Source of the DNA: Verrucomicrobiales bacterium | GTDB lineage: Bacteria > Verrucomicrobiota > Verrucomicrobiia > Verrucomicrobiales > DEV007 | Length of the DNA stretch: 50,820 nt | Direction of reading: 5' to 3' | Assembly: GCA_028280355.1 (NCBI GenBank) | Contig: JANQMB010000316.1 | Span: forward strand, 1 to 50,820 | Part shown: positions 1 through 50,820 of the stretch, in pieces | How the letters are laid out: each line of letters starts with the position of its first letter | Numbering within the stretch: position 1 is the stretch's first letter | Translations under genes and position numbers: made by a program | The notes under the pieces: model-generated | Database searches by the model: none | What the model saw: the letters and a program-made list of their open reading frames with translations, nothing else | What the model was told of the DNA's origin: nothing

Positions 1-404
1 CCCTGGGGGACCGCGCCGCGGGGGTGGACAAACTCACCACCGCGCCGGACGACGATTTTGTCCCTGCGCATCAGCAACCAGAGATCCCCGTCGCTTGAGG
101 CGGTGATTTTGCGGACGACGGTATCGGCGAGCGGCGGGACCGTCTGCACGTGATAGCTGCGGAACTCGCGCCCGTTGAACCTCGCGATGCGGTCACCGGT
201 ATTGACCCACAAGTATCCGTCGGCGGTCTGCACGACCCCGTAGACACGCTCGCCGGGCAAGCCCTCGTCGACCCCCCAGTGGCGGACGGACTGGTTGAGG
301 TCGAAGGGGGTGATGGTGTCGATCTCCCCGGTGGCGGATCGGGCACAGGCCCACAGGGCGGTCAGGCACAGGATCCCCCACCCATTCTGGAGAGCGTGAC
401 GCAC
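1..404 (-). CDS. Two-component-type propeller sensor, N-terminal part (runs off left edge)
   Basis: Reading the minus strand from a GTG at 404 gives an open frame to the window edge (about 134 residues, no stop). It starts with a signal-peptide-like stretch (hydrophobic run around residues 9-20, ending near ARSATG). It is followed by the typical opening of Reg_prop/Y_Y_Y ligand-binding propellers: RHWGVDEGLPGERVYGVVQT, then DGYLWVNTGDRIARFNGREF. In this family such a periplasmic beta-propeller senses a ligand and is joined through a membrane segment to a histidine kinase, or to a LuxR- or GGDEF-type output; the output part lies outside the window. No ATG start is present; GTG at 413 is an alternative. 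The family call is fairly secure, the exact start is not. Confidence 0.72.
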   Translation of the reverse strand, partial: MRHALQNGWGILCLTALWACARSATGEIDTITPFDLNQSVRHWGVDEGLPGERVYGVVQTADGYLWVNTGDRIARFNGREFRSYHVQTVPPLADTVVRKITASSDGDLWLLMRRDKIVVRRGGEFVHPRGAVPQ

Positions 405-556
405 GGCACCCACCGTCGGAGATCCGAGCGACGATGACAACTCCTCCGAGCCGGTTTCGCCACCGCCCCGGCGCCCTCCGTCAATATACGTAGACTGCCG
501 CCGACGGTCACCCTCGGCCGGGGGCAGCGAGGTCGCGCCCCCCTTCCCCTCCAGGT

Positions 557-1840
557 CTAGGCGAGTTTCCAGCCGCCGTGGAGCTCCCGGGTCACCAGCG
601 CGTCCGCCTCGCGGTCGCCGACGAAGCGCTCGCGCTTCGGGTCGTAGTTCAGCGCCCGGCCCAGCTTCGCCGAGATCGCGCCCAGCTGGCAGGCGCTGGC
701 CGCGCGGTGCGCCGCCTCGGCGGGCGCCGCCGTCCGGCCGCGCGTCAACACGGCGTCGATGAAGTTGCGGTGGTGGTTGCGCGACTCGAAGAGCTTGGTA
801 TCCCCCTCCTTCAGCTTCGTGCGCCGCAGCTCCGGGGGGTCGGTGACCAGCTTGCTGTTCTCGACGAACACCGAGCCCTCCGTGCCGATGAACTTGGTGC
901 CGTAGGTCGCCGCGTCGGTGGTGCTGAACATCGTCATCTCCACCCCGCCCGGGTAGACGTAGCGGATCTTGAAGCTCTCCGGCGCGTCGTAGATCCCCTT
1001 CTCGCGCCGCGTCACCTCGGTCGCCGACACCTCCACCGGCCCGGTCGCGTCGGCGTCCATGCCCCAGTGTGCCACGTCGATGAAGTGCGCGCCCCAGTCG
1101 GTGATATAACCGGGCGCGTAGTCGTCCACCCAACGGAAGTTGAAGTGGCAGCGCGCCGCGGTGTATGGCGCCTCCGGCGTCGTCCCCGCCCACATCTTGT
1201 AATCGAAGCCCTCGGGCACCTCGCCCGGCGCCTCCTGGCCGCTGAAACCGCCGCGGATCGCGAAGCGCCCGGGGACGCCCACCTCGACCTTCTTCAGCTC
1301 GCCGATGTAACCGTTGCGCACCCACTCGCAGGCCATGCGCGTGTGCACGCCCGAGCGCCGCCACGTCCCGCACTGCAGGACGCGCTTCCCCTTCTTCACC
1401 AGGTCGCTGACGTAGCGCCCCTCGCCGATGCTCGCCGCCAGCGGCTTCTCGCAGTAGACGTCCTTGCCGGACTTCACGGCGGCGGCGGTGATCAGCGCGT
1501 GCCAGTGGTCGGGCGTGCCCACCATCACCGCGTCGATGTCCTCGCGCGCCGCCACCTCGCGGAAGTCGTTGTAGCCGGCCTTCGCGTCCAGCCCGCAGGC
1601 CCGCAGCGCCCCGTCGCGGTGGCGGCGGTCGACGTCGCAGACGGCGATCATCTGCACCCGCTCGTCCTGCCGCAGCGCGTTCATGTTGTGGCCCCCCTGG
1701 CTGCCGACCCCGATGCTCGCCATCTGCACCCGCGAGTTCGGCGCCGTCGCGCCGCCCCGGCCGAGGACGGAAGGGGCGACGATGAGCGGCGCGGCAGCCC
1801 CGGCCGCGCCTTTGATGAAATGTCTTCTCGATAGCTTCAT
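557..1840 (-). CDS. Tat-exported Gfo/Idh/MocA-family oxidoreductase
   Basis: A 427-aa protein. The N-terminus is a twin-arginine signal (SRRHFIKGAAGAAAP, residues 4-18) ending near VLGRGG. A Rossmann nucleotide-binding segment follows (ASIGVGSQGGHN near residue 42, then VCDVDRR). The canonical EKP motif (VYCEKPLAAS, about residue 130) carries the lysine used in this family. The C-terminal half matches the alpha/beta dimerisation domain (WGAHFIDVAHWGMD). The family oxidises or reduces sugars and cyclitols with bound NAD(P). Exported members are very common in Verrucomicrobia and Planctomycetes and have mostly unknown substrates. The ATG at 1840 is well placed for the Tat signal. It lies 138 bp downstream of the surface-protein gene ending at 1979, with a hairpin between them, so it is probably transcribed separately. 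Confidence 0.9.
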   Translation of the reverse strand: MKLSRRHFIKGAAGAAAPLIVAPSVLGRGGATAPNSRVQMASIGVGSQGGHNMNALRQDERVQMIAVCDVDRRHRDGALRACGLDAKAGYNDFREVAAREDIDAVMVGTPDHWHALITAAAVKSGKDVYCEKPLAASIGEGRYVSDLVKKGKRVLQCGTWRRSGVHTRMACEWVRNGYIGELKKVEVGVPGRFAIRGGFSGQEAPGEVPEGFDYKMWAGTTPEAPYTAARCHFNFRWVDDYAPGYITDWGAHFIDVAHWGMDADATGPVEVSATEVTRREKGIYDAPESFKIRYVYPGGVEMTMFSTTDAATYGTKFIGTEGSVFVENSKLVTDPPELRRTKLKEGDTKLFESRNHHRNFIDAVLTRGRTAAPAEAAHRAASACQLGAISAKLGRALNYDPKRERFVGDREADALVTRELHGGWKLA

Positions 1841-1884
1841 ACGTTTCTAATTCGATATGCCCAAATATTCCGTCGAGGCTGGTC

Positions 1885-1911
1885 GCCCTGACCACCTCCG
1901 TAGGTCAGGGC
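1885..1911. repeat. Hairpin between two minus-strand genes
   Basis: GCCCTGACC (1885-1893) and GGTCAGGGC (1903-1911) form a perfect 9-bp inverted repeat with a 9-nt loop. It lies downstream of the gene ending at 1979 and upstream of the one starting at 1840. No T-run follows on the minus strand, so it is at best a weak or factor-assisted terminator or an mRNA-end hairpin. Confidence 0.4.
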
Positions 1912-1978
1912 ACCCTCTCTAGTTTTCCGGGGGTAAGTTTGTTAACAGGAATAACAGGTTCGTTTGCTGGGGAAACCC

Positions 1979-3868
1979 CTAGTTTTCCGATACCCGGAAG
2001 AACACGTTCGGCAGCCCCTGCGGGTTGTTGAAATCGATGCTCGGGTCGTCGAACTCGTGGGTGGTGGTGCCGCCGGCGGACGGCACGTTGTCCGTGACGT
2101 CGGCGCCGAAGTCGGCGAGGTCGCTCGACCAGAAGATCGAGTAGCTGGTGTTCGGCCGCGAGGTCCAGGTCAGGCTGATCCGGTTGCCCGGCTCGCGGGA
2201 GACCTCGGTGATGCGGAAGCCGAGCGGGTCGGCGGTGACGGCGTGGTGTGCGGCGATCCCGGCGACGTGCGCCCTGCGCGCCGCGTCGTCGGCCAGGCCC
2301 GTCAGGTCGTAGATGGCGAACTCGTCGATCTGCCCGACCAGGCCGTTGGTCGTCGCCTGGACCGTGTGGCCGAGCGCGAAGCGACCGAAAGTCTGGACCG
2401 AGTTGTAGTCCCCGGTGACGGTCCCCATGACGCCGTCGATGTAGATCTCCAGGTCGCCCGCACCGTAGTGCGCCACCACGGCGTGGTGCCACTCGGTCGG
2501 GTCGATGAGGGTCAGGCCCGTCCTGCTGCCCGCGAAGATCTCGAACTCGTCGAGCAGCCCGTGGCCGTTGAAGCCGATGATGAGGCTCGACTGGTTGGCC
2601 ACGCCGCCCTCGGAGAAGGTCTCCATGAAATACTGCGCGGAGGCGTCGTTGGCCCTGAACCACATCTCCAGGGCGAACTGGTCGATGCTGCCGGTGGGCA
2701 GCAGGTCGTCGGACAGGTCGGCGGCGTCGAAACGCGTCGTGCTGCCGCCGTCGAAGGAGGCGGCGCGGCCGAGGCTCACCCCGCCCGCGGTCACCGTCGA
2801 CGGCACCCGGGTCGCACCCCCCTGCGCGACGAGCTCGGTCTCGGCGACGTTGTTGATGAGGTCGATCGCGTTGTCCGTGTCGCCCGCCTCGTCGAAGGTC
2901 CAGTAGACTAGCGGGTTGGAGGCGACCACCGCCTGCTGGTAGGGCGTCGACGGCACCACGGGGACGATCGCGAAAACTTCCACTGTCACCGGGATCGAGG
3001 TCGGGCTGCCCGCGTCGTTGCTGACGATGTCGATGTTGGCCGTGTAGGTCCCCACGGCCCCGCCGGAATCGAAGGAGAAGGTGACCTCGCCCGACTCCCC
3101 AGGCATCAGGCTGGTCGGGCTGGTGCCGAGGGTGAAGCTGCCGGCGTCCGTGCCGCTTAGCGAGACGCTCGTGATGGTGAGGTCGGAGGTCGCGGCGGCG
3201 ACGTTGCCGATATTGAGCACGCCGTTTGCCGTGCCGGGATTGTCGATGACTCCGCCGAGGTCGACCGCAGCCGGGGCGAGCAGCGCCGGCGGCACGGTGG
3301 TGCCCGGGGCGAAGAACTGGACTTCCGACAACATGGTCCACTCATAGGCGCCGCCGCAGCAGAGCGGGTTGTCGAGGGCGGTGTTGCGGGCGATCTCGAG
3401 GGTGACGTTGTCGGTGGTGATGTCGAAGCCGTCGAGCACGATCGCCACCGTCGTCCCGCTGCCCACCGGGTTGGTGACCGGGAACAGCTGGTCGAAGCCG
3501 CCGGTGGTGGTGACCCGGATGCTCTCCGGCACGCTGACCCCGGCGCTGCCGTCGCTGTCCGCGAACCAGGCCAGCACCCGGCCGATGTTCACCGGCGCGG
3601 TGAAGTTGAAGGTGGCGGTGGCATCGACGTTCTGCCAGCCGGTGAGCGGGACGCCGTCGGTGGCCAGGTCCGGCCAGACCAGGGTGCCGACGTCGCCGTC
3701 GGTCAGCTCCGTCCCACCGGTGTCCTCGTAGGTGGGTGGCAAGGTGGTGGGCGTCGCCGTATAGCCGCCATCGACTGGCACGAGCTGGGCGGAGGCGTAC
3801 CCCGCCCACCCTAGGGTGAGCGCGAGGGCGGCGAGTGAGGGGTTGATGCAGGTGGTGGTGGTTTTCAT
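1979..3868 (-). CDS. Exported surface protein: discoidin-like, ASH-type and LamG domains (paralogue 1 of 3)
   Basis: 629 aa from the ATG at 3868 (MKTTTTCINPSLAALALTLG, signal peptide ending near YASAQ). The open frame continues upstream to 5593, but that part is the shadow of the next gene. Domains: a discoidin/F5-8C-like module (about 25-200) with a CC pair in NPLCCGGAYEW; an ASH/choice-of-anchor-D type beta domain (about 205-310, SNDAGSPTSIPVTVEVF); a LamG/concanavalin-like domain (about 320-545, NPLVYWTFDEAGDTDNA and WHHAVVAHYGAGDLEIYIDG); and a C-terminal module from YSIFWSSDLADFGADV to LPNVFFRVSEN. No PEP-CTERM tail. Probably secreted and involved in carbohydrate or surface binding. Full-length relatives lie at 23732-25645 and 26666-28543. 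Confidence 0.85.
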   Translation of the reverse strand: MKTTTTCINPSLAALALTLGWAGYASAQLVPVDGGYTATPTTLPPTYEDTGGTELTDGDVGTLVWPDLATDGVPLTGWQNVDATATFNFTAPVNIGRVLAWFADSDGSAGVSVPESIRVTTTGGFDQLFPVTNPVGSGTTVAIVLDGFDITTDNVTLEIARNTALDNPLCCGGAYEWTMLSEVQFFAPGTTVPPALLAPAAVDLGGVIDNPGTANGVLNIGNVAAATSDLTITSVSLSGTDAGSFTLGTSPTSLMPGESGEVTFSFDSGGAVGTYTANIDIVSNDAGSPTSIPVTVEVFAIVPVVPSTPYQQAVVASNPLVYWTFDEAGDTDNAIDLINNVAETELVAQGGATRVPSTVTAGGVSLGRAASFDGGSTTRFDAADLSDDLLPTGSIDQFALEMWFRANDASAQYFMETFSEGGVANQSSLIIGFNGHGLLDEFEIFAGSRTGLTLIDPTEWHHAVVAHYGAGDLEIYIDGVMGTVTGDYNSVQTFGRFALGHTVQATTNGLVGQIDEFAIYDLTGLADDAARRAHVAGIAAHHAVTADPLGFRITEVSREPGNRISLTWTSRPNTSYSIFWSSDLADFGADVTDNVPSAGGTTTHEFDDPSIDFNNPQGLPNVFFRVSEN

Positions 3869-3906
3869 AGTGAGGTATGGTGTGGTTGTAGGGACGTGGT
3901 CGCAGT

Positions 3907-6900
3907 TCACGGCTTCCGGCTCGCGCCCAGGCGCAGGAACAGCCGCCCCGGGGTCACCGGATTGGCGGAGCGCCACAGCTCGGTGGTGGTGCCGTCGCCG
4001 TTGTCGGTGGAGGAGACCCTCACCGCGAAGGCCCCCCCGCTTTGCCAGGTGCTGAGGTCCGTCGATGTCTCGACGACTTCGAAGGTGTCGTCCGCCGAGA
4101 GGCTGCGGCGGTAGCTGAGCAGGGCGTAGGTATCGACGGAGCCGCCCACGTCGAGCGCCCCGGTGGCGACGGACGGGCGGCTCTCCGGCAGGGCGCCGCC
4201 GTTGCCGAAGACGTAGTCGAGCAGGTCCTGGATCCCGTTGCTGTTCAGGTCGGCCACCGGGTCGCCGGCGAAGGTCGTGGCGTCGCTCGAACCGGGGTTG
4301 CCGTTGGCCGTCGTGCTCGGCCGCCAGTTGGCGGCGTCGTCGTGGTCCGGGTTCGAGGTCGGGTCGATCAGCACCAGGCTCGGCCCGATGCCGTCGGCGC
4401 TCACCGGCCAGGGGAGGGCGTCGTTGTAGGTGAACTCGCGGACCGTGCTGTTGGTGGCGTCCTCGATCTTGACCCTCTCGCCGTCGTTGTTGAGCACGCT
4501 GGTGTTGGCGAAGACGCCGGCCACCGGCAGGCTGCCGCCGTGGACCGCGGAGAAGGCGGCCAGGTCGCGCACCACCAGGACGCGCGCGCCCGGAGCCAGC
4601 GAGGTGACCGCGCTGCCCGCGAAAGCGAAGTCGACCCCGGCGGTGAACTTGACCCCGGTGAGGTCGAGGGTCACCGAGTCGCTGATGTTCAGCAGCTCGA
4701 CGAACTCCTCGCCCGGGTTGCCGAAGGGGTGGTACATCAGCTCGGACACCACCAGGTAGCGCTGCGGGTCCGAGGGGTTCACCGGGGTGGTGGTCTGGGC
4801 GATCAGCGTCCCGGCGCCGTCGCGGAGGGTGAGGGTCTCGCCGAAGTTGGAGATGTGCCCGCTGTAACCACCCTGCACGAAGCGCCCCTCGCCGCCCTTC
4901 GGCGACACCGCCCGGGCGCGGAAGGCGGTGACGTCCGGCGACAGGTAGAGGCTCCCGCCGGCGGGCACCACCGTCCCCTGGCGCAGGGTGAAATCGACCC
5001 CGCCGGAGAGCACCCAGCCGGAGAGGTCGACGGAGAAGGAGTTCGGGTTGACCAGCTCGATGTACTCCTGGTCCTGCACGCCGCTGGACGGGTTGTATTC
5101 GATCGCGCCGAAGTTGATCGTCGGCGCCGCAGGCTGGCTCGCCGGAACCTTCCCGGCACCGCCGTGGGTGACCAGCAGGTGGGTGCGGCGCGGGACGATG
5201 TACTCGTTCTTGATCCGCGTCCCCACCGACTGCATCGAGGGGTCCGAGTTGCCGAAGTGGGCGTTGCCGCCCCAGCGGGCGCGGTCGAGCAGGACGTCGG
5301 CCGCCATGTCCGCCTGTAGGGCGTCGATGCGGTCGGGGAAATACTGTGTAACCAGGATCTGGTCGCTGACGCTGCGCAGCCGCCGGTAGAACATCTCCAG
5401 CGTCCGCGGGGTGGTGAAGACCGCGTTCAGCAGGCCGTTCCACAGCGTCGTCCGCGCGTAGGGGAAGGCCTCGCTGCCGAGCAGGGGGTGGGAGGCGCGC
5501 AGGTTGCCGCCGTCCTGGTTGGCGACGATGGTGTCGGTGTTGAGGACGTTGGGGCCGAAGGTGAGGTCGACGTCCCAGGGAAGGAACATCCACTCGCCGG
5601 TGCCGTCGGAGTCGCGGTAGACGTAGAAGTTCGTCGCCCAGCGGTCGATGTCCTGGACCACCACGCTGGTCGCCATGAAGTTGACCACCGAGGGCAGGTC
5701 GATGTTGTCGAACAGGTAGTTCTCGAGCGCCGTCCCGGTGAGCCCGACGCTGTCGATCAGCGTCTGCATGTCGGACTCGTCCTCATGGAGGCGGGTCTTC
5801 TTGTCCATGCCGTTGGTCCCCGCCCCCAGCTCGTTGCCGCCGCCGAGGGTGTTGAGGTTGGCCTTGTAGAGGGCGCCCTCGGGGTCGAGGCCGTTGCGCC
5901 TCAGGTAGTCCTCGTCGACCTGCTCGACGAAGATCGCCACCGAGAAGAACGCCCCGTTCTGCTGCATGCGTAGCGGGAAGGAGGCGCAGGTCGGCTGCCC
6001 GACGGCGCCGAAGGCCCCGTATGCCATCACCGTGCGGGTGTACGACTTGTCGGTGTAGGTGGTGTTGACATTGATCTCCTCGACGCGCCGCTCGGCCGGG
6101 TCGAAGCGGAAGTGGTCGCGGCGGTTGAAGTCGAACTTGAAGCTCTTCTTGACGTAGGACCGCGCGGTGGCGCCGCGGATGCGCACGAAGACGTTGTCGT
6201 AGAACTCGCCGTTGTAGAACAGCGAGGCGCGGGTGCCGGTGCCGGTCTCGGCCGCCGACGGGTTCTGCACGAACCAGTAGAGCACTGGCAGGGTCGTGCT
6301 CACCGCCGGGTCGGCGACCATCGTGCCGTGGTATTCGGGGGAGTTGGTCGGGTCGAGGAACAGGGGCGAGACCGAGGCCACCGCCCCGGTGTCGGTCGCG
6401 CCGACCTTCCAGCGCACCATGTCGCCCGGGCCGGAGGCGGAGGCGGGGATGGTGGCGGTGTAGGTGTTCGGTCCGGAGGCGGTCATGGGCAGCGTCACCT
6501 CCGACCCGAAGCCGACCCGGTAGGTCAGGGAGACCGCGCCGATCGGCGCGAAGGACTGCGTCACCGTCGCGGTGACCACGATGTCGTCGGCGTCGGACGG
6601 CAGCGCGGGCGCCGCGCTCACCCCCGAGATGATCGGGCCGACGGTGGCCGAGCCGGGCTGGTTGCCCTCGCCCGGGGTCGGGCCGGTGAGGTAGCTCACG
6701 GTGCCCGGGTCGGCGGTGAGCTGGCTGACCTCGAGCTCCGGCAGGACGAGGAAGTCGAAGGAGTTGGTCGCGGTGTTCAGGCCGTGGACCGCCAGCACGT
6801 TCGTCCCCGCCTGGAGCTCGTCGATGTGGGAGTTGAGGTTGAAGCTCTCGGCGGCCAGCGCGGCGCTGTCGGCGCGGTCGGAGGTGGCGGTGCTGTCCCA

Positions 6901-8451
6901 GCTCAGGTTGGCCGCGGGCGGGGTGAAGGAGGCGTGCGCGGCGATGTCGGCGACCTTGGCCTGGCGGGCGGCGGTGTCGGCGAGGCCGGTCAGGTCGTAG
7001 ATAGCGAACTCGTCGATCAGCCCGTCGAAGGTGTTGTTGGCGGTCGCCGCGTTGCCGATGCCGATCATGCCGAAGGCCCAGGGAGAGTCGAAGTCCCCCC
7101 CGGCGGTGTTGCTCGCCAGCACGCCGTCGACGTAGAACTGTGGTTCCGCCGACCCGTAGTGGCCGATCACCAGGTGGTGCCAGGCGCCTGTCGTCACCAG
7201 CGTCCCGGAGCGGTCGCCGGAGAAGATCTCGAACTCGCCCGAACTGAAGCCGTAGATCAGGCTCGATGTGTTCGAGGTGCCGCCCTCGGTCTTCACCTCG
7301 GTGAGGTACTGGGCCGATGAGCTATCGGCCCTGAACCACAGCTCGACGGCGTAGTGGTCGATCGGGGGGTCGGACCGCGCCAGGTCGCCGGCGAAGAAAC
7401 GCGTGCCGGAACTGCCGTTGAAGGAGGCGGCGCGGCCGAGGCTCGCCCCGCCGGAGGTGGTGGTGGAGGCGGCCCGCGTCGCCGCCCCCTGGGCGACGAG
7501 CTCGTTGGCCGGGACGTCGTCCACCAGGCTGTGGGCGTTGTCGGTGTTGCCGGGCTCGTCGAAGGTCCAGTAGAGGATCGGCCCGTCCGCGAGGACTTCG
7601 TCCTGGTAGGGCGTGGTCGCGCCACCCCCGCCGCCCGGCGCGTTGCTGATGGCGACCTCCTCGCCGTTGAGGAAGGCGACGAAGCCGTCGTCGTAGCGCA
7701 TCTTTAGGGTCATCGCATCGACCGCCGCGAGGTCGGCGATGTTGAAGTCGAAGCGCATGTAGGCGCCCGCGTTGTTGTTGAACATCTGCGGCCCGATGGC
7801 GCCGCCGGCGCTGACCAGGTGGGCGAAGGTGCCGCCGAGGTCGAAACCCACCCCGCTGGTGGCGGCGGTCCAGCTCTCGCCGTTCGACCCTTCGACGTAG
7901 GTCGGGAAGCGCCAGGCATTCCCGACCGCGGGGCCGCTGGTCGCATCCGGGATCAGCACGTCGCCGGCCGCCCCCTCGGCCAGGACGGTCGAGGTCTGCG
8001 CCGCGAAACCGAGGCCGTAGGCCACGTCCGGAAGCTGCTGCGGGTAAGGGTCGAAGGAGGAGGTCACCGTGGTGCCGTCGGGCATCACCAGCGCCAGATA
8101 CTCGCCGCCCCCGGTGAGCCGGAAGTTGGTGTGCAGCTCCGAACCGGCGACGGCGCGGTTCTTGTTCGAGGCGAACACCACCAGGTAGCCGCCGGCCGGG
8201 ACCACGGCGGCCGGGAAGGTCCAGGCGGTGAGGTCGGCAGAGTCATCTGTCAGGTGCCAGCCGGCCAGATCGACCGGCGTCGCGTCCGGGTTGTGGATCT
8301 CGATCCAGTCCGAGAAGTCACCGTCCTCGTCCTGAAGGGTCGAGTCGTTGACCGCCATGAACTCGCTGATCAGCGGGGCGGAATCTAAGTGTGAGGGGCA
8401 GGCGAACAGCGTCGCAAGGGCTGCGCTGGCGCAACAAAAGCGGGGGAACAT
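3907..8451 (-). CDS. Giant exported LTD/CotH surface protein with a nested LamG domain
   Basis: 1514 aa with a signal peptide (first ~25 residues). In order: a lamin-tail domain (about 26-125, PLISEFMAVNDSTL and FSDWIEIHNPDATPVDLAGW); a jelly-roll-like module (about 190-560) interrupted at about residue 270 by a complete LamG domain (about 271-513); and a CotH-like kinase domain (about 720-1060) with the acidic motif WMFLPWDVDLTFG near residue 959. Two more lamin-tail domains follow near 1107 and 1230. Next come an EF-hand/dockerin-like stretch (DLNSNGIQDLLDYVFGNG) and a C-terminal module with TSTDLSTWQ and RLFLRLG. CotH domains of this type phosphorylate proteins in some bacteria; activity here is not proven. 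Upstream it has the 35-bp direct-repeat element and the 38-bp inverted repeat. Confidence 0.88.
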   Translation of the reverse strand: MFPRFCCASAALATLFACPSHLDSAPLISEFMAVNDSTLQDEDGDFSDWIEIHNPDATPVDLAGWHLTDDSADLTAWTFPAAVVPAGGYLVVFASNKNRAVAGSELHTNFRLTGGGEYLALVMPDGTTVTSSFDPYPQQLPDVAYGLGFAAQTSTVLAEGAAGDVLIPDATSGPAVGNAWRFPTYVEGSNGESWTAATSGVGFDLGGTFAHLVSAGGAIGPQMFNNNAGAYMRFDFNIADLAAVDAMTLKMRYDDGFVAFLNGEEVAISNAPGGGGGATTPYQDEVLADGPILYWTFDEPGNTDNAHSLVDDVPANELVAQGAATRAASTTTSGGASLGRAASFNGSSGTRFFAGDLARSDPPIDHYAVELWFRADSSSAQYLTEVKTEGGTSNTSSLIYGFSSGEFEIFSGDRSGTLVTTGAWHHLVIGHYGSAEPQFYVDGVLASNTAGGDFDSPWAFGMIGIGNAATANNTFDGLIDEFAIYDLTGLADTAARQAKVADIAAHASFTPPAANLSWDSTATSDRADSAALAAESFNLNSHIDELQAGTNVLAVHGLNTATNSFDFLVLPELEVSQLTADPGTVSYLTGPTPGEGNQPGSATVGPIISGVSAAPALPSDADDIVVTATVTQSFAPIGAVSLTYRVGFGSEVTLPMTASGPNTYTATIPASASGPGDMVRWKVGATDTGAVASVSPLFLDPTNSPEYHGTMVADPAVSTTLPVLYWFVQNPSAAETGTGTRASLFYNGEFYDNVFVRIRGATARSYVKKSFKFDFNRRDHFRFDPAERRVEEINVNTTYTDKSYTRTVMAYGAFGAVGQPTCASFPLRMQQNGAFFSVAIFVEQVDEDYLRRNGLDPEGALYKANLNTLGGGNELGAGTNGMDKKTRLHEDESDMQTLIDSVGLTGTALENYLFDNIDLPSVVNFMATSVVVQDIDRWATNFYVYRDSDGTGEWMFLPWDVDLTFGPNVLNTDTIVANQDGGNLRASHPLLGSEAFPYARTTLWNGLLNAVFTTPRTLEMFYRRLRSVSDQILVTQYFPDRIDALQADMAADVLLDRARWGGNAHFGNSDPSMQSVGTRIKNEYIVPRRTHLLVTHGGAGKVPASQPAAPTINFGAIEYNPSSGVQDQEYIELVNPNSFSVDLSGWVLSGGVDFTLRQGTVVPAGGSLYLSPDVTAFRARAVSPKGGEGRFVQGGYSGHISNFGETLTLRDGAGTLIAQTTTPVNPSDPQRYLVVSELMYHPFGNPGEEFVELLNISDSVTLDLTGVKFTAGVDFAFAGSAVTSLAPGARVLVVRDLAAFSAVHGGSLPVAGVFANTSVLNNDGERVKIEDATNSTVREFTYNDALPWPVSADGIGPSLVLIDPTSNPDHDDAANWRPSTTANGNPGSSDATTFAGDPVADLNSNGIQDLLDYVFGNGGALPESRPSVATGALDVGGSVDTYALLSYRRSLSADDTFEVVETSTDLSTWQSGGAFAVRVSSTDNGDGTTTELWRSANPVTPGRLFLRLGASRKP

Positions 8452-8496
8452 AGGATATATTCAGAGTCGCGGATCGGCAGAATCCGTTCAAGGGGG

Positions 8497-8531
8497 GTGC
8501 CTGCTCAATGCTTGTGAGTAGAACTACTCAA
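8497..8531 (-). promoter_or_regulatory. 35-bp direct-repeat element, copy A (candidate operator)
   Basis: On the minus strand, TTGAGTAGTTC begins at 8531 and a second half-site TTGAGCAGGC begins 23 bp later. The same 35-bp layout occurs at 10044-10078 and 34682-34716. The first half-site is also inside a perfect palindrome (TGAGTAG-TT-CTACTCA). It ends 45 bp before the start codon of the 1514-aa protein and is followed after 5 bp by TTGAAC, a possible -35 hexamer. AraC-type activators commonly bind two direct half-sites about two helical turns apart next to a -35 box; assignment to such a protein is inference. Confidence 0.5.
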
Positions 8532-8683
8532 TGGCATATCGATCGGCCGTAGCCAGCGGCGACACTAACACAGACAGATGATCCCGACCGTCGGGGCGGT
8601 CAGGGTTGGCGGGGCGGCATCGCCCCGGCGATGTCTCGGGGACATGAGCCGCCACACATATCATACACAAGGTAACCGCCGCT

Positions 8684-8721
8684 GACGTTCGACCGGGCCG
8701 GACGGGAAGATATCGAACGTC
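8684..8721 (-). repeat. 38-bp inverted-repeat element, copy 1
   Basis: GACGTTCGA (8684-8692) and TCGAACGTC (8713-8721) are perfect 9-bp arms. On the minus strand the element reads GACGTTCGATATCTTCC-N9-CGGTCGAACGTC. Four copies of exactly 38 bp lie in the window, each upstream of a minus-strand exported-protein gene. It may be a REP-like repeat, a regulator site or an mRNA hairpin. The spacer 8452-9063 holds no credible gene; it contains this element, copies A and D of the direct-repeat element, a GAGCGTGAGCGAG palindrome and a terminator. Confidence 0.6.
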
Positions 8722-8812
8722 GGCACCAGGCCGCCGCCGCCCTGGCGACCTCGGAACCAGAGCCATCTGCGAGCTATCAGAATGCGGGATGGCTGCGTAT
8801 TGGAAAGAGATT

Positions 8813-8847
8813 ACACCTCCATAAGATGAGCAGATAGCACTACTCAT
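8813..8847 (-). promoter_or_regulatory. Degenerate copy D of the direct-repeat element
   Basis: On the minus strand, ATGAGTAGTGCTA begins at 8847 and matches the first half-site of copies A-C well. The second half-site (TTATGGAGG) is only partly conserved. It lies about 360 bp upstream of the 1514-aa gene, beyond the 38-bp element. It could be an auxiliary or decayed site. Confidence 0.25.
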
Positions 8848-8860
8848 GGTGATGGCGCAG

Positions 8861-8979
8861 GTAGCCACGAGCGTGAGCGAGTGGGAGGGCGCCCCACCGA
8901 CTCGCTCACGCCCCATCGACTCGCTCACGCCCCATCGACTCGCTCACGCTCCACGACTCGCTCACGCTCGTCGCTACGG
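8861..8979. repeat. GAGCGTGAGCGAG palindromic repeat, copy 1, with internal tandem units
   Basis: The left arm starts GTAGCCACGAGCGTGAGCGA (8861). The right arm ends with ACTCGCTCACGCTCGTCGCTAC, its near-perfect complement. Between them the unit CGACTCGCTCACGCCCCAT is repeated in tandem. Related copies lie at 10109-10195 and 29802-29879. It is non-coding and able to form a long hairpin. No RAYT transposase is visible in the window. Confidence 0.65.
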
Positions 8980-8980
8980 G

Positions 8981-9017
8981 AAAAAAGACACCCCGGCCGC
9001 CGAGGCGGCCGGGGTGT
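8981..9017 (-). terminator. Rho-independent terminator for the LamG PEP-CTERM gene
   Basis: A perfect 14-bp stem, ACACCCCGGCCGCC (8988-9001) and GGCGGCCGGGGTGT (9004-9017). On the minus strand it is followed by TCTTTTTT (A-run 8981-8986 on the plus strand). It lies 47 bp after the stop codon at 9064. Confidence 0.88.
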
Positions 9018-9063
9018 TAGAGGCGCGTCGCAGGGGGACGCTACCTATCGCTCACATATAAAG

Positions 9064-9909
9064 CTATCGGCGGCGGCGGGCGACGACCAGGCCGATCGCA
9101 CCGAGCCCGAAGAGGAGGCCGACGGAGGGCTCGGGGACGAGGTTGTAGTGGGTGGCGATGTCCGCCGCGTGCGCCTTGCGCGCCGCGTCGTCGGCCAGGC
9201 CGGTGAGGTCGTAGATGGCGAACTCGTCGATCAGCCCATTGAAGCCGTTGGTCGTTGCCAGGACAGTATGGCCGAGGGCGAACCTCCCGAAAGCCTGGGT
9301 CGAGTTGTAGGCTCCGACCACCGCCGTCGAAGCCCCATCGATGAAGACCTCGAGGTCACCACCGCCGTAATGGGCGAAGACCGCGTGATGCCACGAGGTG
9401 GTATTGCCGATGACTGGCCCCGCACGGTCGCCCGAAAAGATTTCGAGCTGGCCGGCGTTGAACCCGTAGATGAGGCTCGACTCGTTGGCCACGCCAGCTT
9501 CGGTGAAGGTCTCCATCAGGTACTGGGCGCTGGTGGCGTTCGGCTTGAACCAGAACTCCATCGCGAACTGGCTGATCCCCGTCGTCGGCAGCGAGGTGTC
9601 CGAGAGGTCGGCCGCGGCGAAACGCGTCGCAGCACCCCCATCGAACGACGCCGCCCGCCCGAGATCCGCTCCGCCTGCCGTCGTCGTCGAAGCCGCCCGC
9701 GTGGCGCCCCCTGAAGCGGTTAGATCGTTGGCCGCCTCATTGTTGACCAGGCTACTGGCGGGATCCGTATCGCCAGCCTCGTCGAAGGTCCAGTAGACCA
9801 ATGGGTTGTCGGCGAGGACGGCGTTCTGGTAGACCGTCGCCGCCTGTGAGGTGGCCAGGAATGCCGCCATGGCGGCGAGGCTGGTGCAGTGGAGAAGCAT
9901 TTTTTTCAT
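9064..9909 (-). CDS. LamG-domain PEP-CTERM protein
   Basis: 281 aa. A signal peptide (MKKMLLHCTSLAAMAAFLAT, cleaved near SQAA) is followed by one LamG/concanavalin-like domain (about 27-250; NPLVYWTFDEAGDTDPAS, AMEFWFKPNATSAQYLMETF and TSWHHAVFAHYGGGDLEVFI). The tail is a typical PEP-CTERM signal: VPEPSVGLLFGLGAIGLVVA followed by RRRR. In this family the tail directs sorting by an exosortase-type enzyme and removal of the tail; no exosortase lies in the window. The LamG domain is very close in wording to those of the proteins at 1979-3868 and 3907-8451, so recent duplication within the locus is likely. Copy B of the direct-repeat element lies 134 bp upstream, and a strong terminator follows the gene. 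Confidence 0.92.
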   Translation of the reverse strand: MKKMLLHCTSLAAMAAFLATSQAATVYQNAVLADNPLVYWTFDEAGDTDPASSLVNNEAANDLTASGGATRAASTTTAGGADLGRAASFDGGAATRFAAADLSDTSLPTTGISQFAMEFWFKPNATSAQYLMETFTEAGVANESSLIYGFNAGQLEIFSGDRAGPVIGNTTSWHHAVFAHYGGGDLEVFIDGASTAVVGAYNSTQAFGRFALGHTVLATTNGFNGLIDEFAIYDLTGLADDAARKAHAADIATHYNLVPEPSVGLLFGLGAIGLVVARRRR

Positions 9910-10043
9910 AGGATATGGTGCTAGGGATGTTGTGCTAGGATAGAGGACTGGCGCCCCTCACCGCCGGCATAGCGGCATCGGAACTAGAGCCGTGTGTTTC
10001 AACGCCATTAGGATCTGAATTCGTTAGCGTTCAAACAAGGCAA

Positions 10044-10078
10044 GGGCCTACTCAAAACTCATAGGTGGAACTACTCAC
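10044..10078 (-). promoter_or_regulatory. 35-bp direct-repeat element, copy B (candidate operator)
   Basis: On the minus strand, GTGAGTAGTTC starts at 10078 and TTGAGTAGGC starts 23 bp later, the same layout as copies A and C. A TTGAAC hexamer follows within about 10 bp and could be a -35 box. It precedes the LamG PEP-CTERM gene (start 9909). The spacer 9910-10265 otherwise holds only the palindromic repeat at 10109-10195; no gene is apparent in it. Confidence 0.5.
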
Positions 10079-10108
10079 GACGACTGGGGTACGATTCGGG
10101 CGATGCGT

Positions 10109-10195
10109 GTAGCCACGAGCGTGAGCGAGTGGGCGAGTGGGCGGGCAGCCCATCGGCTCGCTCACCCACCACGACTCGCTCACGCTCGTCGCTAC
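10109..10195. repeat. GAGCGTGAGCGAG palindromic repeat, copy 2
   Basis: Begins GTAGCCACGAGCGTGAGCGA and ends GACTCGCTCACGCTCG followed by TCGCTAC, a long imperfect inverted repeat with a short GC-rich centre. It lies between the end of the 1828-aa CotH gene (10266) and the promoter region of the LamG PEP-CTERM gene. Confidence 0.65.
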
Positions 10196-10265
10196 GGGGC
10201 CGTGCTCCTCTACAGAACGTCTACCCTCCGACCTTGGACCTTCGATTGTCCCCTTTCCCAGCCTG

Positions 10266-13200
10266 TTAGCGCAGCGTCACCCGCACCCTCACGAACACCC
10301 TCTCCCCCAGTGGGGCGGTCGAGCGGAAGCTCGCTAGGGCGGTACCGTCCCCGAGGTCGCGCAACGGTTCGGGGGCGAACAGCCCGGCGGCGTCGACCCA
10401 GCTGCCGAGGTCCGAGGAGACTTCGACCAAATCGATGACGTCGTCGGCGGTGAGCCGCCGCGGGTAAGAGAACAAGTGGTGCCCGGCGGGATCGATAGCG
10501 ATCGAGGGCGCCCCCCCGGCGAGGGCATAACCGATCAGGTCACCGCCCGGGAAGGAGGTCGCGTCGCTCGCACCAGGGTTGCCACCGCCGGAGGCGCTCG
10601 GCCGCCAGCTGCCCGGCAGCGAATGGTCGGGGTTTGAGCCGGGGGCGATCAACACCAGGCTGGCGCCGTCCCCGTCGGGCGACTCGGGCCAGGGGTGCCG
10701 GTCCCCATAGACGAAGTCGCGGATGGTGACGCCCGCGGCCCCCACGAGGCGGATCCTCTCGCCACCATTGGCCAGGCGGGTACCGCCTTCGAAGGCGCCG
10801 GCCACGCCGAGGCCTCCCCCATACCGGGCGTCGAAGGCGACGCGATCCTGGACGACCAGCAGGCGTTCCCCCGGCGCGAGCACGCTGCCGGGGGGGAAGG
10901 TGAAACGGACGCCCTCGACGAAGGCGGCGCCCGTCAGGTCGACGCTCGCCGTCGGGTGGATGTTCTGCAGCTCCACGAACTCCGCCGGGAGGTCGCCGGG
11001 GGGATGGTAGTGGAGCTCCGAGACAACCAGGTTGGCCGCCGATGCGGGTTCGATGTTCCCGGTGTTCGTCACGGTGATGCTGTCGGTCCCGACCTCTGCC
11101 CCCCCGTGGTCGATCGCCCGCAGGGAGATGACGTTGGCGCCCGGCGCGACCGGCACCTCGATCCGCCAGCTGTCGCCGTCGGTCCAGCGCAACGGTACCG
11201 GGTCGGGCGCGCCGTCCACGTAGACTTCCCTAACATCGATCCACCCGTCGCCCTCTAGGACCACCGAGGGCTCGCCCGTGGAGATCGGCGAGCCGCCGTT
11301 GGTGGTGATCGAGAACGCCACCTGAGCCGGGAGCTGGGAGCGCACGAAGCTCGCCCGCCCCGCCACGTAAGGTAGGAACCCGCTGTAGTTCGCGCCGGCG
11401 CAGGCGCCGTAGTGGGCGAACCACTCGCCCAGGTAGGCGGTGTTGAAGGTGGTGTTGATGATGTCGTGCAGGTGGCCGTAGAAGAGCCGCGAATAGACCG
11501 GCCGGGCGAAGAGCTTGCCCACGTTGCGGTTGCCCCACAGCGGCGCGTTGGTGCCGCGGGCGAAGAAGAGCTCCCAGTCCCACGGCACCGGCTCGACGAT
11601 CCCGTCGCCCGGGCGGGCGTAAAAGTTGCAGTTGTGCGGGTTGCCCTGCGAGTAGGCGTCGGTGACGCCACACAGCGAGAGGGCGGCGAACTTGCGCGTC
11701 CAGCGATCGACGTCGATCGCCCCCGGGGCCGCGTCTTCGAGCTCCCCCCCGGAGAGGCTGAACAGCTTGCACATCCGGATGATGCCGCTGTAGTCGTCCT
11801 TCTCGAAGTTCGAGTTGATCCGCATGTTGTGGCGGTAGGCCTCTTTCTCGTCGCCCTGGTCGGCGAGGTCGAAGGCGACGATCCAGCCGATCGGGAAGGG
11901 CAGCTTTGGCGTGTCGGGGGTTCCGTCCTGGGTGGCCTGGAACTCGCGGATGCCCTCCATCTTGAAAACGGTCCCCTCGGCGCCGTCGCCGCCCGGGAGG
12001 CCTTCGAAGTAGTTCCTCGTGAAACGCGCCATCTCGGTCCGGACGAGGCCGTCCTGCGAGGGGATGTGGCCGAACTGGTGGAGGATGTCGTTGTAGTTGT
12101 CGTGGATCCCGCCCGCGTGGTTGATGATGTGCTTCACCAGGATCTCCCCCATGCCCTTGTCGCGGGTGGTGATGGTGCGGTGCACGCCCCGGTAGGGGCG
12201 GTCGGCGGGAAACTTCAAGCTCAACCCCGTGGTGGCGGGGTCGCGGCGCCCGGACATGCTGCCGCGCAGGCGGATGCCGCAGTCGTAGGCGATCCGGTCG
12301 CCGTCGGTGATGATGGTGCACCGGTAGCGGCCGTTGCTGAGCATGTCGTCGAAGGCGTGCATCGGCCCGGTCTCGGCGGCGAGCATGTTGATCCTCAGGG
12401 TCCGCTTGCTGCCGACTGCCACCGGCGCCGCCACCTCGACCACCGCCCGCGAGTCCGATCCGCCCGGCGGCGCGAAGCTGCGCATGCCGCCGGCGCCGTC
12501 GTCTTCGCCCTCGACGTAGAAATGCACCAGCGCCCCCTCGGCCTGTCCGGGGACGGTGCCCCTCCAGCGGCCGTCGGAGGGGGAGAGGGCCATCGCGCCC
12601 GAAACGAACCCTCCCCCGTCGACCGAATAGTGGAGCGTCATGCTGCGGATCCCCGAGGGGTCGTCCGCGGCAACCGAGACCTCGAAGGCCTCGCCCGGCG
12701 CCGGCACGGCCGGGGAGTGAACCAGGCCGAGATAGGTCGGCCCGGTGTCGGCCTCGTAGGTCGAGTTCTGCGCCCCCGGCGTCCCGTGCGCGGCCGGCTG
12801 CTCGAGCACCACCGTCCGGGCGAGCTTGTTGTAATAGAGCTCGAAGCGGAACTGCGGCGACCCGCTCAACCACTTCGCACGGAAGGAGACCCGGTATTCG
12901 ACCCCAGGCCGCACCGCGCGCAAGGCCCCGCCGTCGGTGAGGTTCGACTCGATCAGGTTGTTGAGATAGTTCATGCGCGCCTCGGCGACCACCCTCAGCA
13001 CGTTCTCGCCGCCGTCGCTCACCACCCCGGACCCCGCATGGGTGCCGAGGAGGCGCCAGCCGCCCGCGTCGGCGAACCCGCCGTTGGCGATCAGCTCGAT
13101 GGCCGCGCCGCCGGGGTCCTCGACCACCGAAACGTCGTCCAGCAGCACCACCCCGGCGCCGAACAGGCCTAGGCGGAGCTCGTGGAAGTTGAAGGTCCGC

Positions 13201-15752
13201 GGCGCGTAGGTGGGCGCCGCCGCGGTGAGGGTGAACTCGTAGTCCCTCCAGCCCGATGCGGCCGAGTTGTCGCTCGCCCGCCAGGCGTCGGGCGAGGCGT
13301 TGTCGATCCACGGGTTGCGCAGCTCCATGCTGGAACCGCCGCCATCGGCGGTCTCCGGCCAGGGCGAACCGTCGCGATAGGATACCTCGTCGGCCAAGTT
13401 CCCCGATGCGTCGAGAAGCCACAGGTCCTCACCGCCGTTCCCCAGCTTCCCCGAGAACCCGCCGACCGCCGGGACGCCCGGGAACTTGGCGGAGAACGCC
13501 ACGAGGTCCCGCGCAACCACCAGGTACCCCCCGGTCGGGATCACCGTCTCCGCAGGGATGGTGAACCGGACGGCGTTGCCCAGCTCCCAGCCGCCGACGT
13601 CGGCGGGCTCACCACCACGGTTGTGCAGTTCGACCCACTCCTCGTCGTCGGGCGCATAGGCGACCGGCGGGTTCGCCGACGGCATCTCCGTCCGCGCCTG
13701 CAGGCGCACCCCCATCACCACATCGCTGCTGAAAGCCGAGGCCTGGTGGACCTCCACCGAGATCCGGTTCCCCCCCGCGACCAGCCACCTGGGATCGACC
13801 GCCAACTCGCGGAGGGCGTCGGCCTCCCCGGAAGTGTCATTGCTTGCCAGCGTCGTCGCATCGACCGCGCCCCCCGGCATGTCGTAGCGGCCGACCTCCT
13901 GGCCGTTGATGTAGAAGACGGCGCCATCGTCGATCTGATGGGTGACCGTGAGACCGGTGATGTTCGGCAGGTCGGCGGCGGCGACGGAGAAATCCGTCTC
14001 GAAGTAATAGGTGACCACCCGCGGGGAGTTCAGGGCCGGCCGCGTCAGGGGGGTCGCGATCGCGACCGGCGGGTTGCCGCTGCTGGTCTCATACCCGAAG
14101 GGGCCAGCCCCCGACCCCCACCCGCCTCCGACCGGGTGGGCGACGCTCGCCCAGGAGGCGCCGAGGTCATCGCCCGTCTCGTTGAAGCGCCAGCTCGCCC
14201 CCCAGTCCAACAGCAGGATCGAACTGACCAGCGGCGGGTCCCCCTCCTCGGGGTAGGTCGGCCGATGGTGGTACATGATCTCGTTGATCACCACCTCGCT
14301 CACCGGCGGCGCCGGGTTGGGCGAACCCGGGGTACCGCCACCCCCGGCGACGAGATACCACCCGCCGCCCCCATCGGGGTAGCGGGCCTGGCCAGCCCCA
14401 CCGGCGCGGACGGCGTCGAGCAGGCCGACTTTCCCGGGCAGGTAGAAGTACAGATTGTCGCCATCCGCAAGGCGGAACCCGAGCGCGGCCTCGGTGATGG
14501 CGACCGCGCCGCCGGCGGGGGCGCTGGTGCCCGCCGGGAGGAGGTGCTCCGCCCCTGCCTCGGAGGCGATGGCGTAACCCTCGAGGTCGAGGGCCTCGCC
14601 GCCCGAGTTGAAGATCTCGACAAAGAACCCACCGGGTGCCGCCGCGCTGTCGCCCAGCTCGTTGATCCTCAACGGCAGGTCGACGGCCACCGCCGAGGCG
14701 TCCCCACCGCCCGCGTACACCTCGATCTCGTTGAGGCCCGCGTTGTCGTTGAGGGCCGTTATCGACTCGAACTTCAGGTAGCGCGCGGTGGTCTCCGAGA
14801 GCCCGTTGGCCGCGGTGAAGACCTCGGCCGGGATCGGGTCCTGCCCGGTCACCAGGTTCAAGGTCCCGGACAGGATCTGCTGGGGCGAGACCAGCTGGTT
14901 CGAACCGTCCACCGACGCGGCGGCGAGCAGGCGGAACGAGAGCGTCCCGCGATCGTTGGAGAACGAGTTGTGGGTGTTGCGGATGCGGACCTCTTCGATC
15001 GCGTAGGCGGCGCCGAGGTCGAGGGTGAAATACTGGCCCGGCACACCATGCGTGCCCAACCAATAGGCCCCCGCGGCGTCGCTCTGGCTGCCGTCGGTGA
15101 CGTTGAGCGCGCTGAACACCCCGCTGTCGAAAGGCTGGCCGTTGTATGCGCTGCTGCCGTCGATGACCACCTTGCCGAGCGCCACGTTGTCCCCCCCGGA
15201 AGCGCCGCCCACGGGGAAGTTCTCCGCCCCGGGCGTCCCGCCGACCTCGAGGCTGTGCCGCCAGCCCGCCGCCCGTCCCCCGCTGGTCAGCGGGTCGATC
15301 TTGGCCAGCGACGCGCCCGACCCGTCGGCGCCGATCGGCCAGGGGGCACGGTCGTCGTAGTCGACCTCGTCCATGACGCGGTCGTTGTTGTTGCGCAGGC
15401 GCAAGGTCTCGCCCGAGTTATCGAGCGCGCCGACGAGGGGCCCCAGGACACCCGCCGCCCCGGTGGCGGCAGAGAGGGCGGCCGGGTCTGCCGCGACGAC
15501 GAGGTAGCCGTCCCCGGCGATGACCGTGCCGTCGGCAAAGGTGAAATCGACGCCGCCGGAGAGGCGCCAGCCAGAGAGGTCGACGTTGACCGAGTTCTGG
15601 TTGTAGACCTCGACGAACTCCAGGCTCGGGCCACCGGAGCCGGGCGGGTGATAGTGGATCTCGTTGAAGACGACGACGCTGTCGTAGGCATCGGACAGCT
15701 GGGCCATCGTGACCCAGGCCAAAAGGACGATCGCCCGCAAACCCTTCTTCAT
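10266..15752 (-). CDS. Giant exported LTD/discoidin/CotH-like surface protein
   Basis: 1828 aa from the ATG at 15752 (MKKGLRAIVLLAWVTMAQLS, a good signal peptide). The frame is open to 15899, but that part is AT-rich promoter-like DNA. Domains: lamin-tail (about 27-125, VVVFNEIHYHPPG); discoidin-like (about 189-349, YFTLDLGAAYAIEEVRIRNT); lamin-tail (about 365-480); a lamin-tail opened at about residue 487 (EVVINEIMYHHRP) that resumes only near 700 (DEEWVELHNRGGEPADVGGW), with a jelly-roll-like module between; a CotH-like domain (about 1114-1474); another lamin-tail (LVVSELHYHPPGDLPAEFVE); and the C-terminal module (SSDLGSWVD, RVFVRVRV). The CotH acidic motif reads VPWDWELFF (near 1391), with Glu in place of the second Asp, so kinase activity is doubtful. 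Function is unknown; a cell-surface adhesive role is plausible. Confidence 0.87.
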   Translation of the reverse strand: MKKGLRAIVLLAWVTMAQLSDAYDSVVVFNEIHYHPPGSGGPSLEFVEVYNQNSVNVDLSGWRLSGGVDFTFADGTVIAGDGYLVVAADPAALSAATGAAGVLGPLVGALDNSGETLRLRNNNDRVMDEVDYDDRAPWPIGADGSGASLAKIDPLTSGGRAAGWRHSLEVGGTPGAENFPVGGASGGDNVALGKVVIDGSSAYNGQPFDSGVFSALNVTDGSQSDAAGAYWLGTHGVPGQYFTLDLGAAYAIEEVRIRNTHNSFSNDRGTLSFRLLAAASVDGSNQLVSPQQILSGTLNLVTGQDPIPAEVFTAANGLSETTARYLKFESITALNDNAGLNEIEVYAGGGDASAVAVDLPLRINELGDSAAAPGGFFVEIFNSGGEALDLEGYAIASEAGAEHLLPAGTSAPAGGAVAITEAALGFRLADGDNLYFYLPGKVGLLDAVRAGGAGQARYPDGGGGWYLVAGGGGTPGSPNPAPPVSEVVINEIMYHHRPTYPEEGDPPLVSSILLLDWGASWRFNETGDDLGASWASVAHPVGGGWGSGAGPFGYETSSGNPPVAIATPLTRPALNSPRVVTYYFETDFSVAAADLPNITGLTVTHQIDDGAVFYINGQEVGRYDMPGGAVDATTLASNDTSGEADALRELAVDPRWLVAGGNRISVEVHQASAFSSDVVMGVRLQARTEMPSANPPVAYAPDDEEWVELHNRGGEPADVGGWELGNAVRFTIPAETVIPTGGYLVVARDLVAFSAKFPGVPAVGGFSGKLGNGGEDLWLLDASGNLADEVSYRDGSPWPETADGGGSSMELRNPWIDNASPDAWRASDNSAASGWRDYEFTLTAAAPTYAPRTFNFHELRLGLFGAGVVLLDDVSVVEDPGGAAIELIANGGFADAGGWRLLGTHAGSGVVSDGGENVLRVVAEARMNYLNNLIESNLTDGGALRAVRPGVEYRVSFRAKWLSGSPQFRFELYYNKLARTVVLEQPAAHGTPGAQNSTYEADTGPTYLGLVHSPAVPAPGEAFEVSVAADDPSGIRSMTLHYSVDGGGFVSGAMALSPSDGRWRGTVPGQAEGALVHFYVEGEDDGAGGMRSFAPPGGSDSRAVVEVAAPVAVGSKRTLRINMLAAETGPMHAFDDMLSNGRYRCTIITDGDRIAYDCGIRLRGSMSGRRDPATTGLSLKFPADRPYRGVHRTITTRDKGMGEILVKHIINHAGGIHDNYNDILHQFGHIPSQDGLVRTEMARFTRNYFEGLPGGDGAEGTVFKMEGIREFQATQDGTPDTPKLPFPIGWIVAFDLADQGDEKEAYRHNMRINSNFEKDDYSGIIRMCKLFSLSGGELEDAAPGAIDVDRWTRKFAALSLCGVTDAYSQGNPHNCNFYARPGDGIVEPVPWDWELFFARGTNAPLWGNRNVGKLFARPVYSRLFYGHLHDIINTTFNTAYLGEWFAHYGACAGANYSGFLPYVAGRASFVRSQLPAQVAFSITTNGGSPISTGEPSVVLEGDGWIDVREVYVDGAPDPVPLRWTDGDSWRIEVPVAPGANVISLRAIDHGGAEVGTDSITVTNTGNIEPASAANLVVSELHYHPPGDLPAEFVELQNIHPTASVDLTGAAFVEGVRFTFPPGSVLAPGERLLVVQDRVAFDARYGGGLGVAGAFEGGTRLANGGERIRLVGAAGVTIRDFVYGDRHPWPESPDGDGASLVLIAPGSNPDHSLPGSWRPSASGGGNPGASDATSFPGGDLIGYALAGGAPSIAIDPAGHHLFSYPRRLTADDVIDLVEVSSDLGSWVDAAGLFAPEPLRDLGDGTALASFRSTAPLGERVFVRVRVTLR

Positions 15753-16090
15753 CTCAAAGAGGATGGGTGGTCGACACGCCCACCGAGAGATCGATCCCCA
15801 ACCGGTCTCGGAGGCTCGTTCGCGGATTCCCACAGACGACTTCCTCAAATCCACTTGAATGATTTTTGTAATTATTTTACTGGAAAATTTCAAACCCATA
15901 TCTAAAGTTTATCCTGTGTAACGCGCCTGCTGTCCCCCCGGCCGATGGGAGGGGGGGATGGGAGAACTGGAGGGCCTATCTCTCCCCGGCCGACGGGGGG
16001 GAGCCGGGCCGGACAGTCACGCGTTTCGACAACTCTGACACAACCTGATGCGGATGCCTTCCAACAGGTTCCCGCCGGAAGATATCAAAC
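15753..16090. other. Divergent intergenic region between the CotH-like gene and the AraC-type regulator
   Basis: No gene is seen. The part at 15840-15915 is markedly AT-rich for this GC-rich DNA. On the minus strand it holds TTGAAA, 17 bp, then TACAAA, a possible promoter for the 1828-aa gene. Sequences like the core of the 38-bp element (GTTYGATATCTTCC) occur at 15882-15895 (GTTTGAAATTTTCC on the minus strand) and at 16075-16090, directly before the regulator's ATG. Two similar GGCCGAYGGGRGGGGG stretches lie between them. Confidence 0.45.
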
Positions 16091-16993
16091 ATGGACGACT
16101 ACTTCCCGATCGACCTGGTGAACACCGACGAGCGGACGATCGTCCAGATGGACAAGCTGCTGGGGGGGGATTGGATTGTGTTAGGGCGATACCAGCACCG
16201 GAAGGCGATGCCGCCGATGTTCATGCAGACGAGCAGCGTCCACCTCGCGTTCTCCTTCCTGATCTCCGGGATCCAGCACTTTGAGTACAACGACCAGCAG
16301 ATGGTGTTGAGGGGCGGGCAGGGCATCGTCTTCGTGCCGGGCACGGTCTTCGGCAGCGGCAGCTACCCGGTGCAGAAGGGGGAGCTGGTGTGGATGATCT
16401 TCCGCGTGCCCCGCGGGCGCGCGCTGCGGCTCCCCGGCATGGGCAAGGGCGCGGCGAAGCAGTGGTTCGACCACATCGTGAAGCCCCGGGACGACTCGAG
16501 GTTCACCCTCTCCCCGAAGGCGATCGACTTCCTGAGGAACCTCGTCCACGTGCCCCCCGAAGATGCCCCGCCCCTGGAGATGGCGAGGTTCTCCGCCCGC
16601 TGCTTCAGGACGCTGATGGCGATCTACGACTCGATGGACGAGCCCCTCAACCGCCACATCTCGCCCGAGGTCAACCGGGTGCTCACTTGGATGGAGAACA
16701 ACCTCGACGGTGGCGAGGTCTCGGCGGACCGGCTCGCCGGGATCGCGGGGCTCTCGGTGAGCCGCCTGCAGGACCGCTTCCGGGCCGAGGTCGGCCTCAC
16801 CCCGGCGGACTACTTCGTGCGCAGGCGGGTCGTCGCCGCACAGCGGATGCTGGCCGAGGGGCATTCGGTGACGGCGGTGGCGATGGAGTTCGGGTTCAGC
16901 AGCTCACAGTATTTCTCGACCGCCTTCAAGCGCTACAACCTGATGAGCCCGACCGAGTGGCTCGCCACCCGCCAGAAGGGAGGCGGACGGTGA
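16091..16993 (+). CDS. AraC/XylS-family transcriptional regulator
   Basis: 300 aa. The N-terminal part (about 1-150) is a cupin-like effector-binding domain (SFLISGIQHFEYNDQQMVLR, GGQGIVFVPGT). The C-terminal ~100 residues contain the two helix-turn-helix units of AraC proteins: ADRLAGIAGLSVSRLQDRFR, then VTAVAMEFGFSSSQYFSTAF, ending in the usual PTEWL. It lies convergent to the epimerase/transporter operon and is the natural candidate for its regulator. It is also a candidate for binding the direct-repeat or GATATCTTCC-type elements; both are inference. The ATG at 16091 is directly preceded by CCGGAAGATATCAAAC, which contains a GGAAG ribosome-binding-like sequence and resembles the core of the 38-bp element, hinting at autoregulation. 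It is the only clear plus-strand gene in the window. Confidence 0.92.
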   Translation: MDDYFPIDLVNTDERTIVQMDKLLGGDWIVLGRYQHRKAMPPMFMQTSSVHLAFSFLISGIQHFEYNDQQMVLRGGQGIVFVPGTVFGSGSYPVQKGELVWMIFRVPRGRALRLPGMGKGAAKQWFDHIVKPRDDSRFTLSPKAIDFLRNLVHVPPEDAPPLEMARFSARCFRTLMAIYDSMDEPLNRHISPEVNRVLTWMENNLDGGEVSADRLAGIAGLSVSRLQDRFRAEVGLTPADYFVRRRVVAAQRMLAEGHSVTAVAMEFGFSSSQYFSTAFKRYNLMSPTEWLATRQKGGGR

Positions 16994-17007
16994 TGCGGAG
17001 ACCCGTC

Positions 17008-17265
17008 TAGAGCAGTGTAAATTGAGATGTGACCTCTGCGGAAGCAGATCTCGCACCAGGCGGCGGCCTCATCGAGGCCGCCCTACCTTCGCCCATGGCG
17101 TCCGCGCACCCGCGACGTGGTAGGGCGCTCTCGCCACTGCCAGCGCGAAGCGCCTCTCCATGGCGGAGCCAAACTGCAGAGCCGAGCGCAGCGAGGATAA
17201 GAGCGCCGTGGGGGCGCGATGCCAGCCTCGTCTAGGGGGGCTACAACTCGTTTTGAAGTGCTCTA
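17008..17265. mobile_element. MITE-like element (254 bp, TA-flanked) between convergent genes
   Basis: The left end starts GAGCAGTGTAAATTGAGATG (17010) and the right end, read inward from 17263 on the minus strand, starts GAGCACTTCAAAACGAGTTG. Counting the flanking CTA, 18 of 25 positions agree. A TA dinucleotide flanks both ends (17008-17009 and 17264-17265), as expected for IS630/Tc1-type target duplication. The inside has no credible ORF and carries the GGCGGCCTC hairpin at 17062-17082. Removing the element would leave about 15 bp between the two convergent stop codons and would still leave TAG as the epimerase stop. Confidence 0.6.
17062..17082. repeat. GGCGGCCTC hairpin, copy 1
   Basis: GGCGGCCTC-ATC-GAGGCCGCC is a perfect 9-bp inverted repeat followed by CTACC. 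A near-identical copy, also followed by CTACC, lies at 45304-45324, so it is a dispersed repeat and not only part of the MITE-like element. Confidence 0.55.
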
Positions 17266-18483
17266 GGCGGACGGTGCGAGCAGGCGGTGGCAGCGGTGGA
17301 GGACGCGCGGCAGGTGGAAGCAGCCCTTCCAGCCGTTGGCCTTCGCCGTCCAGATCCGGCTCCCGTCCCGGTTCAGATAACCGAACCACTCGCCATGCTC
17401 AGGGTCGGGGAAGCTCCCGAAAGCGTACTCGTGCACCTTCCGGTACCAGTCCGCCACGTCGCCCCGCCCGGTCTGCGCCCAGGCCAGCAGCAGGGCGTAC
17501 TGGGCCTCGTTGTGCGGCCACCAGAGCTTGGTGTCCGCCTCGATGCTGTGGGTCGGCGTCCGGTCGATGTTGGTCACGTAGCGGATCCCGCCGTACTCCT
17601 GATCCCAACCATGCTCCAAGGAGGCGAGGGCGATGTCGACCGCGGTCCCGAACAGGGCATCGTCCCCCCGCGCCCGCGCCACCTCCATGAGCATCCAGGC
17701 GCTCTCGATGGCGTGGCCGGGGTGGACCATACGCCCCTCCGGGAGGTCGAGCAGCGGTGTCCCGTCCATCGCCACGTTCTCCAGCAGCGCCCCGAGCTCC
17801 GGCTTCCAGTGGCGCCGCAAGACCGAGTCGACCGACCGGGCGATGTCGTCGGCGAACCTCCCCCCGGGCCGCAGGGCGTCGAACACCCAGGCCACGGTCA
17901 GGCGGCACATGTCGTGGGCGTGGGTGTGGAACTCCTGGTGGATCGGGTAGCACAGCAGCGCCGTGTCAGTGGTTCGGCCGAGGCGCGGCACCAGCCGGTC
18001 GTAGATCTCCAACGCCCGACCCCACAGGGCATCTTCGCCGGCGGCCACGCTGTACTCGGCCGCCGCGATGGCCGCGAAGACCTCGGTGTAGAGGCTCAGC
18101 ACCTCCGAGCGGCTGCGCCCCTCGCGCCCTAGCCGGAAGTGCATCTTGCCGTCCTCGCGGAAGGCGTTGGCGAGCATGAACCCCATCCCCATCCCGGCGA
18201 GCTCCAGCCACTCCCCCCTCTGCTCCACCGTGTTGTAGAGGTGGCTGAACATCCACACCTGGCGCCCGTTCATCCACATGTACTTGTCCGTCCCATAGGG
18301 GCTCCCGTCGCGCTCGAGCAGGCTGTAGAACCCGCCGTGCTCCCGGTCGGGCGAGTGCTCGACCCACCAGGGGATCACGTCGTCGAGGAGCGCCGCGCGA
18401 TATTGTTCCCGCAGGCGGGCCGCCTCGGCGTCCGGGATCAGGTTGCGCGGGACGGTGTCGCCTGGCGTCTGCTGGTCACTCAT
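17263..18483 (-). CDS. AGE-family (N-acylglucosamine 2-epimerase-like) sugar epimerase/isomerase
   Basis: 406 aa, the usual length for the family, without a signal peptide, so cytoplasmic. The (alpha/alpha)6-barrel signatures are present: YMWMNGRQVWMFSHLYN (about 68-84), EFHTHAHDMCRLTVAW, VHPGHAIESAWMLMEVA (with the conserved His) and LWWPHNEAQYALLLAW. Family members interconvert N-acylglucosamine/N-acylmannosamine, or act on mannose/glucose or cellobiose-type sugars at C2; the exact substrate cannot be read from the sequence. It is the last gene of the operon 23534-17263, starting 24 bp after the sugar porter. Its TAG stop codon overlaps the edge of the MITE-like element. Confidence 0.9.
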   Translation of the reverse strand: MSDQQTPGDTVPRNLIPDAEAARLREQYRAALLDDVIPWWVEHSPDREHGGFYSLLERDGSPYGTDKYMWMNGRQVWMFSHLYNTVEQRGEWLELAGMGMGFMLANAFREDGKMHFRLGREGRSRSEVLSLYTEVFAAIAAAEYSVAAGEDALWGRALEIYDRLVPRLGRTTDTALLCYPIHQEFHTHAHDMCRLTVAWVFDALRPGGRFADDIARSVDSVLRRHWKPELGALLENVAMDGTPLLDLPEGRMVHPGHAIESAWMLMEVARARGDDALFGTAVDIALASLEHGWDQEYGGIRYVTNIDRTPTHSIEADTKLWWPHNEAQYALLLAWAQTGRGDVADWYRKVHEYAFGSFPDPEHGEWFGYLNRDGSRIWTAKANGWKGCFHLPRVLHRCHRLLAPSA

Positions 18484-18507
18484 CGCGGTTGGTCAGATGT
18501 CGGCGGC

Positions 18508-19941
18508 TCAACGCTTCCATAGCCCCTCGATCTCTTCGAGGCTCTTGCCTTTGGTCTCCGGGACGAACCTCCAGAAGAAGAGCGTACCGAGGCAGGTGAT
18601 CCCGGCAAAGACGAAAAAGCTGTTGTGGATCCCGAAGGCGCCCACCAGCGCCGGGAAAGCGAACACCGCGACCAAGTTCGTCCCCCAGTTGCAAGGGGTC
18701 GCGATCGAGGCGGCGCGGCCGCGCACGCGGTTGGGGAAGATCTCCGGCGTGAGCACCCAGATCACCGCCGAGATCGAGAAGCCGATGCTCGCCATGTAGA
18801 CGCATAGAGCGGCACCGATCAGCAGGCCGTACCCCTGCGGCACCGCGCCCCCCCCACCCGAGGTGCCGATCGCGAAGAGGGCGCCGACCGCGAAGAGCAT
18901 CAGGGCCACCACCACCATGCCCGAGACCAGCAGCGGCCGGCGACCCAGCCGGTCGATCAACAGCAGCGCCGCGATCGTGGCGACGAGCAGGATGAACCCG
19001 AAGCCGACCTGCCCGAGGAAGGCGCCGAACTCCTCGAAGCCCGCCTCCATCAGGATCTTCGGTCCGTAATAGGTCACGCTGTTCACCCCGGTAAGCGGGC
19101 CGAAGACCGCCAGCCCGACGCCCACCATCAAGGCGGTGCGCAGTCCGGGGCGGAAGAGTTCCGCGACCCCCGCGCCCCCCTCGGCCTCCGCCGCCGCGGA
19201 CGCCTCGATCTCGGCGACGTTGCGCCCCGCTGCCTCGCTGCCGCCGATCCGCTCCAAGACGGCATGACCCTCCGCCCGCCGCCCGGACAGAATCAGGAAA
19301 CGCGGGCTTTCCGGGACGAAGAACAGCAGCAGGAAGAACAGCCCCGCCGGGACCATCTCCACCCCGAACATCCCACGCCACACCTCGTCGACCAGCACCC
19401 AGCGCAGGAACCCGAGCCCGGGGGGCGCCCCGGCCGAGCGCTCCGAGATGCTCAGCAACGCCAGGTTGGAGAAGTACGCCGCCAGGATCCCCAGCACGAT
19501 GGACAACTGGTAGAAGGCCACCAGCCGACCGCGCAGGTGCCGCGGCGCCAGCTCGGAGATGTACATCGGCGCCAGCACCGATGCCACCCCCACCCCGAGA
19601 CCACCGACCACGCGGGCGGCGATGAGGACACCGAAGTCCTCCGGGACCGCCGAGAACAGGGCGGACACGAAAAACAGCAACGCCGCAAGTTGCAACATCG
19701 GCCGCCGCCCGAAGCGGTCGCCGAGGGCACCGGCGGAAGCCGCTCCGAAGACACAGCCGACGAGGGCGGAGCTCGCGAACCAGCCCTGCATGAACTCGTC
19801 CAGGCCGAACTGCCCTTTCACCCGCTCGGTCGTCCCCGCGATGACCGCCGTGTCGAAGCCGAAGAGCAGCCCGCCCAGCGAGGCCACCAGACAGACACCT
19901 GCCAGAAAAAAACGATCCGCCCCTCCCGGTTCGGCTGCCAT
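18508..19941 (-). CDS. MFS sugar porter (XylE/GLUT type)
   Basis: 477 aa from the ATG at 19941; a GTG at 19977 would overlap the upstream gene. About 12 hydrophobic segments are visible. Sugar-porter motifs are intact: GGLLFGFDTAVIAG in TM1, GDRFGRRPML in loop 2-3, PESPRFLIL before the central loop, GVNSVTYYGP in TM7, DRLGRRPLLVSG in loop 8-9 and the PETKGKSLEEIE signature at the C-terminus. It should import a monosaccharide or small sugar by proton symport. It starts 4 bp after the stop of the amidotransferase-like gene, which suggests translational coupling, and it precedes the AGE epimerase. Import followed by epimerisation is the likely pathway order. Confidence 0.93.
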   Translation of the reverse strand: MAAEPGGADRFFLAGVCLVASLGGLLFGFDTAVIAGTTERVKGQFGLDEFMQGWFASSALVGCVFGAASAGALGDRFGRRPMLQLAALLFFVSALFSAVPEDFGVLIAARVVGGLGVGVASVLAPMYISELAPRHLRGRLVAFYQLSIVLGILAAYFSNLALLSISERSAGAPPGLGFLRWVLVDEVWRGMFGVEMVPAGLFFLLLFFVPESPRFLILSGRRAEGHAVLERIGGSEAAGRNVAEIEASAAAEAEGGAGVAELFRPGLRTALMVGVGLAVFGPLTGVNSVTYYGPKILMEAGFEEFGAFLGQVGFGFILLVATIAALLLIDRLGRRPLLVSGMVVVALMLFAVGALFAIGTSGGGGAVPQGYGLLIGAALCVYMASIGFSISAVIWVLTPEIFPNRVRGRAASIATPCNWGTNLVAVFAFPALVGAFGIHNSFFVFAGITCLGTLFFWRFVPETKGKSLEEIEGLWKR

Positions 19942-19945
19942 GGGA

Positions 19946-20836
19946 TCAATTGGACACCACCCGCCCGCCGGACACACCCCGCACCGGCTCCCGCCCAGCG
20001 GCTTCTTCGCCTGACCCGCCCACGCCCGGGTCTGCCGAGATGAACAGCTGTCTCAGGAACTGGTCGTAGTGCTCCCACTTCATCAGGTTGATCCCCCAGT
20101 GCGGGCTCATCCCCGTCGTCCAGGCCGTGCACCGCCCCCGCCCGACCCGGCGCTCCGCCAGCAGCGGGTACCAGCTCGTCCCGTTGCGGATCTCCATGAT
20201 CACATGGCCGCCCTCCGACCGCCGCGTCTCGTTGAAACCGAGGATCGGCGGGACCTCAGACCAGTCGAGCCCCCGGACCGCCGGGTGCGACGTGTCGGAA
20301 ACGCGCACCTCGAAGGAGGCCGTCGACTCGATCAGGTCGTCGCCCTCGATGCAGTCCACCGGCAGCACCTGCCCCTCGCAGTCCTTCTGCCAGCGGCTGC
20401 GCCCCCAGGCGCCGTACCCCTGGTGGCCGGAGAAGCTGAACCAGCCCCCGTTCATGTGGAAGTGGCCACCGCCCTCGACCCAGCCCCTCAGGATGTCGAA
20501 GCGGTCGGGGAAGGTCACGTACTTGCTGTCGAACTGGTCCCTGAAAAACGAGGGGTTGAGATGCAGCGACTGCGTCTCGACGTCGCCGAAGATGATGGCG
20601 TCCGCCCAGGCCAGGCGCTCGGAGAACCCCGCCGGCGACATCTTGTAGAGCTCCCAGGAGGGGGTCGATTCCACGGCAACACCGGGGATCTTCCCCAGGG
20701 CCTCGACCAGGTACCTCGCGTAGTTCAGCACCTCGAAGTCCTTGACGGAGGTGCGGAAGGCCGACTCCCGGAAGGTGTTGCCGCCGTGCGCGCACCAGTT
20801 GCCCACGTGCCAGATGTTGGATGGTTCGAGATTCAT
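19946..20836 (-). CDS. Putative glutamine amidotransferase-like protein (GATase1-like fold)
   Basis: About 296 aa from the ATG at 20836; a TTG at 20854 gives 302 aa. It has no signal peptide. Features seen are NIWHVGNWCAHGGNTFRESA near the start, WADAIIFGDVETQSLHLNPS, GGHFHMNGGWFSFSGHQGYG, HPAVRGLDWSEVPPILGFNE, and a late VGRGRCTAWTTGMSPHWG segment. This resembles the family annotated as 'putative glutamine amidotransferase' (DUF1355-like), which has a class I amidotransferase fold but whose activity is mostly unproven. It is second in the operon behind the secreted six-hairpin protein and overlaps its transcription closely. Its role in the pathway is unknown. Confidence 0.68.
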   Translation of the reverse strand: MNLEPSNIWHVGNWCAHGGNTFRESAFRTSVKDFEVLNYARYLVEALGKIPGVAVESTPSWELYKMSPAGFSERLAWADAIIFGDVETQSLHLNPSFFRDQFDSKYVTFPDRFDILRGWVEGGGHFHMNGGWFSFSGHQGYGAWGRSRWQKDCEGQVLPVDCIEGDDLIESTASFEVRVSDTSHPAVRGLDWSEVPPILGFNETRRSEGGHVIMEIRNGTSWYPLLAERRVGRGRCTAWTTGMSPHWGINLMKWEHYDQFLRQLFISADPGVGGSGEEAAGREPVRGVSGGRVVSN

Positions 20837-20867
20837 GAAGTCGGTCGTATTCAATTATTGGGGGGGG

Positions 20868-23534
20868 TCAGCGGGAAGGCCCTTCGACGATGAGCTCGTC
20901 GACGAACAGCCAGGCCTTCGTCCCCGCCGCCGGGCGGCCGGCCGGGACCGCCCCGACGTTCCGCGCCCGGACGCGGACGTAGCGGGCCACCGCGGGCCTC
21001 TCTGCCGAGACGGTGGTCGAGAACACACGGTCGGTATCTTTCTCAGGCGCCTCCGGGGTCACCTCTTTGAAAGGGTAGAACTTCTCGGGGTTCTTGGCGA
21101 CGGAGAACTCGACGGCCTCCGGCAGGTAGATCGCCGAGCCCGGCCTCTGGAGGAAGACCGCCCCAAGTTTCCCGATCTCGATCGCCTTCCCCAGGTCGAT
21201 GGTCGCCTCAAGGTCCTCCCCATGAAACCCGAGCCATGACCCGTCACCGTGATCCAAAGTCCCGGTGCGGCCATCGCTCAATACCTTCGCTCCGTGATCC
21301 CGGTATGGAGGGGTCGGTTCCGTCGCCAGGGTGACCGGCCTGCCCACTGCGGCATGCTTGACCGCTTTCGACCCGGGCACCTCGAGATCACCGTCGGGGA
21401 GCATCTGCGCCTTGACCTTCTCCCAGTGCTCGCCGATCCGGCTGCCCTCGCTCATCTCCCACAGGTTCACCCCCAGCTCGCGCATCGCCAGGAAGGTCGG
21501 GACCCAGGCCTGCGTCCAGCCGACCTCGACGCTCCACGCCCCCCAGCCGTGATCCGCGTTCGAGCCCCAGTAGTCCCACTTCTCGTGGTCGAAGGCCCGG
21601 AACCAGGCGCCGTCCAACCAGGGGTGGGCCTCGCTCCTCACCTGGATGCGGACGAAGAATTCCGCCAGCCGGTCGGCCATCTCCTTATACCGTTTCTCGC
21701 CGGTGGCCGCATAGGCCTCGTGGAGACCCAGGGAGGCGAAGTTGCAGGTGTAGAGCATGTCGGCCATCGGGTCGCCGTTCTCGTGGATCGCGGAAGCTTC
21801 GTTCTTCCCGTAGGCCGCGTTGGATCGCGGTGGGGAGAACAGGCCGCTGCCTGCCGGCCCCAGCTCCTCGAGGATGGCCCCGGAATCGACCTGCGACTTG
21901 AACATGTCGTCGGCCATCTGCCCCAGCCAGGCGCGGTGCTCGGGCCGGTCGTCGACGCGGATCAGCCAGGCGAGGGTGAGCAGCATCCGCCCCCGCTCCT
22001 GCTGGATCCCGTTCGTCCACCTCCACCCGCCCGGGTAGTTCTCCATCATGCTACGGATGCCGCCCCGGGTGCGGGTGAGCAGCGGCTCGTGCCCCGTCTT
22101 GTGGTACAGCCAGAGGTAGGAGGCCCAGATCCAAGCCTGGAAATGCGGCGCGTAGTGCCGATGCGGCAGCCTCCAGTAGTGCCGCCAGCCGTTCGCGTTG
22201 AGAGCGCCATCGGCGATCGAAGCGGGCCGGTAGCCGTGAGGACCGGTGGTGCGGAAGTTGGCGAGGATGTTCCGCAGCAGAGCCTCGTCCCACTTGGGGG
22301 TATCCAGAACGGCGGCGGTCCCGATCGCGCCCAGGATGACCTTGATGTCGTTGTCCGCGTAGAGGGAACCCGACCCCTTCCCCCAGCGGAGCAGACCGTA
22401 GTCCGCCTTGGACGGATCCTTTTTCTGGAAGTCGGACTCCAGGTAGAGGAAGTCGAGGAGGTTGCCGGCGATCTCGCCGCTGCGCCGGTCCCCGTCCAGC
22501 TTCGCCCGCAGGGCGAAAGCGAGGGAGCTCTCGCCGTTGCAGTCGCTGCGGATCCACCAGCGCACCGGCTGGGTCCCGTCGTGGTAGATCTTCGAGGCGA
22601 AGCCCTCCAGCAGGCCGAAACCTCCGTCGCCTGGCTCCATCCCCTCGCCCGGCGGTGGGCCGACGGGGTTGGTGGCGTGGTACTTGTCGAGCTCCCCTTT
22701 CCACGGCTCGCCGACCAGCATCGTCGCCCGCGTGTGCCAGTCGATGCCGCGGGCGACCGCCCTCCGTACCGCGTCCGCCGGAAGCCGCTCGTCCTTGGAA
22801 TACGTCGGGCGGACGGTCGGCGTCCAGCTGAGGGCCGGGGGGCGGGCGCCGGGCTGGAGCCAGCTGAGGACCATCTGCCAGATCGCCCCCATCGCCGCCT
22901 GCGGGGCGTACCGGGCGGTGACGAACTGGCTGAGCTTGGTGGTGGAGACGAGGATCTCCTTGTCCGGATGTTCGAAGAGCAGGGGTCTGGGGTCGGTACC
23001 CTCCAGCCCGAAAGGGGCGATGTCGTACCCGGCCACCTTCGCGACCACCAGGTGGGGGTCGGCCGCCTCCGCATCGACATAGTGGCAGTCGTGGATGGCG
23101 AGGATCTGATCGGGTTCGAGGGACGGCCCGAAGACCCCCGACGAGACCACGGCGCGTTCGAGGTCCGTCCGGCGGACGCCGCCCACCTCGATCCCGGGCA
23201 GCGCCGAGGGGAACTCGACGAACAACCGCAACCTCTTCTTCTCGGCGGCCTCGAACAGTTCCGCGCTCAGCGCGGTGACCTCCGCCGGGTATCCGTCGGC
23301 GAGGATCAGCACGCCGGCACCCGCCGGGGCCTTGGCGACCGCCTCCTCTGGCGAACCCGCACGGGGGTACCGCTCCCCGTCCGCCGTCATCACCCGGTAG
23401 AGGTCGTTGTCCTCCGCACAGGAGAAGAACAGCCGCCCCGCCTCCCGGGCGCCGGCCGGCGATGCCGCGAGCATGCAGGAACACAACCATGCGGCGGTCA
23501 GACAGAAGAGTCGAGACGGGTTCGGGAGGGTCAT
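20868..23534 (-). CDS. Secreted six-hairpin glycosidase-like protein with C-terminal discoidin-like domain
   Basis: 888 aa. The signal peptide spans about residues 1-29 (LFCLTAAWLCSCMLAASPAG). The N-terminal ~230 residues look like an alpha/beta amidotransferase-type fold (AGVLILADGYPAEVTALSAE, LRLFVEFPSALPG). The middle (about 270-700) is rich in paired helices with aromatic patches (QPVRWWIRSDCNGESSLAFA, HYAPHFQAWIWASYLWLYHK, YTCNFASLGLHEAYAATGEK), fitting an (alpha/alpha)6 barrel of the six-hairpin glycosidase or lyase type. The C-terminal ~170 residues look discoidin-like (LEATIDLGKAIEIGKLGAVF, VARYVRVRARNVG). I infer a periplasmic or extracellular polysaccharide-degrading enzyme that supplies the sugar for the porter. 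It is the first gene of the four-gene operon. Family assignment is tentative. Confidence 0.65.
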   Translation of the reverse strand: MTLPNPSRLFCLTAAWLCSCMLAASPAGAREAGRLFFSCAEDNDLYRVMTADGERYPRAGSPEEAVAKAPAGAGVLILADGYPAEVTALSAELFEAAEKKRLRLFVEFPSALPGIEVGGVRRTDLERAVVSSGVFGPSLEPDQILAIHDCHYVDAEAADPHLVVAKVAGYDIAPFGLEGTDPRPLLFEHPDKEILVSTTKLSQFVTARYAPQAAMGAIWQMVLSWLQPGARPPALSWTPTVRPTYSKDERLPADAVRRAVARGIDWHTRATMLVGEPWKGELDKYHATNPVGPPPGEGMEPGDGGFGLLEGFASKIYHDGTQPVRWWIRSDCNGESSLAFALRAKLDGDRRSGEIAGNLLDFLYLESDFQKKDPSKADYGLLRWGKGSGSLYADNDIKVILGAIGTAAVLDTPKWDEALLRNILANFRTTGPHGYRPASIADGALNANGWRHYWRLPHRHYAPHFQAWIWASYLWLYHKTGHEPLLTRTRGGIRSMMENYPGGWRWTNGIQQERGRMLLTLAWLIRVDDRPEHRAWLGQMADDMFKSQVDSGAILEELGPAGSGLFSPPRSNAAYGKNEASAIHENGDPMADMLYTCNFASLGLHEAYAATGEKRYKEMADRLAEFFVRIQVRSEAHPWLDGAWFRAFDHEKWDYWGSNADHGWGAWSVEVGWTQAWVPTFLAMRELGVNLWEMSEGSRIGEHWEKVKAQMLPDGDLEVPGSKAVKHAAVGRPVTLATEPTPPYRDHGAKVLSDGRTGTLDHGDGSWLGFHGEDLEATIDLGKAIEIGKLGAVFLQRPGSAIYLPEAVEFSVAKNPEKFYPFKEVTPEAPEKDTDRVFSTTVSAERPAVARYVRVRARNVGAVPAGRPAAGTKAWLFVDELIVEGPSR

Positions 23535-23731
23535 CGGGTCAGAACGTTAGTATGAGTCTAGGGAGCGAAGAGGCGAATGGCGAGCCTCGGGCATCGCCGC
23601 AGGGGGGGGTGTCGTGGCGATCTGGCGAGCAGGGTGGCGCGCCTGGCGGAAAGGGCTCCTCGCCCGCCCGACCACCTCCGGTTCTCCAGTGTCTATCCCG
23701 AGCTTCTCTGAACCCGAATCCGCCCCACCCA

Positions 23732-25645
23732 TCAGTTCTCGGATACCCTCAGGAAAACGTTCGGCAGGCCTTCGGGGTTCTCGAAGTCCACGCTCGGGTT
23801 GTCGAATACATGGGTCGTGGAGGTCCCCTGGGAGGGGACGAAATCATCGACGTCGGCACCGAAGTTGGCGAGGTCGGACGACCAGAAGATCGAATAGTTC
23901 ACGTTCGGACGCGACGCCCAGGTGATGCTGATCCGGTTCCCGGGCTCCAGGGAGATGTCGGTGAGGCGCAGCCCGAGGGGATCATCCGCCACCGAGCTGT
24001 GGGCCGCGATGCTCGCGACGTGAGCCCGGCGCGCCGTGTCGTCGGCCAAGCCGCTCAGGTCATAGATCGCCAGCTCGTCGATCAGGCCGCTGAACGGGCT
24101 GAAGCCCCCGAAGTTGATCGTCGAGGGGGCGCCCACCGAGAGCCTCCCGAAGGCCTGCAGCGCCGAGGAGAAACCGGAGGGTGTGGAGGGGACCCCGTCG
24201 ATATAGATCTCCACGTCGCCGGCCGCATAGTGCGCCACCACCGCATGGTGCCAGGCGGCAGGGTCGGTCAGGCCCACCGCGGTCGCCCCGCCCGATGTGA
24301 TGGCGAAATCGTCGACGAGCCCCTCGATGCCGAAGCCGAAGGTGAGGGCTGGCTGGGAGATCGCGCCCACCTCGGAGTCCGCCTCCAGGAGGTAGCGCGC
24401 GGAGCTGTCGTCGGCCTTGAACCAGAGCTCTACCGCGAACTGCGCGATCTCCGTGACTGGGAGCGTGGTGTCGGACAGGTCGGGGGCGAGGAAGCGCGTG
24501 TCCAAACCCCCGTCGAAGGCGGCGGCCCGCCCCAGGTCTGCGCCACCACCGGTGACCGTCGACGGTACCCGCGTCGCGGCGCCCCGGGGGACGAGATCGT
24601 TCTCCGGGACGTCGTTGGTCATGCAGCGGGCGTTGTCAGTGTCGCCCGCCTCGTCGAAGGTCCAGTAGAGCAAGGGGTCCGAGGCGACCACCGCCTGCTG
24701 GTACGGGGTGGAGGGGGTCAGCGGGGTGACCACCTCGACCGAGACCGGGATCACCGTCGGGCTGGCGGGGTCGTCGCTGGCGATCTCCAGGTCGGCGCTG
24801 TAGACCCTCGGAGCGGCGCCGCTAGGGTCGAAGGTAAAGGTCACCTGGCCGGACTGACCCGGGGTCAGGGTCGACGGGGCCGTACCCGTCGTGAAGCTCC
24901 CCGCGTCCGCCCCGCTAAACGACACCCCGGAGATGTTGAGGTCGGCGGTCGTGGTCGCGACGTTGCTCACGTCGAACTGCGCGGCCACCGCCGACGAGGT
25001 GTTGGCGACCCGGCCGAGATCCACTACAGCCGGACCGACCAGCGTCGGCGAATCGGCGGCGCTCGGCGTGAAAAACTCGACCTCGGAGATCATCATCCAC
25101 TGATAGGCGCCGCCGCAGCAGAAGGGGTTGTCGAGGGCGGAGTTGCGGGCGAAATCCAGGGTGACGTTGTCGGTGGTGATGTCGAAGCCATCCAGCTCGA
25201 GCCCCACCGTTGTCCCGCTGCCGCCGGGGTTGGTGACCGGGAAGAGCTGGTCGAAGCCGCCGGTGGTCGTCACCCGGATGCTCTCGGGCACGCTGACCGC
25301 GGCGTTGCCATCGCTGTCCGCGAACCAGGCCACGATCCTGCCGATGTTCACCGGCGCCGTGAAGTTGAAGGTGACCGTGCCGTCGATGTCCTGCCAGCCG
25401 GTGAGCGGGACGACGTCGGTGCCCACGTCCGGCCAGACGAGGGTGCCGACGTCGCCGTCGATCAGCTCGGTCCCGCCGGTGTCCTCGTATACGGGGGGCA
25501 GCGTCGTCGGCGTCGCCGTGTAGCCACCGTCGACGACCACCCGGGCGGCGGGGGAAGATCCGGCGAACGCCAGGGTCAGCGGGATCGCGAGAGAGGCAAA
25601 ACGCCGCCCCCAGATCCTTTGGGGGAATGTGGGGACGGCGTCCAT
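23732..25645 (-). CDS. Exported surface protein: discoidin-like, ASH-type and LamG domains (paralogue 2 of 3)
   Basis: 637 aa. Signal peptide within the first ~35 residues (FASLAIPLTLAFAGSSPAAR). The order matches the 629-aa protein at 1979-3868: discoidin-like with NPFCCGGAYQW; ASH-type (SDDPASPTVIPVSVEVV); LamG (DPLLYWTFDEAGDTDNARCM and AAWHHAVVAHYAAGDVEIYI); and the C-terminal module YSIFWSSDLANFGADVDDFV to LPNVFLRVSEN. It starts 29 bp after the PEP-CTERM gene at 25675-26379, so the two are probably co-transcribed. No PEP-CTERM tail. The 23535-23731 gap downstream, before the epimerase operon, has no recognisable gene. Confidence 0.86.
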   Translation of the reverse strand: MDAVPTFPQRIWGRRFASLAIPLTLAFAGSSPAARVVVDGGYTATPTTLPPVYEDTGGTELIDGDVGTLVWPDVGTDVVPLTGWQDIDGTVTFNFTAPVNIGRIVAWFADSDGNAAVSVPESIRVTTTGGFDQLFPVTNPGGSGTTVGLELDGFDITTDNVTLDFARNSALDNPFCCGGAYQWMMISEVEFFTPSAADSPTLVGPAVVDLGRVANTSSAVAAQFDVSNVATTTADLNISGVSFSGADAGSFTTGTAPSTLTPGQSGQVTFTFDPSGAAPRVYSADLEIASDDPASPTVIPVSVEVVTPLTPSTPYQQAVVASDPLLYWTFDEAGDTDNARCMTNDVPENDLVPRGAATRVPSTVTGGGADLGRAAAFDGGLDTRFLAPDLSDTTLPVTEIAQFAVELWFKADDSSARYLLEADSEVGAISQPALTFGFGIEGLVDDFAITSGGATAVGLTDPAAWHHAVVAHYAAGDVEIYIDGVPSTPSGFSSALQAFGRLSVGAPSTINFGGFSPFSGLIDELAIYDLSGLADDTARRAHVASIAAHSSVADDPLGLRLTDISLEPGNRISITWASRPNVNYSIFWSSDLANFGADVDDFVPSQGTSTTHVFDNPSVDFENPEGLPNVFLRVSEN

Positions 25646-25674
25646 AGCACCTCTAGAGAGTATTCAACTCGAAC

Positions 25675-26379
25675 CTACAGCCGGCGGCGCCGGCGCAGGA
25701 CGAGCCCGAAGGCGCCCAGCCCGAGGAACAGGCCCGCCGCCGGCTCGGGGATCAGCGTCCCGTCGAACTCGATCTCGGTCAGGCCGAGCCAGGCGGTGCC
25801 CGCCAGCGGCGATTGCGTTCCACGGATCTGGATCGTCACCGAGCTGCCGACGGCCCCGCCGAGATTGATGGTGTTGCTGCGGATGTCGCCGAAGTTGTTG
25901 ACCGAGGCGGTGTTGTCGAAGCCGGTGTGGTTCGCGAACCCCCCTCCCCCGACCGCGATGTCCGCCGACGAGGGCGCCTCCACGGCCGAAGCGGTCCGCA
26001 CCCCATAGTGGATCGTCACGCTGCTGAGGTTATACGTCCCGGGCAGGGTGAAGGTGAGCTGCGGCTGCGGGACGGAGGGGATGTTCGCATCGGCGTGGTT
26101 GTAGATCGTCCCGAGTTCGGGCGTGCCCCAAAAGAAGGTCCCCGGCACGTAAACGCCCGCCTGCCCCTGGCCGTCGGTCAGGTTGCCGAGGGCGCCGCTG
26201 AGGGCATTCGGGTCGCTGGTGGCGCTGTAGTTGTTGTCCGGCCCATGGGCGAGAGCCAGGCTGGCCTTGTTGTCATACGTGTAGGTCACGCCGGCGATGA
26301 TCGCGGCATGGGATGAGGCGGCGCCAGCGATGAACGCGGAAGCGACGGTGGCCAAGGCCATATTTCTGTAGGATCTCAT
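25675..26379 (-). CDS. PEP-CTERM protein, discoidin-like ectodomain
   Basis: 234 aa. Signal peptide MRSYRNMALATVASAFIAGA, cleaved near SSHA. A single beta-rich domain follows (YTYDNKASLALAHGPDNNYS, LTFTLPGTYNLSSVTIHYGV, VTIQIRGTQSPLAG, LGLTEIEFDG), reminiscent of F5/8C-type or related folds. The tail IPEPAAGLFLGLGAFGLVLR plus RRRR is a complete PEP-CTERM signal. It lies directly upstream of paralogue 2, suggesting a joint role at the cell surface. The 38-bp inverted-repeat element lies 102 bp before its start codon. The exact ligand is unknown. Confidence 0.88.
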   Translation of the reverse strand: MRSYRNMALATVASAFIAGAASSHAAIIAGVTYTYDNKASLALAHGPDNNYSATSDPNALSGALGNLTDGQGQAGVYVPGTFFWGTPELGTIYNHADANIPSVPQPQLTFTLPGTYNLSSVTIHYGVRTASAVEAPSSADIAVGGGGFANHTGFDNTASVNNFGDIRSNTINLGGAVGSSVTIQIRGTQSPLAGTAWLGLTEIEFDGTLIPEPAAGLFLGLGAFGLVLRRRRRL

Positions 26380-26480
26380 TGGATGTCGAGGATACGTGTT
26401 TGTTTAGGATAGAAGTTCCCGCCCTCCAGCAGAGCTGGATACTCCCCACAACATGCATCCTAGCGACCCCACCCCCCTTT

Positions 26481-26518
26481 GACGTTCGACCGGGAAGGAT
26501 CGGAAGATATCGAACGTC
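26481..26518 (-). repeat. 38-bp inverted-repeat element, copy 2
   Basis: GACGTTCGA (26481-26489) and TCGAACGTC (26510-26518) are perfect arms with the same 20-bp centre layout as copy 1; the GGAAGATATCGAAC core is identical. It is 102 bp upstream of the PEP-CTERM gene start at 26379. Confidence 0.6.
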
Positions 26519-26665
26519 GAGACGCCCGTTGATCCGGGCAGCAACCGGTTGGGATCCCAAGCGATCTGGACCGATCGCCAGAGGTGGTCATATACTCAAA
26601 AGAAATGCCCGGAACTACATGCGGGAGCCGAGGGATCGGCCGGCCCGAATCCTCCGCCTCACCCG

Positions 26666-28543
26666 TCAGTTCTCGGACACCCTCAGGAAGACGTTCGGCA
26701 GGCCTTCGGGGTTTTCGAAGTCCACGCTCGGGTTGTCAAAGACGAAGGTCGTCGTGCTGCCCTGGGAAGGGACGAAGTCGTCCACGTCGGCATCGAAGTT
26801 GGCGAGGTCGGACGACCAGAAAACCGAGTAATCGGTGTTCGGGCGCGAGATCCAGGTGATGCTGATCTGATTGTTCGGCAGGAGCGTGATGTCGGTGATG
26901 CGGAAACCCAGCGGGTCGTCGGACACCGAAAAGTGCGCCGCGATGCCTGCGACGTGCGCCTGCTGGGCCGCCATGTCGCCGACGCCACCCAAGTCGTAGA
27001 TGGCGTATTCGTCGACCAGCCCGCCGTACGGGTCCGTACCCGCACCGAGCGAGGTCGCACCGATCCCCATGCCGCCGAAGGCGTGTACCGAAGAATAGTC
27101 GCCGGTCACCAGGGCGGCGACGCCATCGATATAGATCTCGACCGTCCCCTCCCCGTAGTGGGCGACCACCACGTGGCGCCAGGTGCCCGTGGCAGGAGAG
27201 ATCGGCGTCCCCGAGCGGACGCCGGCGAAGATCTCGAACTCGTCGGCCGAGTGCGCGTTGTACCCATAGATCACCCCCGGGAGGTTGAAGGTACCCGACC
27301 CGTCCGATGTCTCGCTGATGTACTGCGGGGTCGCGAAGGAGGGGTTGAACCAGAACTCGATCGCGAACTGGTCGATCGTCCCCTCAGGGGCGAGGTCGGA
27401 TGCAAAAAACCGGGAGCCCGGCAGCCCGTCGAAGGAGGCCGCACGGCCCAGGCTGACCCCCCCTGCGGTGGTGGTCGAGGACACGCGGGTGGCTCCCCCC
27501 TGGGCGACCAGCCGGTTCGTCGGTAGGTTGCTGGCGAGGTTCATGGCATCGTCGGTGTCGCCCACCTCGTCGAAGGTCCAGTAGAGCATCGGCCCCGAGG
27601 CCATCACCGCCTGCTGGTAGGCCGTCGATGGCACGAGGGGGGAGAACACTTCGATGGTCACCGGGACGGAGGCGGGGCTATCGGCGTCGTTGCTAGAGAT
27701 ATCGACGTTGGCGGAATAGGTCCCGGGGACGCCGCCCGAATCGAAACTGAGGCCCACCTGCCCCACCTCGCCAGGCATCAGGCTCGACGGCGAGACCCCG
27801 AGCGTGAAGTTGGCGGCATCGGCGCCGCTGAGCGAAACGCCGCTGATCGTGAGGTCCGATGTCGCTGTCGCGATGTTGCTGATGTTGAAGCCGCCCGTCA
27901 CCACCCCCGCATCGTCGAGCACATCGCCCAGATCGACGGCCAGCGGGGTGAGCAGCATCGGCGGGGTCGCGTGACCCGGGGTGAAAAACTGGACCTCCGA
28001 CATCATCGTCCACTCGTAGACGCCCCCGCAGCATACGGGGTTGTCCAGCGCGGTGTCGCGCGCGATCTCCAAAGTGACGTTGTCGGTCGTGATGTCGAAG
28101 CCGTCGAGCACGATCGCCACCGTCGTCCCGGAACCGTCGGGGTTGGTCACCGGGAACAGCTGGTCGAACCCGCCCGTGGTGGTGACGCGGACGCTCTCCG
28201 GGAGCCCGACCCCCGAGTTGCCATCGCTGTCGGCGAACCAGGCGACGATCCTGCCGATGTTGACCGGCCCGGTGAAGTTGAAGGTCGCCGTCGCGTCGAC
28301 GTTCTGCCAGCCGGTAAGCGGGACGGCGTCGGTGCCCGCATCCGGCCAGACCAGGGTGCCGAGATCCCCGTCGGTCAACTCGGTTCCGCCCGAGTCCTCA
28401 TATGTGGGGGGAAGCGTCGTCGGCGTCGCCGTGTAGCCCCCGTCCACGGGGATCTGCGCGGCGCCGACAGGGCCGGCGGAAGCGATGGTAGAGATGACGG
28501 ACGCCGCGGCGAATGAGCGCAGGTCGATGAGGGCGGCTTTCAT
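26666..28543 (-). CDS. Exported surface protein: discoidin-like, ASH-type and LamG domains (paralogue 3 of 3)
   Basis: 625 aa with a signal peptide (FAAASVISTIASAGPVGAAQ, about 11-30). It has the same architecture as the proteins at 1979-3868 and 23732-25645. The mature N-terminus VDGGYTATPTTLPPTYEDSG is almost identical to theirs. NPVCCGGVYEW, the ASH-type domain (SNDADSPASVPVTIEVF), LamG (GPMLYWTFDEVGDTDDAMNL, WRHVVVAHYGEGTVEIYIDG) and the C-terminal module YSVFWSSDLANFDADVDDFV to LPNVFLRVSEN follow. The LamG domain is the most divergent of the three. It is followed by about 120 bp without features and preceded by a 223-bp spacer with two hairpins. Confidence 0.86.
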   Translation of the reverse strand: MKAALIDLRSFAAASVISTIASAGPVGAAQIPVDGGYTATPTTLPPTYEDSGGTELTDGDLGTLVWPDAGTDAVPLTGWQNVDATATFNFTGPVNIGRIVAWFADSDGNSGVGLPESVRVTTTGGFDQLFPVTNPDGSGTTVAIVLDGFDITTDNVTLEIARDTALDNPVCCGGVYEWTMMSEVQFFTPGHATPPMLLTPLAVDLGDVLDDAGVVTGGFNISNIATATSDLTISGVSLSGADAANFTLGVSPSSLMPGEVGQVGLSFDSGGVPGTYSANVDISSNDADSPASVPVTIEVFSPLVPSTAYQQAVMASGPMLYWTFDEVGDTDDAMNLASNLPTNRLVAQGGATRVSSTTTAGGVSLGRAASFDGLPGSRFFASDLAPEGTIDQFAIEFWFNPSFATPQYISETSDGSGTFNLPGVIYGYNAHSADEFEIFAGVRSGTPISPATGTWRHVVVAHYGEGTVEIYIDGVAALVTGDYSSVHAFGGMGIGATSLGAGTDPYGGLVDEYAIYDLGGVGDMAAQQAHVAGIAAHFSVSDDPLGFRITDITLLPNNQISITWISRPNTDYSVFWSSDLANFDADVDDFVPSQGSTTTFVFDNPSVDFENPEGLPNVFLRVSEN

Positions 28544-28632
28544 GGAGGTTCTGGTTCCGGAGCTTCGATGCCTGTTTCGAGATCCCGAAGGGAGGGAACG
28601 GGGATACCGGATCGGCCCGGTTGACGCCTCCC

Positions 28633-28714
28633 CCCAGGAGCCGGGGTGGCTCCTGGGAAGAGGGCGTGTTTCTATCCTGTTGCACGTCCCCTTCTCGTAG
28701 AGAGAAGAGGGGGA
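28633..28714. repeat. Two hairpins in the spacer between a PEP-CTERM gene and paralogue 3
   Basis: CCCAGGAGCC-GGGGT-GGCTCCTGGG (28633-28657) is a perfect 10-bp stem. CCCCTTCTC-GTAGA-GAGAAGAGGGG (28689-28714 region) is a stem with a bulge. They lie downstream of the LamG PEP-CTERM gene on the minus strand. Neither has a T-run on that strand, so termination is possible but not shown. Confidence 0.4.
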
Positions 28715-28766
28715 TCCTGTTGTAGGAGGTGGATTTAAATATGCTGCTGGCTCTCAGGCTTCCCCG

Positions 28767-29630
28767 CTACCCGAGGCGGCGGCGTCTCAGAGCCACGCAT
28801 GCACCGAGCCCGAGCAGCAGACCGGCGGTCGGTTCGGGGATGGCGTTGAAGTGGGCGGCGACGGCCGCGGTCTTCGCCGCCAGCTCTGCAGTCGTCGTCC
28901 CGTAGATCGCAAACTCGTCGATCGCCCCCGTCAGCTGGTTCGAACCACCGGCGAACCTGTTGCCCCCGATCGTGAGGCTCTGACCGCCCCCCCAGTCAGA
29001 GATCGTCTCGGGCTGGTGGCTGTGGAGCGCCCCGTCGAGGTAGATGTAGTGCCCCGCGGTCGAATCGATCCCGACGACCATGTGGTGCCAGCTCCCATCG
29101 CTGACGTCCGGGCCATCCGTGCCCGTCCGGGTGCCAGAGAACACCTCGAAGTTGGCCTGTGTCCCGGCAATGTCGAAACCGACGATGGCGGCGGGGTCGT
29201 TGCCGTACGGCAACCCGGGGACCGAGTGGTCCCACAGATACTCGGCGGCCTTGGCCGGAGCGTCATCGCGGAACCAGAACTCGATGATGTACTGGGTATA
29301 GCCGCCATCGCTCAGGCCGCCGGCCACCCACATCTCGGAAGCCGCCCCCCCCGTGTTTGGGAAGAAGGCACCATTCCCCAGCGACAGCCCCCCGGCGTTG
29401 TTGGTGCTCGGCCCGCGGACTTCGCTGCCGCCAGGAACCAGGTCGTTACCACCCCCTCCAGAACCTAGGGAACCGAGGTTGGACGTGTTGCCGGAGGCCT
29501 CGTCAAATGTCCAATAGTAGTCCGGGTTGTCGGCAAGGACGATGTCCTGGTAGGTCGTCGCCGCACCAGCTCCACCGAGCATGCAGGCTAAGATCGAGAG
29601 GCAAGTTGCTGAGGACTTCTTTATTTTCAT
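28767..29630 (-). CDS. LamG-domain PEP-CTERM protein (divergent LamG)
   Basis: 287 aa from the ATG at 29630 (MKIKKSSATCLSILACMLGG, signal peptide ending near AGA). The longer open frame to 29867 runs through repeat DNA. A LamG domain spans about 30-265 (NPDYYWTFDEASGNTSNLGS, YIIEFWFRDDAPAKAAEYLW, GSWHHMVVGIDSTAGHYIYL). The tail IPEPTAGLLLGLGACVALRR plus RR is a PEP-CTERM signal. It differs more from the other LamG domains here than they do from one another. The 38-bp element lies 94 bp upstream of its start. Confidence 0.9.
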   Translation of the reverse strand: MKIKKSSATCLSILACMLGGAGAATTYQDIVLADNPDYYWTFDEASGNTSNLGSLGSGGGGNDLVPGGSEVRGPSTNNAGGLSLGNGAFFPNTGGAASEMWVAGGLSDGGYTQYIIEFWFRDDAPAKAAEYLWDHSVPGLPYGNDPAAIVGFDIAGTQANFEVFSGTRTGTDGPDVSDGSWHHMVVGIDSTAGHYIYLDGALHSHQPETISDWGGGQSLTIGGNRFAGGSNQLTGAIDEFAIYGTTTAELAAKTAAVAAHFNAIPEPTAGLLLGLGACVALRRRRLG

Positions 29631-29723
29631 GTGCTGTATGGGCTGGATTAGGTACCGGCAATGACCCCCACAGGAATCGTCACAAGCCAGTGGGATCGAA
29701 CCTATTGCCTGTTTGCCACTTTT

Positions 29724-29761
29724 GACGTTCGACCGGGAAGAATCGGAAAATATCGGACCCC
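29724..29761 (-). repeat. 38-bp inverted-repeat element, copy 3 (one arm decayed)
   Basis: The arm GACGTTCGA (29724-29732) is intact. The opposite arm has changed to TCGGACCCC, and the core reads CGGAAAATATCGGAC. Length and spacing equal copies 1 and 2. The 29631-29977 spacer has no gene; it holds this element and the palindromic repeat. Confidence 0.55.
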
Positions 29762-29801
29762 GGCACACCGTATAACCGGGCGACCTGCCCGTAGCCATGA
29801 C

Positions 29802-29925
29802 GTAGCCACGAGCGTGAGCGAGTGGAGAAGGCGCGGCGGGCCAGGCACCACCCGTCCACTCGCTCACGCTCGTGGCTACAGCTCACGCCCGTGGCGTGAC
29901 AGCGACCACAGCTCACGCCGGGGCG
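29802..29925. repeat. GAGCGTGAGCGAG palindromic repeat, copy 3, with extra GCTCACG units
   Basis: GTAGCCACGAGCGTGAGCGA starts the left arm (29802). The right arm ends CTCGCTCACGCTCGTGGCTAC (29879), an almost perfect complement of the left. It is followed by two diverged units (CAGCTCACGCCC..., CAGCTCACGCCGG...) up to about 29925. Confidence 0.62.
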
Positions 29926-29977
29926 ACGGGAAGGGGGCTCCCCTAGGCCGTCGCCGCCCCCCATCTGGGGATGTCCC

Positions 29978-31438
29978 CTACGCCAGGATCGCCTTGATCG
30001 GCTTCGCCTCTTCGACGCCGGTCAGGCGCACGTCGAGGCCCTGGTTGCGGACAGTGAAGCGCTCGTGGTCGATGCCCAGACAGTGCAGGATGGTGGCGTT
30101 GACGTCGTTGACGTGCACCGGGTCGAGGGTCGGGCTGTAGCTGAAGTCGTCGGTCTCGCCGTGCACGATGCCGCCCTTGATCCCGCCGCCGGCCATCCAC
30201 ATGCAGAAGTTGCGCGGGTGGTGGTCGCGGCCGTACTTCTCCTTGGTCAGCGTGCCCTGCGAGTAGACCGTGCGGCCGAACTCGCCGCCCCAGACGACCA
30301 GCGTCTCGTCGAGCATGTCGCGCTCCTTGAGGTCCTGGATCAGCGCCGCCACCCCCTGGTCGCTGTCGCGGCACTGGTTGGTGAGCTCGTAGGGCAGGTT
30401 GCCGTGCGAGTCCCAGCCGCGGTGCATGAGCTGCACCACGCGCACGCCGCGCTCGACCAGCCGCCTGGCCAGCAGCGCGGTGGAGGCGAACGAGCCGGTG
30501 TTCTTCACCTCGGGGCCATAGAGGTCGAGGGTGGCCTTCGACTCCCCCGAGATGTCGGTGAGCTCCGGCACGCTGGCCTGCAGGCGGAAGGCCATCTCGT
30601 ACTGGGCGATGCGGGTCTGGATGTCGGGGTCGCCGAAGGCGTCGAAGCTCTTCCTGTTCAGTTTGCCGAGCGTGTCCAGCAGCGCGCGGCGGTCCTCGCG
30701 GTCGACGCCGGGCGGGTTGTCGAGGTAGAGCACCGGGTCGCCCGCCGAGCGCAGGACGACGCCGGTGTGCTTGCCGGGCAGGAAGCCGGAGCCCCAGAGG
30801 CGGCTGTAGAGCGCCTGGCCGTTGGAGTCCTTCGGGTAGCGCGGCATCAGGGCGACGAAGGCCGGCAGGTCGCTGGTCTCGGCGCCGAGCCCGTAGGAGA
30901 CCCAGGAGCCGAGGCTCGGGCGCCCCGGGATCTCTGTGCCGGAGAAGACGAAGGTGCAGGCCGGGTCGTGGTTGATGGCGTTGGTGTGGACGCTCTTGAT
31001 CAGCGCGATGTCGTCGACCACCTTCGCGGTGTGCGGCAGCAGCTCGCTGACCCAGCGGCCGCACTGGCCGTGCTGGGCGAACTTGAACTTCGACGGCGCC
31101 ACTGGGAACTTCGCCTGCTTGCTGGTCATCGTCGACAGGCGCTGCCCCTTGCGCACCGAGTCGGGGAGGTCCTCGTCGTAATGCTTGATCAGGTCCTTCT
31201 TGTAGTCCCAGGTGTCGAGCTGCGAGGGCCCGCCGTTCATGTGCAGGTAGATGACCGCCTTCGCCTTCGGCTTGTGGTGCGGGAACCCGGAGAGGGCCGG
31301 GTGGACCTCCGAGGCGGCCGAGGCGCGGCCGGAGAACGCCCCCCCGAGGAGGTAGGGCAGGGCGACGCCGCCGAGGCGAAGGCCGGACTGGCCGAAGAAC
31401 TGGCGGCGGTTGAGGGCGAACTGGGCTTCTGGGATCAT
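29978..31438 (-). CDS. Tat-exported DUF1501 protein
   Basis: 486 aa from the ATG at 31438; the open frame to 32218 is a shadow of the upstream gene. It opens with a Tat-type signal ([20 protein letters not shown], residues 10-29). DUF1501 hallmarks are [88 protein letters not shown] and [20 protein letters not shown]. The fold belongs to the alkaline-phosphatase/sulfatase-like superfamily in outline, but the function of DUF1501 is not established. It starts 8 bp after the DUF1549/DUF1553 gene, the usual partner in Verrucomicrobia and Planctomycetes, so the two form an operon. Confidence 0.92.
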
Positions 31439-31446
31439 GGGGGTGG

Positions 31447-34400
31447 TCAGTTGCGGACGATGCTCTCGTCCAGGTTCAAGATCAGGTTGGCCACCTGGGT
31501 CCAGGCGGCGAGCTCGGGGACGTCGACCCCGGCGGGCGGCGGGGAGTCGCCGAACTTGATCGCCTTGTCGGCCTCGGCGGGCGCCCCGCGATACTTCTCC
31601 AGCTGCTTGCGGAAGAAGGCACCGACGATCTGCATCTCCTCCTCGCTCGGCTCGCGCGACAACACGACGCGATAGGCGAAGGCGAAGCGCTCTTTGCCGT
31701 CGGTCGAGGAGGCCATCATGCGCGTCGCCAGCCCGCGCGCGGCCTCGAAATACTGCACGTCGTTGAGCAGCTGCAGGGCCTGCAGCGGGGTGTTGCTGCG
31801 CTCGCGGCGGAAGCAGGAGGCCTCGCGGTTCGGCGCGTCGAAGTTGGCCATGAAGGGGGCGGGCGCGGTGCGCTTGAGGAAGGTGTAGATGCTGCGGCGG
31901 TAGAGGGCGTCGCCGTTGTCGCGCCGGTAGGTGGCGGTGTTCGAACCGCGGAAGCCGACCGGCTCCCAGATGTTCGGCGGCTGGTAGGTCTTCACCCCCT
32001 TGCCGCCCATCTGCATCTTCAGCAGGCCGCTGGCGAACAGCGCCGAGTCGCGCAGCTGTTCGGCGTCCAGGCGGATGCGCGGCCCGCGCGCCAGGAGGCG
32101 GTTCTCCGGGTCGTCTTTCCAATTCTGCGCCGGCGCGGCGCTGGCGCGGCGGAAGGCCTGGCTGGTGACCATCATGCGCATCAGCTTCTTGACGTCCCAG
32201 CCCTCCTCCTGGAACCACACCGCCAGCCAGTCGAGCAGCTCCGGGTGGCTGGGCAGGTCGCCCTGGGTGCCGAGGTCGTGGCTGCTCTTCACCAGCCCGA
32301 CGCCGAACACCTGCTGCCAGAAGCGGTTGACGGTGACCCGTGCGGTCAGCGGGTTCTCGCGGGAGACCAGCCAGTTGGCCAGGTCGAGCCGCGTCGCCCG
32401 CCCGTCGGGGTCCGCCTTCTTCAGGGGCGGGAGCACCGCCGGCGTGTCCGGCACGACCTTCTCGCCCGGCTTGTCATAGGCGCCGCGCAGCATGACGAAG
32501 CTCTCGCGGGGCTTGGGCAGGTCGCGCCAGACGAAAGTCGAGGGGATCGAGGCCTCGTAGCCCGAACGCTCCTTGGCCACCGCGGCGATGGCCCCGGCGG
32601 TCTCCGCGAAGCGGGGCTTGGTCTCGGCGCAGACATGCTGCAGGTAGTAGATCTTGAGGCGCTCCAGCTGCTCCGGCGTGCGCTCTTTGTCCGGCCCCTC
32701 CTTGAGCCAGGCGTTGATGTCGCCCGGGGCGCCCTTGGTGTCCTTGCCGGCGGCGGCCTTCCGCCAGACGATGAACGAGCGGGTCGGATCGCCCGCCGGG
32801 TCGGACTTGCCGACCATCCCCATCTTGTCGAAGTAGGCCGTGCCGCCCTGGACCGCGAAGGCGTATCCGGTGACCGGGGTGCCCGGGGCGAGGTTCATCT
32901 TCCCGGCGGGCAGCTCGAGCCGCACCCACTTGCCCGCCCCCGGCAGATCCCCGGCGCGGTGGCGCTCGCCGGTACCGGCCTTGCCCCAGGGGATCACGTC
33001 CTGTCCCCAGAACACCCGGTGGTTCCAACCGTTGTTGAAGAACTGGACCATGATCTCCTTCGGCAAGTCCGCCGGGTCGAGATAGACGTGGACGAAGAAC
33101 TTCGCGCCCTGGGGTACCACCAGCGGCGGCGCCACGTTCTCGCAAAAGTCCTGGGCGATGCCCGGTCCGCCGCGTTTGATGGATGCGTTGCCGCTGAACA
33201 CCGGTGCCGGCGACGCCGAGTAGGCCAGGGGGTGCCCCTGGGTCGTCACCTTCGAACCGGCCGGGAAGGCGTCCTCGAACCAGACGTGCTCCACCTCGGA
33301 GACCCTCGATGGGACGAGCGAATCCCCCGGGTCCTTGTATCTGGAGGCCACCTCCTTGCCGATGGCGTCGGCCTTCGCCTGCAGGTCGGCGGTGCGCTTG
33401 GTGAACGCGGCGATCTTGGCGTCGTAGTCCGGGGGCGTCACCTTGATCGACGGGTTGGTGAGCAGGGCGTTGCCGTCGAGGGCTGGGTCGGCGTTGGAGT
33501 GGAAGAAGGCGTAGAAGGAGTAGAAGTCCTTGGCCGTGATCGGGTCGAATTTGTGGTCGTGGCACACCGCGCAGCTGGCGGTCAGGCCGAGCCAGGTCTG
33601 GGCGGTCGTCGAGGCGCGCTCGACCGCGTAGCGGAAGATGAACTCCTCCGGGATGGTGCCGCCCTCGCCGGTGGTGATGTTGCAGCGGTTGAAGCCGGTC
33701 GCCACCATCTGGTCGACCGAGGGCTTCGGCAGCAGGTCGCCGGCGACCTGCTCGATCGTGAACTGGTCGAAGGACAAGTTGCGGTTGAAGGCCCCCACCA
33801 CCCAGTCGCGGTAGGCGTACATCTGCCGCTCGTTGTCGAGGTGCATGCCGTGGGTGTCCGCGTAGCGGGCCACGTCTAGCCAGTGTCGCGCCATCTCCTC
33901 GCCGTAGTGCTTCGAGGCGAGGTAGCGGTCCACCATCCGCTCGTAGGCGCCGGGCTCGCGGTCGCCGAGGAACTGGTCCAGCTCCTCTGCGCTCGGCGGC
34001 AGCCCGGTCAGCGTGAAGGCGACCCGGCGGATCTGGGTGCTGCGGTCCGCCTCGGCGGTCGGCGCCAGCCCGCCGCCCTCCATCGCGGCGCCGAGGTAGC
34101 TGTCGATGGCGTGCCCGCCGGCCGGCGCGGCGCCGACCTTGGGGACCTCGAAGGCCCAGTGTTTCTGGTAGGGCGCGCCCCCCTCGATCCAGCGCTTGAG
34201 GGTCTGCTTCTCGGCGTCGCTGAGGCGCTTCTTGATCTTGGTCGGCGGCATGACGTCGTCGTCGTCATCCGTGGCGATCCGGTACCAGATCTCGCTCTCC
34301 TCCGGTTTGCCGGGCACGATGGCGATCTCGCCGCTCTTGCCCTCGCCGTATGCGGCCTCCGGGACGTCCAGCCGCAGGCCGCCCTTGCGGTGCTCGGAAT

Positions 34401-34539
34401 CGACGCCGTGGCAGGAGAAGCAGTGCTCGGAAAGGATCGGCCGGATGTCGCGGTTGAACGACAGCGGTTCGGCGGCGGCGGCCGGGAGGGTCGCGCACGC
34501 GAGCACGGCGAGACAAATGGGGGGAAGGTGTAGGGTCAT
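31447..34539 (-). CDS. Exported DUF1549/DUF1553 (PSCyt1/PSD1-type) protein with two CxxCH motifs
   Basis: 1030 aa. Signal peptide ([20 protein letters not shown], about 7-26). PSCyt1 cytochrome-like domain (about 28-115) with CFSCHG at about 42 and the MPP of [13 protein letters not shown]. PSCyt2/DUF1549 (about 145-350) with [20 protein letters not shown] and a second [14 protein letters not shown] beta-rich insert (about 420-590; [30 protein letters not shown]) looks carbohydrate-binding-like. DUF1553/PSD1 (about 740-1000) has [37 protein letters not shown] and [20 protein letters not shown]. The two CxxCH motifs suggest covalent haem. Such proteins are inferred to work with DUF1501 proteins in exported oxidation or polysaccharide handling, but this is unproven. 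The 35-bp and 38-bp elements lie upstream. Confidence 0.92.
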
Positions 34540-34681
34540 TGCTTCGTGTAACTATTCCTGGCTAGGGTGAATCTTACCCAAAAAAAGGAAGAAAACTGTT
34601 TCGGGGGGCAGTCCATCCCCCACAGATAGGACACTTGGGGTTCCGCCACCTTTCTATAGAACCGGTGCCCTAGCAATGACG

Positions 34682-34716
34682 GCACTTGCCCAACTTTCGT
34701 AAGTGGAACTACCCAA
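34682..34716 (-). promoter_or_regulatory. 35-bp direct-repeat element, copy C (candidate operator)
   Basis: On the minus strand, TTGGGTAGTTC starts at 34716 and TTGGGCAAGTGC starts 23 bp later, aligning without gaps to copies A and B. It is 143 bp before the DUF1549/DUF1553 gene start. TTGCTA and a TATAGA-like sequence follow. The 34540-35037 spacer has no gene. It contains this element, a terminator (34778-34814) and the 38-bp element (34857-34894). Confidence 0.48.
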
Positions 34717-34777
34717 TCGGGCTCCGGCGAAAAGGCACCCCACCATATGGTAAATCAATCTGAAGCCGAAAACGTTA

Positions 34778-34814
34778 CAACGAAACGAACCCCCCGCTTC
34801 ATCAAAACGGGGGG
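34778..34814 (-). terminator. Terminator-like hairpin downstream of the decayed sigma/FecR locus
   Basis: On the minus strand CCCCCCGTTT pairs with AAGCGGGGGG (stem of 7 GC pairs plus three weaker pairs, small loop), followed by TTCGTTTCGTTGT, which is T-rich but interrupted. It lies after the fused remnant at 35038-35165 and before the promoter region of the DUF1549/DUF1553 gene. Confidence 0.55.
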
Positions 34815-34856
34815 CTACCCTGAAACAGGAGGATTGTAAGCGAGCTTCCCGGCGCT

Positions 34857-34894
34857 GGCGTTCGATCGCCGGGCGCGAGAAGATATCGACCATC
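34857..34894 (-). repeat. 38-bp inverted-repeat element, copy 4 (diverged)
   Basis: GGCGTTCGA (34857-34865) and TCGACCATC (34886-34894) occupy the arm positions; the core reads GAGAAGATATCGAC. Same 38-bp length as the other copies, with several changes in both arms. It lies 318 bp upstream of the DUF1549/DUF1553 start. Confidence 0.45.
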
Positions 34895-35037
34895 GTCACC
34901 TCGCCGCACGGGGGATGCCGGCCGGCGGTATCGACACGCACCGGGGTCCCCCAAGGATCGTGTGGCGGGGCCGGGAGGGCTCCAGATATCGTCGTACAGA
35001 TAGCCATCGGTTCTCGGGTGACCGGTCGTCGCGACCT

Positions 35038-35165
35038 TCAGCGCTGCTCGGCGACGAAGCGGACGAACTGCCTGGACTCCGCCGACTTGGGCTGGGCGAC
35101 CCGGTAGACCCACGTCGCCGTCCCGTCGGCGTGAAGATCGCCTCCTCGAACTCGCCCCGTGTCAT
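35038..35165 (-). pseudogene. Fused remnant: FecR-type N-terminus joined to a surface-protein C-terminal tail
   Basis: The ATG at 35165 overlaps the (restored) sigma stop as ATGA, exactly as in the intact pair at 44640-44643. It opens MTRGEFEEAIFT, which resembles MNRDDFETAVFA of the intact FecR. After only about 8-12 residues the similarity ends. One frame over, the sequence reads GDLHADGTATWVYRVAQPKS then AESRQFVRFVAEQR and stops at 35038. That is the C-terminal module of the CotH-type surface proteins (compare ETLVFRSAAPLASNQRIFVR in the 1652-aa neighbour). A deletion appears to have removed the FecR body and most of a following surface-protein gene. Basis: pattern matching only. Confidence 0.55.
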
Positions 35166-35715
35166 GCCGCCCCCCCTTCTGACCCCAGCTGGTCGGCCAT
35201 GCATTTGCGCAGCTGGGACCGCAGGCGAAAGAGCGTCACCCTCAGCGAGGCGCGCGACCTCCCGACCTCCCGACCTCCGCCGCGAAGCGCTCCATCTCGA
35301 CCTTCGAGGTGTAGCGCACCTCGAGGAGGTCCCGGTCCTTCGCACGCAGCTTCGCTATGCACCGCTCCAGCGCCTGGTGTCTATCCTCAACCCACCCGGG
35401 GGACTGGTCCTCAACCGGCCCCTCCCTAGCCAGCGCGCTGGCGACATCGTCGTCGAAGACCAGCCAGTCGCCGCGCCTCAGCTTCTTGCGCTCGTTCATG
35501 ATCCGGTGGCGGGCGATGGTGAACACCCAGGCTCGGAAATTCGTGCCCAGCTCGAAGCGGTCCTTCTTCTGCCAGATGATCAGGTTGATGTCCTGCAGCA
35601 GGTCGAGAACGTTGGGGTGCCCGGGGATCAGGCCGACGACGAACGAACGCAAAGCACCCTGATGCTCCGTCAGAAGCATCGCGAACTGGCGTGTTTTCTC
35701 GTTGTCGGCGTGCAT
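35162..35715 (-). pseudogene. ECF-like sigma-70 factor, frameshifted near region 4
   Basis: From the ATG at 35715 (MHADNEKTRQFAMLLTEHQG) the frame encodes region 2 (LLQDINLIIWQKKDRFELGT, NFRAWVFTIARHRIMNERKK) and most of the linker. It then ends early at 35242 as ...EVGRSGGRAPR (157 aa). CGACCTCC is present three times in tandem at 35255-35278. Taking away one 8-bp unit restores ...EVGRSRASLRVTLFRLRSQL and RKCMADQLG to a stop at 35162, giving exactly 181 aa, the length of the intact paralogue at 44640-45185. As written, the region 4 DNA-binding helix is lost. It is either a pseudogene, a slippage-switchable gene or an assembly error. Confidence 0.82.
35255..35278. repeat. 3 x 8-bp tandem repeat causing the sigma-factor frameshift
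   Basis: CGACCTCC occurs three times without interruption. Two copies keep the sigma-factor frame; three copies shift it. 8 bp is not a multiple of three, so gain or loss of a unit toggles the frame. Confidence 0.85.
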
Positions 35716-35852
35716 CCGATGGCGTCGCCCCATATGGAAGTTTCGAAACCGGGGAAACGTTAACATCCCCCGCCAACAAATCGACAAACCCCACCCGGGG
35801 AGGATCGGCGGCGGCCTGTCCGGGGTGAACCGAGCCCCCCGGGAGTCCCCCC

Positions 35853-38800
35853 TCACCGGGTGGTGAGGTTGTAGCGGACGAAAATGCGCTGGTTGGAGGC
35901 GAGCGGGGCGGCGGAGCGGAACACCAGGGTCTCGCCCGGCCCGCCGGCGCGCTCGCGGCCGACAAAGACGACGGCCCCCGACCCGCCACCCCAATTGACC
36001 AGGTCGGCCGAGGTCTGGACGACGATGTCGACATCGTCGGCGGTCAGGCTGCGCGCGATGCGGAAGACGAGGTAGCGGTCGGTGACGCCGCCGACCTGCA
36101 GCGCCTCGACGCGCATGCCGCCCGAGGGCGGCGCGAAGTCGTGGGTGGTCGGCAAGGTGCCCTGATAGTATTCGACCAGGGTGTCACGCCCGTCGCGGTC
36201 GGGATCCGGGTGGATCTCGGGAGTCGGCACACCGTTCACCACCTTCCAGTTTGAGTACGTGTTGCCGTCCGCCCCCCCCGGCGTCCCGCCGACGCCGACG
36301 CTGCCTCGCCAGTTGAACGGATCCGAATGGTCGGGCGTCGGGGTCCGGGCGGGGTCGATGAGCACCAGGCTGAACCCGTTGCCGTCGGCCTCCTCCGGCC
36401 ACGGCGCCTTGTCGTTGTAGGCGAAGGAGTGGATCGTCGAGCCCCCCGCGTCGACCAGCGTCAGCAGTTCCCCGTCGTTGCTCAAGTTGCCCGAGTATTC
36501 CCCGGCCACCTGCCCCGCGAGGCCGGTCCCATAGCGAGCCTGGAAGGCGGCGACATTGTTCACCAGCAACACGCGCGCGCCGGGCGCGAGGGTCCGCAGC
36601 GGGCTGGTCGAGAAGTCGAACTCGATCCCCTGCCCGCCGACGCGCAGGAAGCGCACGCCGCTGAGGTTCAAGGTCTGCACACCGGTGTTCAACAGCTCGA
36701 CGAACTCGAAATCGTCGCGGTCGGTGAAACCCGCGGCGAGTTCGGCGGGGGAGGCGTCGGCCGGCCGGTAGTGGATTTCCGAGACCACCAGGTTCCCGGC
36801 GCCAGCGGGGACGGTGCCGATGAAGAAGTAGGAGTCGGCCGGAGCGCTCCAGTCCGAGCCGACGAGGGCGCGGGCGGTGACCAGCGTCGATCCCCCCAGC
36901 TCCACCCCAGCCCCAGCCGCCGACTGGCCGGCGCGGAGTTCGGGGACGATGAGGAAGTCGGAGCTGACCAGGTCACCGTTGAGGCCATGGATCGCCAGGA
37001 CGTTCGCCCCATCGACCAGCGCGCCGAGGTGCTGGTCGATCGGGAAGTCCACGAAGCGGAGGGCCTCGGCATCCGGGTGGTCGCCGTTCGAGCTCGAGTT
37101 CCAGGCCGCCACCGAGGGCGGGTTGCCGCTCGCCACGCGGACGCCGTTGAGATAGGCGATGAAGCCATCGTCGTATTTCATCCTCAGGACCAGCGAATCG
37201 TATGCGGAGGCGTCGGCGACATTGAACCCGACCCGCAGGTAGACGCCGGTGTTCACCCCGTCCATCGCGGCGCGGAGATCGAGGCTGATCTCGCCGCCGT
37301 AGGTCGAGTTCCGGTCGTATCCGACACCGGTCGTGCCCGCCTGCCAGGAGGAGTCGTCGAAGCCGACGGCGGCCCACCCGAGGCCGGCGGCCGGGTTGGC
37401 CGCTGTCGGCACGAGGGCGCGGACCGGCGCACCCGTCCCGACCAGGGAGGTCAAGGTCGTGCCCCCATCGTAGGTCTGTGCGCCGCTGGCGACGCCGCCG
37501 CCGGGCGCCCGGGGATCGGTCCCGTCGAGCGTATAGTAGATCGTCCCAGCCGATGAGTTGAACGTCACCCGGAAACCCGCGGGCACATCGCCGCCGGGGA
37601 CGGTAAAGACCGGCCGCGGCGCGAACTGGGCGTCGATCCAATCCGCCCGTGCCGTCAGCCAGCTCTTCAGGGCCGACAGCTCCGCCTCCCAGGCGGCGGC
37701 GTCGGGGTGCCCCTGGCGGACCGCACGAACGGTCCCGATCTCCGCGGCCTGGCCGTCGATGACCGCGAGCACCGCCGCGTTCGCCAGCGCCCGGTCGCGG
37801 TGGTAGAACCAGCGGTCGATGTAGAGCTGGACGAAATCGGGATCGGCCATCAGGCGCCCGTACCAAAGCCTGTCCGCGCGGTGGAACAGGGTGCCCTGGG
37901 GCGGACCGCTGCCCTGGAAGCTGGCGGCGGAGTAGTTGTAGTCCCAGACCGGCCCCATCCGCAGCCTCCCGTCGTCACCGACCCAGGGGAAGATGCTGAC
38001 CAGCAACCCGTCGCCGTTGCGGCTGAGGTTGTTGAGGATGAAGTAATCGACGAAATCCTGGGCGTCGAGGTACTTGGGGTAGCCCAGGACGGGGTCGCGC
38101 CAGAGCGCGTTGTTGTAGAGCACATCCTCGAAGGTGACGAACCAGTTCTCGATCGCCGCGCGCTGGGCGGCGTTGATCTTGTACCCGTTCGGGTTGTCGA
38201 AGTTGAGGAAGCCGTTGCTCTGCCGGGGGATGTCGTCGCCCCGGGAAGGGGTGTTGGGCGGCGTCTCGGCGACCCGGTTGGGCCCGCGGGTGTGGAAGAA
38301 CTGCGGGGTCGTAGCGCCGTTGGCCGCCGGGAAGCCACCGGGCGGGATCGAGTCCATCCGGTTGATCGTCAACAGGAAGCTCCCGCTCGTACCGTCGTCG
38401 CTCAACCGCTTGAAGTCGAGCCGCCCGTCGCCGCGCGAGACCTTCTCGACGATCCCGTAGAGCCCCCGCCGGTCGGAGAGCGACAGGTCGCCGCCGTCCT
38501 CGTTGATGAAAGCCTCCACCCAACGAAGCCGCGCCGCGTATCGGCCCATATTGTTGCTCAGCTGGTACATGAAGGAGTTGTATACCAGCGCAGAGTCCCT
38601 GTTGGGGCCGGGGTCGGGGTAGTAGAGCACCCAGTCGGCGTGCTTCGGCATGTCGAGGACGGCGACCTCCCGCTCCGCCTCCGCCTCGTCCCAGGCCTCG
38701 ACGCTGTACGGCTTCTGTGACCAGGTTGAGGAGAAGGCGCCGCGGCCACGGATGCCAACGCGGCTGATCATCTGCGGGGCGGCGCCCAGCGAGACCATGC

Positions 38801-40811
38801 CGGTGCTGGGGTCGCGGTCGAAGGCCGCCCAGACCGCGCTCTGCCGCTCGACCTGCTGCACCCCGGCGCCGGTGCCGCTAGAACCCTTGGCGGGGATCGT
38901 GCCGCCGCCAAAGTTGTCGATGACCAGCAGCGGCAGGTCGGACTGGTAGCTCGCCAGGTCGGCGGCGAGGCGGATGTACATCTCGCCAGAGACCGGGCTC
39001 GACTGCCCGGCGAACTCCGCCACCGCGCGCAGGTGGGTGGTGGCGCCGACGGTGACCGGCGAGGAGTACAGGGTCCCGTTCGCCGGCGACGGCGCGCTGC
39101 CGTCGGTCGTGTAGTAGATCGACGCGCCCGCGGTCGCCGAGCTGAGAACGATGCCCAGGGTACCGGTGAAGGTCTGGCTCGCCACCGAGAAAGTCACCGG
39201 CTTCGGTGCCGGTGGGGTCGGGTCGTTCGCCGCCCCCGGGGTCGGGACACCCATGAACTGGACCCTCGACGGATCGCCGTGGAATATCCCGTAAGACACA
39301 TCGCTCGACTGCGGCGGGAAGGCCGGCGAGAACTCATGGAGGACGGGTCCGCCACCGGGCGCGACCAGGGCCAGGTATTCGCCGCCCTTCGCCAGGCGGA
39401 AGTTCGCATGCAGCTCGCCGGGCGGCGTCCCGGTGACCTTGCCCGACGCGAAGACGACCACCCGCCCCCCGGAGGGCAGCACGTGGGCAGGGAAGGTCCA
39501 TTTCGTCAGGTTGGTCGGGTCATCGGTAAGGTGGTAGCCGGCGAGGTCGATCGGGGTGGCGGTCGGGTTGAAGATCTCGATCCAGTCCTCGAAGTCGCCG
39601 GCGCCGTCGGCGAGCACCGAATCGTTATCGGCCATGAACTCCGAGATCACCGGATGGGCCGCCGGCACGGCGACTTCGACCGTGACCCCGGCCGCGGCCC
39701 CCCCGAAGGGTCCGCCCGCTGTCATGGTGAAGGTGGTGGTGGTGGCAGGCACGACCGCGATGGATCCCGCCCCCCCAGAGGTTTGGGCGGCGACGTCCCC
39801 AGGGAAGGGGCCGATCGCCCAGGTCGAAGCGAACTGGGTCTGCCACGAGAGCGTGACACTCTGGCCCGCAACGATCACCGGCCGGTCGGCCGTGAAGCCG
39901 AGGATACGGGCGGCCGGGTCGACGGTCACCGTGACGACCTCCTGGACGGTCCCATCGGCGTTGGTCGCCGAGAGGGTATAGTCGGTCGTCGATCCAGGGG
40001 CGACGACCAGGCTGCTCTGCCCGGTGACGTCGACCCCGTTGACGGAGAGGGTCTGTGCACCGGACACGGTCCAGGTCAGGGTGGAAGCCCCTGGGGCGAG
40101 ATAGGCGTCGGGGCTGGCGGTGAAGGCCCCGATCACCGGCGGATAGGTAACGCCGTTATAGGCGTCGGAATGGCGCCGGATCGCCTCTGGGGCGAGCACC
40201 GTATCGTAGACCGTCACCCGGTGTATCGTCCCGACCATCCCCTGGGAGCCCCCGCCCACGCCGCCCAGGAAACCCGAGCCCGAAGGCATGTTGAAACTGC
40301 CATCGACCCCGGTCCTCTGCCCGACGTCAACCCCGTTCTCATAGAGATTCATCCGCCCGTCCCCGTCCCAGACGTAGGCGATGTGGACCGGCGCAGTAGG
40401 TGACAGCACGCTGGGGCTAAACACGTAGTCCAACACGCCGCTCTCCGTAAAACCGAGCTGCCCGGTGTCACTCCATTGTTCGTATCGAAGGCTGCTCGAA
40501 GAATCCGAGCCGACCGCCAGATAGCCGACAGCCCCCGAGGCGGCAGGGTCACCCTCGAGGATGAACTCCATCGTGACGTCCCCCGAGGTCGCTCCGAAGT
40601 CGAACGCCTGGCTGTTTCCCCCGGTGAAGCTGGCCGCCGTCAGCAACTTCGCGCTCGGGACAAGACCACCGGTCGTCTCATCGGCCGTGATCGACGCGTC
40701 ATAGGCGGCGAGGTCTGCGAAACCCGAACCGGGATGCGCCGACGCAAACAGGAAGAAGGCGAACCCTTTCCAGAATCGGGCGCCTGAGAAAAACATGGGG
40801 GCGATCTGCAT
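35853..40811 (-). CDS. Giant exported LamG/Ig/LTD/CotH-like surface protein
   Basis: 1652 aa with a signal peptide near the start (FWKGFAFFLFASAHPGSG). Domains: concanavalin/LamG-like (about 30-215, VHIAYVWDGDGRMNLYENGV); two Ig-like segments (about 220-385); lamin-tail (about 385-500, HPVISEFMADNDSVLADGAG); a chitobiase-C-like segment (IYYTTDGSAPSPANGTLYSS); a CotH-like domain (about 625-1060) whose motif is GPVWDYNYSAAS near 958, with Asn at the second acidic position; a second IYYTLDGTDPR segment; a jelly-roll-like module (about 1120-1300, YDDGFIAYLNGVRVASGNPP); lamin-tail (about 1345-1480); a Ca-binding-like DPDRDGRDTLVEYYQGT; and the C-terminal module (TSADLVNWG, RIFVRYNL). Probably surface-bound; function unknown. 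An ATG at 40796 is an alternative start. Confidence 0.87.
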   Translation of the reverse strand: MQIAPMFFSGARFWKGFAFFLFASAHPGSGFADLAAYDASITADETTGGLVPSAKLLTAASFTGGNSQAFDFGATSGDVTMEFILEGDPAASGAVGYLAVGSDSSSSLRYEQWSDTGQLGFTESGVLDYVFSPSVLSPTAPVHIAYVWDGDGRMNLYENGVDVGQRTGVDGSFNMPSGSGFLGGVGGGSQGMVGTIHRVTVYDTVLAPEAIRRHSDAYNGVTYPPVIGAFTASPDAYLAPGASTLTWTVSGAQTLSVNGVDVTGQSSLVVAPGSTTDYTLSATNADGTVQEVVTVTVDPAARILGFTADRPVIVAGQSVTLSWQTQFASTWAIGPFPGDVAAQTSGGAGSIAVVPATTTTFTMTAGGPFGGAAAGVTVEVAVPAAHPVISEFMADNDSVLADGAGDFEDWIEIFNPTATPIDLAGYHLTDDPTNLTKWTFPAHVLPSGGRVVVFASGKVTGTPPGELHANFRLAKGGEYLALVAPGGGPVLHEFSPAFPPQSSDVSYGIFHGDPSRVQFMGVPTPGAANDPTPPAPKPVTFSVASQTFTGTLGIVLSSATAGASIYYTTDGSAPSPANGTLYSSPVTVGATTHLRAVAEFAGQSSPVSGEMYIRLAADLASYQSDLPLLVIDNFGGGTIPAKGSSGTGAGVQQVERQSAVWAAFDRDPSTGMVSLGAAPQMISRVGIRGRGAFSSTWSQKPYSVEAWDEAEAEREVAVLDMPKHADWVLYYPDPGPNRDSALVYNSFMYQLSNNMGRYAARLRWVEAFINEDGGDLSLSDRRGLYGIVEKVSRGDGRLDFKRLSDDGTSGSFLLTINRMDSIPPGGFPAANGATTPQFFHTRGPNRVAETPPNTPSRGDDIPRQSNGFLNFDNPNGYKINAAQRAAIENWFVTFEDVLYNNALWRDPVLGYPKYLDAQDFVDYFILNNLSRNGDGLLVSIFPWVGDDGRLRMGPVWDYNYSAASFQGSGPPQGTLFHRADRLWYGRLMADPDFVQLYIDRWFYHRDRALANAAVLAVIDGQAAEIGTVRAVRQGHPDAAAWEAELSALKSWLTARADWIDAQFAPRPVFTVPGGDVPAGFRVTFNSSAGTIYYTLDGTDPRAPGGGVASGAQTYDGGTTLTSLVGTGAPVRALVPTAANPAAGLGWAAVGFDDSSWQAGTTGVGYDRNSTYGGEISLDLRAAMDGVNTGVYLRVGFNVADASAYDSLVLRMKYDDGFIAYLNGVRVASGNPPSVAAWNSSSNGDHPDAEALRFVDFPIDQHLGALVDGANVLAIHGLNGDLVSSDFLIVPELRAGQSAAGAGVELGGSTLVTARALVGSDWSAPADSYFFIGTVPAGAGNLVVSEIHYRPADASPAELAAGFTDRDDFEFVELLNTGVQTLNLSGVRFLRVGGQGIEFDFSTSPLRTLAPGARVLLVNNVAAFQARYGTGLAGQVAGEYSGNLSNDGELLTLVDAGGSTIHSFAYNDKAPWPEEADGNGFSLVLIDPARTPTPDHSDPFNWRGSVGVGGTPGGADGNTYSNWKVVNGVPTPEIHPDPDRDGRDTLVEYYQGTLPTTHDFAPPSGGMRVEALQVGGVTDRYLVFRIARSLTADDVDIVVQTSADLVNWGGGSGAVVFVGRERAGGPGETLVFRSAAPLASNQRIFVRYNLTTR

Positions 40812-40903
40812 GGGGGAGAAGTTGAGAAGCCGTGGGGTCTAGGAGATGGGGCGCTGTCCGGCCGGCACGTCAGCCAGCATCTAGGGAGAACATTCCCCGC
40901 CCC

Positions 40904-40943
40904 AGAAAAAACCTGACCCCGACCACCCGACTGGATTGGGGGA
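40904..40943 (-). terminator. Possible terminator after the PEP-CTERM gene at 41018
   Basis: On the minus strand CCCC-AAT-CCA-loop-TGG-TC-GGGG is an imperfect stem followed by TCAGGTTTTTT (A-run 40905-40911 on the plus strand). The stem is weak. It would end transcription from 41018-41767 before the 1652-aa gene. Confidence 0.3.
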
Positions 40944-41017
40944 ACGGGGCCAGGCCGTTTGGGCGGAGCCCCACAGCACATCCTACAACGCTGTCGGGCT
41001 CCATCTGGGGAATGTCT

Positions 41018-41767
41018 CTATACCTTCCGCCGGCGGCGGGATATCAAACCGAGTAAACTAAGACCCAGGAGGGAGGCGGCTCCGGGCTCGGGAATTGCGG
41101 TGGCCATCAGGTTGTCGTAGAACCCGGTCTCCGGCGCGGCCGGGCCATCGCGGTAGATTCCAAACGGCGCGTTCACCAGCGCTGCATCGGTCCAGCTGTT
41201 CGTGTAGACGTTCCCCGGGTTGTTCCCGTCGGTGAGCCTGAGTTGGAACAGGCCGACGGTACCACCGAAGTTCTGGGTGACCTCAAGCTTGTGCAGCACC
41301 CCGTTGGCGGGGGTGAACCCGACGTTCTGGTTACCAAACCCACCCGGACCGACGACGCGCAAGGCTCCGCCCGCGAACCCGGGGTGGAAGGCCACCAGGG
41401 TCGATCCGATGATCATCCCGACGTTGTAGTTCCCGCCGCTGTTGCTGGCCCCGGCCTCCACCGAGTAGGTCACCTCGCCGGCGAACCCGGGAACCTGTGC
41501 GAAGGCCAAGAAGTTGCTGTTGTCCGAGGCGGTGATGACGGCCTGGCCACCGGAGGCCGTCACCGCTTTCCCCGCGGGCGCGGTCGTGCTGAAGGTCGGA
41601 TACGCGGCGTTGAAAGCGGTCGTGTCGGCGGCGGCGGTGTCGAAAGTCTCCAGGAACAGGGTGGTCGCGTTCGCCGCGGGGGCCAGCATACTCGCTGCCA
41701 GGGCGACCGCTAGACTACGACCCCGGAGAGAGGAGGACTTGGATCGGAAAGGGGACAGTGTTTTCAT
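41018..41767 (-). CDS. PEP-CTERM protein sharing the FecR ectodomain
   Basis: 249 aa. Signal peptide (LRGRSLAVALAASMLAPAAN, cleaved near ATT). One beta-rich domain (about 36-222) begins LFLETFDTAAADTTAFNAAY and contains FAGEVTYSVEAGASNSGGNY, VGMIIGSTLVAFHPGFAGGA, NVGFTPANGVLHKLEVTQNF and FGIYRDGPAAPETGFYDNLM. The tail IPEPGAASLLGLSLLGLISR plus RRR is a PEP-CTERM signal. The domain matches, along its whole length, the C-terminal half of the FecR protein at 43213-44643 and the protein at 41921-42943. Its position as the last gene after sigma-FecR suggests it belongs to that system. Confidence 0.88.
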   Translation of the reverse strand: MKTLSPFRSKSSSLRGRSLAVALAASMLAPAANATTLFLETFDTAAADTTAFNAAYPTFSTTAPAGKAVTASGGQAVITASDNSNFLAFAQVPGFAGEVTYSVEAGASNSGGNYNVGMIIGSTLVAFHPGFAGGALRVVGPGGFGNQNVGFTPANGVLHKLEVTQNFGGTVGLFQLRLTDGNNPGNVYTNSWTDAALVNAPFGIYRDGPAAPETGFYDNLMATAIPEPGAASLLGLSLLGLISRRRRKV

Positions 41768-41920
41768 TCTGTTTCTTGCAGTTTCTATGGTTGAGGTGCC
41801 GCGGCGGCGTCCCCCCTTCCCCGATGTCGGGCTGGGGCAACTGGCGCCACTGGAGGTCTGCTGTTTGCTTTCCTATTGGAGGTGGAGGGGAGAGGAATCG
41901 GAGTCGGGCTGGAGGTTTCG

Positions 41921-42943
41921 TCATCCGCTGTTCTGCCTGACTTTGAAAAACAGTTCCGGGCTCACCTCCAACGGCGGGTCGAGCGCGAGGGTCGGGTTCT
42001 CGAACACGAAGGTCGTGGTCTCGCCCTGAGAGCCGACATCATCAGTGACGTCGGCGTCGAAGTTGATCAGGTTCTCCGACCATAGAACCGTATAGCTCGC
42101 ACCCGGCAGGGAGATCCAGGTGAGGCTGATCATCTCGTTCGGCAGCAGGGCGATCTCGGTGATCTGGAGCGGGTCGGCGGCCCCGTCGGAGGCCATCAGG
42201 TTGTCGAAGAGCCCGCTCTCCCCAGAAAGGGGGCCGCTCCGGTAGATACCAAAGTCTTGGCCGACCAGGGACGCGTCGATCCAGGAGTTGGTGTAGACGT
42301 TGGCGGGGTTCTCGCCATCGGTGAACGTGATCTCGAACAGGCCGACGACGCCTCCGGCGTTCTGTTTGACCTCCAGGCGATGGAGCACGCCGTTGGCTGG
42401 GGTGAAGCCCATATCCTGGTTGCCGAAGCCGCCAAATCCCTCGACGCGCAGGGCGCCCCCGGGGTAACCCGGATGGAAGGCGACGCGGGTCGACCCGATC
42501 AGCATGCCGATGTTGAAGGCCCCGTCGCACAAGGTGGCGCCGATCTCCACCGAGTAGGTCACCTCGCCAGGGAAGCCGCGCACGACGGCGAGCCCGAGGC
42601 CATTGTCTTCGAGCGTGTTGGTGATGACCGCCTGACCGGCGGCGGCAGTCACCTCGCGTCCGGCGCCCACCGCCGCCGCGAACGCCGGGTAGGCCGAGAC
42701 GAACTCTACGGTGGTGGCGGCGTCCGCGTCGAAGGTCTCCTGGTACAGAGTGGAGGCATGCGAACTCGACATCCCCGCCCCGAGGGACGCGAGCGCCAAC
42801 AGTTTGGCCGCTGCCGATCGCCCCCCAAACACCGATCGGAAAGCCCACCTACCGGGGGCGGCCGATACGGATGCAGCGCGCCCATCGCCCGCACGAAGGG
42901 GAAGGGCGGCGCCCCCCTCAGCGGCTGTCAGCTTCGGTTTCAT
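41921..42943 (-). CDS. Exported protein sharing the FecR ectodomain, with a surface-protein C-terminal module
   Basis: 340 aa from the ATG at 42943. The hydrophobic signal segment (SAAAKLLALASLGAGMSSSH) starts only near residue 43, so a GTG at 42832 is a possible real start. The ectodomain (LYQETFDADAATTVEFVSAY ... FNIGMLIGSTRVAFHPGYPG ... DMGFTPANGVLHRLEVKQNA ... FGIYRSGPLSGESGLFDNLM) aligns with the PEP-CTERM protein downstream and with the FecR C-terminal half. Instead of a PEP-CTERM tail it ends with the module seen in the ~630-aa proteins (YTVLWSENLINFDADVTDDV, TTTFVFENP, LFFKVRQNSG). It lies between FecR (270 bp upstream) and the PEP-CTERM gene (153 bp downstream). Confidence 0.83.
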   Translation of the reverse strand: MKPKLTAAEGGAALPLRAGDGRAASVSAAPGRWAFRSVFGGRSAAAKLLALASLGAGMSSSHASTLYQETFDADAATTVEFVSAYPAFAAAVGAGREVTAAAGQAVITNTLEDNGLGLAVVRGFPGEVTYSVEIGATLCDGAFNIGMLIGSTRVAFHPGYPGGALRVEGFGGFGNQDMGFTPANGVLHRLEVKQNAGGVVGLFEITFTDGENPANVYTNSWIDASLVGQDFGIYRSGPLSGESGLFDNLMASDGAADPLQITEIALLPNEMISLTWISLPGASYTVLWSENLINFDADVTDDVGSQGETTTFVFENPTLALDPPLEVSPELFFKVRQNSG

Positions 42944-43212
42944 GGCGTGTCGGTGAGTGCCCTCGGCGCCATGCGTCGAAGCCAACTCAACGGGATACAG
43001 GGGTATCCCCCCCAATGGACGGATCCCCTCACCCTTGTCAGTTCCACCCTAAGAGAGATCTTAACAAGTTTTCGTCCGAACCTCCCCAGGGGGCGGACAC
43101 GTGGGAGCGGGATAGGCTGGGGGCACCCGACGGCCAACGGCAAGCCGACCAGGGGCGCAGGCATCCTCCCGCCACCTCGCCACCTCGCCACCGCCTGAGA
43201 AACGCCCCCGGA

Positions 43213-44643
43213 TCAGGGGACTGTCATCTTCAGGTTGTCGAAGAACACGACCCCCTCCGGCCAAGAGCCGTCCCGATAGACGCCGAAGGGTTGGCCGACG
43301 AGCCCCGGGTCCTCCCAGCTGGCCCTGAAGGTCTTGGTGGGGTCGCTACCGTCGGTGAACTTGACCCTGAACAGCCCGTTCGGATATTGTGTGACCTCCA
43401 GGTGGTGCAGCACATCGTGGGCGGGGGTGAACCCCATGTCCCTATTCCACACCCAGAGTTTGTGCCTGTCGCCCATCCCCCCGGCTGGCATGTACCCCCC
43501 CTGTCTCTCGATCCGAAGCCTCCCGCCCTCTTCCCCGGGATGGAACGCCACGACGGTGTCGCCGATCCGCATCCCGAGGTTGAATTTCCCATTGCAGGCA
43601 CTCGCCCCGATCTCCACCGAGTAGATCACTTCGCCGGTGAACCCGGGCCGCATCGCGGAGACGTGGAAAGCGTTGCGCACGTCTGGGTGCATGATGAAAC
43701 CCCGGCCGCCGGAGACGGAAATCCTCCCGACGCCACCGCGCTCGGCCGTGGACATCCTGGGGTACGCACGATTGAAGGCGGCGGTATCCGCCACATCGAC
43801 ATCGAAAGTCTCGACATCGATGCCCGGCAACAACCCCGTGGAGAAACGTGTTGGGTCCGGATCGATCATGCGCCAGCCGCCCCCCGGCACCGAGGCGCGC
43901 GCGCTGCCGGCGGCCAGCGACTCGAGGGCGGGGGGGCCCCGGAGCCGCTCGACCTCGACCCGCCCCTCGAAAACGTGGACTTCGTCCGGCGCCTCCACCT
44001 CCGAGACGACGCCGAACTCGGTGCCCAGATCGGTAAGCCGCAGCTCGGGGGTCTCGACCTGGAAACCGGCCGCCTTCCCGGGGACCGTGAACCGGCCGCT
44101 CCCGAAATGGAACCCGACAAGGTCCGGCCGGTGTAGGATCAGGTCGGCTGGGGCGTGGACGATGGCGACGGTGCCAGAGCGGAAGGCCAGTTCGATCGAC
44201 CCGCGCTGGAGTTGCAGGCGGGACCCCACCTCAAGCACGTCGCCCGCAGGCGCCTCCCCGCCCTCGGCCGCGGAGTGGGTGACCGAGAACTCGGCCAGCA
44301 GGGAGCCCTTGATGCGGGCCGCTGGCGCGTCCGGCGACGCGACGAAGACCGCGAACACCAGGCATGCCGCGACCGCGATACCCCCGGCCAACATCGCCAT
44401 ACGCAGGGACCGGCGTTTCTGCCGGGCGACCAACCGGTCCATCGGGATCACGTTGTCGAACCTGACCGCGCCCTCGCCGGCCCGCCGGTCCAGCATGAGG
44501 CCATGCATCGCGACCAGCTCCCGGTACTCAAGCCTCGCCTCCGCGGAACCCCGGAGATGCCCCTGTAGCTCCGAGAGGGCGACCGGGGAGATCTCGGTGT
44601 CTAGCAAGGCGAAAACCGCCGTCTCGAAATCGTCGCGGTTCAT
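43213..44643 (-). CDS. FecR-type membrane regulator with a secreted-protein-like ectodomain
   Basis: 476 aa from the ATG at 44643, which overlaps the sigma stop (ATGA). Residues 1-80 are a cytoplasmic anti-sigma-like segment (MNRDDFETAVFALLDTEISP, LRGSAEARLEYRELVAMHGL) without an obvious zinc motif. TM helix at about 82-102 (MAMLAGGIAVAACLVFAVFV). FecR domain about 110-235 (VLEVGSRLQLQRGSIELAFR, TVAIVHAPADLILHRPD, LRLTDLGTEFGVVSE, EVHVFEGRVEVERL). From about 278 to the end a ~200-residue domain (VETFDVDVADTAAFNRAY, TGEVIYSVEIGASACNGKFN, LGMRIGDTVVAFHPGEEGGR, GFTPAHDVLHHLEVTQ, FFDNLKMTVP) matches the two exported proteins encoded next. I infer that it holds or activates the sigma factor in response to a surface signal. 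Confidence 0.88.
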   Translation of the reverse strand: MNRDDFETAVFALLDTEISPVALSELQGHLRGSAEARLEYRELVAMHGLMLDRRAGEGAVRFDNVIPMDRLVARQKRRSLRMAMLAGGIAVAACLVFAVFVASPDAPAARIKGSLLAEFSVTHSAAEGGEAPAGDVLEVGSRLQLQRGSIELAFRSGTVAIVHAPADLILHRPDLVGFHFGSGRFTVPGKAAGFQVETPELRLTDLGTEFGVVSEVEAPDEVHVFEGRVEVERLRGPPALESLAAGSARASVPGGGWRMIDPDPTRFSTGLLPGIDVETFDVDVADTAAFNRAYPRMSTAERGGVGRISVSGGRGFIMHPDVRNAFHVSAMRPGFTGEVIYSVEIGASACNGKFNLGMRIGDTVVAFHPGEEGGRLRIERQGGYMPAGGMGDRHKLWVWNRDMGFTPAHDVLHHLEVTQYPNGLFRVKFTDGSDPTKTFRASWEDPGLVGQPFGVYRDGSWPEGVVFFDNLKMTVP

Positions 44644-45185
44644 GTCGTTCCCTGCCGATCGCCGATCGCCAGGCGGCTGGCGATACACCGGCGCAGGCTG
44701 GAGCGGAGGCGGTGGAGCGTGACGCTCAGCGATGGCATCGACCTGCCCGTCTGCGAGGAGTAGCGCTGGAGCTCGGCCTTCGACGTATAGCGCGCCTCGA
44801 CGAGGTCGCGGTCCTCCGGGCGCAGCTTCGCCATACAATGCTCGAGCGCCTGGTGCCTGCGCAGCAACCATTCGGAGCTATACTCGTCGTCCTCGTCGGC
44901 CATAGTCTCGACGACGTCGTCGTCGAAGACGAGCCACTGGCTGCGCCTCAGCCTCTTGCGCTCGTTCATCACCCGGTGGCGGGCGACCGTGAACGACCAG
45001 GCACGGAAGTTGGTGCCCAGTTCGAAGCTATCCTTCTTCTCCCAGAGGATGATGTTGATGTCCTGCAGCAGGTCGAGGATGTTGGGGTGGTTGGGGATCA
45101 AAGAGAGGACAAAGGACCGCAGCATCCCCTGGTGCTCGGTGAGCAACAGGGCAAACTGGCGGGTCTGTTCGCTGTCGTTCGGCAT
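44640..45185 (-). CDS. ECF-like sigma-70 factor (Rhodopirellula/Verrucomicrobium-type)
   Basis: 181 aa (MPNDSEQTRQFALLLTEHQG). Region 2 is visible at about 38-78 (LLQDINIILWEKKDSFELGT, NFRAWSFTVARHRVMNERKR). Region 4 is at about 115-172 (HQALEHCMAKLRPEDRDLVE, SKAELQRYSSQTGRSMPSLS, VTLHRLRSSLRRCI). The stop codon overlaps the FecR start by 4 bp, so the two are translationally coupled and probably form a sigma/anti-sigma pair. Its likely targets are surface-protein genes such as those downstream; this is inference. The frameshifted copy at 35162-35715 is its paralogue. Confidence 0.92.
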   Translation of the reverse strand: MPNDSEQTRQFALLLTEHQGMLRSFVLSLIPNHPNILDLLQDINIILWEKKDSFELGTNFRAWSFTVARHRVMNERKRLRRSQWLVFDDDVVETMADEDDEYSSEWLLRRHQALEHCMAKLRPEDRDLVEARYTSKAELQRYSSQTGRSMPSLSVTLHRLRSSLRRCIASRLAIGDRQGTT

Positions 45186-45248
45186 AGTTTCGGGCGCCGC
45201 CTCACCCTGGTGCAGTTCCTCATGTGGGGATTTCTTAACAGGAAATCC

Positions 45249-45276
45249 CCCCAGAGCCCGAAAAAGGGGCCTGGGG
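45249..45276. repeat. Hairpin with an A/T-run loop in the spacer downstream of the DUF1501 gene
   Basis: CCCCAGAGCCC (45249-45259) pairs with GGGGCCTGGGG (45266-45276) apart from a one-base bulge; the loop is GAAAAA (T-run on the minus strand). It may help end transcription of the 45433-50820 operon before the sigma promoter, but the T-run is inside the loop and not after the stem. Confidence 0.35.
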
Positions 45277-45303
45277 AACCTCAGGGGAGCATAACCCGCC
45301 CCC

Positions 45304-45324
45304 GGCGGCCTCGTCGAGGCCGTC
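45304..45324. repeat. GGCGGCCTC hairpin, copy 2
   Basis: GGCGGCCTC-GTC-GAGGCCGTC, one mismatch from a perfect 9-bp stem, followed by CTACC as in the copy at 17062-17082. It is a dispersed short repeat; no MITE-like ends are seen around this copy. Confidence 0.5.
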
Positions 45325-45384
45325 CTACCGGTCTGGGGCTGAGAACGCCCTACCGCCCGTCGCCCAGAGCCACCGGGCTCAGGC

Positions 45385-45447
45385 CGCCGCTCAGCTCAGG
45401 ATGTCCGCCGCTCAGCTCAGGATGTCCGCCGCTCAGCTCAGGATGTC
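45385..45447. repeat. 3 x 21-bp tandem repeat spanning a stop codon
   Basis: CGCCGCTCAGCTCAGGATGTC occurs three times without mismatch (one A/T letter beyond 20 bases, listed only to define the unit at 45385-45405). On the minus strand each unit reads GAC ATC CTG AGC TGA GCG GCG. The first unit met by ribosomes therefore encodes the DUF1501 C-terminus DILS-stop, and the next two are identical untranslated copies. Confidence 0.9.
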
Positions 45448-46893
45448 GAAGACCGGCTCCACCGGCTCGACGCCGGTGAGGCGCTGGTCGAGCCCCTGGT
45501 GTTTCACCGACAGGCGGTTGTGGTCGAGGCCGAGCAGGTGCAGCAGGGTGGCGTTGAACTCGTGGATGTGCACCGGGTCCTCGGTGATGTTGTAGCTGAA
45601 GTCGTCGGTGGCGCCGTAGACGATGCCCGGCTTGACTCCGGCGCCCGCCATCCAGACGGTGAAGCACTTCGGGTGGTGGTCGCGGCCGTAGTCCTCGCGC
45701 GACAGGGCGCCCTGGCAGTAGATCGTGCGCCCGAACTCGCCGCCCCAGATCACCAGGGTGTCGTCGAGCAGGCCGCGCGCCTTCAGGTCCTGGATCAGGG
45801 CGTAGCTGGCCTGGTCGACGTCGCGGCACTGCAGGGGCAGGTCGCGGGCGATGGTGCCGTGCTGGTCCCAGCCGCGGTGGAAGATCTGCGTGAAGCGCAC
45901 CCCGCGCTCGGCAAGGCGGCGCGCCAGCAGGGCGCAGTAGGCGAAGGTGCCCGGCTTGCGCGAGTCCGGGCCGTAGAGCTCGAAGGTCGAGTCGGGCTCG
46001 CCCTTCAGGTCGGTGAGCTCGGGCACCGAGGTCTGCATCCGGTAGGCCATCTCGTACTGCGCGATGCGGGTCTGGATCTCCGGGTCGCCGAACTCCTCGT
46101 AGGCCCTCGCGTTGATCTTGTTCAGCGCGTCGAGCATGGTCCGCCTGGTGCCGGGGTCGACGCCGGCGGGGTCGGAGAGGAACAGCACCGGGTCGCCGGC
46201 CGAGCGCAGCAGGACGCCCTGGTGTTTGGAGGGCAGGAAGCCCGAGCCCCACAGGCGGTTGAAGATCGCCTGCGCGTCGCGCTTCGACGACCAGGTGGCG
46301 TTGAGCACCACGAAGGTCGGCAGGTTCTCGTTGCTGCTGCCGAGGCCGTAGCTCAGCCAGGAGCCCAGGCTGGCCTTGCCGGGCAGCTGGTCACCGGTGC
46401 AGATGTAGGTGATGGCCGGGTCGTGGTTGATGGCCTCGGTGTGCATCGAGCGGATGAAGCACAGGTCCTTGGCCATCTTCTTGGTGAACGGCATCAGCTC
46501 GCTCACCCAGGCGCCATCGGCGTTGTTGTCGACCTTCTCGAAGGCGTACTTGGAGGGCGCGATCGGGAAGCGCTTCTGCCCGGACGTCATGGTGGTCAGC
46601 CGCTGCCCCATGCGCACGCTCTCCGGCAGGTCCTTGTCGAAGAGCTCGCCCATCGCCGGCTTGTAGTCGAACATGTCGATCTGCGAGGGCGCCCCCGACA
46701 TGAACAGGTAGATGGCGCGCTTGGCCTTCGGCGCGATCTTGCGGAAGGCCGGCGGGACCTCGCCGGCGGCGACCGCGTCGCGTGCCATCAAAGAGGACAG
46801 CGCGGCGCCGCCCAGCCCCATCGCCCCCGACCGGAAGAAGTGCCTCCGGGTCCCGGCGTTCAGGTTCTCGGCGATGGGGGACGGGATGTCCAT
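45433..46893 (-). CDS. Tat-exported DUF1501 protein (second copy)
   Basis: 486 aa. The N-terminus carries a Tat-type signal ([20 protein letters not shown], about 15-34). DUF1501 motifs are [69 protein letters not shown] and [20 protein letters not shown]. It has the same length as the protein at 29978-31438 and is clearly related to it, though differing throughout, so the duplication is old. Its C-terminal codons lie in a 21-bp tandem repeat. It starts 22 bp after the exported oxidoreductase and is the last gene of the DUF1553-oxidoreductase-DUF1501 operon. Confidence 0.92.
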
Positions 46894-46915
46894 GGGCTCC
46901 GGGGTTGGGGCGGGC

Positions 46916-48229
46916 CTAGAGGTTCTCGACCTCGAAGCCCTTCCGGTAGGTGCGGCGGAGGATCTTGTTGGCCGCCGGGAGGTTGGTGACCTTGAGGCGA
47001 GCCTCGTCCCAGCGCAGCTCCTTGTCCGGGAAGCGGTTGGCGACGCAGCCGAGCAAGAGGGACTCGGTGAGCCGGCCGGCGAAGTTGAAGTTGGCGCTCG
47101 CCTCCCCTTTGCCGAGGGCGGCGTCGGCCCACTGGTGGTAGTGGTTGACCCGGTCGAGCGCCGGCAGCTTGACCTTCTGGTATTTCCCCTCGGCGTCGTA
47201 GAACTGCGGGTTGCCGATGTGCGGCAACAGCATCTGCCCCTTCTCGCCGATGAACAGCGAGGCCTGCCCGGGGAGCCTGGTCTCGCCGAGCTTGACGTCC
47301 TTCGGCGGGGCGTAACCGCCGTCGTACCACTTCCAGATCATCTTGTCGGTGGTGTACTTGGTGCCCGGGAACTCGTACTCGACGATGTTCTTGCTCGGGT
47401 GGCCGACCCCGGTCGGCTTGCGGCAGGTGGTCTTGACCTTGGTGGGCGCGACCAGCGCCAGGGCGCGGAAGGGGGTGTCGAAGATGTGTACCCCCATGTC
47501 GCCGAGGGTGCCGGTCCCGAAGTCGATCAGCTTGCGCCAGCCGCCGGGGTGGTAGACGCCGTTCTTGAACGGCCGCTTCTCGGCGGTGCCGAGCCACATG
47601 TCCCAGTTGAGGCCGGCGGGCACCGGGTCCTCGCCCTCGAACGGGCCGCCGTCGTACCCCCAGTTCTTGTTCGACCAGGCGTGCACGGTGTGCACCTTGC
47701 CGATGACGCCGCTCTGGATCAGGTGGGTGGCGGTGCGGTACTCGTTGCTGGAGTGGATCTGGATGCCCATCTGGGTCGCCACGCCCTTCTCAGCCGCCAC
47801 CAGGCGCACCTGGCGCGCCTCGTAGACGTCGTGGGTCAGCGGTTTCTGGCAATAGACGTGCTTGCCGAGGTTGAGGGCGAGCATGCTGGCCGGCGCGTGG
47901 GTGTGGTCGGGGGTGGAGACCACGGCGGCGTCGATCTTGTCGCCCAGCTTCTCGAACAGCTCGCGGTAGTCGTCGAAGGTCTGGGCGTCGGGGCTCTGCT
48001 TCTTGGCCCCCTCGAGCCGCCCGGAATCGACGTCGCACAGCCCGGCCACGTGGACCTTGGGGTGCGAGCGCAGGGCGCCGCGGTCGCTGCCGCCCATGCC
48101 CCCGACCCCGATGTGGACGAGGTTGAGCTTGCCGTTGGGGGACTGTGCCCAGGCGCGGGAGGGAAGGAACTGCACGCCGGCGAAGGCGGCGCTGGTCTTG
48201 GCGATGAACTGGCGGCGGGTGGTTTTCAT
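46916..48229 (-). CDS. Tat-exported Gfo/Idh/MocA-family oxidoreductase (second copy)
   Basis: 437 aa. Tat signal [20 protein letters not shown] ending near RAWA. Rossmann segment [20 protein letters not shown] and CDVDSGR. At the position of the usual EKP it has QKP ([11 protein letters not shown], about residue 130), so the lysine is kept. C-terminal domain features include [20 protein letters not shown] and [20 protein letters not shown]. It is distinct from the copy at 557-1840, which has EKP. It is flanked by a DUF1549/DUF1553 gene 80 bp upstream and by DUF1501 22 bp downstream, an arrangement that suggests a shared exported process on an unknown sugar-like substrate. Confidence 0.92.
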
Positions 48230-48309
48230 ATCGGGATGTGGTGATCGGGTTTGGGTTGGTAGATCGTTCGGGGAAATCGTGGAGGTCGGTGACCCGCCAC
48301 CTTGCAGAG

Positions 48310-50820
48310 CTAGTTCTTTGTCACAAACTCGTCAAGGTTGAGGACCAGGCTGGCCACCATCGTCCAGGCCGCCAGGCGCACCGGCCCCCCGCTTGTCGAG
48401 GGGGTCTCGCCGATGGCGATCAGGGCCTTCGCCGCGGCCGGGTCGGCCCGGTAGTGCGCGAGGTGTTCCCCGAAGGCGCCGCCGAGGATGGCGAGCTCGT
48501 CGGGGGTCGCCGCGCGCCCGAGGGCGCGCTCGATCAACGCTGCGGGGATCTCGGCGTCGGCCCGGTCTTGGAGGCGCTCGGCGAGGGCGCGCGCCGCCTC
48601 GACGAACTGGGGGTCGTTCATGAACATCAGGGCGTGCAGCGGCGTGTTGGTGCGCTCGCGGCGCACGCTGCACGACTCCCGCGACGGGGCGTCGATCATC
48701 TGGGGCGGCGGCGCGGTACGCTTGAAGAAGGTGTAGAGCGACCGGCGGTGGACCTTCTCGCGGCCGCTGTCCCGCTTGAAGCGGGCGGTGTTGGAGCTGG
48801 TGTAGGCGACCGCATACCAGAGCCCGTCCGGCTGCGGGGGTCTGACCCCCGGCCCGCCGATCTTCTCGACCAGCAGCCCGCTCACCGCCAGCGCCTGGTC
48901 GCGCAGGGCCTCGGCGTCGAGCCGGAAACGCGGGCCGCGGGCAAGCAGCCGGTTCTCGGGGTCGCGCCGGTAGAGCTCCGGCGCCGCCTTCGAACTCTGC
49001 CGGTAGGTCGCCGACATCACCATGGTCTTCATCAGCGCCTTGACGTCCCAGCCCGACTCGCGGAACTCGACCGCCAGCCAGTCGAGCAGCTCGGGGTGGC
49101 TCGGCCATTCGCCCTGCGAGCCGAAGTCCTCGGCGGTCTTGACGATGCCGACGCCGAAAAGCTGCTGCCAGAAGCGGTTGACCGCGACCCGGGCGGTGAG
49201 CGGGTGCTCCGGCCCACACAGCCAGCGCGCCAGGCCCAGCCTGTCGTTCGGGGCGCCCTCCGGCATGGGGGGGAGGAAGGCGGGCAGCGCGCGGCCGACC
49301 TGTTCCCCCTTCTTGTCGTACTCCCCCCGATCGAGGATATGGGCGGGCTTCGGAGTCGCGCTCTCCCTCCAGATCAGGGTGGTGGGGAAGGCCGCCTCGG
49401 TCGCCGAGATCTGTCCCTCCAGGGCGGCGATGGCACCGCGGACCGGCGCCATCGCCTCGCGCGCCCCGAGGTCTGCGTGCTCGAGATAGTACCGCTTCAC
49501 CTGCGCCCGCTCGTCCCCGGCGAGCGCAGCGGGGTCCTTGTTGAGGATGGCCTTGATCTCCGCCGGGGCGGCGGCGCCCGAACCGGCCCGCTGGTCGGCG
49601 ATCCATTTTGCGAAAGAGCGGTACCCGTTACCGGCGCCGGTGACCCCCGCCCGGTCCCAGTACATCGCCCCGTCGAACTGGGTGAAGGCCCAGCCCCCAA
49701 GCTTCGCCCCCGCCTTCAGGCCGACGCTCGCCGCCGGCACCTCCAGGCGCACCCAGGCGCCGGCCGCCGGCAGGTCGCCGGCGCGGAACCGCTGCGGCGA
49801 GTTGTCCTTGCCCCAGGAGATATGGTTGCCGCCCCAGTAGGCGCGGTGTTCCCAGCTGCCACCGACGTTGAACTGCAGCATGACCTGTTTCGGCGGATCC
49901 TTCGGGTCGAGGTAGACATAGACGAACAGCGCGCTGTCCCCGGCGACCTCCAGCGGCTCTCCTGTCCCCATGAAGAAGTGTTGCCCCATACCGGAGGCCT
50001 TGCGAAACATCGACCTGCCGCCGCTGTAAACCGGCTCGCCCTTCGCCTTGTCGCGCCAGTTCCAGTCCCCGGTCAGCTTGGCACCCGGCGGCGGGGCGTC
50101 GTCGACCCAAACCGTCTCCACCGGCTTCGGAGACCCACCGCCACCAGCAGGTTCGCTGTACTGGTAGCCCCCCAGGGCGCGGTCTAACTCGACGCGTTTC
50201 GCGGCGATCTGCGCCTTGAGGCCGGCGATCTTCTCCAACCCCTCGCGGGTCGGCGCCTTGATCACCGGCGCGTGGTCCTTCTTATTGCCATCCATCGGGT
50301 CGGCCTCGAGGCTGTTGAAGTAGGCGGAGAGCTGGTAGAACTCGCGCTGGGAGACCGGGTCGAACTTGTGGTCGTGGCACACCGCGCAACCCGCCGTCAT
50401 CCCGAGCATGACGGTGCCGAAGGTGGAGACGCGGTCGACGACGTTGCGCACGTAGACCTCCTCCTTGATCGAGCCACCCTCGTTGGTGGTCACGTGGGCG
50501 CGGTTGAAACCGGTGGCGACCTTCTGCTCGACCGTCGAGCCCTCGAGGAGGTCGCCGGCCAGCTGCTCGGTGATGAAGGTGTCGTACGGTTTGTTGGCGT
50601 TGAAGGCGTCGATCACCCAGTCGCGGTAGGGGTAGAACTCGCGGTAGTTGTCGAGGTGCAGCCCGTGGGTGTCGCCGTAGCGGGCGGCGTCGAGCCAGTA
50701 GCGGGACATGTGTTCGCCGAAACGCGGGCTGGCCAGCAGGCGGTCGACGGCGCGGCCGTACGCGGCCGGCGAGGTGTCGGCGGCGAAGGCGGCGATCTCC
50801 TCCGGCGTCGGCGGCAGCCC
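48310..50820 (-). CDS. DUF1549/DUF1553 (PSD1-type) protein, N-terminus cut by right edge
   Basis: The frame is open from a stop at 48310 to the window end (about 836 residues). The part before the ATG at 50709 still reads like family sequence (GLPPTPEEIAAFAADTSPAA, RAVDRLLASPRFGEH), so the gene starts outside the window. Seen are DUF1549 (SRYWLDAARYGDTHGLHLDN and [20 protein letters not shown]), a beta-rich carbohydrate-binding-like middle (LFVYVYLDPKDPPKQVMLQF, WVRLEVPAASVG) and DUF1553 ([60 protein letters not shown]). The cytochrome-like PSCyt1 part expected at the N-terminus is not in view. First gene of the operon ending at 45433. Confidence 0.92.
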   Translation of the reverse strand, partial: GLPPTPEEIAAFAADTSPAAYGRAVDRLLASPRFGEHMSRYWLDAARYGDTHGLHLDNYREFYPYRDWVIDAFNANKPYDTFITEQLAGDLLEGSTVEQKVATGFNRAHVTTNEGGSIKEEVYVRNVVDRVSTFGTVMLGMTAGCAVCHDHKFDPVSQREFYQLSAYFNSLEADPMDGNKKDHAPVIKAPTREGLEKIAGLKAQIAAKRVELDRALGGYQYSEPAGGGGSPKPVETVWVDDAPPPGAKLTGDWNWRDKAKGEPVYSGGRSMFRKASGMGQHFFMGTGEPLEVAGDSALFVYVYLDPKDPPKQVMLQFNVGGSWEHRAYWGGNHISWGKDNSPQRFRAGDLPAAGAWVRLEVPAASVGLKAGAKLGGWAFTQFDGAMYWDRAGVTGAGNGYRSFAKWIADQRAGSGAAAPAEIKAILNKDPAALAGDERAQVKRYYLEHADLGAREAMAPVRGAIAALEGQISATEAAFPTTLIWRESATPKPAHILDRGEYDKKGEQVGRALPAFLPPMPEGAPNDRLGLARWLCGPEHPLTARVAVNRFWQQLFGVGIVKTAEDFGSQGEWPSHPELLDWLAVEFRESGWDVKALMKTMVMSATYRQSSKAAPELYRRDPENRLLARGPRFRLDAEALRDQALAVSGLLVEKIGGPGVRPPQPDGLWYAVAYTSSNTARFKRDSGREKVHRRSLYTFFKRTAPPPQMIDAPSRESCSVRRERTNTPLHALMFMNDPQFVEAARALAERLQDRADAEIPAALIERALGRAATPDELAILGGAFGEHLAHYRADPAAAKALIAIGETPSTSGGPVRLAAWTMVASLVLNLDEFVTKN

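Follow-up and report, generated by a model that had tools for sequence, protein, structure and literature searches.

The closest described precedent for the locus analysed here is the sigmaI6-RsgI6 switch of Clostridium thermocellum. In that switch a GH10 module carried by the anti-sigma factor RsgI6 is 57% identical to Xyn10D, and sigmaI6 activates the Xyn10D promoter together with the promoter of its own gene, sigI6 (PMC4711584). The extracytoplasmic tails of RsgI proteins bind cellulose, xylan or pectin (PMC4711584). An earlier note on the 50,820-nt stretch of DNA that we have analysed (the window) drew attention to an ECF sigma factor gene, an adjoining FecR gene and two genes for exported proteins, and knew of no described system with this layout; RsgI6 and Xyn10D supply such a precedent. 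We propose, with a probability only a little better than even (about 55%), that an autoregulated ECF sigma/FecR switch controls this pair of surface proteins, and that the jelly-roll tail of FecR senses the glycan ligand of the pair.

Layout of the locus

The locus lies on the - strand and, as read from the sequence, is ordered sigma factor, FecR, exported protein 41921-42943, PEP-CTERM protein 41018-41767 and a giant CotH/lamin-tail protein. The four genes described in the earlier note are all present at the coordinates and on the strand it gave, and the sigma gene (44640-45185) does overlap the FecR gene (43213-44643) by ATGA. The sigma factor belongs to the gvs1 (Rhodopirellula/Verrucomicrobium) family of ECF factors, scoring 150.2 bits against TIGR02989 (curated cut-off 124.55), and some twelve further FecR loci in the genome encode relatives that are 34-55% identical to it. 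The assembly used comprises 4.4 Mb and is 85.6% complete, and our analysis concerns one locus in this one genome.

FecR is a protein of 476 residues with a cytoplasmic N-terminus, a transmembrane helix at about residues 82-104 (read from the sequence) and a FecR domain at about residues 178-230. The match to PF04773 is borderline, at 23.5 bits for the protein alone (cut-off 24) and 25.6 bits in the genome search; its paralogues in the same genome exceed the cut-off. This domain, the membrane helix and the overlap with an ECF sigma gene place it among the FecR-type proteins, and we infer from its sequence that it is a membrane anti-sigma factor and sensor that holds the sigma factor. Residues 1 to ~275 are 37-50% identical to about a dozen paralogues of the genome. 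Homology to most of them ends at residue ~264-280, the point at which a new domain begins, implying a clean replacement of the FecR tail.

The exported protein 41921-42943 carries this new domain at 42188-42751, followed by a C-terminal tail that ends in FFKVRQNSG and resembles in type the longer partner proteins encoded at other loci. Its start is tentative, with a TTG located further upstream at 43015. In the second exported protein (41018-41767) the domain occupies 41099-41662, and the PEP-CTERM assignment made in the earlier note is borne out by a PF07589 match of 22 bits (cut-off 20.7). An exosortase is encoded in the genome (167 bits); the PEP-CTERM/exosortase class covers 41018-41767 only and not 41921-42943. 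The next gene downstream (35853-40811, - strand) encodes an exported CotH/lamin-tail/LamG protein of 1652 residues with Pfam matches to CotH (104.7 bits) and LTD (91.6 bits), and similar giants close several of the paralogous loci.

The locus is flanked on one side by PSCyt1-PSCyt2-PSD1 and DUF1501 genes (30068-34539) and on the opposite side by a second DUF1501 gene (45436-46893). The assignment of the genome to the Verrucomicrobiota is a probable one, based on its gvs1, PSD1 and DUF1501 genes and on a remark in the earlier note. A decayed duplicate of the switch is present at 35163-35715. It contains a gvs1 sigma gene that has a frameshift and shares 67% identity with the first, followed by the first FecR codons, after which the reading breaks down; TGTTAAC-N14-GAAACTT lies upstream.

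A jelly-roll domain shared by FecR and the exported proteins

Alignment confirms that a single domain is common to the FecR tail (residues 275-476; 43216-43821, - strand) and both exported proteins, with 48-63% identity over ~190-200 residues. The two exported copies are 63% identical to each other, and the FecR copy is 50% and 48% identical to them (E values of 1e-45 and 1e-42). These three are the only copies in the 4.4 Mb assembly. The domain is matched by no entry of Pfam or NCBIfam and by no PDB sequence, the weak PDB matches obtained not being credible. Laminin_G (PF13385, Laminin_G_3) matches the tails of the FecR paralogues but neither this FecR tail nor any of its 30 relatives.

An AlphaFold model of the full-length FecR reached a pLDDT of only 43.5, and we therefore used a run on the domain alone with 31 sequences, which gave an all-beta model with a pLDDT of 85.7 and a pTM of 0.85. 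Foldseek places this model among the concanavalin-A-like L-type lectins and glucanases, with TM-scores mostly between 0.4 and 0.6 and a best E value of 6e-6. The possibility, raised in the earlier note, that the FecR tail is an unrelated fold is thus not what the model suggests: the predicted tail is a jelly roll, the same fold class as LamG.

Residues that are invariant across the 31 relatives are preserved in the FecR tail, and differences within the domain fall more often at third codon positions (83) than at first (64) or second (60) positions. The third-position excess, together with the retention of the invariant residues and of the fold over ~50% divergence, indicates that the domain is still under constraint. 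In a phylogenetic tree the FecR tail groups with the PEP-CTERM copy (support 98/84), although the alternative topology for the direction of domain transfer is not rejected (p-AU 0.17).

Three distant relatives, all in the same order, emerged when 388 genomes of the phylum were searched with a profile of the domain, and a widened profile found the domain in 41 of 387 genomes of that order, our own genome included. Those relatives that we inspected are exported proteins of about 340-540 residues, each in single copy and none a FecR; distant relatives of this single-copy kind are present in another family of the order. The other 40 genomes contain a Pfam-less exported family with this jelly roll, partly HEAT-bearing; the one long-form relative scanned has a Pfam match to HEAT repeats. 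These proteins belong to the same family as the locus domain, sharing 22-29% identity and the motifs FHPG..GG..R and MGFTP, but differ in being single-copy, in having an N-terminal part of their own, and in lacking linkage to a FecR where inspected. No close relatives of the domain were found in the 74 other genomes of the bacterial family, in two contig scans with different patterns or in plasmids, the scans being based on short peptide patterns.

FecR loci of the genome and the bacterial family

The genome contains 21 FecR matches, ~15 of which form a paralogous gvs1-sigma/FecR set. All six paralogue tails that were run through Pfam are LamG, and the remaining ones appear similar by eye. Across the bacterial family the FecR tails are LamG, CBM9, CBM96-like or unassigned, the CBM9 or CBM96-like tails being found at three loci in relatives. 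The recurrence of LamG, CBM9 and CBM96-like domains suggests that FecR proteins of this family use the tail position to accommodate carbohydrate-binding modules.

At least six sister loci (L020, L021, L025, L029, L030, L035) encode FecR, then a PEP-CTERM protein, then a longer exported protein, with a gap of about 47-132 nt between the FecR and PEP-CTERM genes. The exported pair has an N-terminal domain in common, as detected with E values from 1e-11 to 1e-101 at L021, L025, L029 and L030, and by reading the translations at L035 and, less clearly, L020. The nature of this domain varies from locus to locus and includes LamG types, DUF4082-like, F5/8-type-C-like and unassigned domains. The window locus is organised in the same way, except that its longer exported protein comes before the PEP-CTERM protein.

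What sets the window locus apart is that its FecR carries the domain of its exported pair, as is the case for only 1 of the 75 FecR loci surveyed in the bacterial family. When tails were compared with neighbouring ORFs across these 75 loci, the window locus gave its matches at 1e-45 and 1e-42, L030 one at 1e-6, L020 one at 3e-3, and the rest nothing below 1; among 2,330 ORFs, none from the other loci matches the window FecR tail. The L030 match is LamG against LamG, and FecR tails from other loci match the L030 proteins equally well. We accordingly reject a general rule that FecR tails match their neighbours, since a strong match occurs at a single locus and the weak one at L030 is not locus-specific. 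A matched tail is thus not a general feature of FecR design. The earlier note had named rare and random co-occurrence as an outcome that would speak against its reading: rare it is, but the match within this locus is far beyond chance.

A promoter-like site at two positions in the locus

The pattern TGTTAAGA-N13-GGAACTG-N3/4-AGGGTGAGG precedes both the sigma gene, from 45240, and 41921-42943, from 43066. Expressed as TGTTAAG-N14-GGAACTG, the two sites span 45213-45240 and 43039-43066 on the - strand, the latter within the 269-nt gap that follows FecR. TGTTAAG-N12-16-GGAAC has exactly two occurrences in the 4.4 Mb assembly, namely these two sites. The sites share three blocks totalling 24 nt, which was equalled in none of 400 shuffled pairs (a block-based test devised with the motif already in view), and the pattern pair arose in none of 100 window shuffles; counting matches in the promoter regions gave no significant result against the GC-rich background. 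Base composition leads us to estimate that the two-part pattern should occur about once by chance genome-wide, and the strength of the site consequently lies in both copies being upstream of locus genes with the same spacing.

TAACG is present within 100 nt upstream of 9 of the 15 gvs1 sigma genes; its frequency in random stretches is 1.4% (P 1e-13, a value that is too small because the paralogues are related). This suggests that a TGTTAAC/G-like element is probably a general autoregulatory -35 box of gvs1 sigma genes, with TGTTAAG probably being a variant private to this locus. No promoter-like site was found upstream of 41018-41767, which would presumably be controlled by read-through. The common site, together with the conserved sigma-FecR-exported pair layout of the six sister loci, strengthens the view of the earlier note that the exported genes are likely targets of the sigma factor.

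A proposed switch and its alternatives

We envisage that FecR retains the sigma factor at the membrane and that its extracytoplasmic tail acts as a sensor version of the domain of the exported proteins, having replaced the LamG tail that is usual in this FecR family. Because the tail and the exported proteins carry one domain, a common ligand is to be expected, with a polysaccharide the likeliest candidate. Its binding would free or activate the sigma factor, which would then drive the exported genes, along with the operon that encodes it, from TGTTAAG-N14-GGAACTG. The new surface proteins would bind the same glycan and might compete for it, closing the loop. The common domain and its fold, its unique occurrence on FecR, the promoter-like site and the locus plan are results of the analysis; the anti-sigma action, the glycan ligand, the promoter activity and the feedback are what we infer. 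That FecR senses a ligand shared with the exported proteins is plausible given the LamG, CBM9 or CBM96-like tails of the family. The operon contains no enzyme gene, which counts against a glycan switch, as does the lack of a promoter-like site before 41018-41767. Nor can a match between tail and pair be a requirement, since the sister FecRs get by with LamG tails that have no specific match to their exported pairs.

With one genome and one locus to consider, the domain duplication could be neutral. A copy of the exported domain would in this case have replaced the LamG tail of FecR with one of the same fold class, leaving sensing little changed. We consider this an appreciable possibility, though clearly less likely than not. 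Duplication is evident at the locus, in the paralogous exported pair and the decayed sigma/FecR copy, the FecR and exported domains are of the same fold class at several sister loci too, and the event is unique among the 75 FecR loci. These points are to be set against the constraint on the domain, as seen in the invariant residues and fold kept over ~50% divergence and in the codon-position pattern. It is improbable, to our minds, that the FecR tail senses by contact, one of the two modes suggested in the earlier note, binding the exported proteins directly through homotypic jelly-roll contacts and thereby monitoring their export or sorting instead of a ligand. In favour of this, the exported domains are closely related to the tail and would share its compartment, and the promoter-like site is suggestive of a loop linking the two; however, FecR and exported domains do not match at the sister loci, and FecR tails elsewhere are carbohydrate modules.

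Both the ligand-sensing switch and direct contact draw on the promoter-like site, which might be left over from the duplication of an upstream segment or be coincidental, with the exported genes outside the sigma regulon. The single chance match expected in 4.4 Mb allows for this, but we think it very unlikely: each site precedes a gene of the locus and the spacing is equal, yet their 13-nt spacers differ, unlike those of a recent copy, and neither set of shuffles reproduced the pair. We retain the ligand-sensing switch as our main reading. More tentatively, the gvs1-FecR loci may be diversifying sense-and-display cassettes, each presenting its own binding domain on a matched pair of differently anchored surface proteins. 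The copying of that domain onto FecR at the window locus would then have re-tuned the sensor, its specificity being exchanged by natural means while a private promoter (AAG instead of AAC) co-evolved with it.

Comparison with known switches

This apparently verrucomicrobial genome is rich in FecR-CBM proteins. Our searches found nothing relevant on FecR-LamG regulators in Planctomycetes or Verrucomicrobia in the literature covered, most subscription journals being outside its scope. As one domain serves both sensor and surface proteins, identifying what either of them binds would reveal the input of the switch, and the LamG-tailed sister loci beside it in the genome provide internal controls. 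The gvs1/FecR-LamG loci of this genome and of the bacterial family have the same sigma family, the related N-terminal half of FecR, paired exported proteins and a CotH/LTD giant. They differ from the window locus in a LamG tail that is not specifically matched to the pair and in having no second promoter-like site before the exported genes that follow FecR.

The overlap of an ECF sigma gene with that for a FecR-domain membrane protein is shared with FecI/FecR switches, but here no TonB receptor gene is seen beside FecR, the protein has a large C-terminal jelly-roll tail, and the likely targets are exported PEP-CTERM-type proteins. The resemblance to SigI/RsgI would extend to the sensing principle. 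Both have a membrane anti-sigma factor (putative here) with an extracytoplasmic carbohydrate-binding module (here a candidate, by its fold) that resembles a module of the target; the FecR tail is homologous to both of its putative targets, at 48-50% identity. The sigma factor drives its own and the target promoter there and, judged from the promoter-like site, would do so here, and several paralogous sets are present per genome in both. The components differ, being sigmaI and RsgI there and ECF and FecR here. FecR has no RsgI match in Pfam or NCBIfam and the sigma factor is a gvs1 ECF factor, and so the switch is not a member of the RsgI/SigI family, though it may work alike. The target of sigmaI6-RsgI6 is an enzyme encoded elsewhere in the genome, whereas here two apparently non-enzymatic surface proteins are encoded directly downstream. 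From this standpoint, the FecR tail carrying the domain of its exported pair is apparently a one-off form of a known sensor principle, in which the sensor copies the module of its target, and would extend that principle from clostridial RsgI/SigI to the FecR/ECF switches of an apparently verrucomicrobial genome.
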